The notes beneath the pieces are model-generated. The model was not told the origin of the DNA. It saw only the letters and a program-made list of their open reading frames with translations, and made no database searches. A stretch of DNA of 64,000 nucleotides from an uncultured Bacteroidia bacterium (GTDB lineage: Bacteria; Bacteroidota; Bacteroidia; Bacteroidales; ML635J-15). The translations under genes and the position numbers were made by a program. Below, in pieces: positions 1-64,000 of this stretch (position 1 is its first letter; every line of letters starts with the position of its first letter). The stretch spans positions 186,001 to 250,000 of the forward strand of contig CADAXK010000002.1 of the NCBI GenBank assembly GCA_902791865.1, given 5' to 3'.

Positions 1-556
1 AGAAAACCATCTGGTCGGTGTTGTATTTTTCTGCGACAAAATCAATTAAATCATTAGTACAGAACTTAGAGATTGACTTCTTGGTTCCCAATATATTATG
101 TCCAAGCGTATGATCGGCGAACATTGCAGACTCGAACTCGTCGAAAATGTTTTCTGAAGGATTATCCTTGTATGTATTTATCTCGTCCACAATTACGTCG
201 CGTTCCTTTTCTATTTCGCGTTGTGGAAAAATGGAGCAGAAAACAATGTCGTTGATGAGTTCGATAGCCCTGTCGTAAAATTCCACCATAAAGCTCGACG
301 ACACGCATGTTTCTTCCTTAGTCGTATATGCATCTACCTCACCCCCAACCGATTCCATGCGGTTGAGCAAGTGGTATGCCTTGCGTTTCTGCGTTCCCTT
401 AAAGAGCATGTGCTCGGTAAAATGCGCCATACCGAGCTGCCGTTCGCTTTCGTCGCGAGTGCCAGTATTCATCAGCATGCAACAATGTGCCACATCAGAC
501 TTTACGTGGTAGTGAATTATCCGAATCCCGTTGCTTAATGTAATCGTTTCGTACAC
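1..556 (-). CDS. M16 family zinc peptidase (insulinase/PqqL-like), 5' part only
   Basis: The reverse strand encodes the N-terminal 185 residues of an M16 metallopeptidase; the gene runs off the left edge of the window. The inverted zinc motif HFTEH is at residues 45-49, and the expected third ligand lies 76 residues later in VIVDEI (Glu125). The motif GGEVDAYTTKEETC, typical of the family's N-terminal domain, follows HxxEH. The start is a GTG at 556-554: there is no upstream in-frame ATG, and a TATTTTTG -7 box ends about 17 bases upstream. Members process peptides or act as periplasmic proteases; the substrate cannot be told from this fragment. No signal peptide is visible, so the protein may be cytoplasmic, as in many Bacteroidota M16 proteins. 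Confidence 0.9.
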   Translation of the reverse strand, partial: MYETITLSNGIRIIHYHVKSDVAHCCMLMNTGTRDESERQLGMAHFTEHMLFKGTQKRKAYHLLNRMESVGGEVDAYTTKEETCVSSSFMVEFYDRAIELINDIVFCSIFPQREIEKERDVIVDEINTYKDNPSENIFDEFESAMFADHTLGHNILGTKKSISKFCTNDLIDFVAEKYNTDQMVF

Positions 557-572
557 TTTGGAAAATTTTGCG

Positions 573-580
573 CAAAAATA
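573..580 (-). promoter_or_regulatory. -7 box (TATTTTTG) of the M16 peptidase gene
   Basis: TATTTTTG on the reverse strand matches the Bacteroidota housekeeping -7 consensus TAnnTTTG. It is followed by GCGCAAAATTTTCC and then the GTG start, implying a leader of only about 10-15 nucleotides. The same downstream block recurs at metG. Confidence 0.6.
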
Positions 581-750
581 CAATATTATTTACGATTTAC
601 GATTTTAGATTTACGATTTATTAGGCACAAAGCATCCCCTATGAACATATCGAACGAAAGCCAATCTTCTGTAAATCATTTCACTTTCAATCTTACTCAA
701 AAAAATCGACATTTTTTGAAATAAAATTTTGCCAGTTCAAAAAAATGCTA

Positions 751-758
751 TACCTTTG
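751..758 (+). promoter_or_regulatory. -7 box (TACCTTTG) of tRNA-Phe
   Basis: TACCTTTG lies 17 bases before the mature tRNA 5' end. The same octamer precedes tRNA-Asp, mnmD and the DUF234 ATPase gene in this window. Confidence 0.65.
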
Positions 759-775
759 CAACCGCAAAATTGACT

Positions 776-848
776 GGTACCTTAGCTCAGTTGGTAGAGC
801 ACAGGACTGAAAATCCTGGTGTCCCTGGTTCAATTCCAGGAGGTACCA
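776..848 (+). tRNA. tRNA-Phe (GAA)
   Basis: The cloverleaf closes completely: acceptor GGTACCT pairs with AGGTACC with discriminator A848; D-arm TAGCTCAGTTGGTAGAGCA; anticodon stem CAGGA/TCCTG around loop CTGAAAA, anticodon GAA; T-arm CCTGG-TTCAATT-CCAGG. The 3' CCA is not encoded. Confidence 0.97.
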
Positions 849-851
849 CAG

Positions 852-888
852 AAAGAGTTCGGAAATCCGGACTCTTTTGTTTTTTTTT
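852..888 (+). terminator. Rho-independent terminator after tRNA-Phe
   Basis: Hairpin with arms AAAGAGTTCGG and CCGGACTCTTT (one G-U pair, AAAT loop) followed by a T-rich run. Confidence 0.85.
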
Positions 889-975
889 GCCAGAGAGTGC
901 TATTCCCCATTCAGAATATAGGTTATTTCTCAACGTTCCATTGTGCTTAAACAACTAATACACATATACTTCAAA

Positions 976-1005
976 ACAAAAAGGTTACGGCAGTAACCTT
1001 TTTGT
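976..1005 (-). terminator. Bidirectional-looking terminator for the secreted-protein operon
   Basis: AAAAAGGTTAC and GTAACCTTTTT form an 11-bp stem around GGCA. It sits about 50 bases beyond the stop codon of the reverse-strand gene that ends at 1051, with a T run on both strands. Confidence 0.75.
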
Positions 1006-1050
1006 TGAAAATTTGATTATCACAATAAACTATTGCTTGTTTTTGCAAAA

Positions 1051-3090
1051 CTAATTAGAAGACTTCTTTGCAGCTTTCTTCTTTTCTTTTAAATCCGACT
1101 TATAGTTTTCACCGACATAGCTATTGAAGAAATCCTTTGTATTACTGAAATATGAGCCATTGCTTTCAAATTCCTTTTTCATCTTGGCATCGCCATTAAT
1201 GACTTTTTCCATTGTAGAAACAATGCCGTGGTCATAATTATATTTTGCAGCGGTTACTAATGTTTTATAATCTTTTTCATTTAGCTTTCTAATATTATAA
1301 TTGTATTTCGATATATATTTTCTAGCATCTAAGTCATTATGAAAACATGTCTTGCCAGCCATAAATATTTCATTAAATTCACTTTCACTACTATATAAAT
1401 TTTTGTTTGTTTTATACCAAGATCTTCTGGCGACTTCTATATCAAACGGATTTTTGCCTCCACCTTTTACATAATATTTCACAAAAGTTGAATATAAATC
1501 ATTAACTTTATTGTCAAATATTTTAACTAAGTATTTATCTTTGACTTCTTTATAATATTCAACACACGCATCAATTTTTTTACAATCCTTATTATATGAA
1601 GATAAGTCCTCATATAAGTTTGCATTTGCAGGAAATATTTTCTTTATTTCTATACACTTTTTGCGATAATTTACTTCATCGTTAAAGGCTTGTTCTCCCT
1701 GGTCATAGAACAATGAAAAATCATCGTAATTTTTGAAATACGCATAGGGTTTATATATATTATATTGTTCTCTTTTATTTGTTTCATATTTAAATACTTG
1801 ATCTCCCTGGTCATATAACGATGAATATTCATTGTAATCTTTGAAAAGTTCCTTATATTTTTCATATTTTATTCTCTTGTTTACTTCTTTAAAAAAATCA
1901 GTTTCACCTTTGTTGTAGAACGAAAAAAATTCATCTTGATCTTTAAAGTATTTATTATACAGCGCATATAGTTTTCTTTCTTTCACCTCACTATTAAGAA
2001 TTTGTGAGCCTTTATTATAGAATGAAATGTATTCGGAGTAACTTTTAAAGTACTGTTTGCATTTTTCCCATTCACAGCCACTTTCATATTTTGTGTAATT
2101 GAAAGAATACCCCTTAAGATATTGAGTGTTTAATGTCATTTTATCTGCATAAATAATGATGTCGGTACAATTGTATAACGGCAAAAACATAGGACCATAA
2201 ACATACCCATTATAGCCATCTTCCAGCCTTACTTTTCTAAATGCAATATTATCATCATAAAATGCCACTTGATCTTCATAATAAATTTGGCGTAGATCTG
2301 ATAAATTCTTTGCCTCGTTTATTGGAACTTTCAAATCGAAACTCAAATCGAAATATGAATATTTTTTACTGCCTCCTATGTAACCATCAAACTGAGTATT
2401 ACTATAATAAGCAGCGCTTCTGTCTGTCCATAATTCATATTTAATAGGAAACTGTTCGTTTTCTGCATCATAAGTGCCTTTGGTTATTCTTATTCGTTTA
2501 TTGTTAATAACCAAACTTATGTTTTCTCTACAAATAGAATCAAATATATATGCGGATAGTGTTTGAAGCCTAGTATCATGTTCGCTAGTCTTTTCATACT
2601 CCCCTTTTGTGCACCATTTGTTAAAGTCCCGTGCGATAATAGCATATAGGTATCCTTTATCTGTTTCTGTTTCTTTCGCTCGTTTTTCTTTTTCCTTTTT
2701 CTTTTGTTGCTCTTCTTTTTCGCGCTGAATATCAACACTAGTCTTAAGTTTTGCAGCCGCTTTCAGGTCATTGTCCATGCGCTTTTTTAGACTTTCCATC
2801 TGACTTGTTGACATTACATTTACCTTGGTCAATATAAGCATACCCGCAAAGTTGTTAAATGATTCTTCGTCATATACCTTACCTGTGAATATTGCCATAG
2901 TATATTGGTCGGTAAAGTTGAGATTTTTAGGATTTTCTGTATTATGGTTTACAATACAGTAGTACTTTTCAGCCAGTTCGTGAACCTTTTTCTGATAGGC
3001 GGTCTTATCTTTGCTCTGAGCAAATGTGTTAATGCTAAATAGGGTCAGCGTCAAACTTACAAATACACCAATGACAATAAACTTTTTCAT
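1051..3090 (-). CDS. Secreted repeat protein of unknown function
   Basis: 679-residue protein with an N-terminal signal peptide (hydrophobic stretch about 4-24, likely cleavage after TFAQ). Residues 120-145 are almost only K, E, Q and R, suggesting a charged helix or coiled coil. Residues about 343-480 hold four tandem repeats of 34, 34, 36 and about 34 residues with the core YFKxxxEFxSFYNKG, rich in aromatic residues. The C-terminus is Lys/Ala/Ser rich with no T9SS sorting domain. I do not recognise a family. The start follows GGAGA by about 5 bases, and the gene lies 17 bases behind the FISUMP lipoprotein gene, so the two are probably co-transcribed and both act in the envelope. Confidence 0.75.
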   Translation of the reverse strand: MKKFIVIGVFVSLTLTLFSINTFAQSKDKTAYQKKVHELAEKYYCIVNHNTENPKNLNFTDQYTMAIFTGKVYDEESFNNFAGMLILTKVNVMSTSQMESLKKRMDNDLKAAAKLKTSVDIQREKEEQQKKKEKEKRAKETETDKGYLYAIIARDFNKWCTKGEYEKTSEHDTRLQTLSAYIFDSICRENISLVINNKRIRITKGTYDAENEQFPIKYELWTDRSAAYYSNTQFDGYIGGSKKYSYFDLSFDLKVPINEAKNLSDLRQIYYEDQVAFYDDNIAFRKVRLEDGYNGYVYGPMFLPLYNCTDIIIYADKMTLNTQYLKGYSFNYTKYESGCEWEKCKQYFKSYSEYISFYNKGSQILNSEVKERKLYALYNKYFKDQDEFFSFYNKGETDFFKEVNKRIKYEKYKELFKDYNEYSSLYDQGDQVFKYETNKREQYNIYKPYAYFKNYDDFSLFYDQGEQAFNDEVNYRKKCIEIKKIFPANANLYEDLSSYNKDCKKIDACVEYYKEVKDKYLVKIFDNKVNDLYSTFVKYYVKGGGKNPFDIEVARRSWYKTNKNLYSSESEFNEIFMAGKTCFHNDLDARKYISKYNYNIRKLNEKDYKTLVTAAKYNYDHGIVSTMEKVINGDAKMKKEFESNGSYFSNTKDFFNSYVGENYKSDLKEKKKAAKKSSN
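1651..2064 (-). repeat. Four intragenic tandem repeats (34-36 codons)
   Basis: The YFK cores start at residues 347, 381, 415 (as LFK) and 451 of the 679-residue protein, and the matching FYNKG/LYDQG/FYDQG cores at 357, 391, 425 and 461. The period is 34, 34 and 36 residues. Confidence 0.8.
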
Positions 3091-3107
3091 ACTTTATTCT
3101 CCTATAA

Positions 3108-3854
3108 TTATTTAGAAAACACAGCACGCACGGTTCTACCTGATTCTCGACTGTCATCATCAACGTAGCCCTCGTCAACATCAAATCCTTCTTTATATAC
3201 CCTATGGACAAACGCACTAAATGGAGATCCAGATATAATTGTACTCGTCCAATACTCACCGCAATAGCCTTCATTATAATGGCTATCGCCCAAAAAGGTT
3301 CCTGCTGCAGGGAGGAAAATGCTGTTTCCATTGGGACCTGTAAGCATAATACCATTTACGCCATTAAGTTTTGTCCACTTGTTTGTGCAATTATCTATCA
3401 ACTCAACCATTTCATCCTCAGTTGGTGTGCGCCAGCCTTTACCCCAGTTCATGGTAGCTGCATCATCTTTTGGTTCAAGAACGGTTCTAGTGTCTGTAAA
3501 ACCATTGTAACCCCAAAACTTTTCATCACAGTATTTGGAAACCTTACCATCTTCTTTGCCCCAAAGATAATTACTCCACTCATAATTATTCTTAGTAGTG
3601 GTTTCGCCCCAAGCGAAGTAACTGCCGTAGCCTTCGGGAGAATCGGCACCGACATTGTAGGTCGCCCATAAAGTGCCACTTGGCAACCCTAAATCAACAT
3701 ATTTATGATTTTGAGTTTCTGGCAATTGATTGTTTTCTTCATTGCTAACAGATTCGTTCTCCGTATTGTTACTGCCGTTTCCACACGAAAAGCATAATAA
3801 CCCTATGACTGATAAAGCCATAATAAATCCTAAAAATTTAAAAGTTCTCATCAT
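3108..3854 (-). CDS. FISUMP-domain lipoprotein
   Basis: 248 residues. The N-terminus has a lipoprotein-type signal ending LLCFSC, making Cys24 the likely lipidated residue, followed by an Asn/Ser/Glu-rich linker. From about residue 50 to the end is a FISUMP domain (Fibrobacter succinogenes major paralogous domain): YVDLGLPSGTLWATYNVG, YGSYFAWGET, GWRTPTEDEM, NGNSIFLPAAG and YWTST are family hallmarks. The molecular role of this domain is unknown; it is usually found on exported proteins. A paralogous domain closes the 672-residue lipoprotein at 58813-60831. It is the first gene of an operon with the repeat protein downstream. The second Met codon is an equally possible start. Confidence 0.88.
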   Translation of the reverse strand: MMRTFKFLGFIMALSVIGLLCFSCGNGSNNTENESVSNEENNQLPETQNHKYVDLGLPSGTLWATYNVGADSPEGYGSYFAWGETTTKNNYEWSNYLWGKEDGKVSKYCDEKFWGYNGFTDTRTVLEPKDDAATMNWGKGWRTPTEDEMVELIDNCTNKWTKLNGVNGIMLTGPNGNSIFLPAAGTFLGDSHYNEGYCGEYWTSTIISGSPFSAFVHRVYKEGFDVDEGYVDDDSRESGRTVRAVFSK

Positions 3855-4256
3855 TTTACTAATTTTAAATTATACAATATATTTTCGCAAAGTAAATACT
3901 CCAAAATGCCAAAGTATGGCAGTTGTAATTTTTTGTGATGAAGAAAAAATTTCCATTGCAATACCTTTCCTCGCTCACCAGCACCTTATGAGCAGAAATA
4001 TACAATAGAAGCGTGGCACTGATATACCACTTCTTTGATTGGAGGTCGTGAGATTACCGTTGACAGAAAAAGTTGCAAACAGTCCACGCTGTAAGCGCGA
4101 ACCCTTACACTCTCTTGCTGTCTTTGAAAATTTCTCACGTTTCCAATCACAAGACGAGCATAAACGCTTCGTAAAATTCAAAATTCAAAGTTTGGCACAC
4201 ACCAAACCAAACGCAAAAATAAGAATAGATAACGGAATTGCAAAATTTATTTTTGC
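3855..4256. other. Gene-free intergenic region with an imperfect palindrome
   Basis: No convincing gene is seen. A 79-codon forward reading frame at 4039-4278 runs through the promoter of the next gene and resembles no family. The region holds the inverted-repeat element at 4037-4148. Confidence 0.6.
4037..4148. repeat. Imperfect inverted-repeat element (112 bp)
   Basis: The ends GATTGGAGGTCGTGAGA and TCTCACGTTTCCAATC are inverted copies of each other, and the interior has weaker complementarity (TTGACAG with CTGTCTT). The segment GCGCGAACCCTTACAC resembles, on the opposite strand, part of the element at 7085-7241. Confidence 0.5.
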
Positions 4257-4264
4257 TAACTTTG
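4257..4264 (+). promoter_or_regulatory. -7 box (TAACTTTG) of the DUF1294 gene
   Basis: TAACTTTG, 26 bases before the ATG, fits TAnnTTTG. Confidence 0.6.
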
Positions 4265-4290
4265 CAACCTTAAATTAACCGACATTTTTC

Positions 4291-4560
4291 ATGAAATTCG
4301 CAATAACATATCTTATAATAATCAACCTGCTTGCTGGAATTTTATTTGTCGCCGACAAGCACAGGGCGACAAAGGGAAAACGACGCATTCCCGAATCAAT
4401 ACTTCACCTTTTCGAACTTGTTGGTGGCATTTTCACAGTAATATTTCTTATGTTCATAATCAGACATAAAAACCAGAAAATGTCCTACAAATTAATAAGT
4501 TTCATAATATTGGCATTGTGGATATTTTTTTCGGCAGCAGCAGTCTATAACTTTTACTAA
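4291..4560 (+). CDS. DUF1294 family small membrane protein
   Basis: 89 residues with three hydrophobic segments (about 3-20, 41-58 and 67-88). The motifs ADKHRATKGKRRIPESILHL and then GGIFTVIF followed by RHK match the DUF1294 (YdjM-like) family of integral inner-membrane proteins. The function is not known. It is short for the family, but complete, with its own -7 box just upstream. The next gene starts 70 bases downstream. Confidence 0.85.
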   Translation: MKFAITYLIIINLLAGILFVADKHRATKGKRRIPESILHLFELVGGIFTVIFLMFIIRHKNQKMSYKLISFIILALWIFFSAAAVYNFY

Positions 4561-4630
4561 ATGATTATTTTTGCCATCCGAATAATATTATAGGTGTTTT
4601 TGAGTTATTAGAACGGTAAAAAATATCGGA

Positions 4631-6613
4631 ATGAAAGTATTCAGGTACATATCAATATTGCTTCTAGCAGTCGTAATCGCCTCGGCATCAAGTGCTCAGG
4701 AGAAAAAGCTCCGTCGTGCCGACGAGAGTTTCGAGGCCGAAGAATACTACAAGGCAATGGAGGAATATACCGCCATACTGAAAAAAATAAAGAACAAGAA
4801 CGACAAGATTGAAATATACTATAAGATTGGCGAATGCTACTTCATGTCGGGATACTACAAGAAAGCACGTTCCAACTACAAGCGCGCTGCAAAATCCAAA
4901 GGATACGAAGTGAATGCCAAAAATCGCCTTGCCGAAATAGAAATTCAGGAGGACAACTTTGAATCGGCAATCGATTTTTACAACCAAGTGCTTGATGTAA
5001 AGCCAGACGATACCGTTGCCCGCAAAGGTATAGAATCGGCAAACTGGGCAATAGAGCAAACCAAGAAACCTACTCGCTGGGTAATCGAAAAAGCCAAGCA
5101 TCTCTGTTCTAAAGCCAACGACTTCTGCCCTAGCATCGACGAGAAGGACGGTTTCGATCATGTATATTTCAGTTCAACACGCGAAGAGTCGCAAGGCAAG
5201 AAACTCAGCGGAATCACTGGAACAAAATTCTCTGACCTATTCGTCACAAAGCTCGACAGACATGGCAAATGGGAAGATGTCACTGCATTAGACTCCATAA
5301 ACACCCGCTTCGACGAAGGCTCTCCGTGCATATTCGACCAGGGACGCAAGTTCTACTATACCTCGTGCATAGCCGAAAAGGGAAAGAATACTGGTTGCCA
5401 GATTTATGAAGCGCAGAAGGTTGACGGAGAATGGATGAATCCAACAAACCTCGGCATAGTTTCCGACTCGCTTTCAATCGGTCACCCGACCGTTTCGCCA
5501 GATGGTAGCATTATATATTTCTCTGCACGACTCGACGGCGGATATGGTGGAGCCGACATCTGGTATTCGGAAAAGGCTGGTTCGGAATGGTCGAAGCCAA
5601 AGAACATGGGACCCGCTATCAATTCCGCTGGCGACGAACTTTTTCCTTATATGCGCAACGACACTACCCTATTCTATTCCAGCACAAAGCATCCGACCAT
5701 GGGCGGACTTGACATTTTTGTAGCCTACAAAAATGAAGATGACCGCTGGCGCTCGCAAAACATGGGACACCCGTTCAGCAGCAACGGCAACGACTTTGGC
5801 ATATACTACTACAAGAACGAGGATAAGGGCTACTTCACCTCCGACCGCAAAGGATCAAAAGGTGAAGACATTTATTTCTTCGAGATACCTCCTTTAGAGT
5901 TCAAACTCACCGGTAGCGTTCATGATGCAGACACAAAGGCACTCATCGATTCCAGCCTTATAACTCTTTACGGAAGCGATGGTTCTATGTTCCGCGATAC
6001 TATTATTGTTGCAAACAAGAAGGACAAGTTCAATTTCAAGCTCAAAACCAAGACCGATTACGTATTTGTCGTAACAAAAGATGGATACTTCAATGGGAAG
6101 TCAAGATTCTCAACCGATTCGCTTGAATTCAACAAGACTTTCGAATACGACATACTTCTTGAAACTCTAAACAAGACAATCGAAATTCCGAACATTGAGT
6201 TCGCTTTCGGACGCTGGGAACTTACAGAACCTTCGAAAGCCATTTTGGACAGTACTATCCGCATAATGGTTGAAAATCCAAACATTGTAATAGAACTTTC
6301 TGCTCACACCGATATGGTCGGATCCGAACAGAGTAATATGGAACTCAGCCAGAAGCGTGCTAATTCGGTTACATCCTATTTCGAGTCGAAAGGCATACCT
6401 TCAGCACGTATGGTCGCTAAGGGATACGGCGAAAGCAAGCCGAAAGTTATAACAAGCAACAATCCCGAGTATCCATTCCTGCCCAAAGGCGCAGTGCTGA
6501 ACGAAAGTTTCATTAACTCGCTGACGAAGGAACAGCAGGAAGTCGCCAACCAGCAAAACCGTAGGATTGAAATGAAGGTGCTGTCGAACGATTACGTGCC
6601 AAGTTTGGACTAA
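4631..6613 (+). CDS. porE: PorE-like OmpA/TPR/PD40 protein, probable type IX secretion component
   Basis: 660 residues with a signal peptide (1-22, cleavage after SSAQ). The domain order is TPR repeats (about 25-145), a WD40-like PD40 beta-propeller (about 165-420, with SPDGSIIYFSARLDGGYGG and DIWYSE-type blades), a carboxypeptidase-regulatory-like fold (about 421-510) and an OmpA-C peptidoglycan-binding domain (about 520-655). The last shows IELSAHTD (557-561 for SAHTD), ELSQKRANSV, KGYGESKP and NRRIE. This order and length match PorE of the Porphyromonas T9SS, which links the secretion machine to peptidoglycan. Two proteins with T9SS sorting domains in this window support a working T9SS. 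Other Bacteroidota OmpA/TPR proteins share the layout, so the gene name is likely, not certain. Confidence 0.8.
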   Translation: MKVFRYISILLLAVVIASASSAQEKKLRRADESFEAEEYYKAMEEYTAILKKIKNKNDKIEIYYKIGECYFMSGYYKKARSNYKRAAKSKGYEVNAKNRLAEIEIQEDNFESAIDFYNQVLDVKPDDTVARKGIESANWAIEQTKKPTRWVIEKAKHLCSKANDFCPSIDEKDGFDHVYFSSTREESQGKKLSGITGTKFSDLFVTKLDRHGKWEDVTALDSINTRFDEGSPCIFDQGRKFYYTSCIAEKGKNTGCQIYEAQKVDGEWMNPTNLGIVSDSLSIGHPTVSPDGSIIYFSARLDGGYGGADIWYSEKAGSEWSKPKNMGPAINSAGDELFPYMRNDTTLFYSSTKHPTMGGLDIFVAYKNEDDRWRSQNMGHPFSSNGNDFGIYYYKNEDKGYFTSDRKGSKGEDIYFFEIPPLEFKLTGSVHDADTKALIDSSLITLYGSDGSMFRDTIIVANKKDKFNFKLKTKTDYVFVVTKDGYFNGKSRFSTDSLEFNKTFEYDILLETLNKTIEIPNIEFAFGRWELTEPSKAILDSTIRIMVENPNIVIELSAHTDMVGSEQSNMELSQKRANSVTSYFESKGIPSARMVAKGYGESKPKVITSNNPEYPFLPKGAVLNESFINSLTKEQQEVANQQNRRIEMKVLSNDYVPSLD

Positions 6614-6776
6614 TAAAAGCCAATCAACAACTACCCATCATGCTTTTTATGCTCAACAATGCCTAAAAGAAGTGGACAAGGCAACTCTTATTTCGTTGAA
6701 GACAAATATGTTAACCTAACATTGCAAAAATTTCAAAAAAAAATTAAAAAGTTATTGCCAGAATCAAAAAAAGCAG

Positions 6777-6784
6777 TACCTTTG
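6777..6784 (+). promoter_or_regulatory. -7 box (TACCTTTG) of tRNA-Asp
   Basis: Same octamer as at tRNA-Phe, 24 bases before the mature 5' end. Confidence 0.65.
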
Positions 6785-6808
6785 CATCGCTTTTGAAAGC
6801 AATCAGCT

Positions 6809-6882
6809 GGTGTGGTAGTTCAGCTGGTTAGAATACCGGCCTGTCACGCCGGGGGTCGAGGGTTCGAGTCCCTTCCACACCG
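6809..6882 (+). tRNA. tRNA-Asp (GTC)
   Basis: Acceptor GGTGTGG pairs with CCACACC, discriminator G6882. The anticodon loop CTGTCAC gives GTC, and the T-loop is TTCGAGT. The 3' CCA is not encoded. Confidence 0.97.
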
Positions 6883-6885
6883 CAG

Positions 6886-6914
6886 AAAAGACAGATTTAA
6901 GTCTGTCTTTTTTT
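6886..6914 (+). terminator. Rho-independent terminator after tRNA-Asp
   Basis: AAAAGACAGA and TCTGTCTTTT form a 10-bp stem with a short TTTAAG loop, followed by Ts. Confidence 0.85.
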
Positions 6915-7578
6915 ATTTCTCATTCCATTTCCATTACTTGCAAGCATCATGACCCATGTTACCATAAAACATAGCGAACAGCGAACCGACTAAAAGGTAT
7001 AGTAGCAGCAAAAAAAATGGAATCTCTCGAAGCCGGATTTCATTTTTTTATCCATTGCGTAGCAATACCTTGATTGCCGCCTTGGCTGGTGAGCGTTAAG
7101 AAAATCGGTGAAACGGAGCGTAATAAAGTCAGACTGTTTGAAACCTTGTGTGATGGTTCGCGTCTAAAACGCAACCATTGCACAAGGCAAGTTTCTGACT
7201 TTTAGCGTAGTGAAGCCGATTTTTAGCGAAGCAGACTCAGCGGACACACTTTTTTTGTTTACTGTTTTTGGTGACAATTGTCGAAGACAATCATGAGCAC
7301 CGCTGAAAATAAATTGTAGGGGCGAATAACAAAGTAAATGCCCCCGCGGCACGAGCGGAATGTTCTTGCAACCTCGGAGAGGTTGTTAATAAGTCAATAC
7401 AATTCAATGACTATATAATTCATTTTGTGCAAATCCATAGATAATTTAGCGAACAACAATGTTTTTCTTTTTTGTTTGATAGGATATTCATATCGCTAAT
7501 ATCATAATAGCAACAATAATTCACAATCAGCATTTAATTTCTTTTAAATCTTATATTCTTATAAAAAAATATTTTTTG
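6915..7578. other. 660-bp gene-free region
   Basis: No reading frame with protein-like composition is seen on either strand. The region carries a large imperfect palindrome (7085-7241) and then AT-rich sequence leading to the dapD promoter. It may hold a structured RNA or an inactive small element. Confidence 0.5.
7085..7241. repeat. Large imperfect palindrome (about 157 bp)
   Basis: Nested complementary pieces are centred near 7163: CTTGTGTGATGGTTCGCGT with ACGCAACCATTGCACAAG, GAAAC with GTTTC, AAAGTCAGA with TCTGACTTT, AATCGG with CCGATT, and outer GCTG with CAGC. It could fold into one long, interrupted stem. Confidence 0.6.
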
Positions 7579-7586
7579 TAAGTTTG
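7579..7586 (+). promoter_or_regulatory. -7 box (TAAGTTTG) that fixes the dapD start
   Basis: TAAGTTTG overlaps the in-frame GTG at 7586, so translation must begin downstream, at ATG 7607. Confidence 0.6.
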
Positions 7587-7606
7587 TGCTTCATATTGAA
7601 AAGAAT

Positions 7607-8425
7607 ATGTATTCGACATTGAAGGAAACTATAGAACGCATTTGGGAACATCGCGAACTGCTCGAAAAAGAGGAAAGCATACAGGCGATAACCGAAACGA
7701 TAAAACTTCTTGACTATGGAGAAATCCGTGTGGCAGAACCAGTCGATGACAAATGGCAAGTCAACGAATGGGTAAAAAAAGCCGTCATCTTATACTTCCC
7801 CACTCAGAAGCAGCAGAAAACAGAATCTGGCATCTTTGAATATTATGACAAAATACCGCTAAAGCGCGACTACGACAAGCTAGGCGTACGCGTAGTTCCT
7901 CCAGCAACTGCACGCTACGGAGCATATCTCGCTAGAGGTGTAATAATGATGCCATCGTATGTCAACATAGGTGCATACGTCGATGAAGGCACAATGGTTG
8001 ACACTTGGGCGACTGTAGGTTCGTGCGCACAAATCGGCAAGAATGTACATCTGTCTGGTGGCGTTGGTATTGGCGGTGTGCTCGAACCAGTGCAGGCAGC
8101 ACCAGTAATCATCGAGGATAACTGCTTCATAGGTTCGCGTTGCATAGTGGTCGAAGGCGCTCACATTTGCCGCGAGGCTGTGCTAGGCGCAAACACAGTA
8201 ATCACAGCTTCAACTAAGATAATCGATGTCACAGGAAACGAGCCTGTTGAATACAAAGGTTATGTGCCCGAAAGATCGGTTGTTATTCCTGGAAGCACAG
8301 CGAAACAATTCCCTGCTGGCACTTACTACCTGCCATGCGCATTGATTATCGGAAAGCGCAAGGAATCGACAGACAAAAAAACATCGCTTAACGAAGCGCT
8401 TAGAGAAAATAATGTTGCAGTATAA
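7607..8425 (+). CDS. dapD: 2,3,4,5-tetrahydropyridine-2,6-dicarboxylate N-succinyltransferase
   Basis: Transfers succinyl from succinyl-CoA to tetrahydrodipicolinate in the succinylase branch of diaminopimelate/lysine synthesis, in the cytoplasm. With the ATG at 7607 the protein has 272 residues, close to the 274 of E. coli DapD. An N-terminal helical domain is followed by a left-handed beta-helix with hexapeptide repeats (IGAYVDEGTMVDTWATVGSCAQIG, VIIEDNCFIGSRCIVVEGA) and the family signature GGVGIGGVLEPVQAAPVIIED. A GTG at 7586 would add seven residues but lies in the -7 box. It heads a tight run with the glycosyltransferase (11-base gap) and tsaC. Confidence 0.96.
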   Translation: MYSTLKETIERIWEHRELLEKEESIQAITETIKLLDYGEIRVAEPVDDKWQVNEWVKKAVILYFPTQKQQKTESGIFEYYDKIPLKRDYDKLGVRVVPPATARYGAYLARGVIMMPSYVNIGAYVDEGTMVDTWATVGSCAQIGKNVHLSGGVGIGGVLEPVQAAPVIIEDNCFIGSRCIVVEGAHICREAVLGANTVITASTKIIDVTGNEPVEYKGYVPERSVVIPGSTAKQFPAGTYYLPCALIIGKRKESTDKKTSLNEALRENNVAV

Positions 8426-8436
8426 AACAACGTATA

Positions 8437-9549
8437 ATGATAATCGGATTCGACGCAAAACGGGCATTTGTAAACAAAGCGGGACTTGGCAATTATAGTC
8501 GCGATGTAATTCGTTCATTGCAAGACCTTTACCCCGAAAACAAGTATGTGCTTTTCAGCACTGAAAATCCTTACGGACTTGTTGAAGATAAATACTGCAA
8601 CAACTTGATAATGCCACCAGAAGGCTCATCAAAATTTGCACAGGCTCGTTGGCGTTCAATGCGACTTGGTGAACTTATCGAACAACAAGGAATCGATATT
8701 TTTCATGGACTGAGCAACGAATTGCCACGCGACATAAACAAGACAAAGGCAGTGAAAGTTGTCACAATCCACGACCTTATATTCTTGAAATTTCCACACC
8801 TATATAAATATTTCGACCGTAAGATCTACGACTACAAATTCCGTTATGCTTGCGAAAAATCAGACCGCATAATCGCAACTAGTAGCCAGACAAAGAAGGA
8901 CATAATGGAATATTATGGCATTAGCGACAAGAAAATCGATGTGCTGTATCAAACATGTAATCCTAAATATGCCCAAAAGGTTAGCGACGAAGAAAAGGAC
9001 AGAATCAGGAAGTCAAACAATCTGCCCGAACATTATCTGCTTTCAGTAGGCACTATCGAAAGGCGAAAAAACACGCATAGAATACTCGAAGCCGTTTACG
9101 AACACAACATCGACATCGACATTGTTATGGTTGGACGCAAGACAGAATACTTCGACGAAATTAAGGCATACGCCGACTCACACGGGCTTTCGTCGCGACT
9201 GCATGTTTACGAACGTCTTGGTAATGCCGATCTGCCTGCAATATACCAGATGGCCGACATTTTCATTTATCCCTCAATGTACGAAGGATTTGGCATCCCA
9301 ATACTAGAGGCATTTTTCTCCGGAACTCCGGTAATTACCAACAGCAACGGAAGTACAGGCGAAATAGCTGGAAATGCCGCCTTCACAATAAACGCGCCTC
9401 ACAAGGACAACCTTGCCGAAGCTATCAAGTATCTCCTCGACAACGAAAGCGAACGAAATAAACTTATAGCTCGTGGCTACGAAAGGAGCAAACGCTTCGA
9501 CAGGAAACTTATTACAGAAGAACTGATGACTTTTTACAATAAACTATGA
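8437..9549 (+). CDS. GT4-family glycosyltransferase
   Basis: 370-residue GT-B fold enzyme of family GT4 (glycosyltransferase group 1). The N-terminal half has the GLGNYSRDV loop typical of mannosyl/glucosyltransferases acting on nucleotide-sugar donors. The C-terminal half has SVGTIERRKN, VMVGRK and PSMYEGFGIPILEAF, which carries the E-x7-E donor-binding motif. No signal or transmembrane segment is seen, so it likely works at the cytoplasmic face on cell-envelope glycan. The acceptor cannot be inferred. It overlaps tsaC by 4 bases (ATGA) and follows dapD by 11 bases, so the three are likely one transcript. Confidence 0.92.
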   Translation: MIIGFDAKRAFVNKAGLGNYSRDVIRSLQDLYPENKYVLFSTENPYGLVEDKYCNNLIMPPEGSSKFAQARWRSMRLGELIEQQGIDIFHGLSNELPRDINKTKAVKVVTIHDLIFLKFPHLYKYFDRKIYDYKFRYACEKSDRIIATSSQTKKDIMEYYGISDKKIDVLYQTCNPKYAQKVSDEEKDRIRKSNNLPEHYLLSVGTIERRKNTHRILEAVYEHNIDIDIVMVGRKTEYFDEIKAYADSHGLSSRLHVYERLGNADLPAIYQMADIFIYPSMYEGFGIPILEAFFSGTPVITNSNGSTGEIAGNAAFTINAPHKDNLAEAIKYLLDNESERNKLIARGYERSKRFDRKLITEELMTFYNKL

Positions 9550-10106
9550 AAAACATTGTTGACGAAACTTGTAAAGTCTTGGAAAATGGAGGTACAATCC
9601 TCTATCCTACCGATACAATATGGGGAATAGGCTCAGACGCCTGCAACGAAAAAGCAATCGCTAGAATATACGACATCAAGCATCGCGACAAAGGCAAAAG
9701 CATGCTTATCCTTGTCGATTCGATGGAAATGATGAAAAAGTACACGGTGTCGATCCCCGAAATAGCAGAACAACTCATCGAAGCGGCCGACCGTCCGCTG
9801 ACTATAATATATCCTAAGGCCAAGAATCTACCAAAGAATCTTGTCGCAGAAGACGGTTCTATTGGAATTAGAATAGTGAACGACGATTTCTGCCGCGAAG
9901 TTATTGGTGTATTGGGCAGACCTATCGTTTCAACATCGGCAAACCTTTCGGGATGCAACCCACCACTCGGATTCTGCGACATTGCAAATGAAATCAAGTC
10001 CGAAGTCGACTACATTGTGCCTCTTCGCCAAGACGAACTGAGCAGAAACAGAAACTCCGACATTGTAAAGGTTGACGAATCTGGCAATATTCAGGTTATC
10101 AGATGA
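9546..10106 (+). CDS. tsaC: L-threonylcarbamoyladenylate synthase (TsaC/YrdC/Sua5 family)
   Basis: Makes threonylcarbamoyl-AMP from threonine, bicarbonate and ATP for the t6A modification of ANN-decoding tRNAs. The 186-residue protein is a single YrdC domain: YPTDTIWGIG near the N-terminus, KHRDKGKSML (the KR-x3-K-x-K-like nucleotide motif) near residue 55, and STSANLSG near residue 135. It lacks the C-terminal Sua5 domain, so it is the short TsaC form. YciO-type paralogues look similar. It overlaps the preceding gene by ATGA, and a MITE-like element follows its stop codon. Confidence 0.92.
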   Translation: MKNIVDETCKVLENGGTILYPTDTIWGIGSDACNEKAIARIYDIKHRDKGKSMLILVDSMEMMKKYTVSIPEIAEQLIEAADRPLTIIYPKAKNLPKNLVAEDGSIGIRIVNDDFCREVIGVLGRPIVSTSANLSGCNPPLGFCDIANEIKSEVDYIVPLRQDELSRNRNSDIVKVDESGNIQVIR

Positions 10107-10118
10107 TTTTTCTATGTC

Positions 10119-10307
10119 GTCATTCCGCAAAACAAAGCGAACAGGCATAGGTACGAGCCTTGTGAGCCTGTTTATGCGGAATCTCCAATCTACAATTCCA
10201 AGGAGATTGCTCACAGGCTTCGCGAGGTTGCAAGCAACGTTGCGGATAGCCGATTTCACAACGCTCCACGTTCCGTATCGCGTGTTCTCTCAGACTTCCG
10301 AAATGAC
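10119..10307 (+). mobile_element. MITE-like intergenic element, copy A
   Basis: Begins GTCATTCCGCAAAAC and ends CTTCCGAAATGAC (imperfect terminal inverted repeats). Interior blocks shared with the other copies are GAGTTC-like AGCCTG, AATCTCC...GGAGATT, GCTTCGCGAGGTTGCAAG, CAACGCTCC and CCGTATCGCGTGTTC. It has no plausible gene; reading frames across it are chance. It lies between tsaC and prmC. Confidence 0.75.
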
Positions 10308-10352
10308 TATAAACAAGTTTTCTGCGCCAAAAACAGCCATAAATCATAACGA

Positions 10353-11231
10353 ATGACGATTTCCAAATTCATACATACGCTTACCTCGCAACTTGAAAAA
10401 ATATACGAGACAAACGAAGCTCGTTCTATTGCCGAAATTTTTGTTTGCGATGAATTGAAACTATCCAGAACCCGGATGCTCCTTGATAAGGATGAGGAAG
10501 TTGATAAAATAATAATTGATAAGTTAACCGAAAAGTCTATTAGGCTAACAAATGGAGAACCAGTGCAATATGTTACTGGTATTGCTTCTTTCTATGGTCT
10601 CGAGTTCAAGGTCGACAGCAATGTGCTTATCCCCCGCCAGGAAACCGAAATGCTTGTGGAAATGGTCTGCAACAGCTCTCAGAGCGAAGCCGAATCTGGC
10701 CATACAATATCTATACTTGACATCGGATCCGGTAGCGGGTGCATCGCAGTCGGAATAAAGAAAAATATGCCCCAGGCAAATGTATTTTCCATCGACATAT
10801 CCGAAAAGGCACTGGAAATCGCCAAATACAACGCAAGGAATAACCAAGCAGATGTCTCCTTTGCAAAATACGACATTCTATCAAAGGAAAAATTCCCCTT
10901 TGATGAAAAGTTTGACATCATAGTCAGCAATCCTCCGTATGTCCGCAACAGCGAAATGACTCTGATGCACAAAAATGTCACCGACTTTGAACCATCATTG
11001 GCCCTATATGTCAACGACAGCGATCCTCTCCTATTCTATCGCAACATTCTGCAATTCATAGTCAGGCATCAGCCAAATCATAGAACAACAGTGTATTTCG
11101 AAATAAACGAATTTCTGGGAAAGGAAATGCTGGACTTGTGTTCCATGTATGGTTATAAAGCAATAATAATCAACGACTTGAATAACAAATCAAGATTCAT
11201 AAAGGCAATCGGTTCTCAACATGCCATGTAG
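10353..11231 (+). CDS. prmC: Peptide chain release factor N5-glutamine methyltransferase
   Basis: SAM-dependent methylation of the GGQ glutamine of RF1/RF2. 292 residues: an N-terminal helical release-factor-binding domain (about 1-90, with GEPVQYVTG and VLIPRQETE) and a Rossmann methyltransferase domain with LDIGSGSGCIAVG (motif I) and the substrate-clamping NPPY at 193-196. The length is normal. The start ATG lies 46 bases after MITE copy A. It probably once belonged to the dapD-tsaC transcript, as no -7 box is clear in front of it. Confidence 0.95.
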   Translation: MTISKFIHTLTSQLEKIYETNEARSIAEIFVCDELKLSRTRMLLDKDEEVDKIIIDKLTEKSIRLTNGEPVQYVTGIASFYGLEFKVDSNVLIPRQETEMLVEMVCNSSQSEAESGHTISILDIGSGSGCIAVGIKKNMPQANVFSIDISEKALEIAKYNARNNQADVSFAKYDILSKEKFPFDEKFDIIVSNPPYVRNSEMTLMHKNVTDFEPSLALYVNDSDPLLFYRNILQFIVRHQPNHRTTVYFEINEFLGKEMLDLCSMYGYKAIIINDLNNKSRFIKAIGSQHAM

Positions 11232-11532
11232 GATTATAAATAGGTAGAACACCTTTTCAAAAATTAACGGAAAAAATATTTTTTGCGAAGATTCTAGAAT
11301 TTCAAGATTTTTGCCATACACAAAATTTAGTACACAAAAACAATCTATTTATAATAAAATTACAATTGCTTTTCTGTAAATTTCTGCAAAATTCACTTTT
11401 TTTCATTATGACTATAAACAGGTGTTAAAAAGATGATTCCAGAATGCCATTTTTTAAGTTACAAAGGCAAAAAAATCCGCAACAAATTGACTACAAATCT
11501 GTTATTTGTGTTAAAAAGTCTGTTAATAGATT

Positions 11533-11550
11533 AATCATGTAAACATGATT
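11533..11550. promoter_or_regulatory. Candidate operator upstream of nrdD
   Basis: AATCATGT-AA-ACATGATT is a perfect inverted repeat just upstream of the -7-like box, a position suited to a dimeric regulator of anaerobic nucleotide reduction. It does not match the classical NrdR box. Confidence 0.4.
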
Positions 11551-11568
11551 TTAAAGGGACAAATGAAA

Positions 11569-11576
11569 TAATTTCG
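11569..11576 (+). promoter_or_regulatory. -7-like box (TAATTTCG) of nrdDG
   Basis: TAATTTCG differs from TAnnTTTG by one base. It lies 19 bases downstream of the palindrome and 81 bases before the ATG. Confidence 0.4.
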
Positions 11577-11656
11577 CAAAACCAAAAAGAAAGAACCAAT
11601 AGGAGATTTTTATTGGGAAAATTTATTTTAACAACAAAAAATTAAGTACAGGATTT

Positions 11657-13768
11657 ATGCTTTATAACGAAAACTTTATTGTAAAAAGAAACGGCAAAAG
11701 GGAATTGTTCTCCGTTGAAAAGATTAAGTCAGCCATTTCCAAGGCATTTCTGTCAGTTGGCAGTTTTGCTACCCAGGAAATCCTAACCAACATTCTAAGT
11801 CGCGTAAATATCTATGATGGTATAAGCGTTGAGGAAATTCAGAACCAGGTAGAGGTTGCTCTTATGGCAGAACGTTACTACAATGCTGCTAAGTCATATA
11901 TCCTGTATCGCCAGAAACATTTAGAAGACCGCGAAGTAAAGGGCAAACTCGACTTCCTTCTCGACTACTGCGAAGCTAAGAATGCTGCAACAGGAAGCAA
12001 GTTCGACGCTAACGCAAATGTTGAAAAGAAGAATATTGCTACTCTTATCGGCGAACTTCCAAAGCAGAACTTTATTCGTCTCAACAGAAAGATGCTTTGC
12101 GACAAGATCAAGGAAATGTACGGCAAGGAAACAGCCGACAAGTATCTTACCCTGCTCAACAAGCACTTTATCTACAAGAACGACGAGACTAGCATAGCAA
12201 ACTACTGCGCAAGTATTACAATGTATCCATGGCTTCTGAACGGCACTCAGATAATTGGCGGTAACTCTACAAAGCCGACTAATCTAAAGTCGTTCTGCGG
12301 TGGTTTCATCAACTTGGTATTCATTGTATCGAGTATGTTGAGCGGTGCATGTGCAACTCCTGAGTTCCTCATGTACATGAACTATTTCATTGGTCTCGAA
12401 TACGGACAAGACTACTATAAGCGTCCAGATGAAGTTGTCGACCTTTCGCTCAAGAAACGTACAATCGACAAAGTCATAACCGACTGCTTCGAACAAATAG
12501 TTTACTCAATCAACCAGCCAACTGGCGCACGTAATTTCCAGTCGGTATTCTGGAACATATCTTACTACGACAAGTTCTACTTCCAGAGCTTGTTTGGCGA
12601 CTTCCGCTTCCCTGACAATTCTCAACCCGATTGGGAATCTCTCAACTGGTTGCAGAAGAGATTCATGAAGTGGTTCAACAAGGAACGCACAAAGACCGTT
12701 CTTACCTTCCCAGTTGAAACTATGGCTCTCCTTTCCGAGGATGGCGATGTTCGCGACAAGGAATACGGCGATTTTACCGCAGAAATGTACTCCGAAGGAC
12801 ACTCGTTCTTCACCTACATCAGCGACAATGCAGACTCGCTCAGCAGCTGCTGCCGTCTCCGCAATGAAATTACCGACAACGAATTCAGCTATACTCTTGG
12901 CGCTGGTGGCGTATCAACAGGATCAAAGAGCGTACTTACAATCAACCTGAACCGTTGCATACAGTACGAAAAGAAGGAAAAGATGCCGTTCCTGAGCTTC
13001 ATCGAGGAAGTTGTTGACTTGATGCACAAGGTTCAGACCGCATACAACGAAAACCTCAAGTATTTGCTCAACAAGGGTATGCTTCCGCTATTTGATGCTG
13101 GATTCATAAACATAAGCAGACAATACCTCACAATAGGTGTAAACGGTCTCGTAGAATCGGCTGAATACCTTGGAATGGAAATCAGCGACAACGCACAGTA
13201 TCGCAACTATGTAAAGGATGTTCTCGGACTTATTGAGACCTACAACAAGAAATACCGCACAAAGGAACTTATGTTCAACTGCGAAATGATACCTGCCGAA
13301 AATGTCGGCGTTAAGCACGCTAAATGGGATAAGGAAGACGGATATTTCGTACCGCGCAATTGCTACAATAGCTATTTCTTCATTGTTGAAGACAAGGAAA
13401 TTAATACACTCGACAAGTTCCGTCTGCATGGCAAAGAATATATTGAGCATCTTACTGGTGGTTCGGCATTGCATGTCAATCTCGAAGAGCACCTTACCAA
13501 GGCACAGTACCGTCAGTTGCTTAAGGTAGCCGCTATCGAAGGTTGCAACTATTTCACATTCAACATTCCAAATACGGTTTGCAACAAGTGTGGTCACATC
13601 GACAAGCGCTACCTCAAGACTTGTCCTGAATGCGGAAGCTCCGACATCGACTATCTGACCAGAATCATCGGTTACATGAAGCGTGTCAGCAACTTCTCCG
13701 AAGCACGTCAGCAAGAAGCTAACAGAAGATATTACGACAACAAGTTAAAGGAATACGAAAATGCTTAA
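11657..13768 (+). CDS. nrdD: Anaerobic (class III) ribonucleoside-triphosphate reductase
   Basis: Reduces ribonucleotides to deoxyribonucleotides without oxygen by a glycyl radical. 703 residues: an N-terminal ATP-cone (about 3-90, FIVKRNGKRELFSVEKIKSA), the ten-stranded barrel core, a C-terminal zinc site Cys642-x2-Cys645 with Cys656-x2-Cys659, and the glycyl-radical loop RIIGYMKRVSNF with Gly672. The ATP-cone implies allosteric control by ATP/dATP. The 3' end overlaps nrdG by 8 bases, so translation is likely coupled. It supports a strictly or facultatively anaerobic host. Confidence 0.97.
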   Translation: MLYNENFIVKRNGKRELFSVEKIKSAISKAFLSVGSFATQEILTNILSRVNIYDGISVEEIQNQVEVALMAERYYNAAKSYILYRQKHLEDREVKGKLDFLLDYCEAKNAATGSKFDANANVEKKNIATLIGELPKQNFIRLNRKMLCDKIKEMYGKETADKYLTLLNKHFIYKNDETSIANYCASITMYPWLLNGTQIIGGNSTKPTNLKSFCGGFINLVFIVSSMLSGACATPEFLMYMNYFIGLEYGQDYYKRPDEVVDLSLKKRTIDKVITDCFEQIVYSINQPTGARNFQSVFWNISYYDKFYFQSLFGDFRFPDNSQPDWESLNWLQKRFMKWFNKERTKTVLTFPVETMALLSEDGDVRDKEYGDFTAEMYSEGHSFFTYISDNADSLSSCCRLRNEITDNEFSYTLGAGGVSTGSKSVLTINLNRCIQYEKKEKMPFLSFIEEVVDLMHKVQTAYNENLKYLLNKGMLPLFDAGFINISRQYLTIGVNGLVESAEYLGMEISDNAQYRNYVKDVLGLIETYNKKYRTKELMFNCEMIPAENVGVKHAKWDKEDGYFVPRNCYNSYFFIVEDKEINTLDKFRLHGKEYIEHLTGGSALHVNLEEHLTKAQYRQLLKVAAIEGCNYFTFNIPNTVCNKCGHIDKRYLKTCPECGSSDIDYLTRIIGYMKRVSNFSEARQQEANRRYYDNKLKEYENA

Positions 13769-14222
13769 GTACTACAACTACGACATTGTTTTTCAGGAAG
13801 TTCCTGATGAAGTGACTTTGGCTGTAAATATAAGCAACTGCCCCAACCATTGTCCTGGTTGCCATAGCCCGCACTTGTGCAAGGATATTGGCAATCAACT
13901 TGATGAAGAAACCATCTCAAACATGATTTCAAAGTACAACAAATGTATTACATGTTTCTGCTTTATGGGTGGCGATGCCAATCAGGAGGAAGTTATTAAG
14001 ATGGCAGAATATGTCCACAAGACTTTCGACAAGAAGGTTGCATGGTATTCTGGCAAACAGAATTTTCCCAAGGACATTACTCCGTTCCAATATCTGAAAC
14101 TTGGTCCATACAATCCAAAATATGGCGGATTGGACAAGAAGACCACCAACCAGAGAATGTACAAGATTAATAACAAAAAGCCAGTTGATATTACTAATAG
14201 ATTCTGGAATAAAGTGATATAA
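13761..14222 (+). CDS. nrdG: Anaerobic ribonucleotide reductase-activating protein
   Basis: Radical-SAM activase that places the glycyl radical on NrdD. 153 residues with the [4Fe-4S] motif C27-x3-C31-x2-C34 (NCPNHCPGCHSPHL), preceded by VNISNC, followed by CFMGGDANQEEV (the SAM-binding GGD region) and GPY near the C-terminus. The length is standard for NrdG. It overlaps nrdD by 8 bases and is followed at once by a strong terminator, so nrdDG form a closed unit. Confidence 0.96.
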   Translation: MLKYYNYDIVFQEVPDEVTLAVNISNCPNHCPGCHSPHLCKDIGNQLDEETISNMISKYNKCITCFCFMGGDANQEEVIKMAEYVHKTFDKKVAWYSGKQNFPKDITPFQYLKLGPYNPKYGGLDKKTTNQRMYKINNKKPVDITNRFWNKVI

Positions 14223-14227
14223 AAATC

Positions 14228-14255
14228 AAGACCGCCAATGAGCGGTCTTTTTTTT
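14228..14255 (+). terminator. Terminator of nrdDG
   Basis: AAGACCGC-CAATGA-GCGGTCTT followed by eight Ts, 6 bases after the nrdG stop. Confidence 0.92.
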
Positions 14256-14291
14256 GCAAAAAGTCAGTCGTTCCGAATTGCCAATCGCAAA

Positions 14292-14324
14292 CAAAAAAAA
14301 AAGCGGAAGAGTCTCCTCTCCCGC
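14292..14324 (-). terminator. Terminator of iorAB
   Basis: On the reverse strand GCGGGAGAG and CTCTTCCGC pair around GAGA, followed by an uninterrupted T run. It is convergent to the nrdDG terminator. Confidence 0.9.
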
Positions 14325-14344
14325 TCTCTATAAAGATTTTTCTA

Positions 14345-14917
14345 CTAGTTGTTCTTTGCAAATTCGTAACCAGCCTTTATAGCAGCAAGGTTCGAATTTA
14401 CAACAGCTTCGCCCTTGCGACCGAAAATGCGCTGGATAGATGCTTCGAGTTCTGCAAGTTCCAATCCGAGGAATGGAATTGTTGCACCAAGAAGAACCAT
14501 GTTGGAACGAGCGTTAACCTTCTTTGCAATTTCGTTTGCATTGAAAGCAACATTCGTCTTTACCTTCTTTACTTCTGCCATAACCTTGTCCATATCAGGA
14601 TAATTCTTGATATTAACGAAAGGTTCCGAGTTTGTGATTACACAACCATCAGCAGCAAGGAATGGCAAATAACGCAACGATTCCATTGGTTCGCTCGACA
14701 AAATGATGTCAGCCTGACCTTCGGGAATAACATCAGCATAAATCGGCTTGTCGGAAATACGCAAGTGCGAGAAAACCGAACCGCCACGCTGCGACATTCC
14801 GTGGATTTCAGACTGTTTCAAGTACAAATTTCTGTTGAGTGCTGCATCAGAGATGATTTTGGCTACCGATACTATACCGTCGCCACCTACGCCGCACAAT
14901 ATGATGTCTTTTTTCAT
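14345..14917 (-). CDS. iorB: Indolepyruvate:ferredoxin oxidoreductase, beta subunit
   Basis: Gamma-type POR domain subunit of 190 residues. CGVGGDGIVSVAKI at the N-terminus, SEIHGMSQRGGSVFSHLR and NMVLLGA are typical of IorB. With IorA it oxidatively decarboxylates aryl pyruvates (from Trp, Tyr and Phe) to acyl-CoA, passing electrons to ferredoxin, or runs in reverse for aromatic amino-acid synthesis. It starts 25 bases after the iorA stop in the same operon, and the terminator lies about 20 bases beyond its stop. Confidence 0.95.
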   Translation of the reverse strand: MKKDIILCGVGGDGIVSVAKIISDAALNRNLYLKQSEIHGMSQRGGSVFSHLRISDKPIYADVIPEGQADIILSSEPMESLRYLPFLAADGCVITNSEPFVNIKNYPDMDKVMAEVKKVKTNVAFNANEIAKKVNARSNMVLLGATIPFLGLELAELEASIQRIFGRKGEAVVNSNLAAIKAGYEFAKNN

Positions 14918-14942
14918 GTTTATTTCTCCTATTATTAAAAGG

Positions 14943-16526
14943 TTATTTCTTTTCGCCTATGTGCTTCTTGAGTTCTACGATACAAGTTCTGCGCGGAATG
15001 ATTACCGATACGCCGTTGTAATTGATTTCCTCTTCGAGAATCTTTACAAACTCATCGTGGTTCTTTGGCAGCGGAACAATCTCGCGGATATGTTCAGGCT
15101 CAACGCCGAGACCTATACATATCTGTGCGATCTTGCAGTGTGCCGACGAAGGCTGACCACCAGTCATAGCGGTGATGTCGTTGTCGAGAATCATGATGAC
15201 AACGTTTGCCTTTTCGTTTACACAGTCCAAAAGACCAGTCATACCGCTGTGACCGAAAGTACCGTCACCTATTACAGCAACTGATGGGAAGATACCTGCC
15301 TCAGCAGCACCCTTTGCCATTGTGATTGATGCACCCATGCAAACGGTAGTGTCGATAGCCTTCATGTTGAAGCCCAAAGTGTAGCAACCAATATCGCCAA
15401 ATACCTTACCATGATATTTTGCCATAACATCGTTCAATGCTGTGTAGCTGTCAACATGAGGACAACCCTGGCACAATGCTGGCGGACGGTTTGTTACCAA
15501 TTCTGGAACAGGCATTCCCTTTGCAGGAGCGAGCTTCAATGCAGCAGCAATCTTTTCAGCGTTCATTTCGCCATCGCGGCGGATGGTTTCATCCAAACGA
15601 CCCATAACCTTCTTGCCCTTTGCAAGGAATCCCTTTATATGCTCCTCGATGAACGGCTGACCGTCTTCAAGAACAAGGAGTTCTTCGCACTCATCATACA
15701 ACTTGCTGAGCATATTGTATGGCAACGGATATTGTGTGATCTTTACAACCGGATACGGGCAATGTCCGTCCTTGAAGTTTTCCATCAAGTAGTTGTATGC
15801 GATACCACTGGTGATAATACCGAGTTTCTTGTTTTCACCATCGAAATACTTGTTGTATCCCGATTCTTCAGATGACTTTGTGAACAAAGGCTGCTTGTCG
15901 ATAAGGTTTCTGTACAAGCGCTTTGCATTTGCCGGCAACAAAACGAACGAACTAGCATCAGCTGGTTCTGTCAATGGGTTTTGTGGCAACGGATTGCGGC
16001 GCTCAACACCTGCACGGCTGTGAGCCAAACGGGTAGGAATTCTGTAGAGAACAGGAGTTCCAAGCTTTTCCGAAAGTTCGTAACCGAAGAAAACCATATC
16101 GTAAGCTTCCTGCTGGTTCGATGGTTCGAGCATTGGAATCATAGCCCAGTGACCGTAGAAACGGCTGTCCTGCTCGTCCTGGGACGAGTACATGCTAGGA
16201 TCATCAGCAACAACTACGAGCACGCCCTTAGTACCAATGATTGCTGCGTTCATGAACGGGTCTCCGCATACATTGAGACCGACATGCTTCATACAAGTCA
16301 TCGCACGCTTGCCAGCGTATGCTACGCCGATAGATGCTTCGAGAGCAGTCTTTTCGTTTGCACACCAGTTGGCGATAACACCTTTTTCCTTTGCTTCCTT
16401 CGATTTGATTACATATTCGGTAATCTGAGTGGACGGAGTTCCGGGATAGCTGTTGATTGCGCTTCCGCCAGCATCTATGAATGCCTGAGCTATCGCTTCA
16501 TCTCCCAACAATAATAATTTCTGCAT
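14943..16526 (-). CDS. iorA: Indolepyruvate:ferredoxin oxidoreductase, alpha subunit (no C-terminal ferredoxin domain)
   Basis: 527 residues. The N-terminal pyrimidine-binding domain has LGDEAIAQAFIDAGGSAINSYPGTPSTQI and EKTALEASIGVAYAG. The thiamine-diphosphate domain has QGCPHVDSY, GDIGCYTLGF and the TPP motif GDGTFGHSGMTG...LDNDITAMTGGQ. The protein ends soon after IIPRRTCIVELKKH. Many archaeal and bacterial IorA proteins continue with about 60-80 residues carrying two [4Fe-4S] clusters; here they are missing, so electrons must leave another way. It is co-transcribed with iorB and preceded by a TATCTTCG box at 16571-16564. Confidence 0.94.
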   Translation of the reverse strand: MQKLLLLGDEAIAQAFIDAGGSAINSYPGTPSTQITEYVIKSKEAKEKGVIANWCANEKTALEASIGVAYAGKRAMTCMKHVGLNVCGDPFMNAAIIGTKGVLVVVADDPSMYSSQDEQDSRFYGHWAMIPMLEPSNQQEAYDMVFFGYELSEKLGTPVLYRIPTRLAHSRAGVERRNPLPQNPLTEPADASSFVLLPANAKRLYRNLIDKQPLFTKSSEESGYNKYFDGENKKLGIITSGIAYNYLMENFKDGHCPYPVVKITQYPLPYNMLSKLYDECEELLVLEDGQPFIEEHIKGFLAKGKKVMGRLDETIRRDGEMNAEKIAAALKLAPAKGMPVPELVTNRPPALCQGCPHVDSYTALNDVMAKYHGKVFGDIGCYTLGFNMKAIDTTVCMGASITMAKGAAEAGIFPSVAVIGDGTFGHSGMTGLLDCVNEKANVVIMILDNDITAMTGGQPSSAHCKIAQICIGLGVEPEHIREIVPLPKNHDEFVKILEEEINYNGVSVIIPRRTCIVELKKHIGEKK

Positions 16527-16563
16527 ATTTCTATTCTTTTATTTTTTACATTTAATTAGTCCA

Positions 16564-16571
16564 CGAAGATA
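16564..16571 (-). promoter_or_regulatory. -7-like box (TATCTTCG) of iorAB
   Basis: TATCTTCG preceded by TTTG on the reverse strand, about 40 bases before the iorA ATG. The same variant lies before the GNAT gene at 46798. Confidence 0.45.
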
Positions 16572-16774
16572 CAAATTTTCCGACACTTACAAAAATGTTT
16601 CAAAGCATATTTTGAATGGAGTTATTCACGATAACATTTTTTTACAAGTAGCTTTAAATCAAAAACATAATCGTTAACAAATATTTCTTTGTTAAAAAAG
16701 CATTAGCATATCCTTGGTGGTAGCAACCACATTATTAACAATGCTTGACAGAATATGCAACAAACAATGGAGTT

Positions 16775-18313
16775 CTATTCCTTTACGAATTTCCGCAAAG
16801 TCGCTCCCTGAGCTTGTCGAAGGGCGCGAACTTTTACCACATACACCCCACTCGGCAGATTCTCAACATCGCAAACTGCACTCTCGCCATTCACATCCAT
16901 TTGCAAAACAACTTGTCCCAAAGTATTCACAATCTCGACTGATGAAATTTCTTCCGAAGAAGTGATGTTCAGAATATTGCCTACTGGATTGGGATAAATC
17001 TGCAAATCTGAAATTTCGTTTTCTTCAACAAAAGAACAATCTTCCTGAATATTTGTAAAATAGCGCCAGTATTCAGCATTGCTGTATGCTGATGCACTAC
17101 CGCAAGGAACAATGAGTGGAATGCTTAAATCATCATATTTAAATGTTTCTGGGTATATTGTAGGTGGTTCTGTTGCATAAGAAATAATTGTGTCCAAATC
17201 TTGACAATTAAAAAATGCGTATCCACCAATACGCGTTACAGAATTAGGAATAGTTATGGATTTTAATCTTAAGCACATATAAAATGCGAAACATTCAATT
17301 TCGGTGACAGTATTAGGAATAACTGTATTTTTGCAGCCATATATCAGTTTATTTGTTGACGTTTCTATTATTGCATTGCAACTATTTCGAGAATCGTATT
17401 TAGGATTACCGGCATCCACCACTATATATTCAAGATTACGACATGGCGCGAATGCCATTTGACCAATCCACGCAACGGAGTCTCCTATTGCTACCGAAGT
17501 CATACCAGAGCAACCATAAAACGCAGAATCACCAATGGTTGTTACTGAATTCGGAATTGTTATTGACGGCAAAGAGTAACAATCTTCAAAAGCATTTTTA
17601 CCTATACGAGTAACAGAGTTAGGAATTATTATAGAATCCAAATCAAAACAAGCAGAAAATGCAAAGTCGTCAATTATCGAGATGGTGTTTGGAATGAAAC
17701 TATTTTTACAACCTCTTATCAATTTGTTTGTCGATGTTTCTATTATTGCGTTGCAATCGTTCCGCGAATCGTATGTAGAATTACCACTTTCAACAACTAT
17801 TGATTCAAGATTTCTATTATAACCATTAAAAGCGAAACTGCCAATGCTTGTCACTGAACTTGGAATTGTTATAGAACTTATGTTTTGCCAACCAAAAAAG
17901 GCATACTCTCCAATGCTTGACACAGAATTAGGAATTGTTAGTGATGTTATACCTCCACAACAATAAAATGCACAATATCCTATGCTTGTGACAGAATTGG
18001 GAATTGATACTGATGTAAGTTCCCAACAATTATAAAATGCATAATTGCCTATGCTCGTGACGGAATATGTAGTATCATTATTTGTAACAGATTCTGGTAT
18101 TACAAGGTCGCCTGTCAGAAAATCTGAATAAAATATATAATTCCACTCGGTTCCATCAATTTCAAAGGTCACTTCCACCGTATAAGGTTCAACATCCGAT
18201 GTTATGTTATAATACAAAGTTTGCCCACTTTCGCAAACGGCGGAAAAGTCGTATGCAAAAGCAGATGCACAAAACAAAACGGAAAGCAGTATAATTGCAA
18301 ACAATCTCTTCAT
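16775..18313 (-). CDS. BspA-like leucine-rich-repeat surface protein with T9SS sorting domain
   Basis: 512 residues. The signal peptide (1-20) ends ASAFA. Residues about 75-400 are BspA/LRR_5 repeats of about 23 residues with the core SVTSIGxxAFxxCxxLxSITIPN, a fold used in adhesion by oral and gut Bacteroidota. Residues 439-512 form a type A T9SS C-terminal sorting domain (IYPNPVGNILNITSS, VEIVNTLGQVV, LPSGVYVVKV), so the protein is exported by the T9SS and attached to or released from the cell surface. The C-terminus contains RQAQGA, encoded by an inserted 19-bp repeat. The gene is transcribed alone from a TATATTTG box. Confidence 0.93.
   Translation of the reverse strand: MKRLFAIILLSVLFCASAFAYDFSAVCESGQTLYYNITSDVEPYTVEVTFEIDGTEWNYIFYSDFLTGDLVIPESVTNNDTTYSVTSIGNYAFYNCWELTSVSIPNSVTSIGYCAFYCCGGITSLTIPNSVSSIGEYAFFGWQNISSITIPSSVTSIGSFAFNGYNRNLESIVVESGNSTYDSRNDCNAIIETSTNKLIRGCKNSFIPNTISIIDDFAFSACFDLDSIIIPNSVTRIGKNAFEDCYSLPSITIPNSVTTIGDSAFYGCSGMTSVAIGDSVAWIGQMAFAPCRNLEYIVVDAGNPKYDSRNSCNAIIETSTNKLIYGCKNTVIPNTVTEIECFAFYMCLRLKSITIPNSVTRIGGYAFFNCQDLDTIISYATEPPTIYPETFKYDDLSIPLIVPCGSASAYSNAEYWRYFTNIQEDCSFVEENEISDLQIYPNPVGNILNITSSEEISSVEIVNTLGQVVLQMDVNGESAVCDVENLPSGVYVVKVRALRQAQGATLRKFVKE
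16806..16824. repeat. CCCTGAGCTTGTCGAAGGG repeat inside the T9SS domain
   Basis: A 19-bp dispersed repeat read in frame as LRQAQG on the reverse strand. A near-identical copy is in the GLUG gene at 24864-24882. Confidence 0.8.
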
Positions 18314-18342
18314 ACCAAAATTCTTTTATGATTTTTCGTTCA

Positions 18343-18350
18343 CAAATATA
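18343..18350 (-). promoter_or_regulatory. -7 box (TATATTTG) of the LRR gene
   Basis: TATATTTG on the reverse strand, about 30 bases before the ATG. Confidence 0.5.
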
Positions 18351-18413
18351 CAAAACAAAACATTATCACACAAGAACTTTGTGCAAAATTAATCGAAACA
18401 GAAAAAGCCCTTA

Positions 18414-19760
18414 TTACACCAATCTCAATTCTTCAACAAGTTCCGCCTTCAAACTTTGCGCTTTCTTCAAATCCGAATCCTTACCTTGCTTTGCAAAATA
18501 TCTCCACCTGTGATAAAACTTCAAGAACCAATGCCTTAATGCAATGAATGGAATCGGGAAAACCGTCAGCAATGCCAAAAAGATAAGTGAACACCACCAC
18601 GGCCACGGAATTATGAATGACAATCCAAACAAGAGCAAATTCCACACCGGATATGATACAATTGCACCGATTCCCAAACGCATGGATGCTGACATTCGCT
18701 TGTCTTTCAGCTTCTTGACAACTAGTTCTGGTATCTTGTACGGCACAATGTTCAACAGCCAAAGCACTGCATAAAATGGAGCGAACAAAAGCGACAACAT
18801 GGACAAAAGCAACATCTCAAAGAAACTCAACTTCTTCCCTATCAGCCAGTTCCTAAAATTCAACTTGCCTAGCAAATCGGAATACGACTTTGTCTTCTCC
18901 ATAAACCATGCAAACTTTTCTGGCTTTTCTTCCTTTAGTTTCCTAAAGTTTTCGAGTATGGTCTGGTCGGATGCCAATCGCTCCGACATTCGCATACGCC
19001 TTGCCGTCTTGCCTTGCTTGGCTTCACGATATATTTCCCTCAATGAATCCAACTGTTCGTTGTTTTCCTTGTCGGCAATGTCGAGCATAAGCGGACGCAC
19101 ATGATCCTGTGCCATTAAAGCAAGCTGGCGATATGCCGCCTCTGGATGTTCGCGGTATGTATCAAACAGTTCTCCAAACTCGAAAGGTTTTCCTATGTTG
19201 AGCAAGACCTTGTGTCCAGCACTGTAGAAATTCTCGTAATAATTTGCCATTGGAAGCACCTTCAAATGGAGGTTGAAATTTGAAATTTCCTCCGCACGGA
19301 AAGCTATTCGAGCAAAACCCTTCTTGAACGAGCCCATCGACTTGTCGTACTGCAAAGCCGCCTCGGGGAAAAGTCCCACAATCTTGCCATTGTTGAGAAT
19401 ATTGGCTGCAAGTTCAAAAATCTTGTCGTTCTCGCCAAGGTTTTCCTTGCCAGTGTCGCGCACACGAAACGCAGGAAGCACCCTGCACCATTTCAAAATC
19501 TTGGCAACCTTGTCCTTCTTGAAAATATCGCCTCGTGCAATGAACACCATTCTATGATTCGGAATGCCCATAACTGGCAACATAGCATCAATCAAACCGT
19601 TCTGGTGATTGCAAATTATGAGAAACGGCTCATCGGGAATGTTTTCCCTTCCCTTGATTTCAAACTTGCGGAAAAACAATGCTCTTACAGCATACAAAAC
19701 CCACAAGTAGCACATTTCGTATGATGCTCTACGTTTCTCTATATTAGTAAAATCAATCAT
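18414..19760 (-). CDS. PlsC-type glycerolipid acyltransferase
   Basis: 448 residues. The N-terminal part is a PlsC acyltransferase domain: catalytic His52 and Asp58 in CNHQNGLIDAM, then GLFPEAALQYDKSMGSFKKGFARIAF as the phosphate-binding block. The spacing H-x5-D matches the long acyltransferases annotated in Bacteroidota as glycerol-3-phosphate or 1-acylglycerol-3-phosphate acyltransferases. Residues about 310-430 hold three or four transmembrane segments (FEMLLLSMLSLLFAPFYAV, then two more), anchoring it to the inner membrane for phospholipid synthesis. Its ATG overlaps the queA stop by one base (TAATG), so the two genes form an operon. The acceptor preference is not resolvable by eye. Confidence 0.85.
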   Translation of the reverse strand: MIDFTNIEKRRASYEMCYLWVLYAVRALFFRKFEIKGRENIPDEPFLIICNHQNGLIDAMLPVMGIPNHRMVFIARGDIFKKDKVAKILKWCRVLPAFRVRDTGKENLGENDKIFELAANILNNGKIVGLFPEAALQYDKSMGSFKKGFARIAFRAEEISNFNLHLKVLPMANYYENFYSAGHKVLLNIGKPFEFGELFDTYREHPEAAYRQLALMAQDHVRPLMLDIADKENNEQLDSLREIYREAKQGKTARRMRMSERLASDQTILENFRKLKEEKPEKFAWFMEKTKSYSDLLGKLNFRNWLIGKKLSFFEMLLLSMLSLLFAPFYAVLWLLNIVPYKIPELVVKKLKDKRMSASMRLGIGAIVSYPVWNLLLFGLSFIIPWPWWCSLIFLALLTVFPIPFIALRHWFLKFYHRWRYFAKQGKDSDLKKAQSLKAELVEELRLV

Positions 19761-20983
19761 TAGCTTTCTTTTTTATGCAAAAACAAGCATGAATCGCCGT
19801 AACTTAAAAAGCGGAATCCATTTTCAAGCGCATATCCGTATACTTTACGCCAGTCGTCACCAATGAATGCCGACAGCAAAAGCAACAAGGTCGACTTGGG
19901 CTGATGGAAATTTGTAATCAACCTGTCAACAATTCGAAACTTGAATCCTGGCACAATCATTATCTGAGTAGCACACCTTATGCTGTCGAAACCTTTGTCG
20001 TCCATCCAAGAAAGCAGGTTCAGAAGAAGTTCCTTCGTGTCGTAATTCTCTTTTCCAGAATATGCCTCCCATTGCGAAACAGCGAATTCATTAGTATCAA
20101 CATCTTTGTTTTCAGACACTTGCACAGCCACACGATATAAACTTTCCACGGTTCTAACCGTTGTGGTTCCCGTAATTGTTATATTACCAAGGTTGGATGC
20201 GATTTTTTCGATTGTAGAGCGGTTTACGACAAAGTGCTCGGTATGCATTTCATGCTCGGCAGCATTGTCGGTTTTCACAGGTTGAAAAGTTCCAGCACCA
20301 ACATGCAAGGTTACGGCATCGCAATCGATACCATGCTTACGAATGTCGTCCATTACTCGTTCGGTGAAGTGCAGTCCAGCAGTCGGAGCGGCAACCGAAC
20401 CTTCGTAATGGCTATAAACAGTCTGGTAGCGAACGCTATCAATTTCTTCGCTATTTCGGTTCAGATATGGCGGAATTGGAATATTGCCTGCCGCATCGAT
20501 TATCTGCGAAAATGTAACATCTGGATTGTCCCACTCGAAAAGTATCTCGAACGAATTTCCAATTTCGCGCACTCGAATAATATATAGGTATAGTGAAACA
20601 TTGCCTACGCATACCTGCTTGCGCAGTTTTCCCTCCTTCCACTTCTTGCTGTTGCCAACCAGACATTTCCACGAACACGACTTATTTTCGGCGAAAGCAA
20701 GCGCATAATCAGATGGTGACAAAGGGTCAAGGCAAAACACTTCAATGCGAGCACCAGTTTCCTTTTCAAAAATCATTCGGGCATTTATAACCTTGGTGTC
20801 GTTGAAAAGCAGAAGTCCGCCAGATGGCAGATGGGTGCTTATATTGCGAAACCTGTCCTCCTCTATCCTTTCACCATCGAAAACAAGCAGTTTCGACATA
20901 TCACGCTCGGCAAGTGGATACTTGGCGATTTTTTCATCGGGCAGGTCGTAATTATAGTCGTTTATGTTAATGTTGCGAACCAC
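19760..20983 (-). CDS. queA: S-adenosylmethionine:tRNA ribosyltransferase-isomerase
   Basis: Adds the ribosyl moiety of SAM to preQ1 in tRNA to give epoxyqueuosine. About 407 residues. Signature stretches are YDLPDEKIAKYPLAERDMSKLLVFD, LLFNDTKVINARM, EGSVAAPTAGLHFTE and VGAGTFQPV, with TNFHQPKSTLLLLLSAF near the C-terminus. It is longer than the 350-residue E. coli enzyme, as in many Bacteroidota. A TTG at 21004 would extend the frame, but that codon is part of the TATTTTTG -7 box, so I place the start at the GTG at 20983. It heads the queA-plsC operon and is divergent from the Smr gene. Confidence 0.93.
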   Translation of the reverse strand: MVRNININDYNYDLPDEKIAKYPLAERDMSKLLVFDGERIEEDRFRNISTHLPSGGLLLFNDTKVINARMIFEKETGARIEVFCLDPLSPSDYALAFAENKSCSWKCLVGNSKKWKEGKLRKQVCVGNVSLYLYIIRVREIGNSFEILFEWDNPDVTFSQIIDAAGNIPIPPYLNRNSEEIDSVRYQTVYSHYEGSVAAPTAGLHFTERVMDDIRKHGIDCDAVTLHVGAGTFQPVKTDNAAEHEMHTEHFVVNRSTIEKIASNLGNITITGTTTVRTVESLYRVAVQVSENKDVDTNEFAVSQWEAYSGKENYDTKELLLNLLSWMDDKGFDSIRCATQIMIVPGFKFRIVDRLITNFHQPKSTLLLLLSAFIGDDWRKVYGYALENGFRFLSYGDSCLFLHKKES

Positions 20984-20991
20984 TTTTTTAT

Positions 20992-20999
20992 TAAATTTG
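20992..20999 (+). promoter_or_regulatory. -7 box (TAAATTTG) of the Smr gene
   Basis: TAAATTTG on the + strand, 19 bases before the ATG at 21019. It is separated from the opposing queA box by only CG. Confidence 0.6.
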
Positions 21000-21001
21000 C
21001 G

Positions 21002-21009
21002 CAAAAATA
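21002..21009 (-). promoter_or_regulatory. -7 box (TATTTTTG) of queA
   Basis: TATTTTTG on the - strand, 18 bases before the GTG at 20983. The two divergent boxes share the palindrome TTTGCGCAAA. Confidence 0.6.
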
Positions 21010-21018
21010 ATAATTCTT

Positions 21019-22074
21019 ATGGATTTAATTAGCATTGGCGATAAAGTTAGGTTTCTAAACGATGTTGGCGGAGGAACAGTTGTAAAAATTCTTCCTAAAA
21101 ATCAGATAGTTGTCAGGGACGACAACGATTTTGAATATCCAATTCCTGCAGCTGAGGTTGTCGTGATAGAAAAGGCGAAGGACAATTACAACAAACAGTT
21201 CAAGGAATTTGCCAGCAATGTTGTTGAGAACATCAAGGACAACATAAAGAAAGTTGAAGGCACAATTATTCCTAAACCTAAAATCGAAATCAAGAAGGAC
21301 CAGAAAACCGAATACATGTTTGCCTTCATCCGCAATTACAACGATAAGTTCGACGGCTTTGACTGCTACCTTGTGAACGACTCCAACTACTTTGTGTTTT
21401 ACCACATTGTACTGCGTGGCGAAAACGGATTCGAGAAAATCGACACAGAAACACTTGAACCTAACACAAAAATACTTGTCGGACAACTCACTCGCGACCA
21501 AATTAACAACTCGAAGGAGATCATTATCCAGAGCATTCTGTACGACAACCCCAAATGCACTTATCACGAGATGCTGGAGCGCAGAATTAAGATAACGCCA
21601 ATAAAGTTCTTTCAGGAACATACTTTTGTTGAAAACAATTTCTTCGATGAAAAGGCATACATTTTCGAACTTCTGAAAGAAGACCTTGGACTTGGCAATT
21701 CCATAAAGACACAAAAGGAATTTGAGGAACAGATTGCTCGCAAGGACGAAGCAGACGAAGACAATTCGCAACGCTACCACAAGCGCAAACAGCCCGAAAC
21801 CATTGAAGTCGACCTGCACATAAACAAGCTGATTGACAGCGTAATCGGGCTTTCGAATGCGGAAATACTGAACATACAGATGCAGACCTTCCACAAAACC
21901 ATGACCGATGCAATAATGAACAAGGCTGGCAAAGTAATCCTAATTCACGGCATCGGCAACGGAACACTTAAAAGCAATATCCGTGAATCGCTCGAAAAAC
22001 AATACAAACTGCCCTACGAAGATGCATCGTTCAGAGAATACGGGTTTGGCGCAACAATGGTAATGCTAAATTGA
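21019..22074 (+). CDS. DUF2027/Smr-domain protein
   Basis: 351 residues with no signal peptide. The N-terminal domain (ISIGDKVRFLNDVGGGTVVKI, a small barrel) and the middle part match DUF2027, a family common in Bacteroidota. The last about 85 residues are a Smr (MutS2 C-terminal-like) domain with EVDLHINKLID and the HGIGNGTLKSNIRESL loop. Smr domains can nick DNA or cleave RNA; in stand-alone proteins they have been tied to translation-coupled mRNA cleavage, and the role here is unproven. It is transcribed alone, divergent from queA, with a short leader after TAAATTTG. Confidence 0.88.
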   Translation: MDLISIGDKVRFLNDVGGGTVVKILPKNQIVVRDDNDFEYPIPAAEVVVIEKAKDNYNKQFKEFASNVVENIKDNIKKVEGTIIPKPKIEIKKDQKTEYMFAFIRNYNDKFDGFDCYLVNDSNYFVFYHIVLRGENGFEKIDTETLEPNTKILVGQLTRDQINNSKEIIIQSILYDNPKCTYHEMLERRIKITPIKFFQEHTFVENNFFDEKAYIFELLKEDLGLGNSIKTQKEFEEQIARKDEADEDNSQRYHKRKQPETIEVDLHINKLIDSVIGLSNAEILNIQMQTFHKTMTDAIMNKAGKVILIHGIGNGTLKSNIRESLEKQYKLPYEDASFREYGFGATMVMLN

Positions 22075-22128
22075 TAATTAACAATTAACAATTGACAATT
22101 GATAATTGATAATGGGATAATCTGTACA

Positions 22129-22146
22129 GACGCAAAATTTTGCGTC
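22129..22146. repeat. Perfect palindrome (18 bp)
   Basis: GACGCAAAATTTTGCGTC, part of an intergenic palindrome block between two convergent genes. Confidence 0.7.
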
Positions 22147-22151
22147 TCTAA

Positions 22152-22171
22152 AATCGCACCATGGTGCGATT
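22152..22171. repeat. Perfect palindrome (20 bp)
   Basis: AATCGCACCATGGTGCGATT, 5 bases after the previous palindrome. Both lie between the Smr gene and the metG terminator. Confidence 0.7.
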
Positions 22172-22173
22172 AA

Positions 22174-22210
22174 ACAAAAAAAATAGTGTCACATATACTG
22201 TGGCACTATT
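22174..22210 (-). terminator. Terminator of metG
   Basis: AATAGTGTCACA and TGTGGCACTATT form a 12-bp stem (one G-U). On the reverse strand it is followed by a T run. Confidence 0.8.
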
Positions 22211-22235
22211 ATCAAAATTATGAAAAAACAAAAAA

Positions 22236-24275
22236 CTATCCTACTCTAACTCCGCACTTTACCAAATCCTTCGGCTGCAAAAGAACCAAACGGCCATCGG
22301 CATCCTCGGCTGAGAGAATCATACCTTCCGAAACTACGCCCTTCAACTTGCGCGGCTCAAAGTTGGCGATGAAGCAAACCTGAGTACCAACAAGCTTTTC
22401 GGGTTCGGTGTAATACTTTGCAATACCGCTGACAATCGTCCTTCCGCCCATGCCGTCATCAATCCTGAACTGCAACAACTTGTCAGCCTTCGGAACCTTG
22501 AAGCATTCAAGCACAGTACCAACGCGAATGTCAACCTTCATGAAGTCGTCGAAAGCAACATTTTCCTTAACCGGCTGTGGCTTGTAGTTGTTCTTTTCGT
22601 TCTCAATCTTAATATTTTCAAGACGTTGCAACTGAGCATCAATAGCAGCATCCTCAATGCGTTCGAACAACAGTTCAGCCTCTCCTATCTTGTGTCCCAC
22701 AGGAATCAAGTCAACCTTTGTCGTGCTTTCCCAGTCGGGACGCTCAAAGTTCAGCATCTTGAACAACTTGGCACTTGTGAACGGCAAGAATGGTTCTGCC
22801 AAAGTAGCCGACAATGCGCACAACTGAAGCGAATAGTACAATATGGTGCGAGTGCGTGCTTCATCCGTCTTTATAAGCTTCCACGGTTCTGTATCGGCCA
22901 AGTATTTGTTACCCAGACGGCTTACTGCCATAGCATCCTTCAAAGCCTCACGGAACTTGTAGTTCTCAATGTTGTTTTCAAGGCTTTCCTTAATACGAGC
23001 TATTTCGGCACGGATTTCCTTTTCGTAGTCGGTGTCCTCGGCTGGTTGCGGAACATTTCCTCCGAAATACTTGTGCGTAAGCACTACTGCACGGTTGATG
23101 AAGTTACCCATAATGGCAACAAGTTCGCTGTTGTTCTTTGTCTGGAAATCCTTCCACGAGAAATCGTTGTCCTTTGTTTCGGGAGCATTTGCCGTGAGTA
23201 CATATCTCAACACATCCTGCTTACCTTCAAAGTCGCGCAGATATTCGTGAAGCCATACTGCCCAGTTTCGCGAAGTGCTTATCTTGTTGCCTTCAAGGTT
23301 CAGGAATTCGTTTGCAGGAACATTGTCGGGCAAAATGTAGGAACCTTCGTGGCGTAGCATTGACGGGAAAATTATGCAGTGGAACACAATGTTGTCCTTT
23401 CCGATGAAATGTACCAGCTTGGTATCCTTATCCTTCCACCACTTTTCCCAGTCGTTGGGATACAGCATCTTGGTATTTGAAATGTAGCCGATTGGAGCAT
23501 CGAACCACACATACAAAACCTTGTCCTTGCCTTCTTCTAGCGGAACTTTTACGCCCCAGTTAAGGTCGCGGGTTACGGCGCGTGGGAACAATCCCGAATC
23601 CAACCACGACTTGCACTGACCGTAAACATTTGGTTTCCACTCCTTGTGTTCTTCTAGAATCCAGTGGCGGAGTTCTTCCTCATACTTGTCAAGAGGAAGA
23701 TACCAGTGCTTGGTTTCCTTCATTACGGGAGCATTTCCGCTAATCATCGAACGCGGATTTATCAGTTCGGTAGGGCTAAGCGACGAACCGCACTTTTCGC
23801 ACTGGTCGCCGTAAGCATCCTCTGCACCGCACTTTGGGCAAGTACCCATAATGTAGCGGTCGGCAAGGAATTGCTGCTCCTGCTCATCGTAGAACTGCAT
23901 TGATGTCTTTTCAACAAATTCGCCCTTATTGTACAGTGAAAGGAAGAACTCGGATGCCGTCTTGTGGTGTATTTCGGCACTGGTGCGGCCGTAAATGTCG
24001 AACGAAATACCAAATTCTTCAAACGATTCCTTAATTATCTTATGGTATCTATCCACAATGTCCTGCGGAGTTACGCCTTCCTTACGAGCCTTGAGCGTTA
24101 CGGGAACGCCGTGTTCATCTGAGCCGCCGATGAAAAGTACATCGCGGTGTTTCAGGCGGTTGTAGCGAGCATAAATGTCGGCAGGCACATAAACGCCAGC
24201 CAGATGTCCAATATGAACTGGTCCGTTTGCATACGGCAAAGCGGAAGTTATGGTTATTCTCTTGTAATCTTTCAT
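22236..24275 (-). CDS. metG: Methionyl-tRNA synthetase with C-terminal tRNA-binding domain
   Basis: 679 residues. Class Ia synthetase: HIGH at 21-24 ([10 protein letters not shown]), a CP-domain zinc knuckle with [18 protein letters not shown], and the KMSKS-like KISTS in [13 protein letters not shown]. An anticodon-binding helical domain follows, and from about residue 575 a Trbp111/tRNA_bind OB-fold ([34 protein letters not shown]) that helps dimerise and bind tRNA. The length equals that of the E. coli enzyme. A TAATTTTG box lies 18 bases upstream, giving a very short leader. Confidence 0.97.
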
Positions 24276-24292
24276 TTTCGGAAAATTTTGCG

Positions 24293-24300
24293 CAAAATTA
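24293..24300 (-). promoter_or_regulatory. -7 box (TAATTTTG) of metG
   Basis: TAATTTTG followed by CGCAAAATTTTCCGAAA and the ATG. The initial transcribed block is the same as at the M16 peptidase gene. Confidence 0.6.
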
Positions 24301-24832
24301 AAACTTATTTGCGAGTTTGAGATTTATACAGCGTGTATTTTTTCAACAAGGAATATGCATCTTAAAAATCAATTCCCAAACTATATGCATACAAATAAAC
24401 AAAGGACGGCGTTGAACCGTCCTTGATTGTTGTTTTTTTAGTCGCTTCGCGAGAAATTGAACAAATTTACACAAACCTTTAGCTCACGCAGCGAAGCAAG
24501 TAATCTTTCAAATCTTATTTGTTTGATCGCATCCTGTCATTCAGCAAAATAGAACGAACAGCACAAGTAACGGTGCTTGTGAGTTCATTTATGCGGTACC
24601 TTTAGCTCGGCGTAGCCAATCTCCTTTTGTGTACTATTAGGAGATTGCTCGCAGGCTTCGCGAGGTTGCAAGCAACGTTGCGGATAACCGTCTTCACAAC
24701 GCTCTGTCTATCGACAATCGCGTGTTCCTACTGGCTTCCGCAATGACGGTACTATGTGCATTTGTTTGATTTGAAACATATTTGTACAATTTAACTTCGT
24801 TGAGGGCTTCGCCGTTCTGCCATTAGGCACTC
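24301..24832. other. Gene-free region with hairpin and repeat copy B
   Basis: Contains the hairpin AAGGACGG-CGTTGAA-CCGTCCTT (24402-24424) followed by a T-rich run on the + strand, although no + strand gene precedes it. Then come the module CTTTAGCTCACGCAGCGAAG (also at the end of copy D) and the MITE-like element. No gene is seen. Confidence 0.55.
24536..24747 (+). mobile_element. MITE-like intergenic element, copy B
   Basis: 212 bp from GTCATTCAGCAAAATAG to CTTCCGCAATGAC. It shares GAACGAACAGCACAAG, GGTGCTTGTGAGTTCATTT, AATCTCC...GGAGATTGCTCGC, GCTTCGCGAGGTTGCAAGC and CAACGCTC with copies A and D. Confidence 0.78.
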
Positions 24833-26128
24833 CTATTCCTTTACAAATTTCCGCAAAGCCGCCCCCTGAGCCTGTCGAAGGGTGCGGATGCGAACCACAT
24901 ACACTCCGCTTCTCAAATCTTCCACATCACAAACCGCATTGTCTGCATTAACCTCAATGCGCCTTACCACCTGACCCATCACATTAACAATCTCGATTTC
25001 CAAAATTGTTTCGGATGATGTGATGTTGAGAATGTCAGAAGTTGGATTTGGGAATACTTTTACATCATCAAAGCCCTGTTCTTCAACAATTACAGGATTA
25101 ATGAGATTTAAATTGCGCGTAAAAGAATAACCAGCCAAGCTAGCCGTGATATTCTCGCTACCGGATGCAAGGATTGTCGCATTTTCGCCAACAATTGATA
25201 ATCTACTGCCCGATGCCCACGAAACACTATTCTCCGTGCCAACTGTAAAATGATGCTGAACCAAATCCACATCATCGTATTCCTCTTCACTTTCCGCATA
25301 CAGATAAATCGGCGTTGCAAAAAGCATAGCGAGCGAATCGTTTTCCAGACCTAGCGGAATAGGATAGCGACCTTCGGCATAACTCCAGCCATCACCGAGC
25401 ATAGCGCGAAGTTCGGGTGTATCGCCAGTAAGTTGCGAAGTAAATTTCCATTCGTACATTCCTTCTTCGTTGGCGGAAGTATCGGCAAGCATCTGTGCAT
25501 CGTAGTAATTGGAATCGTAGTAAATGCTGTCACCCAAATCCCAACCTTCGTAGTCGAAATTTCCAGAACATATTGCTGAACCATCAACTTTTCCAATATT
25601 AAGGCAATGTGCGAGAGTATCACCGCAATATGAAGCAAACGAACCCGCTATGCCACCTACTGCTGTTTCTCCCTGTATGTGTCCAAAATTGTAGCAGTTG
25701 ACAATTCTTCCGGTAGGATAAGTGTATCCTTCATTAATAACCCATAATGGATCATTTCCCCAATATTCACCAGCTATTCCTCCAACATTATATTTTCCAA
25801 TTACATCGCCATAATTTGCACAGTTTTCTATGGAAACCGGACCTATTATTTCACCCCCGACAATACCGCCAACATAAATTGAAGAATCGGCTTGTACCGT
25901 TCCAAAATTCTGACAATTCTTTATTTTGCCTTTTGCATAACGCGCATCTATATCGCATTTTCCAATTATCCCTCCTACATTCATACTAAAGTCTCCATAC
26001 GAATTTACATATGAAATATTGCCGTAATTAGTACAGCCTATAATATTGCTATCCGTATAACTGAAATGTTCATGGCAAAAGCGAGCACATATACCGCCAG
26101 TATCTTCCCCGTATATTAATTTACGCAA
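24833..26128 (-). pseudogene. C-terminal part of a frameshifted GLUG-repeat protein with T9SS sorting domain
   Basis: This frame holds GLUG-type repeats (NCxNYGxVxGxxxVGGIVG pattern: NCQNFGTVQADSSIYVGGIVG, NCANYGDVIGKYNVGGIAG) and ends in a type A T9SS sorting domain (VFPNPTSDILNITSS, IEIVNVMGQVVRRI, LRSGVYVVRI). It has no signal peptide of its own; the signal peptide is in the upstream frame that stops at 26116. The first in-frame start is a TTG at 26128, after which LIYGEDTGGI resumes the repeat. The two frames overlap by 13 bases. If read as one gene the product would be about 640 residues, exported through the T9SS. Confidence 0.75.
24864..24882. repeat. CCCTGAGCCTGTCGAAGGG repeat inside the T9SS domain
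   Basis: One base different from the copy at 16806-16824 and in the same place of the coding sequence, giving LRQAQGAALRKFVKE at the C-terminus. Confidence 0.8.
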
Positions 26129-26748
26129 TCTATGATATTAGAACTGGATCCATCAAAACAAATTCCGCCAACAGACGAATATGATGTATTCGTGTAGTTT
26201 GTGCAGGAAATTATATTGCCCAGATTTCTACCAGCAATGCCTCCAAAAAATTCTATATAACCTACCTGCAGTTTTGAAACACCTCGACATATAGTTCCAT
26301 AATTAATAATACAAATTCCAGCACCACTCCTACCAAAGCTGGATGAACCTGAAGTGAATAATTTGCCCACAACCGAAAGCGAATCTACATATCCCGTAGA
26401 ATCAATCTTGTAAAACAATGCTACATCACGCTCATTATCCGCCTCTATACTCAAAGCCACCGTATGCCCGCCACCATGCAGACTACCGCCAAAACCGTTT
26501 TGACCGCCATGACTAGCCCAGTAGCCTCCTAGCGTATTGGTAATCGAATCGTCGACAATATCATTCATAAGGCGAAAATGTATATTGCGCAAATGGTTGC
26601 CGTTAACCATGCTGTCACCAATCTCTTTAAGATGTACAATTGTATATAAACGGTAAGGGTCAGATTCGGTGCCAGTGCCACCGCCAAATTGGGCAAACGA
26701 ATAAATGCATGTAAAAATACATACTGCCGTAATTATAAAGCTTCTCAT
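26116..26748 (-). pseudogene. N-terminal part of the frameshifted GLUG-repeat protein
   Basis: 210 residues with a signal peptide (1-19, ending YSFAQ), then FGGGTGTESDPYRLYTIVHLKEIGD, the usual entry to GLUG-repeat domains, and GLUG-like repeats (GGIAGRNLGNIISCTNYTN). It stops in mid-repeat after IIDCVN; the continuation YGEDTGGI is in another frame. Removing five bases (TAATA on the coding strand) would join AAT to TACGGG and restore NYG. This could be a true lesion or an assembly error. No slippery heptamer supports programmed shifting. Confidence 0.75.
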
Positions 26749-27116
26749 AACTAAAATTATTAAATTTTATACTAATTGAAAAAATGTTCCTATTTCACCA
26801 CTATGACAACTAAAACATCAATTTCGTTGCCTATGATTTCAAAAAAAATCAACATTTTTTCAACATAGTGGCAAATGTGCTTTTTTTGAATACGAAAATT
26901 CATAGAAATTACTGGGCTTCGCCAGTTTCTATGCCTGCGGCGTTTCAATGGGCTAACGCCCGTTTGAATGGCTTCGCCGTTTCTAATTGTTTCTAGGTTA
27001 GATGGCTGACGCCGTTTCTAGGTTTGAAAAATCGACAATTAGAAGATTTGCTTGCGCTAGCTAAAGGTTGATGATTGTAGCTGCGCAATACTTTGCAATA
27101 ATTGTTTATTTTTTTA
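26749..27116. other. Gene-free region of small hairpins
   Basis: From 26902 to 27060 runs a series of short inverted repeats built on TTTCTA/TAGAAA and GGCTTCGCC/GGGCTAACGCCC (for example CTGGGCTTCGCCAG between TAGAAA and TTTCTA). Then comes GATGATTGTAGCTGCGCAAT, a block repeated downstream of the ATPase gene at 28661-28680. No gene is seen. Confidence 0.5.
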
Positions 27117-27209
27117 GCCAAATTACCGAACAGAATCCGTCCAAATTACCGAATAAAAATCAGCCAAATTACCGAACAGAATACAGCCAAATTGCCGAAC
27201 AGATTTTAA
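27117..27209 (+). repeat. 23-bp direct-repeat array upstream of the DUF4143 ATPase
   Basis: Four copies begin CCAAATT at 27118, 27141, 27164 and 27187, an exact 23-bp period. The unit core is CCAAATTACCGAACAGAAT plus 4 variable bases. There are no spacers, so it is not a CRISPR array. It ends 40 bases before the -7 box of the ATPase gene. Confidence 0.92.
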
Positions 27210-27248
27210 GAAAATTAAAAATATTATTTGAATATCAAATAATTATTG

Positions 27249-27256
27249 TAATTTTG
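27249..27256 (+). promoter_or_regulatory. -7 box (TAATTTTG) of the DUF4143 ATPase gene
   Basis: TAATTTTG ends 2 bases before the ATG at 27259, so that ATG would be at or before the transcript start. The ATG at 27283 is preferred. Confidence 0.55.
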
Positions 27257-27282
27257 CAATGTCAAAAAATTACAAAAAAATT

Positions 27283-28581
27283 ATGGACATTTATAGGCGT
27301 AGAATTGCAGACTATTTATTGGTCGAATTATTGGAAGCATGCGGTTGCGTTTTGGTTGAAGGTTCCAAGTGGTGCGGCAAAACAACAACAGCGGAACAAG
27401 CCGCCAAAAGCATCGTGTATCTGGCAGACCCCGAAGATGGCGAACGCAACATACAACTTGCGAAAACCAGTCCGAAATTCCTGTTGGCAGGCGAAACACC
27501 GCGGCTAATTGACGAATGGCAGGTTGTACCCAAACTCTGGGATGCCATAAGGTTCGAAGTTGACCATAGGAAAAAGCAAGCCCAGTTCATAATTACAGGT
27601 TCGGCTGTTCCTGCCTCCCGCGACGAAATCATACATACCGGCACAGGACGCATTGCATCACTGCTTATGCGACCTATGACATTGTGGGAATCTGGCGACA
27701 GCAACGGCACAATAAGTCTTGGCGATCTATTTGAAAGTCTGCCTGAACAATTCACCCAACACAACGAAATTGACATCGAAACCCTTGCATACCTCGTGTG
27801 CCGTGGCGGATGGCCTACAGCTGCCCTAAACGACAACCACAAAGTTGCACTAAAACAGGCAAAAATATTTTACGAAGGCGTTGTAGGCAAAGCAAACGGA
27901 AGCGGTTCCGACATCTCACGAGCCGATGGTATTACGCGTAATCCTGAATTTGTGAAACTGCTGATGCGAAGCCTAAGCCGACACCAAGGGGCGCAAGTGT
28001 CGATTAGCACCATCTATAACGATATGATTGCCAACGAAAACAGTTCACTTAACGAAGATACAATTTTCTCGTATATAAAGGCGTTGAAACAAATTTTCGT
28101 AATTGAAAATATGCCGGCGTGGAATCCAAACCTGCGCAGCAAAACCGCTTTGCGAACTTCCGACACTTTATATTTCGTTGACCCCAGCATAGCGGCCGCC
28201 GCATTAAGGATTGGACCATCGGACTTAATCAATGACCTAAAGACCTTCGGACTGCTATTCGAAACATTGGCGGTTCGCGACCTGCGAGTATTTGCAGACT
28301 ACCTCGATGGACAAGTATATCACTACCGCGACAAGAATGGGCTTGAATGCGATGCTGTCGTTCACCTCGCCAATGGAAAATATGGACTCATCGAAATAAA
28401 GCTCGGCGGTGACAACCTTATTGAAGAAGGTGCTACAACACTAAAAAAACTTGAAAGCAAAATCGACACTGACAGAATGCGAAAACCATCATTCCTTATG
28501 GTTCTAGTAGGTGTCGGCAACTACGCTTACCGCCGCGAAGACGGTGTTATCGTTGTGCCTCTCGGATGCTTGAAAAATTAA
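27283..28581 (+). CDS. AAA-family ATPase with DUF4143 (PD-(D/E)XK-like) C-terminus
   Basis: 432 residues. Walker A is GSKWCGKT (27-34), Walker B-like LIDEWQ near 81-86, and a sensor-like FIITGS near 105. This is the AAA_14 ATPase domain followed by the DUF4143 domain. The C-terminal region has LECDAVVHL then LIEIKLGG: Asp357, Glu371 and Lys373 form a PD-(D/E)XK-like D-x13-E-x-K. Such proteins are abundant in Bacteroidota and archaea and their role is unknown. The gene stands alone, bracketed by 23-bp repeat arrays, which suggests it acts on or is controlled through them. The longest frame starts at ATG 27259, inside the promoter region. Confidence 0.9.
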   Translation: MDIYRRRIADYLLVELLEACGCVLVEGSKWCGKTTTAEQAAKSIVYLADPEDGERNIQLAKTSPKFLLAGETPRLIDEWQVVPKLWDAIRFEVDHRKKQAQFIITGSAVPASRDEIIHTGTGRIASLLMRPMTLWESGDSNGTISLGDLFESLPEQFTQHNEIDIETLAYLVCRGGWPTAALNDNHKVALKQAKIFYEGVVGKANGSGSDISRADGITRNPEFVKLLMRSLSRHQGAQVSISTIYNDMIANENSSLNEDTIFSYIKALKQIFVIENMPAWNPNLRSKTALRTSDTLYFVDPSIAAAALRIGPSDLINDLKTFGLLFETLAVRDLRVFADYLDGQVYHYRDKNGLECDAVVHLANGKYGLIEIKLGGDNLIEEGATTLKKLESKIDTDRMRKPSFLMVLVGVGNYAYRREDGVIVVPLGCLKN

Positions 28582-28601
28582 GACACAGCATTTTTTAGTC
28601 G

Positions 28602-28787
28602 GCCAAATTGCCGAACAGAACACAGCCAAAATACTTTGAATATTTGATGATTCGATGATTTGATGATTGTAGCGGCGCAATGATTTGCGCCGTTCACAAT
28701 GCATGGAGATAATTTCAGCCAAATCACCGAACAGAATACAGCCATATTACCGAACAAAAATCCGCCAAATTACCGAACAAAATTTAA
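28602..28787 (+). repeat. 23-bp direct-repeat array downstream of the DUF4143 ATPase
   Basis: Copies of the same unit begin at 28603 (with a decayed copy at 28626) and at 28719, 28742 and 28765, again exactly 23 bp apart. Between the two blocks lies GATGATTGTAGCGGCGCAAT plus GATTTGCGCC, a hairpin whose first half also precedes the upstream array. Confidence 0.9.
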
Positions 28788-28924
28788 AAATTTAGACTTA
28801 ACGCAATAAATACCAAACAATTATAACAAACACGAACATTCAAAAAAAACACAACAAAAAGAATGTATTTTTTCCTTATTTCTCCCTCATTTCGTACATG
28901 TCAGTCTTCAAGGAATTTTGCCCG

Positions 28925-29827
28925 TTATCCTTTCTTCCCAAAATATTTCGGAGCCAAAATTATCAGCAAAACAGCCACCATTATGGTTATGAAACCGAAA
29001 ACAAGCGATATTGTAAATGGTTCACCAAAAACAATGCAACCGAAAAATACCGCAGTAGCAGGTTCAAGAACACCAAGAATTGCGGCTGGCGTAGAGCCTA
29101 TATTCCTGATTGACACCGCTAAAGCGATGAGAGAAATGGTTGTCGGGAGAATGCCAAGTCCTGCAAGGCAAAGCCACGAGAAACCATCGGGAACAGCCTG
29201 CAACTGCGTTCCACAGCCAAGGCGGAAGAAAAACAGCACGAACGTTCCTACAACAATGGCATAAAACGACAGCTTGACGCTATTCATTTCTTTCAGTGCC
29301 GAACGGTTTACACCTACAATATATATGGCGTATGTCAGCGACGACATTACCACGAAGAAAATTCCCATCAATGTCACCGAACCAGAGTCGTCACCCTTGT
29401 AGAGCAACATAAGACCGCCAAACGACAAGGCAAGCGAAACCACTGTAAACCAACGTATTTTCTCCTTGAAGAATACTGCCATTATTATTGCCGTAAGCAC
29501 CGGATAGACAAAAAGTATCGTCGAAGCAATTCCAGCAGGCATCATACGGTAGCTCTCGAACAAAAAGATGGACGACGAACAGAACAAAGTTCCCATTATC
29601 ACAACGGCAATAAGTTCCTTTGCCTTGAGACGGAAATCGATTTTCTTGACAAGCATAAGAATGGCAAGCGCAACGGCAGCCATCGCGTACCTATAGAACA
29701 GAATAGAGTCCACCCCCACTCCTCGCTCCATCACTGGCAGAGAGAACAGCGGATTCACACCGTAGCAAATCGCCGACAGGCAGCCACACACATAACCTTT
29801 TACCTTATTGCCATTTAGTTCTGTCAT
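28925..29827 (-). CDS. EamA/DMT-family transporter
   Basis: 300 residues with about ten transmembrane helices in two homologous EamA halves. Examples are VAVVIMGTLFCSSSIFLF, ASTILFVYPVLTAIIMAVFFKEKIRW at the end of the first half, and TAVFFGCIVFGEPFTISLVFGFITIMVAVLLII at the end of the second. The family exports or imports small metabolites such as amino acids in the inner membrane; the substrate is unknown. It is preceded by a TAAATTTG box at 29852-29845 and is divergent from the TraB/GumN gene. A 343-base repeat-rich gap separates it from the ATPase gene. Confidence 0.92.
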   Translation of the reverse strand: MTELNGNKVKGYVCGCLSAICYGVNPLFSLPVMERGVGVDSILFYRYAMAAVALAILMLVKKIDFRLKAKELIAVVIMGTLFCSSSIFLFESYRMMPAGIASTILFVYPVLTAIIMAVFFKEKIRWFTVVSLALSFGGLMLLYKGDDSGSVTLMGIFFVVMSSLTYAIYIVGVNRSALKEMNSVKLSFYAIVVGTFVLFFFRLGCGTQLQAVPDGFSWLCLAGLGILPTTISLIALAVSIRNIGSTPAAILGVLEPATAVFFGCIVFGEPFTISLVFGFITIMVAVLLIILAPKYFGKKG

Positions 29828-29844
29828 CGCAAAAAAATTGAGCG

Positions 29845-29852
29845 CAAATTTA
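29845..29852 (-). promoter_or_regulatory. -7 box (TAAATTTG) of the EamA gene
   Basis: TAAATTTGCGC on the reverse strand, 17 bases before the ATG. Confidence 0.55.
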
Positions 29853-29862
29853 CAACTTTTAT

Positions 29863-29870
29863 TATTTTTG
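29863..29870 (+). promoter_or_regulatory. -7 box (TATTTTTG) of the TraB/GumN gene
   Basis: TATTTTTG, 26 bases before the ATG, 10 bases from the divergent EamA box. Confidence 0.55.
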
Positions 29871-29896
29871 CATCGTTCACAAAATTCAAAAGTCAG

Positions 29897-30772
29897 ATGA
29901 AAAAAATATTTTTACTCTTAGCATTAGCTTTAGCAGCAAGTTTCTGCTTCTCACAGTCCATTTTATGGAAAGTTACAGGCAAAAAAATCAAAAGTCCGTC
30001 GTACCTATACGGCACAATCCACATTCAAGACAAGCGCGTTTTCGCATTCGACAACACCGTTACCGATGCCTTCAACTCGTGTGATGCCTTTGCAATGGAA
30101 ATCCTAATGGATGAAATAGACCCCAAGGAATCGCAGGAAGCAACACTTATGAAGGATGGCAAGACACTGAAAACCATAATGTCGGCTGAAGACTACAAGT
30201 TGCTCGACAGCGCATTCACGGCAGCAACGGGTGCAAGCCTACTGCTCTACAACAAGATGAAACCATTTTTCGTCAGCAGTGCAATGATGCAGGCAGGAAT
30301 GAAGCAGGACATGGAAACCGCACTTGACCTTTATTTCCTGCAGAATGCACGCAAAGCTGGCAAATCGTGCTACGGTGTAGAAAAGTTTATGGACCAGATA
30401 AATGCAATTGACGCAATCAGCCTCGAAGACCAAGTGAAAATGCTCATGGACGGCATTAAGGACACAACCTCGGATGGCAACAACAAGGAAGAAGAACAGT
30501 TTGCCGACCTTCTCGACGCCTACCTGACCTTCAACTTGGACAAGGCATTGGAAATGAGTTCCGACCCATCGTTGCCAGCTGAGTTCAATCAGGCATTCCT
30601 CATAAACCGCAATAGCGGAATGGCAAAGAATTTCTTGAAAATCGCCAAGAAGCAATCGCTATTCTGCGCTGTAGGTGCAGCACATTTACCAGGCGAACAA
30701 GGCGTTATCAATCATTTGCGCAAGGCAGGGCTGACTGTTGAGCCTGTTGTTTTCAAGTGGAAAGAAGAATAA
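29897..30772 (+). CDS. TraB/GumN family protein
   Basis: 291 residues with a signal peptide (1-19, ending SFCFS). PSYLYGTIHIQDKRVF is the first TraB/GumN motif (GTIH with a conserved His), and AVGAAHLPGEQGVINHLRKAG near the C-terminus is the second, with the GxxH pair proposed to form a metal site in this protease-like (EreA/Tiki-related) fold. The protein is predicted to be periplasmic or envelope-associated; its function is unproven. A terminator closes the transcript 24 bases after the stop. Confidence 0.92.
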   Translation: MKKIFLLLALALAASFCFSQSILWKVTGKKIKSPSYLYGTIHIQDKRVFAFDNTVTDAFNSCDAFAMEILMDEIDPKESQEATLMKDGKTLKTIMSAEDYKLLDSAFTAATGASLLLYNKMKPFFVSSAMMQAGMKQDMETALDLYFLQNARKAGKSCYGVEKFMDQINAIDAISLEDQVKMLMDGIKDTTSDGNNKEEEQFADLLDAYLTFNLDKALEMSSDPSLPAEFNQAFLINRNSGMAKNFLKIAKKQSLFCAVGAAHLPGEQGVINHLRKAGLTVEPVVFKWKEE

Positions 30773-30795
30773 GATCACATTCTCAAATTCAAGTA

Positions 30796-30820
30796 GGGGG
30801 ACATTCGTTCCCCTTTTTTT
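30796..30820 (+). terminator. Terminator of the TraB/GumN gene
   Basis: GGGGGAC-ATTC-GTTCCCC (one G-U pair) followed by seven Ts. Confidence 0.88.
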
Positions 30821-30888
30821 GTCATGATTTCCTATGTTAAAGTTTACATAAAACTCATTATGGTACATTTTCCACAAAAAATTAGTTA

Positions 30889-30896
30889 TATTTTTG
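30889..30896 (+). promoter_or_regulatory. -7 box (TATTTTTG) of the outer-membrane barrel gene
   Basis: TATTTTTG, 22 bases before the ATG at 30919. Confidence 0.55.
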
Positions 30897-30918
30897 TGCC
30901 AATAAAAACATACGATAT

Positions 30919-33726
30919 ATGAAGCGGCTTATCACATTATTATTCATATCGGCAATATGCATTGCAAGGATTTTTGCTCAGAATATTGAAATTTCTGGAA
31001 ACCTTATTGAAGCCGATACTGGCGAGGAAGTACCGTTTGCAACCGTAATGCTTCTCAACGAAAGCGACTCTACCCTGCTCGAATATGCAATTTCTGGCAC
31101 CGACGGGCATTTTGTGTTCAAGAATGTGAAAAACCGCGATTATCTGCTGAAGATTTCGCACATCACCTACACACCGTACCAGAAGCACATAAAGAAGACC
31201 GATGGCAAGAGCATTAACCTTGGTAACCTCAAGTTGTCGCCTATTGCCGAAGTGCTGATGGAAGTGGTTGTACACGAAGCTCAGGCTCCGCTATTATTTA
31301 AAGGTGATACCGTGGAATACAACGCTGCAACTTTCAAGGTTGCGCCTGGCTCTACCGTAGAAGACCTGCTGAAAAAACTTCCAGGCATTGAAGTTGATGC
31401 CGACGGCGGAATAAAGTCGATGGGCAAGGATGTCAGCAAGGTCTATGTTGATGGCAAGAATTTCTTCGGTGACGACCCCAAGATGGTTACGCAGAACATT
31501 GATGCAGAAGCAGTTTCGAAGGTTCAGGTTTACAACGACAAGTCGGAGCAGGAAAAGCTTACCGGCGTAAAGGACGGCACTCAGAACAAGGTTATGAACC
31601 TCGAACTGAAGCAGGAATACAAGAAAGGCTACTTCGGCAAGGCAAGCGTTGGCGCTGGCTGGGGCGACGGCAACTTCATCCCGTGGCTTGCCAAAGGCAG
31701 TTTCAACCGCTTCAACGACAAGTACCAGCTTTCGGTTATCGGTTACGGCAACGACATAAACTCTACCCGTACCGACTGGGAAGACATGCAGGAATTCAAG
31801 GGTTCGAGCGCATTTACTCACGACAATGGCGACTTCGGATTCGGCAACGGCGGATGGTGGGGCGGATTCGGCAGCAACCTATATTGGGACGGCAACGGCT
31901 TTGCACAAAACTACGGCGGTGGTGTAAACTTCAACTACGACGACGGCAAGACTATTCTTTACACCAACTACACATATAATCAAATTAATTCTACCGCCGA
32001 CATTTTTGCCAACCAGAAGACAATGCTTACCGACACCTCGTACTTCAAGACCGACACTTCCTACAATGCCCATAAGATTTTTTCGCACTCGTTGTCGGCT
32101 CGCCTCGAGGAGAAAATAGACTCCCTCGACTACATAATCGGTAGAATCAATGTAAAGTTCACTGGAAACAGAAACAACGACAACAATTTCGCCTTGTACC
32201 AAGGTGGCAATCTCGACCTTATTAATCAATATTCAGAAATCAGCGACTACAAAGTCAACAACATAAACACCAATGCACTTGTGATTTACAACCACAAGTT
32301 CATGAAACCCAAACGCTCTTTCTCCATCAGTGCCGAAAACAACAATACAATAGCGCTGGAAAAGGAAAACGAAGAGAATCTGAACGAATTCTTCAATGCC
32401 ACAACACCAGACGAGCGCATAAAGGTTGCTTCGTCGCAGAACAAAAACACCAACAATCTGAAATCTAGCGTAATGTATGTTGAACCTATAGGCAAGCGAT
32501 TCACATTCAGCACTTTCTACAACTTCGCGATGAACACCGAAAAGCTTTCGCACGAAGCTCAGGACGAACTTCAGTCGAATGCCGCCATCGATTCGCTGTC
32601 GCTTGTTTCGCAGCGCGACCTCTTCTACAACCGTCTCGGTGTTGCATTTGCATATTCATTCAACGGATTGTATATCAACGCAGGAGCTGCATACAAGAAC
32701 TTGCAGCAGAACGGCAAATACACCCGTGCAAATGTCAATGGCGACCCACTCCGACGCAACTACGGAAGCCTTATCCCCTACTTCGAATTGAACTGGGAAT
32801 CGCCAAACAACATCTGGATGTCATTTGATTACTCGTATGACATTGAAGAGCCAGATTTCACCTACTTGCAACCGATTTCAACCAATATGGACCCTCTGTA
32901 TGTAGTAAATGGAAATCCAAACCTTTCATACACAAGTTCTCACAACACAAGTGCAATGTTCGGCTATCACAACAGAGCGTCATTTATGGGAGCATTCGTA
33001 AGTCTTGACTATTCGTACCAGCCAGACCTTATAACCTACAACCAAAAAATCGAATATGTGGATGGTCTTGGATACAGGAATGTTCGCACCCCGGAAATTG
33101 TACACGGCGGACACGAAGCAGGTGCTAATATACATCTGGAACTTCCTATCGTAAAGTCAAAATTTACAACCCACTTAGGCTTCCGCTACGGCTACGACCA
33201 GAACCCGATTTTCATCAATGGTGTCGAAAACTTGTCGCAGAGCAATTCGTTCACCCCGAATATCACATTCCAGATAAACCTCTCGGACAAACTTACTTGG
33301 AGAATAAACGGTCGCTACGGCTACACAACTACTACCTACAAGTCGGAAAACTACTTCAACAACAACAAGACAACTAACTACAATGTCGGCACATCAATCA
33401 AGTGGCAGATGTTCGGTCGCACCTACTTGGAAGCCAACTACAAGTACAACAAATACTTGAACAACGAGTTTACCAACAATCCAGATATGCACATCCTGAA
33501 TGTTTCAATAAAGCAGTACCTTGGCAAGGGCAACAAGTTCGAACTTCGTCTCGCAGCCTGCGACCTTCTGAACCAGAGCGTTTCGATTGCCCAGTATGCA
33601 TATTCAAATACGGTTTACTACCGCGAATCGCCAACCCTGTCGAGATACTATATGCTTACCTTCTCATACAACATGAAGGGCTTCCAGGATAAAGGCAGAC
33701 GCGGAGTTGACATGATGGATTTCTAA
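30919..33726 (+). CDS. TonB-receptor-like outer-membrane beta-barrel protein
   Basis: 935 residues with a signal peptide (1-21, ending RIFAQ). Residues about 22-105 are a carboxypeptidase-regulatory-like domain (ISGNLIEADTGEEVPFATVML). Residues about 130-225 are a plug-like domain (FKVAPGSTVEDLLKKLPGIEVDADG, VYVDGKNFFGDDPKMVTQN), and the rest forms alternating beta strands of a large barrel. This is the PF14905-type outer-membrane protein family, related to TonB-dependent receptors, and no ligand can be inferred. The following GLPGLI gene is a frequent partner of this family, and the 68-base gap holds a 20-bp palindrome. Confidence 0.92.
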   Translation: MKRLITLLFISAICIARIFAQNIEISGNLIEADTGEEVPFATVMLLNESDSTLLEYAISGTDGHFVFKNVKNRDYLLKISHITYTPYQKHIKKTDGKSINLGNLKLSPIAEVLMEVVVHEAQAPLLFKGDTVEYNAATFKVAPGSTVEDLLKKLPGIEVDADGGIKSMGKDVSKVYVDGKNFFGDDPKMVTQNIDAEAVSKVQVYNDKSEQEKLTGVKDGTQNKVMNLELKQEYKKGYFGKASVGAGWGDGNFIPWLAKGSFNRFNDKYQLSVIGYGNDINSTRTDWEDMQEFKGSSAFTHDNGDFGFGNGGWWGGFGSNLYWDGNGFAQNYGGGVNFNYDDGKTILYTNYTYNQINSTADIFANQKTMLTDTSYFKTDTSYNAHKIFSHSLSARLEEKIDSLDYIIGRINVKFTGNRNNDNNFALYQGGNLDLINQYSEISDYKVNNINTNALVIYNHKFMKPKRSFSISAENNNTIALEKENEENLNEFFNATTPDERIKVASSQNKNTNNLKSSVMYVEPIGKRFTFSTFYNFAMNTEKLSHEAQDELQSNAAIDSLSLVSQRDLFYNRLGVAFAYSFNGLYINAGAAYKNLQQNGKYTRANVNGDPLRRNYGSLIPYFELNWESPNNIWMSFDYSYDIEEPDFTYLQPISTNMDPLYVVNGNPNLSYTSSHNTSAMFGYHNRASFMGAFVSLDYSYQPDLITYNQKIEYVDGLGYRNVRTPEIVHGGHEAGANIHLELPIVKSKFTTHLGFRYGYDQNPIFINGVENLSQSNSFTPNITFQINLSDKLTWRINGRYGYTTTTYKSENYFNNNKTTNYNVGTSIKWQMFGRTYLEANYKYNKYLNNEFTNNPDMHILNVSIKQYLGKGNKFELRLAACDLLNQSVSIAQYAYSNTVYYRESPTLSRYYMLTFSYNMKGFQDKGRRGVDMMDF

Positions 33727-33755
33727 AAGAAAAAAAGTAAAGTAAAAGAAGTAAA

Positions 33756-33775
33756 GGACGATGCATGCATCGTCC
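33756..33775. repeat. Perfect palindrome (20 bp)
   Basis: GGACGATGCATGCATCGTCC between the barrel gene and the GLPGLI gene. It could form a 3'-end hairpin, but no T run follows. Confidence 0.7.
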
Positions 33776-33794
33776 AAACCAAAAACAAAAAAAG

Positions 33795-34520
33795 ATGAAA
33801 CGAACAATCATACTAACAGCGATAATCGCACTTGCAACAAGTTTTGTAAGCGCACAGCAAACATCGGGCACAATTGAGTACGAAATTACCACAGATGTGG
33901 AAAAGATGATGCAGTGGCTTATGCCCGACAGGAAGATGGACACCTACTCGTGGAAAAACGAATGGAAATTCAGAAAGTCGAAGGCTGTACTAAAATTCTC
34001 ACCATCTGAAACACTCTACGAACCTATCGTAGAAGAAACAATGGACAGATGGGGCGGCGCTGCAGAAGAGCACACGATATACAGCAATAGGGACAAGAAC
34101 AAAATCTGCTATGTCATCCGCATGATGGGCAAGCTTAGCATCGTTGACGACAGCATCCCTAAAAAGAAATGGAAAGTCACCAACGCAATGAAGGAAGTAG
34201 CTGGACACATCTGCATGAGCGCAACCTACAACGACACCATTATGGGACAGGAAATTACGGCTTGGTTTGCCCTCGACATGCCTATCCCCTACGGTCCAGA
34301 TGTATATTACGGACTTCCTGGCATGATTCTCCAGATTGACCTCTACGGCGGAGGACAGATTTATGCAGCAAAAACCATCACCATGAGCGACACACCTGTG
34401 AAAATCGACAAGCCAAAGTACAAGAAGAAAACCAAGACAATGACTGTCGCCGAGTATAACGCACAGGTTTACAAGTTTATGCAGGACATGAAGAAACGCC
34501 CAGGCGGAATGATGTTCTAG
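33795..34520 (+). CDS. GLPGLI family protein
   Basis: 241 residues with a signal peptide (1-20, ending SFVSA). It opens with SGTIEYEITTDVEK and carries YYGLPGMILQIDLYGG, the family's GLPGLI motif, followed by a Lys-rich C-terminus. GLPGLI proteins are Bacteroidota-specific envelope proteins of unknown function, often encoded next to the PF14905 barrel proteins, as here. The ATG at 33795 is preferred over 33765, because the latter lies within the palindrome and would put ten charged residues before the signal peptide. Confidence 0.9.
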   Translation: MKRTIILTAIIALATSFVSAQQTSGTIEYEITTDVEKMMQWLMPDRKMDTYSWKNEWKFRKSKAVLKFSPSETLYEPIVEETMDRWGGAAEEHTIYSNRDKNKICYVIRMMGKLSIVDDSIPKKKWKVTNAMKEVAGHICMSATYNDTIMGQEITAWFALDMPIPYGPDVYYGLPGMILQIDLYGGGQIYAAKTITMSDTPVKIDKPKYKKKTKTMTVAEYNAQVYKFMQDMKKRPGGMMF

Positions 34521-34587
34521 AAAGGCGAACAGGCTGAAAGCCAATAGAAACAAAAATTGTACTGCCGTGCCACGGCGCGACTCAACA

Positions 34588-35799
34588 ATGAAGCACAGAT
34601 ATAACCATACAAAGATTTTACTTACCACATTGCTAATTTTCGCATTAGCAATTAGTTGCAAGCAAAAGCAAACCTCTGAAACACCACCGCCACCAGAAAC
34701 GGATACCATTGCGGAAGAAATCCCGACCAAAGATACCACATACCGCCTCTCGCTTTTGTTTGCTGGCGACCTTATGCAGCACGACCTACAATTCAAGATG
34801 GCACTGCAAGATGACGGCACCTACGACTACAGCGAGTGTTTCCAATATGTAAAGCATGAAATTGAATCGGCCGACATCGCCGTTGCCAACTTCGAGACAA
34901 CACTGGACGGTCCACCCTACCATGGCTATCCCAATTTCTGCTCTCCAGACAAGTTTCTTGTCGATTGCAAGGCCGCCGGCTTCGACATTATGCTTACAGC
35001 CAACAACCACACCTGCGACAGACGACAGAGAGGACTTGAACGCACCATACACGTGATGGATTCTGTTGGAATACAACATCTAGGAACATATTTGGATACA
35101 GCATCTTTCGAACAAAACTATCCCCTAATTGTCGAGAAAAACGGATTTTGCATAGCCATGCTCAATTACACTTATGCAATAAATGGAGCAACAGTCCACG
35201 CACCAAACATAGTCAACCGCATCGATACAGCAAAGATTTCCATCGACATTGAAAAAGCCAAAAGCATGGGACCAGATGCAATAATAGCATTCATGCACTG
35301 GGGCACAGAATATATGCTAGAACCCGACATTTCTCAAAAGAAATTGGCTGACTGGCTATTTAATAAAGGTGTTACTCATATCATTGGCGGTCATCCGCAT
35401 GTTGTGGAACCGATAGAAATCCGCACCGACAGCATTACAGGAGAAAAGCATCTGCTGGCATACTCGCTCGGCAATTTCTTATCCAACAGCACCAGACAAA
35501 ACACATACGCAGAAATGACAATCCGCCTCGACTTGGAAAAAGACAGTACCGTACGCATCAGTAATTGCGACTACTCGCTATATTTTGTATCAAATCCGCC
35601 AAACAACGGACACAAGCAATTCAGGATTTATCCAGTAACCGTTCCCGACTCGCTACTTAATTTCCATGAAGCATACCGCAAGCACATCACACTCGACTCA
35701 ATCAGACCATTCCTGATTGAGAAAAACAAAGGTATATTTGAGCGTGAAGTAGAATTTAAGGAACGTGGCAAGCAAGATACGCTAATTTGCGCGGACTAA
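34588..35799 (+). CDS. CapA-family (PGA_cap) metallophosphatase-like lipoprotein
   Basis: About 403 residues from ATG 34588, which gives a compact lipoprotein signal ending LAISC. The PGA_cap domain (about 55-320) shows LLFAGDLMQHD, VANFETTL, LTANNHTCDRRQRGLERTI, AFMHWGTEY and IIGGHPHVVEP, all hallmarks of the calcineurin-like CapA fold. The family includes the poly-gamma-glutamate capsule protein CapA, but no capB/capC genes are nearby, so a capsule role should not be assumed. It is probably co-transcribed with the GLPGLI gene; a GCCGTG-C-CACGGC hairpin lies in the gap. An alternative ATG at 34567 lies upstream. Confidence 0.88.
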   Translation: MKHRYNHTKILLTTLLIFALAISCKQKQTSETPPPPETDTIAEEIPTKDTTYRLSLLFAGDLMQHDLQFKMALQDDGTYDYSECFQYVKHEIESADIAVANFETTLDGPPYHGYPNFCSPDKFLVDCKAAGFDIMLTANNHTCDRRQRGLERTIHVMDSVGIQHLGTYLDTASFEQNYPLIVEKNGFCIAMLNYTYAINGATVHAPNIVNRIDTAKISIDIEKAKSMGPDAIIAFMHWGTEYMLEPDISQKKLADWLFNKGVTHIIGGHPHVVEPIEIRTDSITGEKHLLAYSLGNFLSNSTRQNTYAEMTIRLDLEKDSTVRISNCDYSLYFVSNPPNNGHKQFRIYPVTVPDSLLNFHEAYRKHITLDSIRPFLIEKNKGIFEREVEFKERGKQDTLICAD

Positions 35800-35800
35800 C

Positions 35801-36370
35801 TTATTTCTTCAAGAAATCCCCAATCAGTTTTTCTGCCTTGGCAAAGGTTTCTTCTAATTTGTCGTTCACAAGCACAACATCGAACTTTTCGGAAAACGAG
35901 AGTTCGTAAACGGCCTTGTCAATTCGGGTACGGATGGCTTCCTCGCTATCTGTGGAACGGTCGCGAAGACGCTTTTCGAGAATCTCAACCGATGGCGGCA
36001 TAACGAACACTGCCAGAGCATTTTCGCCGTAATACTTCTTGATATTCAGTCCGCCCTTGACATCAACATCGAAAACAACATTCTTGCCAGCAGCCGTAAG
36101 ACGGTCAACTTCCGACTTGAGGCTTCCGTAGAAATGGTCGGCATAAACCTCCTCCCACTCAAGGAAATCGTTGTTTTCTATTTTCTTACGGAACTCGTCA
36201 GCCGAGAGGAAATAATAGTCCTTGCCATCGACCTCGCCTTCACGCTTCTTGCGCGAACAAGCCGAAATTGAAAAACTCAAATTAAACTCGGGCATAGCCA
36301 GCAAATGCTTCACTACCGTTGTCTTGCCAGCACCGCTCGGTGCTGAAAATATTACGACTTTTGGCTTCAT
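35801..36370 (-). CDS. gmk: Guanylate kinase
   Basis: Phosphorylates GMP/dGMP with ATP. 189 residues: P-loop SAPSGAGKTTVVKHLL near the N-terminus, SISACSRKKREGEVDGKDYYFLSADEF (GMP-binding loop), NVVFDVDVKGGLNIKK, and RLRDRSTDSEEAIRTRI in the lid. The length is normal. The start codon shares one base with the yicC stop, a conserved yicC-gmk arrangement in bacteria. The stop is one base from the convergent CapA-family gene's stop region. Confidence 0.97.
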   Translation of the reverse strand: MKPKVVIFSAPSGAGKTTVVKHLLAMPEFNLSFSISACSRKKREGEVDGKDYYFLSADEFRKKIENNDFLEWEEVYADHFYGSLKSEVDRLTAAGKNVVFDVDVKGGLNIKKYYGENALAVFVMPPSVEILEKRLRDRSTDSEEAIRTRIDKAVYELSFSEKFDVVLVNDKLEETFAKAEKLIGDFLKK

Positions 36371-37248
36371 TACAAAATATTTAGCGATTGTTCCTTAATT
36401 TTTTCCAACTCATCCTTCATCATTACCACTATCTTCTGCATTTCGGCGTGGTGAGCCTTTGATCCGAGAGTATTTATCTCGCGTCCCATCTCCTGAGCAA
36501 TGAATCCAAGTTTACGGCCCGCTGCATCTTCCGACTTTGCCGTCTCGATGAAATACTCACAGTGCTTGCGCAGACGGACTTTCTCCTCGTTGATGTCGAG
36601 TTTTTCAAGATAGTAGATGATCTCCTGCTCGTAACGATTTTCGCTGTTGGAATCGTTGAGATTAAGTTCGTTGAGTGCCTGGCGGATTTTATCCTTGATA
36701 ACAGAAATGCGTTCGGCTTCGTACTGTGGTACGCGTCCAAGAAGCGAAAGTATCGAGTCGATTTTTGCAAGCACATCCTTTTCGAGAATGCAACCTTCCT
36801 CCTTGCGGTACTCGCAGCAGCGGTCGATAGACTTCTGTATTGCCGACTCAACGGCAGCCCATTCCTCGTCGGTAAGTTCATCGCTACCGTTCAGCTGAAG
36901 TTCGGGCATGCGGATTAATGACGACAGCAGGCTATTGTCGGTTTCGGAAATCGGCACATTGTTTTTGCGGCAATCGTCGGCAAACGACTTGTAGGCGGCA
37001 ATCACGGCAGCGGAATTTATCGGGTTTACATTCTGCTCGTTTTCAACCGTTATTGTAAAATCAATCTTTCCGCGCTGCAATCCCTGCGAAAGCATACGGC
37101 GGATGTCGATGTCCTTTTCCTTGTATTGGTTGGGCAGACGGGTGGAAATGTCCGCCGATTTAGAATTCAGGGTTCTAATATCTATTGTAATCTTTTTTCC
37201 GTTGTATTCCAGAAGTTCCCTTCCGAATCCTGTCATTGAGTATATCAT
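36370..37248 (-). CDS. yicC: YicC family endoribonuclease
   Basis: 292 residues starting MIYSMTGFGRELL, the canonical YicC N-terminus. The C-terminal DUF1732 half has DINEEKVRLRKHCEYF, AAGRKLGFIAQEMGREINTLGSKAHHAEM and ends DELEKIKEQSLNIL. YicC proteins are RNA-cleaving enzymes linked to small-RNA turnover. The longest frame begins 16 codons upstream, at 37296, but that region contains the TATCTTTG -7 box, so the ATG at 37248 is the start. It forms an operon with gmk (one-base overlap). Confidence 0.95.
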   Translation of the reverse strand: MIYSMTGFGRELLEYNGKKITIDIRTLNSKSADISTRLPNQYKEKDIDIRRMLSQGLQRGKIDFTITVENEQNVNPINSAAVIAAYKSFADDCRKNNVPISETDNSLLSSLIRMPELQLNGSDELTDEEWAAVESAIQKSIDRCCEYRKEEGCILEKDVLAKIDSILSLLGRVPQYEAERISVIKDKIRQALNELNLNDSNSENRYEQEIIYYLEKLDINEEKVRLRKHCEYFIETAKSEDAAGRKLGFIAQEMGREINTLGSKAHHAEMQKIVVMMKDELEKIKEQSLNIL

Positions 37249-37273
37249 CAGCAATATTTTTTTTGTCGAAATG

Positions 37274-37281
37274 CAAAGATA
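37274..37281 (-). promoter_or_regulatory. -7 box (TATCTTTG) that fixes the yicC start
   Basis: TATCTTTG on the reverse strand, 25 bases before ATG 37248. Confidence 0.6.
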
Positions 37282-37411
37282 AAATGTTTTATGCAAACGC
37301 GCTAATGATTTTAGATTTTTTCGTCAGAATCTATGTCGGCTAGATTTGTATTCCATAGCAGTAATCCAGCCAATATATTAATCCCCGCATTGCAAATGCT
37401 AATATTCAATC

Positions 37412-37434
37412 GTGTCGGATTTCAAATCCGACAC
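37412..37434. repeat. Perfect palindrome (23 bp, one-base centre)
   Basis: Arms GTGTCGGATTT and AAATCCGACAC around C, between the NSS transporter stop and the yicC promoter. Confidence 0.7.
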
Positions 37435-37452
37435 AGCAATATTAGACAAATC

Positions 37453-38808
37453 CTACACAATACCCCCAATCACCAATGACCCAATTGCCACCAAACCTAT
37501 TCCCACAGGGGCAACAAATTTCACCAGTATGGAAATGAACTTTGCAAACTTGACATTGCCTTTTCCGCCAGCGGTAAGTTCCTCGATGAAATTTTTCCTG
37601 CCAAAGAACCATCCCACATAAATCACAATGAGCAATGCACCGAATGTAAGCATAATGTTGGCGGTGGTGTAATCGAACAAATCGAAGATTGTCTTGCCGA
37701 AAATTGTAAAGTCGCTCAGCAAACCGAACGATAATGTGCAGAACACACCTAAAAATATAATAACAGCCGACGACAGCAAAGTTGCCTTCTTTCGGCTCAT
37801 CTTGAATTCATCGACAAGGAATGCAACAGGCACTTCGAGAAGCGAAATTGTGCTTGTAAGAGCTGCTACAGAGAGCAAAAGGAAGAACAATATTGCAAAG
37901 ATGTATCCACCCGGCATTGCCTGGAATATTGCCGGCAAGGTGATGAATACAAGTCCTGGTCCGCCAGCCGATTCGGCGCCGAGGAAAGCCAAGGTCGGGA
38001 AAACCATAATTGCGCCAAGCAAGGCCACAACCGTATCGCAGGTCGCAATTTCTATCGCCGTGGAAGCCAACGGCGTATCCTTCCTTATGTACGAACCGTA
38101 GGTTATCATCGTTCCCATACCTATGCTGAGCGAGAATGCCGCCTGTCCGAGTGCCATAAGCACGCCCTTGAATGTCAGACTGTTCCAGTCGGGCTTGAAC
38201 AGGAATTCCAGACCCTTCGAAGCATTTGGCAAGGTGACAGCACGCACGCAGATGGCGATTATCAGCACAAGAAGTATAGGCATAAGCACCTTGCTGACCT
38301 TCTCGATGCCCTTTTCTACACCGAAAAGTATCACCAGCGATGTCAGTGCGACAAATATAATCATCCAAACAGTCGGCATTAGTGGCTGAGATGTAAAATC
38401 GCCGAAAGTCTGTGCCAACGCCGCAACATCCTGACCAGCAAAGTCGTTACAGATGGATTTTTTCACATATTCGAGCGTCCAGCCGGCCACTGTGCCGTAG
38501 AACGAGAAAATCATCATGGCCGCAAAAATCCCCATCAGTCCCACGAGCCACCAACCGCCTTTGGGCGACAGTCGCTTGAAAGTTCCGTAGGCGTTGCAAC
38601 CAGCCCTGCGACCGATGGCAAATTCGGAAAGCATTACTGGTACACCTATTAGAAATACGAATATCAGATATACAATTAGGAATGCGCCGCCACCATTTTC
38701 ACCTGCTATGTATGGGAAACGCCAAATATTACCAAGTCCGACCGCCGAACCAGCTGCAACAGCAACCACGCCTAATTTCCCAGAGAAACTGCCTCTATTT
38801 TCTTTCAT
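37453..38808 (-). CDS. Sodium-dependent transporter, NSS (SNF) family
   Basis: About 451 residues with 11-12 transmembrane helices. The N-terminal GVVAVAAGSAVGLGNIWRFPYIAGENGGGAFLIVYLIF is the LeuT/NSS helix-1 signature, with the unwound region GSAVGLGN that binds Na+ and substrate. GMGTMITYGSYI and a SLLEVPVAFLVDEF segment follow. It likely imports amino acids with Na+. The longest frame starts at 38922, but its first 38 codons cover the TATTTTTG promoter, so ATG 38808 (MKENRGSFSGKLG) is the start. It is divergent from the AbiE pair. Confidence 0.94.
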   Translation of the reverse strand: MKENRGSFSGKLGVVAVAAGSAVGLGNIWRFPYIAGENGGGAFLIVYLIFVFLIGVPVMLSEFAIGRRAGCNAYGTFKRLSPKGGWWLVGLMGIFAAMMIFSFYGTVAGWTLEYVKKSICNDFAGQDVAALAQTFGDFTSQPLMPTVWMIIFVALTSLVILFGVEKGIEKVSKVLMPILLVLIIAICVRAVTLPNASKGLEFLFKPDWNSLTFKGVLMALGQAAFSLSIGMGTMITYGSYIRKDTPLASTAIEIATCDTVVALLGAIMVFPTLAFLGAESAGGPGLVFITLPAIFQAMPGGYIFAILFFLLLSVAALTSTISLLEVPVAFLVDEFKMSRKKATLLSSAVIIFLGVFCTLSFGLLSDFTIFGKTIFDLFDYTTANIMLTFGALLIVIYVGWFFGRKNFIEELTAGGKGNVKFAKFISILVKFVAPVGIGLVAIGSLVIGGIV

Positions 38809-38839
38809 CGTCGTGAATTTTCGTAAACAAAAGGATTTA

Positions 38840-38847
38840 CAAAAATA
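38840..38847 (-). promoter_or_regulatory. -7 box (TATTTTTG) that fixes the NSS transporter start
   Basis: TATTTTTG on the reverse strand, 31 bases before ATG 38808. Confidence 0.6.
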
Positions 38848-38911
38848 AGTTTTTCTTAAAAAATAACAAAACGACTTGACAACAGCAAATAAAATTTTCA
38901 GAAAAATAAAA

Positions 38912-38955
38912 TTTGTTTCCAAAAATCACTATTTTTGCAGAAATTTAGAAACAAA
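38912..38955 (+). promoter_or_regulatory. AbiE promoter with flanking inverted repeat
   Basis: TTTGTTTC (38912-38919) and GAAACAAA (38948-38955) flank the -7 box TATTTTTG (38930-38937). This is a likely operator for autorepression by the AbiEi antitoxin. Confidence 0.55.
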
Positions 38956-38961
38956 AAGAGG

Positions 38962-39579
38962 ATGGACTTTTTGACATTCAGAGAACGGATGTTCCCGATG
39001 GGATGCTTCAACATCAATCAGGTATTGTTGTGGGAGAATGATTTCGACCGCAACAACCTTACACGATGGTGTCGCAAGGGGCTTATTGTGAAATTGCGCA
39101 ACCAGTATTACGCCTTCCCCGAATACAAGCGAGTGCCCGACTTTTCGCAGTACATCGCAAACCGTATTTATGCCCCTTCGTATATAAGTACGCAGAGTGC
39201 ATTGTCGTTTTACGGAATGATTCCTGAAGAAGTGGTGCAGTTTACAAGCGTCAGCACTCTAAAGACGGTCAAGTTTGCGAACGATTTTGGAACATTTTTT
39301 TACCAGAATGTAAAAATCCCCTTATTCTTCGGCTACGAGATAAAAACCTTGCAAAATGGTCGCGGACTAATGTTTGCAACGCCAGAAAAGGCCTTGCTCG
39401 ACCTGCTCTACCTAAACCCGTTCTACAGGACGGAACAGGATATGGAAAATCTACGCCTCGACGAAGACTATATACAAAACGAATTAAACACTGCACGATT
39501 AGGCGAATACTTGTCAAGGTTTGGAAGCAAGACATTGGAACAACGGGTTAATTGTTTAAAAAAGGTATATGAATTATGA
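38962..39579 (+). CDS. AbiEi-family antitoxin of a type IV toxin-antitoxin system
   Basis: 205 residues from ATG 38962; the longer frame starts at a TTG that is part of the -7 box. The N-terminal winged-helix part (FNINQVLLWENDFDRNNLTRWCRKGLIVKLRNQYYAF) would bind DNA. It is followed by the AbiEi C-terminal domain (APSYISTQSALSFYGMIPE and MFATPEKALLDLLYL). In studied AbiE systems the antitoxin represses its own promoter and counteracts the nucleotidyltransferase toxin without forming a stable complex with it. It overlaps the toxin gene by 4 bases (ATGA). Confidence 0.9.
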   Translation: MDFLTFRERMFPMGCFNINQVLLWENDFDRNNLTRWCRKGLIVKLRNQYYAFPEYKRVPDFSQYIANRIYAPSYISTQSALSFYGMIPEEVVQFTSVSTLKTVKFANDFGTFFYQNVKIPLFFGYEIKTLQNGRGLMFATPEKALLDLLYLNPFYRTEQDMENLRLDEDYIQNELNTARLGEYLSRFGSKTLEQRVNCLKKVYEL

Positions 39580-40361
39580 TAGACATTGAATACATACGCA
39601 GCTTTTTCCCTCCGATAATAGCCAGCCAAAGCCGATTCGACCGATATATGCTAAAGGAGTACCTGCAACTGCAAATACTTGACCATTTGTCAACGACCTC
39701 ATACATAAATAAGATTTCATTTATTGGTGGCACAAATCTCAGAATAGTACAGGGAATTGACAGGTTTTCGGAAGATTTGGACTTCGACTGCAAGGACTTG
39801 AGCGAAGAAGAGTTTATGACAATGACAGATAGTGTTGTCAATTACTTGCGAAACAGCAACATAGATGTTGAAACACGCGACAAGCCAAATCCAAGGCTTA
39901 CTGCATTTAGACGCAACCTATATTTTCCGCAGATGCTTTTCAATTTGGGTTTGACCGGACATCGCGACGAAAGACTTTTGTTGAAAATTGAAACTCAGAA
40001 TCAAAGTGTTGCATATCAACCTATAGTCGTAAACATAAATAAGATGGGCATTTTCTTCAGTATTCAGGTGCCACCGTTGGATGTATTGTGCGCAATGAAG
40101 TTTTCTGCCATTCTTTCGCGTCAGAAGGGACGAGACTTTTACGACACGATTTTTCTGCTTTCAAAAACAAATCCCAATATGGATTTTCTACACGCAAAAA
40201 CAGGAATCTCAACAATGGAAGAACTGAAAAATGCAATGAAAAATCGGCTCTTGGAATTTGACCTGAATGAAAAGAAACGCGATTTTGTCCATTTGTTATT
40301 TAACGAATCAAATGCGGAAAGGATATTGAAATTTGGTGAAATAATAAACGGTATGCAATAA
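39576..40361 (+). CDS. AbiEii/AbiGii-family nucleotidyltransferase toxin
   Basis: 261 residues. The nucleotidyltransferase core shows FIGGTNLRI (GG at 51-52) and RFSEDLDFDC with Asp67 and Asp69 as the metal-binding pair, then a Lys/Asp block (FSAILSRQKGRDFYDTIFLL) typical of the AbiEii fold. Related toxins (for example MenT) transfer nucleotides to tRNA ends and stop growth, protecting populations against phage. It follows the antitoxin with an ATGA overlap. No terminator is obvious before kdd. Confidence 0.92.
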   Translation: MIDIEYIRSFFPPIIASQSRFDRYMLKEYLQLQILDHLSTTSYINKISFIGGTNLRIVQGIDRFSEDLDFDCKDLSEEEFMTMTDSVVNYLRNSNIDVETRDKPNPRLTAFRRNLYFPQMLFNLGLTGHRDERLLLKIETQNQSVAYQPIVVNINKMGIFFSIQVPPLDVLCAMKFSAILSRQKGRDFYDTIFLLSKTNPNMDFLHAKTGISTMEELKNAMKNRLLEFDLNEKKRDFVHLLFNESNAERILKFGEIINGMQ

Positions 40362-40420
40362 TTTTGAAAGTGCTTAATAAAAAATATTACATCCTAAGAG
40401 ATTTTTTTGAAAAAAAATAT

Positions 40421-40428
40421 TACTTTTG
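40421..40428 (+). promoter_or_regulatory. -7 box (TACTTTTG) of kdd
   Basis: TACTTTTG with a TTTTTTTGAAA stretch about 20 bases upstream, 62 bases before the ATG. Confidence 0.55.
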
Positions 40429-40490
40429 CGGTCGCTTGACAAATTGCAGAGAATTGTAAAAATTTAAATAACAACTTAAAACTAAACAAA

Positions 40491-41564
40491 ATGCAGAAGA
40501 AAGGTAACAAATACGGTGTACACCGCGTATTAGAGCCGAAGGGCGTATTGCCACAGCCGGCAAACAAGCTAGACAACAATATGGACGAAATCTATGACAA
40601 CGAAATCCTTATTGATGTTCAGACATTAAACATCGACTCCGCTTCGTTCACCGACATTCACAACTACGCTAAGCAGCAGGCAGGCGAAGGTGCAAGCCAG
40701 GAAAAGATTATGGAAGAAATTAAGAAGGAAATGTTCCTCAATGTTGAATTGCAGGGTAAGCACCGTAACCGTCGTACTGGTTCGGGCGGTATGCTCCTCG
40801 GCCGCGTTGAAAAGATTGGCGACGCATTGAAGGGCAAGATCGACCTGAAGGAAGGCGACAAGATTGCTACTTTGGTTTCTTTGTCACTTACTCCTCTCCG
40901 CATCGACGAAATCCTCGAAATCCGTCCAGATGTTGACCAAGTTGACATCAAGGGTAAGGCTATCCTCTTCGAAAGCGGTATCTACGCTAAGATTCCGAAC
41001 GACATGCCCGAAAAGCTCGCTTTGAGCGCATTGGATGTTGCTGGTGCTCCAGCTCAGACAGCAAAGCTCTGCCAGTACGGACAGAATGTTGTTATCCTCG
41101 GTGCAGGTGGAAAGAGCGGTATGCTCTGCTGCTACGAAGCTAAGAAGCGCGTTGGTGTAACTGGTAAGGTTATCGGTCTTGCTAACAGCCCGAAGTCAAC
41201 ACAGAGAATCAAGGACTTGGGATTCTGCGATGTTGTTGAAAGCGTTGCTGGAAAGACTCCAGTTGAAATTTACGAACTCGTTGAAAAGCTTACAAACGGC
41301 AAGATGGCTGATGTAACTATCAACTGCGTAAACGTTCCGGATCAGGAAATGACATCTGTTCTCTGCACAAAGGACGATGGTATCGTTTACTTCTTCTCGA
41401 TGGCAACCAGCTTCACAAAGGCTGCTCTCGGTGCTGAAGGTATCGGTGCTGATGTTAACATGATCGTTGGTAACGGTTACACAAAGGGACACGCTGATTT
41501 CACTCTCCAGGAACTCCGCGAAAGCCCAGAATTGAGAAAGATTTTCGAAGAATTGTACGCATAA
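40491..41564 (+). CDS. kdd: L-erythro-3,5-diaminohexanoate dehydrogenase
   Basis: 357 residues. NAD-dependent oxidative deamination of 3,5-diaminohexanoate to 5-amino-3-oxohexanoate in lysine fermentation. It is an MDR-like protein with a Rossmann motif VILGAGGKSGMLCC (Gly204-Gly210). Family features visible are KYGVHRVLEPKGVLPQPA, HNRRTGSGGMLLGRVEKIG-type sequence and YFFSMATSFTKAALGAEG. Codon use is strongly biased (AAG, CTC, GCT, GGT), unlike its neighbours, which suggests high expression. It is transcribed alone between the AbiE pair and a strong terminator; kce, kal, kamA and kamDE are not in this window. Confidence 0.92.
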   Translation: MQKKGNKYGVHRVLEPKGVLPQPANKLDNNMDEIYDNEILIDVQTLNIDSASFTDIHNYAKQQAGEGASQEKIMEEIKKEMFLNVELQGKHRNRRTGSGGMLLGRVEKIGDALKGKIDLKEGDKIATLVSLSLTPLRIDEILEIRPDVDQVDIKGKAILFESGIYAKIPNDMPEKLALSALDVAGAPAQTAKLCQYGQNVVILGAGGKSGMLCCYEAKKRVGVTGKVIGLANSPKSTQRIKDLGFCDVVESVAGKTPVEIYELVEKLTNGKMADVTINCVNVPDQEMTSVLCTKDDGIVYFFSMATSFTKAALGAEGIGADVNMIVGNGYTKGHADFTLQELRESPELRKIFEELYA

Positions 41565-41581
41565 TTAATAGAGAATCAAAT

Positions 41582-41609
41582 AAAAAGCCCGCAAATGCGG
41601 GCTTTTTTT
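41582..41609 (+). terminator. Terminator of kdd
   Basis: AAAAAGCCCGC-AAAT-GCGGGCTTTTT, 17 bases after the stop. Confidence 0.93.
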
Positions 41610-41625
41610 GTTTGACAAATACAAA

Positions 41626-41783
41626 GTCATTCCACAAGTCTGAACATACACGCGATACGGAACGGAGAGCGTTGTAATGTTCGACGATGCGGAATCTCCA
41701 TCTGTGTACTAATAGGAGATTCCGCACAAACGAACTCACAAGCAACGTACCTTTTGCTGTTCGTTCTGTTTTGCGGAATGACA
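41626..41783 (-). mobile_element. MITE-like intergenic element, copy C (reverse orientation)
   Basis: 158 bp. Reverse strand: GTCATTCCGCAAAACAG at one end and GACTTGTGGAATGAC at the other. It has the internal hairpin TGCGGAATCTCC with GGAGATTCCGCA and the shared CAACGCTCTCCGTTCCGTAT block, but lacks the CTTCGCGAGGTTGC block of copies A, B and D. Confidence 0.78.
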
Positions 41784-41802
41784 GTTTATTACCAATACCA
41801 TC

Positions 41803-42111
41803 TTATTTCTTGTACTTCACGGCAACACCTTCAAGATAAGGATAAAGACCTGCATAACCATACTTTGCATTAACAACAGCATCTGCACCAACTTCTTTCG
41901 CCTTTTTCTGCATCTTGTCCATAAGTCCACTGGGGGAAGAAAATATACTTCCAGACACTTCAATGTACTTAAACTCCTCATATTTTGCATCTGGACTACT
42001 AGTCATATACACAGGAACTTGACCTTCCGAATTAAATGTTGCAACTTGAACTGTAGCACAAGAGCATAACAACACCGCAAATAATGAAATAACAAAAATT
42101 ACTCGTTTCAT
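41803..42111 (-). CDS. Small lipoprotein of unknown function
   Basis: 102 residues. The signal ends LLCSCA with Cys18 as the likely lipidated residue. The mature part contains KKAKEVGADAVVNAKYGYAG, which resembles the GADAVV stretch of small envelope lipoproteins such as YbjQ/DUF4156-type proteins, but the match is too short to assign. It is a single gene next to repeat copy C, with no clear partner. Confidence 0.7.
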   Translation of the reverse strand: MKRVIFVISLFAVLLCSCATVQVATFNSEGQVPVYMTSSPDAKYEEFKYIEVSGSIFSSPSGLMDKMQKKAKEVGADAVVNAKYGYAGLYPYLEGVAVKYKK

Positions 42112-42172
42112 ATTATATTTTTTAAGTTAGTACAACAATAACGAGTATTTTTAATTATTATTGTTCGGAATA

Positions 42173-42207
42173 TAAAAAACGCAATCCAGCACTCAACCGA
42201 ATTGCGT
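42173..42207 (-). terminator. Terminator of the sigma/anti-sigma operon
   Basis: On the reverse strand ACGCAAT and ATTGCGT pair across a 15-base loop, followed by TTTTTT. Confidence 0.65.
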
Positions 42208-42251
42208 AATTTTTCACAAAACCAATATTATCAATTTTTTGATTTCATATT

Positions 42252-43526
42252 TTACAATCCGCCGTCAGCAATCCATATACGTTTGTCATTGTCGTTTCTC
42301 ACAGCAATATGCCGATCCACAGTCTTGCCATCGGGATATGTAAGTGTGTAAAAGACGAATGTTCCAGAATAACCCTTGTCGCGACGCACCTGAAAATTTG
42401 TAGCCCTACAGCCTTTCATCTGCTTAATTAGGTCTACCAGATTATTCTTGTAATAAATCAAAGCCTCGTTCGCATTGCTGGTGTTACCACTGATTATAGA
42501 CTGAATTATGCGTTGTGCAGCTTGTGCCGCAGTCTCGTTTTGCAACTGGCGAAGTCGGAATTCTGTCATTTCAGCCATCTGTTCTGCACAATCAACCCAT
42601 TGTACATCTGGAACTTGAACAAGACTAGCGCGACTCATCATAATATTGTACTGGATATTGTCGATGTACAGCAAAAGAGTCTTCTTACCTTTTTCGACAA
42701 GCCAGAGCTTTACAAAACGCAACAATCCGTCGTTCTTTGAGAATACATTCTCCACTTCCACTTCGCAATCGCCCATCTTGCCGGTTTCCAGCAATTGCTG
42801 AAAGTCGCTGTTTTTATCCGTTCCTTTGAATGTTATGGTAATTGTAGAATCGGTTTCTGCGCGTATCACCTCGTTTTTCTCTGAGAAATAGATTGCAGAA
42901 ATCTGCATCGATAGCAATCGTTCAGGATAAAGCAGGTTGACAAAATTTTCGAGGAAATTGACAGAACGGGAACCTTTTACATATAGGTCATCTGGGATCC
43001 ACATGTATTGTGAGTTCCCATCGCATACAATGCTACGTCCGCCCTGCTTTTCCACACGATAAAAAACGCTATCATTTTGTCGCATCAGAGCAATGTCGAT
43101 TCCCACAAAGTCGGCTTTGGGGTCAAAATAGGCAAAGTTCTCGTTAGGCAAAGTGCGGGCGAAGACCGTCATCTTGAAACTGCCAACATTCTGCACACTG
43201 CGGATTCCCTGTTCAAGGTAAACGACACGCGTGTCGGCGGCCACTGTTGGTGTCGAGAAGAAATGGTTCCACCCTATTACAATGCCGAGCAAAAATATTG
43301 CAGCGGCAGCAACAGGACGCCAAATGAAATGGCGCTTGACAGTAGTTTTTTGTTTTGAGGCTGCTGGTTGCGGTTGCAGAGCCTTGAAAGTCTCTGACAA
43401 TTCCTCGTAATAGGTTCTACATTCTGCACATTCAGCCATGTGCTGGTTACATTCAGCCTTTGTTTGCATATCGATGGTGGTATCGAAAAGATCAGCCACC
43501 TTGTTTTTAAATTCATCGCAATTCAT
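42252..43526 (-). CDS. Anti-sigma factor with zinc-binding N-terminus
   Basis: 424 residues. The N-terminus is a zf-HC2/ZAS domain (Cys3, His29, Cys33, Cys36; HMAECAEC) that would hold the ECF sigma factor. A transmembrane helix (about 70-87, RPVAAAAIFLLGIVIGW) separates it from a large periplasmic domain, in which SQYMWIPDDLYVKGS and the alternating strands recall LolA/MucB-like folds. It would sense an envelope signal and release the sigma factor. It starts 23 bases after the sigma gene in the same operon. Confidence 0.85.
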   Translation of the reverse strand: MNCDEFKNKVADLFDTTIDMQTKAECNQHMAECAECRTYYEELSETFKALQPQPAASKQKTTVKRHFIWRPVAAAAIFLLGIVIGWNHFFSTPTVAADTRVVYLEQGIRSVQNVGSFKMTVFARTLPNENFAYFDPKADFVGIDIALMRQNDSVFYRVEKQGGRSIVCDGNSQYMWIPDDLYVKGSRSVNFLENFVNLLYPERLLSMQISAIYFSEKNEVIRAETDSTITITFKGTDKNSDFQQLLETGKMGDCEVEVENVFSKNDGLLRFVKLWLVEKGKKTLLLYIDNIQYNIMMSRASLVQVPDVQWVDCAEQMAEMTEFRLRQLQNETAAQAAQRIIQSIISGNTSNANEALIYYKNNLVDLIKQMKGCRATNFQVRRDKGYSGTFVFYTLTYPDGKTVDRHIAVRNDNDKRIWIADGGL

Positions 43527-43549
43527 AATAATTTTTCTTTTGGGGTTAA

Positions 43550-44059
43550 TTAATTAGTTTGTTTCATAGCTCTGCGGATTTTCTCGAGACCATAAAGGAA
43601 TCGTGATTTCACCGTTGGCAACGGCACCGATAAAATATCGGCCACTTCGGCGAAACTATTGTCGCCATAAATTCTAAGACGAATGACCTCGGCTTGTTCT
43701 TCCGGAATCTCGTCAAGCAACTTGACGATGCGTTTTAAGTCGTCCTCGTTGCTTTCCGATTGAATGTCGGCCATATCAAAGCGAGGGTCCAAAGGAATAG
43801 TTTCGAGTCGTTTCGACTGAGAAAGCCTTGTTGTGCAGACATTCGCCAAAGTGCGGAAAATGTAGTTTCTCAAGTTTTTCACCTCATTGTCATCATCTGC
43901 TGTGAATTTGTCACAAAGCTTGTGGCAAGTTTCCTGTAGAGCATCCTTCGCATCATCTGTGTCGCCAAGCCGATAACAAGCATACCTCATAAACTGAGGC
44001 TGTTCCCGTCGTAGCAGTTCTGCGAGTTCATTCATTGTTGTGTTGTTTTCTTTGTTCAT
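43550..44059 (-). CDS. ECF RNA polymerase sigma factor
   Basis: 169 residues. Region 2 is RREQPQFMRYACYRLGDTDDAKDALQETCHKLC; region 4 is DEIPEEQAEVIRLRIYGDNSFAEVADILSVPLPTVKSRFLYGLEKIRRAM, a standard helix-turn-helix that reads the -35 element. It is the first gene of the pair with the zinc anti-sigma factor. Its target regulon is not visible here. Confidence 0.93.
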   Translation of the reverse strand: MNKENNTTMNELAELLRREQPQFMRYACYRLGDTDDAKDALQETCHKLCDKFTADDDNEVKNLRNYIFRTLANVCTTRLSQSKRLETIPLDPRFDMADIQSESNEDDLKRIVKLLDEIPEEQAEVIRLRIYGDNSFAEVADILSVPLPTVKSRFLYGLEKIRRAMKQTN

Positions 44060-44130
44060 CTTTTTTTAGTTTAAAATTTTAGATGCATCTACAATAAAGA
44101 CTCTGAAATGCAAAAAAAGATTTATTGAAA

Positions 44131-44169
44131 ACAAAAAAAATTGTAACGCTACCCCATACAGCATTACAA
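44131..44169 (-). terminator. Terminator of the DUF234 ATPase gene
   Basis: TTGTAACGCT and AGCATTACAA form a stem; on the reverse strand an eight-T run follows. It lies 73 bases beyond the ATPase stop. Confidence 0.65.
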
Positions 44170-44241
44170 CTATCAAAGAAAACTTTCTATTTCCCAAATA
44201 TTTTCGCAGTCCACATATCTTCTCAAACTTCGATCTGTTTT

Positions 44242-45663
44242 TTACTCCTTAATCAAATCATCGACTACAATATCATTTTGTACCAAACCCGAATATTCAT
44301 TCTGCTTCAATCCTTTGTTAGTTATCATAGTTAGATACAGCGACTTGCCAGTCTTAGTCTTCTTGCGGAAAATTTCGCGTCTCTCCTCAAGCCATTCTGC
44401 ATAGTCGGCAGTAATTTCATATTTCGACATCGAAAATTTAATCTCACATAAGTTTATTGTATCATCTCTACGGTCAATAACAAGGTCAATTTGCGCACCT
44501 TCGCCTTCATCGCGGCAAATCCAAGAACAAACATTCGTCTGAATTCCCGAAATGCCAAGCACTTTCTTAATCTGCGCTATATGCATAAGGCATAACTGCT
44601 CAAACGCATATCCACACCACGCACGCCGAGAAGGACTGTCAACCATATTGCTCCAGAGATTTTCATCGTGACCATCGTAGTTTGCAACAAAATGCAGATA
44701 AAAAAGAGAAAACATATCGTTCAACTGATACATAGCATCACGCTCCTTCTTTTCGAATGCCAAATATTTCGAAACAAAGTCGCATCGGCATAAATCCTCA
44801 AGAACTCTTGTCAGACTTCCGCCTTCAGAAAGTTTCAATGCATCTATTATCTCCTTGCGCGTCATACCTTTACGCTTGGTAGCGAGCAGTTCTACAACAC
44901 GCTTATAGGCTTGTGAATCATCGAATAACGAACGGAACAAAAAGTTGTATTCATCACGAAGTTCAGCGTCTTTTGCAAAGAACAAATTGTCAATATTCTG
45001 AGCCAAACTGAGATTTTTCTGCAAGAGATTTAAATAATAAGGTATGCCACCAAGCACCATATAGCATTCGGCAATCTGCGAACTATTGAAAACAAATCCG
45101 CGACTTTTCAGCATCTCGGCGGTCTCTGCCAATGTAAAGGGCTGTAACTTAATCTTATGTGTTAAACGATTGTGCAAACCACCTTTGCTTCCTATAAGTT
45201 TGCTCATCATCCAGGTTGTTGCCGAACCACATACTATAAACATAATATTATCACGCTCAGATGCCCAACTATTCCAGAAAAGTTCCAATGCTTTTGTAAA
45301 ACGAGATTTCTTCGTATCAAACCAAGGCAGTTCGTCAATAAAAATAACTATCCTTTTTTTCTTCAATCCCGACAAATATTTCTTCAGTTGCTCAAAAGCA
45401 TCAAACCAATTGTCAACTACAGGGAAAAAACTTTTTGAATATTGGCATAACTGCCTATTGAAATGAGCTAATTGTTCTTCGGGTGCGCCATTGTAAATTC
45501 CTGTCGCATAAAAATCCAACCGGTTCTTAAAATATTGCTTTATCAAGAAAGTCTTCCCTACTCTTCTTCGTCCGTAAACTGCAACAAATTCAGGCTTTTG
45601 CGACTCGTATATCTGCCGAAACTTCTCGGTTTCCCTATGTCTACCAAGTATTACTTCTTCCAT
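44242..45663 (-). CDS. Archaeal-type ATPase with DUF234 (PD-(D/E)XK-like) C-terminus
   Basis: 473 residues. Walker A is GRRRVGKT (31-38), Walker B VIFIDELPW (Asp110-Glu111), sensor IVCGSATTWM: the ATPase_2 domain. A winged-helix region (MTRKEIIDALKLSEGGSLTRVLEDLCRCDFV) follows, then the DUF234 domain with QIDLVID...NLCEIKF, where Asp393, Glu407 and Lys409 form a PD-(D/E)XK-like motif. The D-x13-E-x-K spacing is the same as in the DUF4143 ATPase at 27283-28581. The function of these stand-alone ATPases is unknown. Its promoter lies inside the proximal unit of a four-copy 54-bp tandem array. Confidence 0.92.
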   Translation of the reverse strand: MEEVILGRHRETEKFRQIYESQKPEFVAVYGRRRVGKTFLIKQYFKNRLDFYATGIYNGAPEEQLAHFNRQLCQYSKSFFPVVDNWFDAFEQLKKYLSGLKKKRIVIFIDELPWFDTKKSRFTKALELFWNSWASERDNIMFIVCGSATTWMMSKLIGSKGGLHNRLTHKIKLQPFTLAETAEMLKSRGFVFNSSQIAECYMVLGGIPYYLNLLQKNLSLAQNIDNLFFAKDAELRDEYNFLFRSLFDDSQAYKRVVELLATKRKGMTRKEIIDALKLSEGGSLTRVLEDLCRCDFVSKYLAFEKKERDAMYQLNDMFSLFYLHFVANYDGHDENLWSNMVDSPSRRAWCGYAFEQLCLMHIAQIKKVLGISGIQTNVCSWICRDEGEGAQIDLVIDRRDDTINLCEIKFSMSKYEITADYAEWLEERREIFRKKTKTGKSLYLTMITNKGLKQNEYSGLVQNDIVVDDLIKE

Positions 45664-45669
45664 CTTTAA

Positions 45670-45890
45670 TTATTATATCCAGTCCGCAAAGGTATAAAAT
45701 TAAACACTTACGGACAAGATATTTTTATTATTTCTTGTCCGTATCTCAAAAAATTCAGTACTTACGGACGAGATATTCTTATTATATCCAGTCCGCAACT
45801 ATCAAAAATTAACACTTAAGGACGAGATATTTTTATTATATTCAGTCCGTAACTATCAAAAACAGACACTTACGGACAAGATATTTTTTA
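45670..45890 (-). repeat. 54-bp tandem array at the DUF234 ATPase promoter
   Basis: Four units; ACTTACGGAC (or ACTTAAGGAC) begins at 45706, 45760, 45814 and 45868, exactly 54 bp apart. Each unit carries an inverted repeat, clearest in the distal one: GTCCGTAA and TTACGGAC, separated by 17 bases and followed by AAGATATTTTTATTATA. Confidence 0.92.
45687..45694 (-). promoter_or_regulatory. -7 box (TACCTTTG) of the DUF234 ATPase gene
   Basis: TACCTTTG on the reverse strand overlaps one arm of the inverted repeat in the gene-proximal 54-bp unit, 23 bases before the ATG. The other units have GATAGTTACGG-like sequence at this place. Confidence 0.6.
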
Positions 45891-45916
45891 ACCTTGCTAC
45901 AAATTCTTTCTGATAA

Positions 45917-46798
45917 CTATTTCCCCAATACCTTCGCTACCCACATATTCTTCTCAAGCATAGGATAAGGCTCGTCCTTTGCGCCAAAACCCTCATAGAA
46001 ATTCTGTATGCTTTCGATTGCCGAGCCTTCGAAGTCGATAAGAAGCGACGAATTGGCATTACGCTCAATAATATCGTTCAGCAAAAAAGTCATCGACTGG
46101 CACTGCTTTCCCTGCTCGCTCGAAACTGGCGACAGATAATACAGCCGTCCGCCCCAACTTATAAAAAATACAGCAGCAAGAACATTATCCTGCACATCGC
46201 GAACCGCCACGAACTCGGCACAACCTGCCGAAATAGCATTGTCGATAAGCCTTGTCAAAACTGGAATCTGCACCTTTCCCATCCATTGCCCTGCATTTTC
46301 GCAAAGGAACGACAGATATTCGTCCCTTGAAATTTCGGCAACTCGTTGCACAAAAGTCTTTGCCTTTTTCACATTGCGACGGCACTGCAACGAAAAACTT
46401 GCATTAAGCATTTCGTAGTCGGCACTCAAGTCCAGCACATAATTCGGGCGAGCAGTTTTTCCTGCGCAGACATCCATATTTCCGCTGTTGAAACATAGAC
46501 GATACAAGAAAGGCAACTTTCCTACGAGTTCGCGAGCCTGAAGTTTCGAGAGCCACGACTTAGAGAAAATCCCCAGCTGCTGGCAGAACTGCGGTTGCAA
46601 CGCATACACAAGTCCAAACTTCCGTTTCAGTGGCACTGGCATCACAACATCGTAGTCGCCAACCACATAGGCCGACCAATCGGGGGAAACCGCATCCAAG
46701 TACCACGACATTGCATACACCTTGCCCTGCATGGATTTTTCAATGCATTCGTCGTACTTGACAAAATCAATTTCGCTATGTGAAAGCAATCTTACCAT
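45917..46798 (-). CDS. GNAT/FemAB-like acyltransferase
   Basis: About 293 residues from ATG 46798. The central SLQCRRNVKKAKTF and the C-terminal LLIDFEGSAIESIQNFYEGFGA resemble the FemAB/Acetyltransf_6 branch of the GNAT superfamily, as do VRDVQDNVLAAVFFISWGGRLYYLSPVSSEQG. These enzymes transfer acyl or aminoacyl groups, often in envelope or secondary metabolism; the substrate is unknown. The 15 extra codons of the longest frame (to 46843) cover the TATCTTCG box and are unlikely to be translated. Confidence 0.82.
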   Translation of the reverse strand: MVRLLSHSEIDFVKYDECIEKSMQGKVYAMSWYLDAVSPDWSAYVVGDYDVVMPVPLKRKFGLVYALQPQFCQQLGIFSKSWLSKLQARELVGKLPFLYRLCFNSGNMDVCAGKTARPNYVLDLSADYEMLNASFSLQCRRNVKKAKTFVQRVAEISRDEYLSFLCENAGQWMGKVQIPVLTRLIDNAISAGCAEFVAVRDVQDNVLAAVFFISWGGRLYYLSPVSSEQGKQCQSMTFLLNDIIERNANSSLLIDFEGSAIESIQNFYEGFGAKDEPYPMLEKNMWVAKVLGK

Positions 46799-46813
46799 CT
46801 TCAAACTACGGGG

Positions 46814-46821
46814 CGAAGATA
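46814..46821 (-). promoter_or_regulatory. -7-like box (TATCTTCG) of the GNAT gene
   Basis: TATCTTCG preceded by TTTG on the reverse strand, 15 bases before ATG 46798, as at iorA. Confidence 0.45.
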
Positions 46822-46910
46822 CAAATAATTTATTATTAGGCAATTCTAATTAATTAAAATCGTGATACACAAAACAAAAAAACTGCTCTTTAATTTTTTT
46901 TCATTTTCTT

Positions 46911-46939
46911 TGTAACATTTCGCACCATATATGCGTCAT
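46911..46939 (+). promoter_or_regulatory. ECF-type promoter (TGTAAC-17-CGTCAT)
   Basis: TGTAAC (46911-46916) and CGTCAT (46934-46939) separated by 17 bases match the general -35/-10 pattern of ECF sigma promoters, 11 bases before the ATG of the sigma gene. This suggests positive autoregulation. Confidence 0.6.
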
Positions 46940-46950
46940 ATGAGGGAACA

Positions 46951-47433
46951 ATGACACGAGAAGACTACAATATTATGGTTAACAAGTACGCGGACAACGT
47001 CTATCGCTTTGTGCTGTCGAACATTAAGGACAGCGACCTTGCACAGGACATAGTGCAGGACAGTTTTGCAAAGCTGTGGACAAACCGCGACGAAGTCGAC
47101 AACGCAAAGTCTTTTCTGTTCAAAGTTGCTTACAACAGGATGATAGACGTAACCAGACACGAAAAATTCAGCACGGCAGAAGATGCTATTGGAACCGGCT
47201 ACGAACCCAGAGAATACGACAGCAACTCCGAACTGAAGGAAATACTGGAAAATGCACTTGCAAAACTTCCGGAACAGCAGCGCCAACTCATCCTGCTCCG
47301 AGACTACGAAGGTTACTCCTACAACGAAATTGGAGAAATCACAGGTCTCAACGAAACACAAGTGAAAGTTTACATTTTCCGCGCAAGGAAAGTATTAAAG
47401 GACTATATCGTCAAAATGGAGAACGCGCTATGA
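46951..47433 (+). CDS. ECF RNA polymerase sigma factor (GIN-cluster)
   Basis: 160 residues. Region 2: YNIMVNKYADNVYRFVLSNIKDSDLAQDIVQDSFAKLW. Region 4: LPEQQRQLILLRDYEGYSYNEIGEITGLNETQVKVYIFRARKVLKDYI. It overlaps the next gene by 4 bases (ATGA) and heads a four-gene operon with the putative anti-sigma factor and two GIN-domain envelope proteins. The ECF-like promoter in front suggests that it drives its own operon. Confidence 0.93.
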   Translation: MTREDYNIMVNKYADNVYRFVLSNIKDSDLAQDIVQDSFAKLWTNRDEVDNAKSFLFKVAYNRMIDVTRHEKFSTAEDAIGTGYEPREYDSNSELKEILENALAKLPEQQRQLILLRDYEGYSYNEIGEITGLNETQVKVYIFRARKVLKDYIVKMENAL

Positions 47434-48476
47434 CAAGGATAGATCAAAGCAATATTGAAGAATTGTGGCAGAGGTTCCTCGATTGCCAGCTCTCCGAAAC
47501 GGAAGAAGCCGAACTCATGGCATACCTCGAGAGTAATCCTGATATTATGGCAATGCTCGAAGCCAGCGACGCTGAAGATGTAAAATTCGAAAAAAAGGAA
47601 ATGCTTTCGGTCGAAAGCATCACAGAAAGACTCCTCATAGAAAAGGTAGAAGGAGTAATTTCTGAAGAAGACGAAAGGTACATTGACACCAAAATAAAAA
47701 CCAATCAAAATGTAAACAAGTCGTACGTAGCATACAAGCTTACAATCCAAAAGCCTGACCTGGACGTACATTACCCCGACAAGGACTCATTAAAGAAACG
47801 TGGTATCGCATTCTGGCTGAGACCTGTTTCCATAGCTGCATCAATTGTAATAATAGCCACATGCGGAATAATACTCTACAATGTCCTCGGAAACGGAGAA
47901 AACGTAATTTCCAATAATGGGCAGATCGACATTCCGCAAAACACCAGCAAAGGCACGATAGCAGACGCACAGACCGACAACGATGCTGAAAAAAACATCA
48001 TCGGCGACACCGACAATTCCGAACCAGTCTTAATCGAAGAACATAAATTGCAAAGAAGAAAAGAGGCTCATAAAAATACCAATGTTACGGCAGAAACCTT
48101 GGCATTCAACAGCGATACCATCGGCGAACCGACATTGTATGACAGTCTGGACTTGGCCGAAACAGAGCTCGACAGCATTGCAACAGAAGATGCCGCACCT
48201 GTTACCGACGAGAATTTTTACATAGCAGAACAAAACACCGAGAATACCGATTCTATCGAAAATATAGAACCGAACAATCCCGCTTCGGACGAAGATCTGC
48301 TCGCTTACCAGCCAGAAAACAACGGAGTTACAATAATTAAGGAAAGTAAATTCCGTACATTTCTGCGCCGCAGCGCAAACAAAATGCGTTCGGCATTCAT
48401 GAATAGCGAACCAGCCAACATGATAAGGGATATCGGAAATGAAATATGTTTAACAATAGCTAATAACAAAAAATAA
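47430..48476 (+). CDS. Putative anti-sigma factor, single-pass membrane protein
   Basis: 348 residues. The N-terminal SNIEELWQRFLDCQLSETEEAELMAYLESNP resembles the cytoplasmic part of Bacteroidota anti-sigma proteins, without a zinc HxxxCxxC motif. One transmembrane helix (132-153, PVSIAASIVIIATCGIILYNV) leads to an acidic, low-complexity periplasmic tail ending RRSANKMRSAFMNSEPANMIRDIG. The start is the ATG overlapping the sigma stop; the longer frame from 47076 would run through the sigma gene and is rejected. The sequence gives position and topology, not proof, of anti-sigma function. Confidence 0.75.
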   Translation: MTRIDQSNIEELWQRFLDCQLSETEEAELMAYLESNPDIMAMLEASDAEDVKFEKKEMLSVESITERLLIEKVEGVISEEDERYIDTKIKTNQNVNKSYVAYKLTIQKPDLDVHYPDKDSLKKRGIAFWLRPVSIAASIVIIATCGIILYNVLGNGENVISNNGQIDIPQNTSKGTIADAQTDNDAEKNIIGDTDNSEPVLIEEHKLQRRKEAHKNTNVTAETLAFNSDTIGEPTLYDSLDLAETELDSIATEDAAPVTDENFYIAEQNTENTDSIENIEPNNPASDEDLLAYQPENNGVTIIKESKFRTFLRRSANKMRSAFMNSEPANMIRDIGNEICLTIANNKK

Positions 48477-48478
48477 TT

Positions 48479-49192
48479 ATGATTATGAGATTCTTTATTT
48501 TAATAGGATTTGCACTTATGGTAGCCATACATGCAAATGAGAACATCAAGGCAGAAAATACATCTGCAAGCACCTACACATTATCAGCAGATAAGATAAA
48601 AGGTAAAGGAAAGGTAATAACAGAGACTCGCAAGCTCGAAAGTTTCGAAAATATATGCAATTCTGGCATTTTCAACATCAAGATTGTACAGAGCAACGAA
48701 TCAAAGGTTGTTGTTACCGTCCACGAGAACATAATGCCATATGTTGCAACCGAAGTAAAGGACGGAATGCTATCGATATATTTTAACACCGACAGCTGCA
48801 TCGATGAAGACAAGCACGACATTGTTGTGTATACGCCCTATTGCAACATAATAACCAACGAAGCCGTAGGCTCAATATCGTGCGACAAACTAACTACTAG
48901 TTCGCTGATTATAAACAATATAGGCGTTGGCAAGATAAAACTTTCAAATGTTTCGGCAGACCAGATCGACATTAGTAACGAAGGCATCGGCAAGACTGAC
49001 ATACAAAACATTAAGGCCAACATAGTAAAAGTGAATAACGATGGCATCGGATCTGTAGAATTGTCGGGAAATACCAACAAAGCATACTACGGCAACGAAG
49101 GCATTGGAAGAATCAACGCTTCGAAACTGACAGCGGCAAAGATAGAAGCCTCAAATGAAGGTATTGGCAAAATTGATGCTAGAAACGAATAG
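48479..49192 (+). CDS. GIN-domain (DUF2807) secreted protein
   Basis: 237 residues with a signal peptide (about 1-20). FENICNSGIFNIKIVQSNESKVVVTVHENIM is the head of the GIN (DUF2807) domain. It is followed by a beta-helix-like ladder with recurring N-x-G-x-G turns (NIGVGKIKL, NEGIGKTDI, NDGIGSVEL, NEGIGRINA, NEGIGKIDA). Such proteins lie in the periplasm or on the surface and commonly sit next to ECF sigma genes in Bacteroidota; their role is unknown. It starts 2 bases after the anti-sigma stop. Confidence 0.88.
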   Translation: MIMRFFILIGFALMVAIHANENIKAENTSASTYTLSADKIKGKGKVITETRKLESFENICNSGIFNIKIVQSNESKVVVTVHENIMPYVATEVKDGMLSIYFNTDSCIDEDKHDIVVYTPYCNIITNEAVGSISCDKLTTSSLIINNIGVGKIKLSNVSADQIDISNEGIGKTDIQNIKANIVKVNNDGIGSVELSGNTNKAYYGNEGIGRINASKLTAAKIEASNEGIGKIDARNE

Positions 49193-49220
49193 AATAATGA
49201 AATCTACTAACAAATAAAAA

Positions 49221-50735
49221 ATGAGAAAATTAATTATTGTAACATTAGCATGTTTGGCAAGCATTATCGCTGTAGCGCAAGACAACGACAATACAATAGC
49301 CAACAAGACAGAATACCCCACAGAGGAATTCCACAGGGTATTAAACAAAAGTGTTGCCAACGTAATAGTAAATACTGGCGACAAGTATTCTATCAAATTC
49401 ATATGCGACGACAAGACGCTTAATAGAATCGGGTACTCGGTGAACAACGGTACTCTCGAAATCTTCACGGAAGAGAATTCGTCATATTCGAACAACAACT
49501 TCTGCAAGATAGAAGTTACCACGACTTCGCTGAACGAATTTATAAACGAAGGCGTCGGCAAGGCCCAAATCAACGCATCGGAGAATCCCGTAAAGATTGG
49601 CAACTTGGGAACTGGAAGCTGCGAGGTGACAGTTGATTGTCCGTCGGTTTCAATCGACAATAGCGGCATCGGTGCAATTAGAATTTCCGGCACATCAAAA
49701 AATACTCGCATAATCAACTCGGGAACAGGCAACATCAACGCAAAGAATCTTATATCTGACAACGCTTCGGTCGACAACAGCGGCATTGGAAATGTTGAAG
49801 TCTTTGCCGACTCGACAATATCTGTCAACAACGATGGAATCGGAAAGGTTACCGTATACGGATCGCCCAAAACTCAGAAAATCGGCTCGGGTAGCATAAG
49901 TCTAAAGAAACTTCTTACCAACGCATCGGATGACGACAGCGACACTGGATTCGAGATCTACGGAAAATCGGCAACTTCCACCGATGACGATGGAAGCGGA
50001 ACGGTTGTTATACAAAGATCGTCAGACAATAATACTACAAACGGAGATACCGAATCTAATGATCCGCAAACGAACAACAACACACCGACCAAAACAAAAA
50101 AGGTAAAAGACTATATCTACATAGGTGCAAAATGGGGTTTCAACAACTACCTCGAAAACGGCAAGTTCGCGCAGGGCATGTACAAGGTAAAGCCCTGGGG
50201 CTCGTGGGAAGCAGGCATAACCATTGGTAACGTAATCCGCTTCGGAAAATGGTTCCGTCTGCCAACCGAAATATCATTCACCTGGTTCAACTTCAAGTTC
50301 AGCGAACCATCGGTACGATACGCAACCGACTCGCTACACCAGCCGTACCTATTCTACGACACCAACCCTGACCTTAGCTACATTAAAAGCAAGTTGTCGG
50401 CGCCATACGTAAACTTCGAGCTTTGCCCAACTTTCGTAATCATTCCCAAACACCTTAGCATAGGCGTAGGCGGATATGTTGGCTACAACTTAGGCGGACG
50501 CAACAAATACAAATATTTAGCAAACGGAGAAAAATACAAGGACCATATCAAAGCCAGTTGCTTCGAAGCTTTTCGCTACGGTGTAAAGGCCGAAATCAAC
50601 CTAAGGTATATCTCATTATACGCAACATACGATTTATCAAAGGTTTACAACAATCTAAACGCAGAAGGAAAAACAATAAACGTCAACCCAATATGCTTCG
50701 GTCTAAAGTTCACTTTAATAGGCCTACGTCGATAA
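49221..50735 (+). CDS. GIN-like head fused to an outer-membrane beta-barrel
   Basis: 504 residues with a signal peptide (1-19, ending AVAQ). Residues about 30-225 repeat the GIN ladder (NEGVGKAQI, NSGIGAIRI, NSGTGNINA, NSGIGNVEV, NDGIGKVTV). An Asp/Ser/Asn/Thr-rich linker (about 240-292) follows. From about 295 to the end the pattern changes to alternating aromatic strands (YIYIGAKWGFNN, FRLPTEISFTWFNFKF, LSIGVGGYVGYNLGG, FGLKFTLIGLRR) typical of an 8-12-strand outer-membrane barrel. The fusion implies that the GIN part is displayed at the outer membrane. It is the last gene of the ECF operon and ends at a shared terminator. Confidence 0.85.
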   Translation: MRKLIIVTLACLASIIAVAQDNDNTIANKTEYPTEEFHRVLNKSVANVIVNTGDKYSIKFICDDKTLNRIGYSVNNGTLEIFTEENSSYSNNNFCKIEVTTTSLNEFINEGVGKAQINASENPVKIGNLGTGSCEVTVDCPSVSIDNSGIGAIRISGTSKNTRIINSGTGNINAKNLISDNASVDNSGIGNVEVFADSTISVNNDGIGKVTVYGSPKTQKIGSGSISLKKLLTNASDDDSDTGFEIYGKSATSTDDDGSGTVVIQRSSDNNTTNGDTESNDPQTNNNTPTKTKKVKDYIYIGAKWGFNNYLENGKFAQGMYKVKPWGSWEAGITIGNVIRFGKWFRLPTEISFTWFNFKFSEPSVRYATDSLHQPYLFYDTNPDLSYIKSKLSAPYVNFELCPTFVIIPKHLSIGVGGYVGYNLGGRNKYKYLANGEKYKDHIKASCFEAFRYGVKAEINLRYISLYATYDLSKVYNNLNAEGKTINVNPICFGLKFTLIGLRR

Positions 50736-50754
50736 CAAAAATACACTTACTACT

Positions 50755-50790
50755 AAAAAGCCTTTGTCTCCCCGACAAAGGCTTTTTTTA
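50755..50790. terminator. Bidirectional terminator (GIN operon / malic enzyme)
   Basis: AAAAAGCCTTTGTC and GACAAAGGCTTTTT pair over 14 bp, with T runs on both strands, between convergent genes. Confidence 0.92.
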
Positions 50791-50799
50791 TTAAATCGT

Positions 50800-52101
50800 T
50801 TACCTTGTTTTCTTGTAGTTATCGTGTACCCTTCTTACCCTTTCGCGAAGCTGAAGATTGTACTCGTTCCAGTCGGTAATGTTGCGACGAGCAACGCCAG
50901 TTTCCATTGCAGCCTTAGCCACAGCAGGAGCAACACATTCGATTACACGCAAATCCAATGGCTTAGGAATTATGTATTCGCGGCCAAATTCAATCTTATC
51001 AACATTGTACGCCTCGCATACATAGTCGGGAACTGGTTCCATTGCCAGTTCTGCCAAAGCATGCGATGCTGCAATCTTCATTTCCTCGTTAATCTGCGTT
51101 GCACAAACATCCAAAGCACCACGGAAAATGAACGGGAAACCAAGCACATTATTTACCTGATTGGGATAATCACTTCTGCCTGTTGCAATTATAACATCAG
51201 GACGTGATTCCTTTGCATCTTCGTATGATATTTCAGGAACAGGATTTGCCATTGCAAAAACAACAGGATCCTTTGCCATTGTCTTCATCATATCCTTGGT
51301 AACGACATTTCCAACCGAAACACCAGCGAATACATCGGCACCGACCATAGCTTCTGCCAATGTATGCAAATCGCGCGTAGTTGCGAACTCGCGCTTCTGT
51401 TCGGTAAGTTTCGGATTGTCGGCACGGACAACGCCCTTGCTGTCGCAAAGCACTATGTTTTCACGTTTTACGCCGAGAGTGCAGAACAAACGGGCGCAAC
51501 TTATACCAGCAGCACCTGCCCCATTAAATACAACCTTCACCTCATCAATTTTCTTTCCGGCAATTTTCAAGGCGTTAAGCAAAGCAGCACCTGAAATTAT
51601 TGCTGTACCATGCTGGTCATCGTGGAAAACTGGAATGTTCATCTGCTTCTTCAACTCAGTTTCGATGTAGAAACATTCTGGAGCCTTTATGTCCTCAAGA
51701 TTTATGCCGCCAAAAGTAGGTTCCAAAGCTTTTACAATCTCCACAACCTTTTGCGGATCTTTCTCATTGATTTCAATGTCGAACACATCAACATCGGCAA
51801 ACGACTTGAACAACAAGCCCTTACCTTCCATTACAGGTTTTCCTGCTTCTGGACCTATGTCGCCCAAACCAAGCACCGCGGTTCCGTTGCTAACAACAGC
51901 CACAAGGTTTCCCTTAGCGGTATAGTCGTAAACTTTCTGCACATCGTCCTTAATTTCTAGGCATGGTTCAGCCACACCAGGTGTATACGCAAGCGACAAG
52001 TCCTTCTGTGTCTGGAAATCCTTTGTCGAAACAACCTCTATCTTTCCTTTTCTGCCTTGGCTGTGATAGTCGAGGGCATCCTGTTTTGTGTATAAGCTCA
52101 T
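50800..52101 (-). CDS. maeB: Malic enzyme (oxaloacetate-decarboxylating malate dehydrogenase), short form
   Basis: 433 residues. Converts malate to pyruvate and CO2 with NAD(P). The N-terminal malic domain has [43 protein letters not shown] and [20 protein letters not shown]; the NAD-binding domain has [16 protein letters not shown]. It lacks the C-terminal phosphotransacetylase-like domain found in the about 760-residue MaeB of E. coli. It starts 21 bases after the pdxA stop, in the same direction, and is probably co-transcribed with it. Confidence 0.95.
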
Positions 52102-52122
52102 TTTTGTCTGCTTTTTTGGTTG

Positions 52123-53187
52123 CTATTCGTCAACCGTATTTATTTCGTTAATATTATAGTCGTCAACATTGTGGCGCGATTCCTCGAGGTCGACAAGACT
52201 TCTGCGGTTGTTGTAAATGTCAACTGCCATACGTATTGCGTTGCACATCGGCAGATAGTTAGCCTGATTCTTGCCTGCTATTTCGTATGCGGTTCCGTGT
52301 GCCGGCGAAGTGCGAACTATCGGCAAACCAGCCGTGTAATTAACGCCATCATCGAATGTCAACGCCTTGAATGGAGCAAGTCCTTGGTCGTGGTACATTG
52401 CCAATACAGCATCAAACTTTTTGAAGTCGCCCGAACCGAAAAATCCATCAGCCGAATATGGTCCGAAAGCGAGAATATCCTTTCCACGAGCCTCGTTTAT
52501 AGCTGGAATTATAACATTTTCCTCCTCATTGCCAATTACGCCGTGGTCACCACAGTGTGGATTCAAACCAAGAACGGCAATACGAGGCTTAGTTATAATA
52601 AAATCACGCTTGAGCGAATCGTTAAGGATTTCAAGTTTTTCAAGTATCAATTCCTTTGTAAGAGCCTTCGATACTTCCGAAATTGGAATATGACCAGTAG
52701 CTACTCCAACCTTCAAAGCCTCGCTGCACATGAGCATCAAGCACTTGTCGGCATTGAACTGCTGGGCAAGATATTCAGTATGTCCAGGGAAATTGAAACC
52801 AGCCGACTGAATATTCCATTTATTGATAGGTCCTGTAACGAGAATATCTATTTCATTGTTTTTCAAGTCTGCTGTTGCTTTTTCCAATGCTTGGAATGAT
52901 GCCAAACCTGCAATTTCATTCGACTTTCCTGCTTCAACGCGAATATCCTCGCTGTTGCAGTTGATCACATAGATACCCATATTCTTGGCTTCCTCGGCAG
53001 AATTTATAGTCGTTGTGTTGACATTATTTCCGAGATTCTTCTTGTAATAAGCAAGAACTTTTGGTGAACCATATATTATAGTTACAGCATTTGGAATGTT
53101 CTTTATATCCATCAACGACTTGAGAATTACCTCATAGCCAATTCCGTTGATATCACCTGGCGTAAAGCCAATCTTTATTTTAGTCAT
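52123..53187 (-). CDS. pdxA: 4-hydroxythreonine-4-phosphate dehydrogenase
   Basis: 354 residues. NAD-dependent enzyme of the DXP-dependent pyridoxal 5'-phosphate pathway. GFTPGDINGIGYEVILKSL, GPINKWNIQSAGFNFPGHTEYLAQ (metal-binding His), LGLNPHCGDHGVIGNEE and AMYHDQGLAPFKAL with VRTSPAHGTAYEIAGK match PdxA. The length is slightly above the 329 of E. coli. The TATTTTTG box at 53222-53215 lies 27 bases before the ATG. Malic enzyme follows in the same transcript. Confidence 0.96.
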   Translation of the reverse strand: MTKIKIGFTPGDINGIGYEVILKSLMDIKNIPNAVTIIYGSPKVLAYYKKNLGNNVNTTTINSAEEAKNMGIYVINCNSEDIRVEAGKSNEIAGLASFQALEKATADLKNNEIDILVTGPINKWNIQSAGFNFPGHTEYLAQQFNADKCLMLMCSEALKVGVATGHIPISEVSKALTKELILEKLEILNDSLKRDFIITKPRIAVLGLNPHCGDHGVIGNEEENVIIPAINEARGKDILAFGPYSADGFFGSGDFKKFDAVLAMYHDQGLAPFKALTFDDGVNYTAGLPIVRTSPAHGTAYEIAGKNQANYLPMCNAIRMAVDIYNNRRSLVDLEESRHNVDDYNINEINTVDE

Positions 53188-53214
53188 AATGTTATGTTTT
53201 CAAAAAATTCGGTG

Positions 53215-53222
53215 CAAAAATA
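53215..53222 (-). promoter_or_regulatory. -7 box (TATTTTTG) of pdxA
   Basis: TATTTTTGCACC on the reverse strand, 27 bases before the ATG. Confidence 0.55.
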
Positions 53223-53265
53223 AATTAATTTACGATTTACGAGGTACGATTTACGATTTTTGATT

Positions 53266-53295
53266 TGTAGCAACGCAATGCATTGCGTTGCTACA
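53266..53295. repeat. Perfect palindrome (30 bp)
   Basis: TGTAGCAACGCAATG followed by its exact reverse complement, 10 bases from the leucyl aminopeptidase stop. The hairpin near 28668-28690 has a related sequence (GTAGCGGCGCAATG). Short TACGATTTACGATTT direct repeats lie beside it, as they do near 590-620. Confidence 0.8.
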
Positions 53296-53305
53296 GATTG
53301 TCATA

Positions 53306-54721
53306 TTATTTATCAATTCCCATTTCCGTAAAATATTTGAACAGTAGCCTTGTCGGCACCGATGTTCCGCCATTTCCACGATACGAATCCTTCTTTTCAG
53401 TGAAGGCAGGTCCTGCAATGTCGAGGTGAACCCACTTGTAGTCGGTAAAATGCTTGAGAAACATTGCTGCCGTAATTGTTCCGCCGTAACGACTTCCACA
53501 ATTCTTCAGGTCGGCAATCGGCGATTTCAACTGCTCTGCAAAATCGTCCCACAATGGCAATTCAATCAACCGTTCCCATACATTGAAGCCATATTTCTTC
53601 AGTTTTTCAATATTCTCAGGAGAATTGCCAAGTACTGCAGTATTCTTTTCGCCAACAGCCACAATAGCCGCCCCAGTGAGCGTTGCAATGTCGATTACAA
53701 GTTCGGGATTATACTTCTTTGCGTAGGCAAGCGCATCGGCAAGAATCAAACGACCTTCGGCATCGGTATTGGCAATTTCAACCGTAGTGCCGTCATACAT
53801 TGTAATAATGTCCTCCGGAACATACGCTGTCGCTCCTATCCTATTCTCGGTTGCGGGCACAAGTCCATAAACTTTAACGGGAACATTTGCCTTAGCCAAA
53901 GCTGCAATAGTGCCGACAACAGCAGCACCACCCGACTTGTCGCTCTTCATGGTATCCATCGAACTTGATGGCTTAAGGTCGTAACCGCCAGTATCGAACA
54001 CAAGTCCCTTGCCAACAAGAATATACGGATGTGCGTTGATCGCATTTTCAGGTTCCCACTTCAAAATGCTGAATGTTGGCGGTTCAACACTACCACGGTT
54101 TACTGCCAAAAGTCCGCCCATCTTCAGGCTTTCGATTTGCATCTTGTCAAGAATTTCCGTCTTAAAGCCATACTCCTTGCCCAACCTCTCGATTTCTTCC
54201 GAAAGTTTCTTTGCTGTCATGTACGACAATGGCTCGTTAATTATGTCACGAGCAATGAATACGCCATCAATCAGACTATTAAGACGAACAACATCCGCAT
54301 CATTGACATTGCCGACAATATTGATTTCGGATAAAGTAACAGTCTTTTTCTCTTTCAGGTATTTGTCGAAACGATAGTTTGCGAGCTCTATACCTTCAGC
54401 CAAATCAAGCGCAAAACCATTTTCGGTAAGGTCAACTATGCAAACCGATGCATATTTCTGAGCATTGAGTGCATCCGAGATTGTACATCCATTCATACGG
54501 ACATTCTCACGCTGTTCGTCAACCGACTTTTCTGCATTTGGTTTCACAAAAAAGCACATCCTGTCGTAAAGGTTCAGTGAGGCATAATCCTTCTTTTCAA
54601 AGGTTTTGCACAAATATTCGGTTTCCTTCTCTCCGAATCCCAACGATTTTATCTTGTCAACATTAGCCACAATATAGGCGACATTACCACAATTGTCGTA
54701 TTTTTCTATTTTCCTTATCAT
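53306..54721 (-). CDS. Leucyl aminopeptidase (M17 family)
   Basis: 471 residues. Dizinc exopeptidase that removes N-terminal amino acids from peptides in the cytoplasm. The C-terminal catalytic half has VGKGLVFDTGGYDLKPSSSMDTMKSDKSGGAAVVG and the signature NTDAEGRLILADALAYA. The metal ligands Lys, Asp and Glu of these motifs are present. The N-terminal macro-like domain is divergent, as is usual in Bacteroidota. It starts 14 bases after the zinc-ribbon gene in the same operon. Confidence 0.95.
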   Translation of the reverse strand: MIRKIEKYDNCGNVAYIVANVDKIKSLGFGEKETEYLCKTFEKKDYASLNLYDRMCFFVKPNAEKSVDEQRENVRMNGCTISDALNAQKYASVCIVDLTENGFALDLAEGIELANYRFDKYLKEKKTVTLSEINIVGNVNDADVVRLNSLIDGVFIARDIINEPLSYMTAKKLSEEIERLGKEYGFKTEILDKMQIESLKMGGLLAVNRGSVEPPTFSILKWEPENAINAHPYILVGKGLVFDTGGYDLKPSSSMDTMKSDKSGGAAVVGTIAALAKANVPVKVYGLVPATENRIGATAYVPEDIITMYDGTTVEIANTDAEGRLILADALAYAKKYNPELVIDIATLTGAAIVAVGEKNTAVLGNSPENIEKLKKYGFNVWERLIELPLWDDFAEQLKSPIADLKNCGSRYGGTITAAMFLKHFTDYKWVHLDIAGPAFTEKKDSYRGNGGTSVPTRLLFKYFTEMGIDK

Positions 54722-54735
54722 TTGTTATCTTGCTT

Positions 54736-55110
54736 TTAATCAACATATTCCTTCTTGCGCACAATCACAACAAACTCGCCATCGATATAATAACCGTAGT
54801 CGTAGCAATAAAAGTAAACCTTATCTGTCTTTGTGCGATATATGTTTGTCATGTAATCGAATTTAAAACCTTCCTTTGCTAATTTATCCTTTGGGATAGA
54901 ATGTCTTTCCTTGTCCGGCTTTTCAATCCTTGCGTACTGCTCGTTCAAAATCTGACGGTTTTTCTTCAGTACACGATTAATCTTGTATGTGACATTATTG
55001 TCTTCCTGTTTCAACTGATTATTATAGGTATTACGGCATTGGTCGCAGCAAAATTTCTTGTCTGCACGACCGTCAAATTCCGTATGGCAAACTGGACAAA
55101 TCCTTTTCAT
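54736..55110 (-). CDS. Small zinc-ribbon protein (DUF2116-like)
   Basis: 124 residues from ATG 55110. The N-terminal MKRICPVCHTEFDGRADKKF and CCDQC form a treble-clef/zinc-ribbon C-x2-C...C-x3-C of the DUF2116 type, followed by a basic helical stretch and an aromatic C-terminus (YFYCYDYGYYIDGEFV). No function is known. The longer frame (to 55161) covers the TAAATTTG box and is rejected. The stop is 14 bases from the leucyl aminopeptidase ATG, so the two share a transcript. Confidence 0.82.
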   Translation of the reverse strand: MKRICPVCHTEFDGRADKKFCCDQCRNTYNNQLKQEDNNVTYKINRVLKKNRQILNEQYARIEKPDKERHSIPKDKLAKEGFKFDYMTNIYRTKTDKVYFYCYDYGYYIDGEFVVIVRKKEYVD

Positions 55111-55131
55111 ATACAATTTTGTTAGCAGTGG

Positions 55132-55139
55132 CAAATTTA
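55132..55139 (-). promoter_or_regulatory. -7 box (TAAATTTG) of the zinc-ribbon/aminopeptidase operon
   Basis: TAAATTTG on the reverse strand, 21 bases before ATG 55110. Confidence 0.55.
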
Positions 55140-55282
55140 AACAAATTTTCGTATTTGCCATTATCTGTGAAAAACATTATTTTCGCACCGTTGAAAAATA
55201 ATTTTGAGTTTGAGCCGTTTTTCATTTATTCGGTTCGGAAATATTTTAGAATTAAAGGTTTAGCAAAACTGTTTCAAGTACA

Positions 55283-57745
55283 ATGAAACGCTTTGTATTG
55301 TTAATATTCGCATTTCTGCTGATCATAGAATGCCTGTCGCAGAATATTGCAGGCACCGTCATCGACGATGCCGGCAATCCGATATATGATGCAAACGTTA
55401 TGATTGGCGGTTCGAAACAAAGCGACTACACAAACAAAGATGGAAAATTTTCCATAAAGTGCAAAAAGGGCGACGTCAGAATTGTAATATCGTACGAAGG
55501 TCTTGAACAATACGACGAAAAGCAAACTGTTGGCGAAAAAGGAATTGACATCGGCACAATAGTGCTTCATCAGGCATACAGTCCAACCGACAGCCTTCAT
55601 GTACTTGAAACCATTTCGGACAAACGCACGCCGATGACATTCGACACTTACAATGCCAACTATATAGAAAGCCGAAACATTGTCCGCGACATCCCAAGCA
55701 TTCTCGATCATACACCATCATTTGTCGCCCTCTCGGAAAATGGCTCGGGAATAGGATTTGCCAACTTTCGTATTCGCGGAATGAGCCGTGACGCAATTAA
55801 TGTAACAATAAACGGCATACAACTTTGCGATGCAGAATCACGACAAACTTTATTGCATCATCTGCCCGACTTTGCCACATCAATAAGCAATATAAGCATA
55901 ACACGCGGTGCAGGTTCTTCATCCAGCGGAACATACGCCTACGGTGCAAGCATAGACCTGACAACCGAAACGCCGAGTGCAAAACCTTACGGCGACATAA
56001 ACGTCATGGGCGGTTCGTTCAACACAATCAAAGCAAGCATATCGGCAGGAACCGGATTAACGAAGAACGGTTTTTCCATTGACCTGAGAATGTCGAAACT
56101 ATTAAGCGACGGATACATTGACATGTCTGCCAGCAACCAGAATGCAATAATGTTGAGCGCAACATGGAGAGGAAAAAACAACTCGCTGAACGCCAATATC
56201 ATGTACAGCAAAACTAAAAACGGAATATCAAATATAGGATGCCCGTCACAATACCTTGACATAAACAGGAGATATAATTCGGCAGGAGAATATTTCAACT
56301 CAAACGGCACAAAACAATACTACAACGACACAGAGGAAAACCATCAGCAAACACATGTCCAACTAATCTATTCACAGAAAATCTGGAACAGCATAGAACT
56401 CAATATAAAAGCATTCTACAATTATAGCGACGGTTACAACGAGGAATACAAGAACAAACAAAACTTTTCGAGCTACGGAATGCCAAACATATCATTGCCA
56501 ATAGTTGTTTCGCACGAAGGACAAATTTTCACTACCACGACAGTCATTAGCCAGACCGACCTGATTAGAAGACGCGCAAAAACAAGTAACTATTATGGCG
56601 GAATCGTCTCTGCCACACATAGTATTGGCAATTTTATAAACACATTCGGTCTAACTGGAAAATTCTACGACGGCACACATTATGGAAACTTAATATGGAT
56701 GCAATATGCTGGAAATACCGACAAGGACTACAAATGGTACAGCAATTCAAGCGACAAGGACGAATACAGCGCATTCTACAAGGCCGAATACACCTTTATA
56801 AAAAAGATAACACTTTATGCCGACCTGCAGTACAGAATGATTAATTTCGAAATGAGAGGAACAGATTGCGCTTCGAGTACAAACGGCAGCATGAGATCCT
56901 TAAAGGAAGACCTTGACTTCAACTTTTTCAACCCTAAAGGCGGAATAAACTACGAAATCAACAATAAGATGAGAGTTTATGCTTCGGTTGCACATTCGCA
57001 CAGGGAACCATCGCGCGAAAATATAAACTATGCAAACGAAAACGGGAAAGAAATAGAATCCGAATCTCTTATAGATTACGAACTTGGATACTCATACAAA
57101 TCTAAAATATTTTCGGGTGGACTGAACTTATACTACATGGATTTTCACGACCAGATTGTCCCTACTGGCGAATTTTCCCAGGATGGATACTACATAATGA
57201 CAAATGTTGACAGGAGCTACCGTACCGGAATAGAGCTGTCGGCAATGGTGAAACCATACAGACGCATAACCATAAGTGCCAATGCGACCTTCAGCCGAAA
57301 CAAAATAGAAAACTACACTTTCAATGCACACACTTACGACAACACATTACCAGAAGGCTCAAAGGAAATAAGCATAAGCAACACAAACTCAGCATTCTCG
57401 CCTGGAATAATTGCTGCTGGCGACATTAGGTACAACATTTTTGGAAAATTCAACATTTACTATCGAGTAAAGTATGTCGGGAAACAATATCTCGACAACA
57501 CTTCGAGCAACGATAGATTAATAAAAGCATACTGCATAAGCAGCACAGGCTTCGACTACGAAATTGTAACCAAATATGTAAAGGGACTAAGGTTCAAGTT
57601 TGAGATAAACAATCTTTTCAACGCCAAATACTACGACAATGCCTACGGAGAACTATGGTACGAAAACGGCGTAGAAAAATCGCTGATAAACTACTTTCCT
57701 CAAGCTGGGATTAATTTCATGGGCGGGGTTACGATATCGTTTTAA
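55283..57745 (+). CDS. TonB-dependent receptor
   Basis: 820 residues with a signal peptide (1-19, ending CLSQ). A carboxypeptidase-regulatory-like domain (20-105, IAGTVIDDAGNPIYDANVMIGG) is followed by a plug domain (about 115-225, with FRIRGMSRDAINVTINGIQLCD and SNISITRGAGSSSSGTYAYGASIDL) and a 22-strand barrel ending GGVTISF with a terminal aromatic. The plug resembles iron-siderophore and cobalamin type receptors more than SusC; the ligand is not determinable. It is a single gene without a SusD partner. No clear TAnnTTTG box is seen in the 120 bases upstream. Confidence 0.95.
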   Translation: MKRFVLLIFAFLLIIECLSQNIAGTVIDDAGNPIYDANVMIGGSKQSDYTNKDGKFSIKCKKGDVRIVISYEGLEQYDEKQTVGEKGIDIGTIVLHQAYSPTDSLHVLETISDKRTPMTFDTYNANYIESRNIVRDIPSILDHTPSFVALSENGSGIGFANFRIRGMSRDAINVTINGIQLCDAESRQTLLHHLPDFATSISNISITRGAGSSSSGTYAYGASIDLTTETPSAKPYGDINVMGGSFNTIKASISAGTGLTKNGFSIDLRMSKLLSDGYIDMSASNQNAIMLSATWRGKNNSLNANIMYSKTKNGISNIGCPSQYLDINRRYNSAGEYFNSNGTKQYYNDTEENHQQTHVQLIYSQKIWNSIELNIKAFYNYSDGYNEEYKNKQNFSSYGMPNISLPIVVSHEGQIFTTTTVISQTDLIRRRAKTSNYYGGIVSATHSIGNFINTFGLTGKFYDGTHYGNLIWMQYAGNTDKDYKWYSNSSDKDEYSAFYKAEYTFIKKITLYADLQYRMINFEMRGTDCASSTNGSMRSLKEDLDFNFFNPKGGINYEINNKMRVYASVAHSHREPSRENINYANENGKEIESESLIDYELGYSYKSKIFSGGLNLYYMDFHDQIVPTGEFSQDGYYIMTNVDRSYRTGIELSAMVKPYRRITISANATFSRNKIENYTFNAHTYDNTLPEGSKEISISNTNSAFSPGIIAAGDIRYNIFGKFNIYYRVKYVGKQYLDNTSSNDRLIKAYCISSTGFDYEIVTKYVKGLRFKFEINNLFNAKYYDNAYGELWYENGVEKSLINYFPQAGINFMGGVTISF

Positions 57746-58193
57746 GGATGGGGGAAAGATTTGAGGTATCGATGATTCGATGATTTGATTATTTGAGGAT
57801 TCGAAGATTCGAAGATTTTGAATTAGTATTGTCCGCTAAAAAGAGGACAGTCATTCCGCAAAATAGAACGAACAGCACAAGGAACGGTGCTTGTGAGTTC
57901 ATTTGTGCGGTACCTTTAGCTCGGCGTAGCCAATCTCCTTGATTAGTACTAATGTAGGAGATTGCTCGCAAGCTTCGCGAGGCTGCAAGCAACGTTTCGG
58001 ATAGCAGTCTTCACAACGCTCTCCGTTCCGTATCGCGTGTTCCGACTAGCTTCCGTACCTTTAGCTCACGCAGCGAAGCAAGTAAATGACGAGTCCCTTT
58101 ATTAATATTACCGTCTAAATACTTGGTAATGTCGCAATTACATGTATAGCCACATTTTTTAGCGGACACCAATAATTTCGAATAGCGCAGGCT
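57746..58193. other. Gene-free region with simple repeats and element copy D
   Basis: From 57772 to 57820 runs a degenerate GATGATTTGATT/GATTCGAAGATT repeat, also seen near 28648-28670. It is followed by MITE-like copy D. Reading frames over the element are chance. Confidence 0.6.
57850..58090 (+). mobile_element. MITE-like intergenic element, copy D
   Basis: 241 bp from GTCATTCCGCAAAATAG to AGCAAGTAAATGAC. It is closest to copy B (shared GAACGAACAGCACAAG, GTACCTTTAGCTCGGCG, GCTTCGCGAGGCTGCAAG, CAACGCTCTCCGTTCCGTAT) with an extra CTTTAGCTCACGCAGCGAAG module before its end. Confidence 0.78.
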
Positions 58194-58700
58194 CTATTTT
58201 TCTAAATCCAACAAAAACCGCTTTCTTTCCAAACCGCCGCCATAACCAGTAAGCGAACCATCGCTGCCAATAACACGATGACATGGAACAATTACACTTA
58301 ATGCATTGGCACCATTTGCATTGGCTAGCGCACGGACAGCCTTGGGCACACCCAGTCGCCTTGACATTTCAGCATACGAAATTGATGTGCCGTACGGAAT
58401 ATTGAGCAACTCGTTCCACACCTTCTTCTGAAAATCTGTGCCTACAAAAAGCAGCGGAATGTCAAAATCACGTCGTTCTCGATGGAAATATTCATCCAGT
58501 TGCTTATGTGCAATTTCTATCACATCGGAATTTCCTTCCTGAAATTCGGCATTTAGCAATCGTTTTAATCTTAAATTCGTTGATTGGCGATGCCAGCCTC
58601 CTTCCCAATCGCATAAGCAGAGCTTATCATCGTAAGAACCAATCACCAAGCCACCACAAGGTGACAAATACCGTTGCACTATTATAATGCGATTGTCCAT
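58194..58700 (-). CDS. ogt: Methylated-DNA--protein-cysteine methyltransferase
   Basis: 168 residues. Repairs O6-methylguanine by transfer to Cys140 in IVPCHRVIGSDGSLTGYGGGLERKRFLL. The Asn hinge (ANANGAN, 127-132) and YGTSISYAEMSRRLG DNA-binding helix are present. The length suits Ogt/AGT without an Ada regulatory domain. It is a single gene next to repeat copy D. Confidence 0.96.
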   Translation of the reverse strand: MDNRIIIVQRYLSPCGGLVIGSYDDKLCLCDWEGGWHRQSTNLRLKRLLNAEFQEGNSDVIEIAHKQLDEYFHRERRDFDIPLLFVGTDFQKKVWNELLNIPYGTSISYAEMSRRLGVPKAVRALANANGANALSVIVPCHRVIGSDGSLTGYGGGLERKRFLLDLEK

Positions 58701-58812
58701 TATAAATTATCAATTACATCCTTTCAGTCTGTGATTTTTGGCTTCACCTCAGCAGAGCAAAAACCCTTTTTTTGTTCTGCCTTCGGTTTGCTCAAAAATT
58801 GTCAATTGCCTT

Positions 58813-60831
58813 TCATTTCCTTTTCTTCTTGGACAGAACGCAGACAGGACGAATTGGATAACCATAATATCTACGTTCGTTACCCGTCCAAACTCCACCG
58901 CCATTATCTATACTAATTATTATAGCATAATAAGGTTCCATCCCAGTGCCAAGTACACTTGTTGAATACCTACCAACCGACCCTTCATCATTAATCCCAT
59001 ACTCATTATACCAACCAGCCCAAGGTAAGAAAATACTGTTGCCGTTGGGACCAGTAAACAGAGAACCATTTACACCATTTCGTGTCGTAGATTCCATAGA
59101 ACAATTATTCACTAATTCATTTATTTCTGATTGAGTTGGAATACGCCAACTATTACCCCAATTGGCTGTTGCCGCATCGTCACTAGACTCCAAAGTTGTT
59201 AGCGAATCAGTAAAGCCATCCAGACCATAACCTTCATCATTGCAATATTTTGTTAAGGTTGACTCACTTCCATTGCAATAGCGGTATGTTTCCCATGCGT
59301 ATGTTTCCTTAGGTTCTGTTTCCCCCCAAGCATAATAACTTCCGTAATCCTCAGGATTTTCTGCTCCGATATTGGTTGTAGACCAAAGCAAGCCGCTTGG
59401 CAAACCTAGGTCAATCCAAGTATGTCCGTTTATGGTTCCAGTAGTAACTCGTGATGTTGTAAAAGAAACATCCTCTCCGAAAACCCAACCTCCCCTATTT
59501 GCAAATGCTTGATAGTAATATGTTGTACTAGCAGTAAGATTTGACACCTGATAGGAGAAACTGCCACCAGCAAATGATTCAACCATTATGGTATCATTAT
59601 AAGTTCCCATGTTCAATATAAAACCGTAATATTCAACCCCATCAGTAAATGTAACATATCCGTTCAAGGTTGCAGATGATTCACCCACATCGGTAGCCGA
59701 TTCGGTATAAACGGCAAATTCCTGTATTTGCCCCGTAATCTGGAACTGCCCAACTTCGCTCTCAATTAAGCCATCTGCCGTCTTTACATACGCCCTGTAA
59801 TAATATGTTGTATTAGGCTGAAATCCGAATAGCGCATTTGAGAAACTATTACCATCTACGCGGCACTGCATAGTATCGGTAAGTTCATAATCGCTGAAAC
59901 CAAGCACGAAACCACATTCGTACACTTCCTTATTTCCTGCGTAGTAACCATACAATGTTACCGTATCACCGTTGTAATATGGTTCATCAATGAAAACAGA
60001 TTCTTCTATAATCGCTCCTCCGCCAGAAATTGTCATGCTTACCACAGGACTATGTATAGCCTTTTGTATGGAATCGCCATCATTCATACGCAACAAAGCA
60101 ATTGCTGCCACCGAGTACTCTACCGAATCAAAGTCCATCATTTCCAGCGCACAACCAAACCTTTTTGTGTCATTATCAAAAATTTCGGCGTCATAAAACT
60201 CATAATCGGCATACATGAACAATTCCTGCATATCACTCTCTGACAAAAAGCGCTTTGACCAAATACGCTTCTCTTCATCACCGAGTTGCCCTCGCCTAAT
60301 AGCGAATGCGTATTCCTCCACCATATCGCCACCTTCGAGCACCTCGCCGAAAATCAAAATGTCCTCTCCCACAACTTCAGTGTTTGTACTCATCACAATG
60401 CGCGGATAGCCAGCCTCAAGCACAATAGTAACATCAATCACAGGATTTTCTTCGGACAAGTACAGCAGGTTGACCGGGTCGGTCATTCCAGAAACCATAT
60501 CGCCCTGTATAACCGCCTGTACTCCAACCCAGAAACCGACATCTCGGCGCACATAAATGCAGTCGAGTTCCTTGGGATCATTGGTGTATAGTCCATCGCC
60601 ATCAGTATCAACGAAACGGCAGTTATAGCTAATCGTATCATTTTCGCCGTAGTAAATTGTCACTCGCGCATCAAAAGACTCTAACGCACCTTTGTTGGCT
60701 GTCTTATAGTTTCGTTGCAGACTTAAATTAAGCACACCAACATTTCCGAAATCGATTGGATCCTTGTGACAACCCAAAAACGCCACAACAATTGTACACA
60801 ATACCGTGACAATCAGAGGAACTCTTTTCAT
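58813..60831 (-). CDS. Large lipoprotein with C-terminal FISUMP domain
   Basis: 672 residues. The signal ends AFLGC, a good lipobox, so Cys21 is likely lipidated. The middle part (about 255-465) holds two fibronectin-III-like modules with PNTTYYYRAYVKTADG and ASTTYYYQAFANRGGW ends. Residues about 472-669 are a FISUMP domain (HTWIDLGLPSGLLWSTTNIG, YGSYYAWGET, WRIPTQSEINELVNNC, NGNSIFLPWAGW) closely resembling the one at 3108-3854. It is exported to the cell envelope; the role is unknown. It is the last gene of an operon with the SIMPL and YD-like lipoprotein genes (12-base gap). Confidence 0.87.
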   Translation of the reverse strand: MKRVPLIVTVLCTIVVAFLGCHKDPIDFGNVGVLNLSLQRNYKTANKGALESFDARVTIYYGENDTISYNCRFVDTDGDGLYTNDPKELDCIYVRRDVGFWVGVQAVIQGDMVSGMTDPVNLLYLSEENPVIDVTIVLEAGYPRIVMSTNTEVVGEDILIFGEVLEGGDMVEEYAFAIRRGQLGDEEKRIWSKRFLSESDMQELFMYADYEFYDAEIFDNDTKRFGCALEMMDFDSVEYSVAAIALLRMNDGDSIQKAIHSPVVSMTISGGGAIIEESVFIDEPYYNGDTVTLYGYYAGNKEVYECGFVLGFSDYELTDTMQCRVDGNSFSNALFGFQPNTTYYYRAYVKTADGLIESEVGQFQITGQIQEFAVYTESATDVGESSATLNGYVTFTDGVEYYGFILNMGTYNDTIMVESFAGGSFSYQVSNLTASTTYYYQAFANRGGWVFGEDVSFTTSRVTTGTINGHTWIDLGLPSGLLWSTTNIGAENPEDYGSYYAWGETEPKETYAWETYRYCNGSESTLTKYCNDEGYGLDGFTDSLTTLESSDDAATANWGNSWRIPTQSEINELVNNCSMESTTRNGVNGSLFTGPNGNSIFLPWAGWYNEYGINDEGSVGRYSTSVLGTGMEPYYAIIISIDNGGGVWTGNERRYYGYPIRPVCVLSKKKRK

Positions 60832-60843
60832 TCAATAAATTTT

Positions 60844-61488
60844 CTAATAATAAATAATTGTTCGTTTCACAGAAGCCTCCCCCGACTTCAACTCTGTCCA
60901 GTTGCCATGCTCATCCTTCGCCACAATTTCAACATCAGCCGACCATTCGTCACGGGTTTCCTCTGCCATATCCTCCGATACAAAATTGTAACCTACAACA
61001 TTTCCGTTGTCATCATACACTATGTTGCATTCCGAATAATACGCGCCATCGCCAGCTGCCGTCTGGATAAGACGTATCTTTTCCTTGTCGTAGCCAAACA
61101 TCTCGCTTCCGCCAGGACCATCGTAGGTTGAAACTATGTAGCCATCATCGTCCCTGCCAATCATAACTTTATTTTCACCAGAATACTCTGTGGCATAATC
61201 AACAAGATTTCCTTTTTCGTCAAACACAGCCTTGCGACCATTGGGATATTCCACCGACTTCACATGACCATAAACTTCCATGAAAGCCAAATCTGGTGTA
61301 ACGAAAACTGGTTCAGCAACAACAGTTTCGTCAACAATACCATTTTCATTTAAAGTATCGTTAGCAAATTGTGATTCCTCATTAATACCATTATTTTCAA
61401 CATTATCCTGTTTTTTCGAACCGCACGAAACGACAACAAGACAGACTGCCAGGAGAACTGGCGACAACAATATCCCTCTCATAATCAA
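60844..61488 (-). CDS. Lipoprotein with YD-like repeats
   Basis: 214 residues. The signal ends LVVVSCG with Cys22 as lipidation site. The mature part has short repeats such as YPNGRKAVFDEKGNLVDYAT, GYDKEKI and IVYDDNGNVVGYNF, resembling RHS/YD-type motifs found in Bacteroidota lipoproteins. I cannot assign a function. It starts directly after the SIMPL gene stop and precedes the FISUMP lipoprotein by 12 bases, so all three are one operon. Confidence 0.78.
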   Translation of the reverse strand: MIMRGILLSPVLLAVCLVVVSCGSKKQDNVENNGINEESQFANDTLNENGIVDETVVAEPVFVTPDLAFMEVYGHVKSVEYPNGRKAVFDEKGNLVDYATEYSGENKVMIGRDDDGYIVSTYDGPGGSEMFGYDKEKIRLIQTAAGDGAYYSECNIVYDDNGNVVGYNFVSEDMAEETRDEWSADVEIVAKDEHGNWTELKSGEASVKRTIIYY

Positions 61489-62202
61489 TTACTTCAAGAA
61501 ATATTCTACTGTTGTTACAACCCTTACCATTTTAATATATGGTGTATTTTCGTCGCGGTCGTATATCGAGAACTGTCCTTGAGTTGCAGTCTTTATACCA
61601 CCAAGCGTACTTTCCGAATCGGCAGCAAACTTCTCGGCGACAGCGCGAGCATTACGGGTTGCCTCCTCCACCATTTCAGGCTTCAGCTCGTTAAGTCCAT
61701 TGAACGAGAAATTTGTCTGATGTTCCCAACTCGACTCACAGGTAATGCCAGCACTTATGAATTCATCCTGACGTGAAATAAGTTCCCTAACCTTGTCAAC
61801 TTGGTCTGAAGCAACAGTTATTACCGACTTCAACTGATAGCGGTATGGAATTTCTGTAGTCGACCAGCGATCTGCTTCACGGTCATCAGCCGAAATTGGA
61901 GCCACACTTATTTCATTTTCCGAAATACCATTTTCTTTCAAAAAGTTAACAATGAACTTGTTTTTGCCGTTGACGGTGGCATACAACTCCGTCAAGTTGT
62001 TGCCAACTTCCTTGAACACAATCGGCCAAATCACATGATCGGCTTTCACTTCGCGTTCCGACAATCCCTTTACAGAAACATACCTGTCCTTATCGGCATA
62101 GTTTCCTATTCCCGATTTAACAAAAACTCCATGTCCGACTAAACCAATAACTAACCCTAACATTATCAGCAATGCTGACACAATAACATTCTTTGTATTC
62201 AT
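61489..62202 (-). CDS. SIMPL-domain (DUF541) protein
   Basis: 237 residues from ATG 62202. One N-terminal membrane segment (4-25, NVIVSALLIMLGLVIGLVGHG) is followed by a SIMPL/DUF541 domain: VSVKGLSEREVKADHVIWPIVF, KENGISENEISVAPI, and a C-terminal half with ARAVAEKFAADSESTLGGI. The family occurs in periplasmic proteins of unclear function, oligomeric in some cases. The longer frame starts at a TTG that is the end of the TAATTTTG -7 box. It is the first gene of a three-gene envelope operon. Confidence 0.9.
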   Translation of the reverse strand: MNTKNVIVSALLIMLGLVIGLVGHGVFVKSGIGNYADKDRYVSVKGLSEREVKADHVIWPIVFKEVGNNLTELYATVNGKNKFIVNFLKENGISENEISVAPISADDREADRWSTTEIPYRYQLKSVITVASDQVDKVRELISRQDEFISAGITCESSWEHQTNFSFNGLNELKPEMVEEATRNARAVAEKFAADSESTLGGIKTATQGQFSIYDRDENTPYIKMVRVVTTVEYFLK

Positions 62203-62226
62203 AACAATAATTTTTTTGCAAATATT

Positions 62227-62234
62227 CAAAATTA
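62227..62234 (-). promoter_or_regulatory. -7 box (TAATTTTG) that fixes the SIMPL gene start
   Basis: TAATTTTG on the reverse strand overlaps the TTG at 62229, so ATG 62202 is the start. Confidence 0.6.
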
Positions 62235-62605
62235 TAACATTTTACCAAACTCTTTTTTTCATTTTTTACAAACAAAAAGGTGTCTAATATTTGGGGATAT
62301 ATCAGACACCAAAAATAAACCAATCTATGAAAAAATGAAAAAAATGAAAAAAATTAAGATGCAATTTCATTTCGCTTTCCATCAGCCGATTCGTTCATCA
62401 ACCTCGGATTGCGAAGCAAAAATACCAATTCATTTTAATACGATAGTACAAAAAATCAAAATAATATACTCCATAATTATATATTTAGACGAACAAGCAA
62501 ATAATAAATACTAAAACATTCATCAAATTATCAATTATCCATTGTTAATTATACATTATCTATTGTTCATTGTCCATTATTAATTGTTCATTATTAATTG
62601 TTCAT
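62235..62605. other. Gene-free region: hairpin and low-complexity repeats
   Basis: A hairpin with arms GGTGTCT and AGACACC (62280-62310) has T-rich flanks on the reverse strand. Next come three ATGAAAAAA-like repeats (62326-62352), and from 62524 to 62605 a degenerate ATTGTTCATTATTAATTG repeat that leads to the mnmD promoter. A related ATTAACAATTGACAATTG stretch follows the Smr gene near 22078. Confidence 0.6.
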
Positions 62606-62613
62606 TACCTTTG
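62606..62613 (+). promoter_or_regulatory. -7 box (TACCTTTG) that fixes the mnmD start
   Basis: TACCTTTG ends 4 bases before the GTG at 62618, implying a leaderless or nearly leaderless mRNA. Confidence 0.6.
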
Positions 62614-62617
62614 CCTC

Positions 62618-63295
62618 GTGAATACAGAAATTATTAGCACAGACGATGGTTCCTGCACCCTGAGGAACGAACACTTTGGCGAAACATACCATAGTATTAA
62701 TGGAGCAGTTGCCGAATCGATGCACATATTTATAAATCTTGGGCTACGAAGTTTCTGCAACCACAATATCAGCATACTTGAAATTGGATACGGCACTGGA
62801 CTAAACGCAATGCTATCATTCATTGAAAACCAGTCGCTTGGCAATACAATTTTCTACCACGGCATCGAGAAATTCCCGATTGACAAGGAAACATTCCTGC
62901 CATTCATAAGCCACACGCCATATATTTTTTCAAAACTCGATGACGACACGGCAATAAAATTCTGCGAAGACTGGAATTATGAAATCGAAATCTCCCCTAC
63001 TTTCCATCTGCTGAAGCAAAACATTGACTTTGAATCCTTCTCCCCTGCCCGAAAATACGACATAATTTATTTCGATGCCTTTTCGCCAGACACGCAACCC
63101 GAAATGTGGACATTGGAGAATCTGCAAAAAATTATTAACAATCTTGTCGATGATGGAATTTTTGTCACCTACTGCTGCAAGGGAATTTTGAAACAAAATC
63201 TGCGCAGTTTAGGTATGAATGTCAAGCGAATGCAAGGTCCAAAAGGAAAACGACATGTAATACGGGCGACAAAAAATATTAACATTTCCGAATAA
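62618..63295 (+). CDS. mnmD: tRNA 5-methylaminomethyl-2-thiouridine methyltransferase (stand-alone MnmD)
   Basis: 225 residues from GTG 62618. SAM-dependent last step of mnm5s2U34 formation in tRNA. ETYHSINGAVAESMHIFI, LEIGYGTGLNAML (SAM motif I) and YFDAFSPDTQPEMWTLENL (catalytic DAF region) match the DUF752 domain; the C-terminus has YCCKGILKQNLRSLGMNVKRMQGPKGKRHVIRAT. The FAD-dependent MnmC1 half of the enterobacterial fusion is absent, as in other phyla. The longest frame starts at 62570, inside low-complexity repeats and upstream of the -7 box, and is rejected. Confidence 0.92.
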   Translation: MNTEIISTDDGSCTLRNEHFGETYHSINGAVAESMHIFINLGLRSFCNHNISILEIGYGTGLNAMLSFIENQSLGNTIFYHGIEKFPIDKETFLPFISHTPYIFSKLDDDTAIKFCEDWNYEIEISPTFHLLKQNIDFESFSPARKYDIIYFDAFSPDTQPEMWTLENLQKIINNLVDDGIFVTYCCKGILKQNLRSLGMNVKRMQGPKGKRHVIRATKNINISE

Positions 63296-63322
63296 ACCTG
63301 CACACACTAATAATATTATTAG

Positions 63323-63330
63323 TATTTTCG
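63323..63330 (+). promoter_or_regulatory. -7-like box (TATTTTCG) of the subtilisin-like gene
   Basis: TATTTTCG, 41 bases before the ATG; one base off the TAnnTTTG pattern, as at nrdD and iorA. Confidence 0.4.
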
Positions 63331-63371
63331 CGACTTGATTGTTTGTGCATATAATTTTAATTTTAAATATC

Positions 63372-64000
63372 ATGAGAGAACTTAGACAAATTCTAATGCT
63401 CGCAGTGTTCGCATTGATGACCTTAGTTACATTCGGTCAGAAATACAACTCGCTGTGGGTTGATGGACGTATCTACTTCAAGGTAAGTAACAGCGTTTCG
63501 CTTGACGTCCCTAACGAGAACGGCAGAATTATGCCGAAAGATTTGCCATTCCTTGGCGATCTTATTGATGAGTACCAAATTACAAATGTCGACATGCCGT
63601 TCCTTTCGGCAAGCAGCAACTCCATCAGGCACACTTGGAGAATGGACTTCGGTGCAATCGACAAGATTGAATCACTGATTAAGGACATGGAAAAACTTGG
63701 TGTTGTTGAGTATGCAGAACCAGCTCCTCTGTTCTTCATTTCTCAAACTGTTAATGATCCCTACTACAATAGGACATTGAACTACACACCATCGGGATTG
63801 GAATTCTTATATGGTTCTGCTTTTTCTGTTAATTCATCGTGGCACTTAGACCTGATAAATGCAGAAGATGCATGGGACGAAACAAACGGAAGCAGTGAAA
63901 TTACAGTTGCTGTCCTTGACAATGCAATCTATGTTGACCACCCGGACCTCACCAATATGATTGACCGAGAAAACTCAACTGACCTTGGTGACGGCGACAA
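63372..64000 (+). CDS. S8 family serine peptidase (subtilisin-like), 5' part only
   Basis: The first 209 residues of a secreted protease that runs off the right edge. The signal peptide (1-22) ends VTFGQ. A propeptide-like region (about 25-130, with IDKIESLIKDMEKLGVVEYAEPAPLFF, an inhibitor_I9-like ending) precedes the catalytic domain, which begins WHLDLINAEDAWDETNGSSEITVAVLDNAIYVDHPDL. The Asp of VAVLD is the catalytic aspartate; the usual DTG is changed to DNA. The His and Ser motifs lie outside the window. A C-terminal T9SS sorting domain is plausible but cannot be seen. Confidence 0.9.
   Translation, partial: MRELRQILMLAVFALMTLVTFGQKYNSLWVDGRIYFKVSNSVSLDVPNENGRIMPKDLPFLGDLIDEYQITNVDMPFLSASSNSIRHTWRMDFGAIDKIESLIKDMEKLGVVEYAEPAPLFFISQTVNDPYYNRTLNYTPSGLEFLYGSAFSVNSSWHLDLINAEDAWDETNGSSEITVAVLDNAIYVDHPDLTNMIDRENSTDLGDGD

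Follow-up and report, generated by a model that had tools for sequence, protein, structure and literature searches.

The gene at 27259–28581 of the window, the whole 64,000-nucleotide stretch of DNA analysed here, encodes a predicted ATPase with a DUF4143 domain and lies between arrays of a 23-bp direct repeat. What do such arrays do beside such a gene, and does the encoded protein read them? The earlier note on this DNA had counted four copies upstream and four clear plus one decayed copy downstream, all in the same orientation and without spacers, and these sites were all recovered. Its exact 23-bp period holds inside each array, but the downstream array is broken by other DNA at about 28649–28716. 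The gap from the last upstream core, which ends at 27205, to the –7 box is 43 nt and not the 40 bases given before. The features of the locus are as follows.

27116..27205 (+), upstream array of four 23-bp units, with cores at 27118, 27141, 27164 and 27187
27227..27256 (+), putative promoter of the ATPase gene, with –33 TTTG at 27227–27230 and –7 TAATTTTG at 27249–27256
27259..28581 (+), AAA_14–wHTH–DUF4143 (PD-(D/E)XK) gene, called at 440 aa, or 432 aa from the probable start at 27283
27361..27384 (+), Walker A region, residues 35–42, with Walker B (D85, E86) downstream
28054..28092 (+), residues 266–278, which AF2 secondary structure marks as the predicted wHTH recognition helix; holds the top covarying residue
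28345..28401 (+), predicted PD-(D/E)XK active-site region, with E363, D365 and E379-x-K381
28601..28648 (+), downstream array, first part, with a clear unit at 28603 and a decayed unit at 28626
28717..28783 (+), downstream array, second part, with three units at 28719, 28742 and 28765
28784..28829 (+), AT-rich tail 3′ of the downstream array, delimited by the homology of 27117–28829 with locus L107

The repeats are real and far from chance. The 300 bp upstream of the gene have a period of 23 at z 21 against Markov shuffles, whereas 5 of 53 control regions pass z 4, at periods of 14, 14, 14, 37 and 60; the controls were the upstream regions of ATG ORFs of at least 150 aa in the window, some of which are not real genes. 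The unit CCAAATTACCGAACARAAT, searched with up to two mismatches, gives 8 matches in the 3.39-Mb genome, and a reversed control pattern gives none. Because all eight sites adjoin the window gene, the unit is private to it, as the earlier note had held, and is not spread over the genome away from such genes. Allowing three mismatches raises the count to 13 genome sites; the five with three mismatches are at other places, and the paralog L006 has one of these upstream. A CRISPR array is ruled out by the contiguous 23-bp period without unique spacers, and a chance tandem repeat and, for the 23-bp unit, a dispersed genomic repeat are ruled out as well.

Pfam finds only two domains in the window protein, AAA_14 (50.1 bits; gathering 27) and DUF4143 (108.7 bits; gathering 28.1); NCBIfam has no family for it, and a PDB sequence search with it returned no match. 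Position 27283 is probably the start codon rather than 27259, because homologs begin at residue 9, residues 1–9 have a pLDDT below 50 and the likely –7 box ends 2 nt before 27259. We take the TTTG and the TAATTTTG to be the –33 and –7 elements by the Bacteroidetes promoter consensus. K41 of Walker A and D85 and E86 of Walker B are invariant in 101 of 101 aligned homologs; E363 is present in 99 of the 101, and D365, E379 and K381 in 100. By its conserved D/E…D…E-x-K residues the protein is a predicted PD-(D/E)XK nuclease. In the AF2 model (pLDDT 87.4), helices 229–241, 249–259 and 266–278, followed by strands, look like a winged helix, with residue D267 (codon 28057–28059) at the start of the predicted recognition helix. 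The protein has the layout of a STAND ATPase, that is, an AAA core followed by helical and winged-helix parts. Its best fold matches, the archaeal STAND ATPases SSO1545 (2fna) and PAB2304 (2qen), cover these parts (residues 4–317) but end before the nuclease domain; to our knowledge, no DNA target is known for either. Among the fold matches listed, no complex fixes the register of the protein on the unit.

The PADLOC profile PDLC04790, which stands for the phage defence candidate PDC-S01 of PADLOC-DB, matches residues 6–438 with 184.7 bits (E 5.9e-55). This likeness extends over the whole protein, ATPase plus PD-(D/E)XK, and by it the window protein is a predicted PDC-S01 member and a candidate anti-phage defence. 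Passages of two papers describe PDC-S01 as an ATPase plus PD-(D/E)XK that is the fourth most common putative defence across all prokaryotes (PMC12988326) and as the individual defence locus found most often in genomes from the bovine rumen (PMC13356809). These passages state that most such candidates await validation and give no target or mechanism for PDC-S01 (PMC12988326, PMC13356809). The earlier statement that DUF4143 ATPases have no assigned function thus still holds, with the amendment that PADLOC lists the family as the candidate defence PDC-S01.

The array finding reaches well beyond one gene. Among 102 genes of the AAA_14–DUF4143 subfamily (PDC-S01), the best upstream period is 23 bp or a multiple in 98 (23 in 93, 46 in 4 and 69 in 1), and the unit sequences differ from gene to gene while the period is kept. 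If all 97 tried periods were equally likely, 23 would come out best in about 1 of 100 cases. The four exceptions are L163 (best 14, with 23 at z 5.9), L197 (best 64, with 23 at z 15), L170 (start codon misassigned) and L068 (degenerate). The homologs came from relatives (26 of 80 genomes), the order (54 of 295, plus 40 further stretches), viral contigs (8 loci), a repeat scan (four loci) and a phylum search (L147); L076 and L085, which lack the N-terminus, were left out of the count. The 102 include the window gene (L060), L010 twice (again as L086) and the near-identical L176 and L180, and 23 or a multiple is found in 85 of 89 genes at below 97% identity and in 65 of 68 at below 80%. The earlier note had proposed a search for short tandem repeats within 300 bp on both sides of related DUF4143 genes; the upstream side bears the idea out, but downstream arrays were found in only 17 of 94 genes.

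The rule also extends to more distant relatives. Fourteen plasmid and phage-collection records matched, and 13 were analysed after the partial match H12 was left out; the best period is 23 in 12 of the 13, with z above 5 in 10. A period of 23 is found in records from Collinsella (40–42% identity) and Prosthecochloris (28%, z 10) and is weak in those from Actinomyces (29%, z 2.1) and Lentilactobacillus (27%, z 2.6), and the rule fails for the Sinorhizobium record. A Spirochaetales MAG encodes a 60% identical protein and carries five copies of the window unit.

Repeats of this general kind accompany many related genes of the window genome, which has 25 DUF4143 and 26 ATPase_2 matches, nine of them shared by position, giving 42 distinct genes, many with repeats of their own in their flanks. 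By autocorrelation over 300 bp upstream, 23 of the 25 DUF4143 genes pass z 4, so that the impression of one lone gene with repeats around it has to be given up. The best period is 23 in five of them and 32–33 (or 66) in twelve, one of which, L001, borrows the array of its neighbour L014; the remaining periods are 22, 30, 40, 40, 53 and 76, and some of these may be other repeats. Arrays at all DUF4143 proteins are ruled out, since none of the 15 high-scoring phylum loci (L126–L140) has one; of all 27 phylum loci, 6 exceed z 4, and one of these, L147, belongs to the window subfamily.

When the units were aligned for 98 genes (L086, L180, L170 and L068 being left out as duplicates, for a misassigned start or for a degenerate array), a common architecture emerged. 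A framework of about CC-AAnT stands on one side and an A-run on the other, and a variable core of about eight bases lies between them. Upstream there are 2 to 9 units in 93 of the 98 genes and one unit in 5 (relative score 0.45). An array of the gene's own unit on the opposite strand was found in 0 of 98 upstream and 0 of 94 downstream regions (relative score 0.6). Downstream, 17 of 94 genes have an array, defined by at least two own units; with foreign units, 0 of 374 trials gave one. Pairs of genes within one genome rarely share a core with one mismatch or none (2 of 59, one of them a 100% duplicate); at 55–65% identity, sharing was seen in 0 of 25 pairs within genomes versus 44 of 1211 between genomes. 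The idea that paralogs of one genome actively avoid similar units is not supported, as there is no more avoidance than divergence predicts.

For the covariation of protein residues with the unit, L157 and proteins of 390 aa or less were left out; in the 95 proteins kept, residue 267 ranks first when the covariation is summed over the core. In a first pass with 50 genes at 54% identity or more, other single pairs, several of them with framework positions, stood above those of 267. With 54 representatives and residue classes, the pair of residue 267 and unit position 7 is the highest of the 429 × 9 core pairs (MI 1.04), followed by 267 with unit position 8 (MI 0.77). None of 200 permutations reaches 1.04 in any column, whether the units were shuffled freely or within clades. 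Among 55 representatives, Asp goes with C in 10 of 11, Lys with G in 8 of 8, Arg with G in 3 of 3 and Pro with A in 4 of 5, and the less clear residues are Glu (C in 4 of 7) and Asn (A in 6 of 11). The table is chemically sensible: acidic residues are found with C 14 times and with G 2 times versus 0 and 11 for basic residues (Fisher p 6e-6, two acidic rows with A or T left out). The residue-to-base code is partial, because Asn, Glu, Gln and Thr at 267 map to no one base.

The unit alignment and the covarying positions come from one dataset, and the plasmid and phage-collection records are the only outside check. In 12 of the 13 records (Sinorhizobium left out), D, K or P at 267 agrees with the table in 5 of 5, and N is found with C twice, in near-duplicates; in records with E, Q, T or A the register is uncertain. 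Among disjoint nearest pairs, those with different residues at 267 have different bases in 15 of 23 and those with the same residue in 5 of 24 (p 0.003), and the pairs that differ at 267 are also more diverged (mean identity 0.65 versus 0.83).

The arrays also keep step with the promoter. In 46 distinct genes, the distances from the last unit to the TAnnTTTG box cluster near 39, 50 and 61, with less clear clusters near 72 and 83 and a few genes outside; the comparison took genes with such a box near the start, at below 80% identity, and distances of 25–95 only. For a step of 11 bp the Rayleigh p is about 3e-8, for 10.5 bp it is 5e-8, and 11.5 bp fits about equally well; a 23-bp step does not fit these distances, and the 11-bp phasing is inseparable from half of 23. 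Because sites on one helix face beside a gene's own promoter are what an autoregulator needs, we infer autoregulation, more likely repression than activation, the choice of repression being a guess. By its sequence, the array has the layout expected of an operator, as it adjoins the gene's own promoter and appears matched to the gene's own DNA-binding domain.

We consider it likely that each array is a phased autoregulatory operator bound by the protein of its own gene, since the period is kept in 98 of 102 genes, residue 267 covaries with the core base and the unit is private. These same findings lend strong support to the earlier suggestion of putative binding sites for the encoded ATPase. 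In the mechanism that we propose, the ATPase–nuclease would bind the array through the recognition helix of its winged helix, with one protomer per 23-bp unit and protomers side by side on the array, probably as an ATP-dependent oligomer. The protein bound at the array would set the promoter of its own gene. More speculatively, the bound array might restrain the nuclease until it is called by foreign DNA or some other trigger, which would fit the listing as a defence candidate. A simple operator gives no explanation for the downstream arrays.

Several known systems resemble parts of this arrangement. MalT, a STAND ATPase that regulates transcription, binds direct repeats. Orc1/Cdc6, DnaA and plasmid Rep are AAA or winged-helix proteins that sit on phased direct repeats, whereas the repeats at PDC-S01 genes are gene-private and promoter-linked. 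McrBC differs in that the window ATPase–nuclease is a single polypeptide in which no modified-cytosine reader was seen. According to passages of its description, IniR has an SSO1545-like ATPase domain and binds a target promoter, but it carries a MalT-like domain and a separate C-terminal DNA-binding domain, its target is another operon and no nuclease is among its listed domains (PMC5760070). Among the literature matches listed, which consist of titles, starts of abstracts and passages and cover few subscription papers and bioRxiv preprints, no description of such arrays appears; DUF4143 is named there in a paper on Argonaute in Thermus.

Could the arrays instead be the ends of a small mobile element moved by the ATPase–nuclease, in the way that TnsA/B/C act on repeats at the ends of Tn7? 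The locus is indeed patchy. Of ten EamA loci examined in congeners, four (G022, G023, G008 and G006) have metG directly adjoining and lack the window block at about 24348–28925, that of G007 has the ATPase element of the block, and five have other neighbours. Elsewhere in G008 lies a related element with five units before and three units after an internally deleted gene, the gene remnant being 91% identical at the protein level; G017 has at this site one seven-unit array without a gene, in a locus identical to RUG12182 over 4,923 bases, and G007 has neither. The homology of the window locus to the related element at L107 reaches no further than the arrays and the 46-bp tail, whose end at 28829 is its right limit and which by eye resembles the promoter stretch 3′ of the upstream array. 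These findings speak for an element that moves, but the downstream array is absent from most genes and never inverted (0 of 94), the window unit occurs at one locus in its genome, no target duplication was seen by eye, Pfam finds only AAA_14 and DUF4143 in the protein, and the window insertion also carries other ORFs (24833–26748). The patchiness means mobility or differential loss of the locus and is not proof of transposition. The fused seven-unit array fits recombination between two flanking arrays and looks like a natural scar of such an event. We therefore regard arrays as mobile-element ends as unlikely, and the earlier suggestion of a self-mobilising unit does not hold as a rule; a Tn7-like or other DNA transposon would have inverted terminal sites at both ends and several genomic copies, and neither was seen here.

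The fold search also returned Orc matches for the window protein, and a STAND/Orc-like fold beside directly repeated, phased sites would suit an Orc1/Cdc6-type initiator on a replication or partition iteron set. Such genes are multi-copy on chromosome-sized contigs, their relatives occur in 10 of 72,556 plasmid records, 4 of 50,697 phage records and 8 viral-contig loci, and their arrays track the promoter, all of which makes this reading extremely improbable. An iteron plasmid is ruled out by the 480-kb contig that holds the window, the 25 DUF4143 matches in one genome and the plasmid count, and phage cargo as the main home by the phage and viral-contig counts. A further explanation holds that the array is another regulator's operator, or neutral slippage DNA, and that its link to the protein is hitchhiking; arrays upstream of promoters and a copy number that varies from 1 to 9 agree with it. 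Yet paralogs within one genome have different units at a constant period, slippage alone is not expected to fix 23 bp across phyla, and the covariation points to the protein's own recognition helix, so that we find this explanation very unlikely.

The self-binding operator that we favour would have counterparts in sister families, in which the same plan may operate at 32–33 bp and 52–56 bp. In 39 relatives and paralogs of L011, the best period is 33 in 23 genes, 32 in 6 and 65–66 in 3, with other periods in 2 and no signal in 5. Of 37 PDC-S27 ATPase genes (some being one gene twice), 20 have a 52–56 bp period with z above 4, and many of their units show by eye inverted half-sites that differ from gene to gene. 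The window itself holds a PDC-S27 ATPase gene at 44242–45663 (–), scored at 671 bits by PADLOC, with an array of palindromic half-sites and a 54-bp period directly upstream at 45670–45888.

The private array together with the residue-to-base rule would give a predicted DNA target for thousands of genes (at least 7,999 scored homologs). It further suggests that STAND-type winged helices, which serve regulation in plant NLRs and in the ATPases of the apoptosome, are able to read DNA sequence. We put forward a broader proposal only tentatively and consider it rather unlikely: PDC-S01, the 33-bp sister subfamily and PDC-S27 might form a superfamily of self-addressed nuclease genes, each with a private phased array read by a compact residue-to-base code of its own winged helix. 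The array would be both operator and identity tag and would hold the ATPase–nuclease as an inactive filament, and DNA that is free of the array or depletes it (phage, plasmid or locus loss) would release the nuclease. If this were true, an addressed sentinel of an addiction-like kind would stand behind the fourth most common "defence system" of prokaryotes.

Some minor observations were made at these and related loci. One chromosomal site has an array, a deleted gene and an array at L107/L085 versus a fused seven-unit array without a gene at L096/L295 in a sister genome. Short arrays of the window unit occur at L110 (Candidatus Bacteroides pullicola) and L103 (Muribaculaceae), where tblastn found no homologous gene in the 8-kb stretch, the L103 array lying near the stretch end; these are possible solo scars. 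L014 and L001 are adjacent DUF4143 genes on contig C4 of the window genome (351488–356409), and the 32-bp array of L014 recurs between both, while L001 carries its own palindromic motif. A dispersed intergenic repeat, TTGATGATTGTAGC-GCGCAAT, lies upstream of the first array at 27068–27096 and inside the downstream array at 28660–28688, and a similar stretch adjoins the paralog L009. Two overlapping ORFs at 24833–26748 (–), possibly one frameshifted gene, share with the ATPase element the block that lies between metG and the EamA gene; they encode a repeat protein of secreted type whose C-terminal tail is sorting-like.
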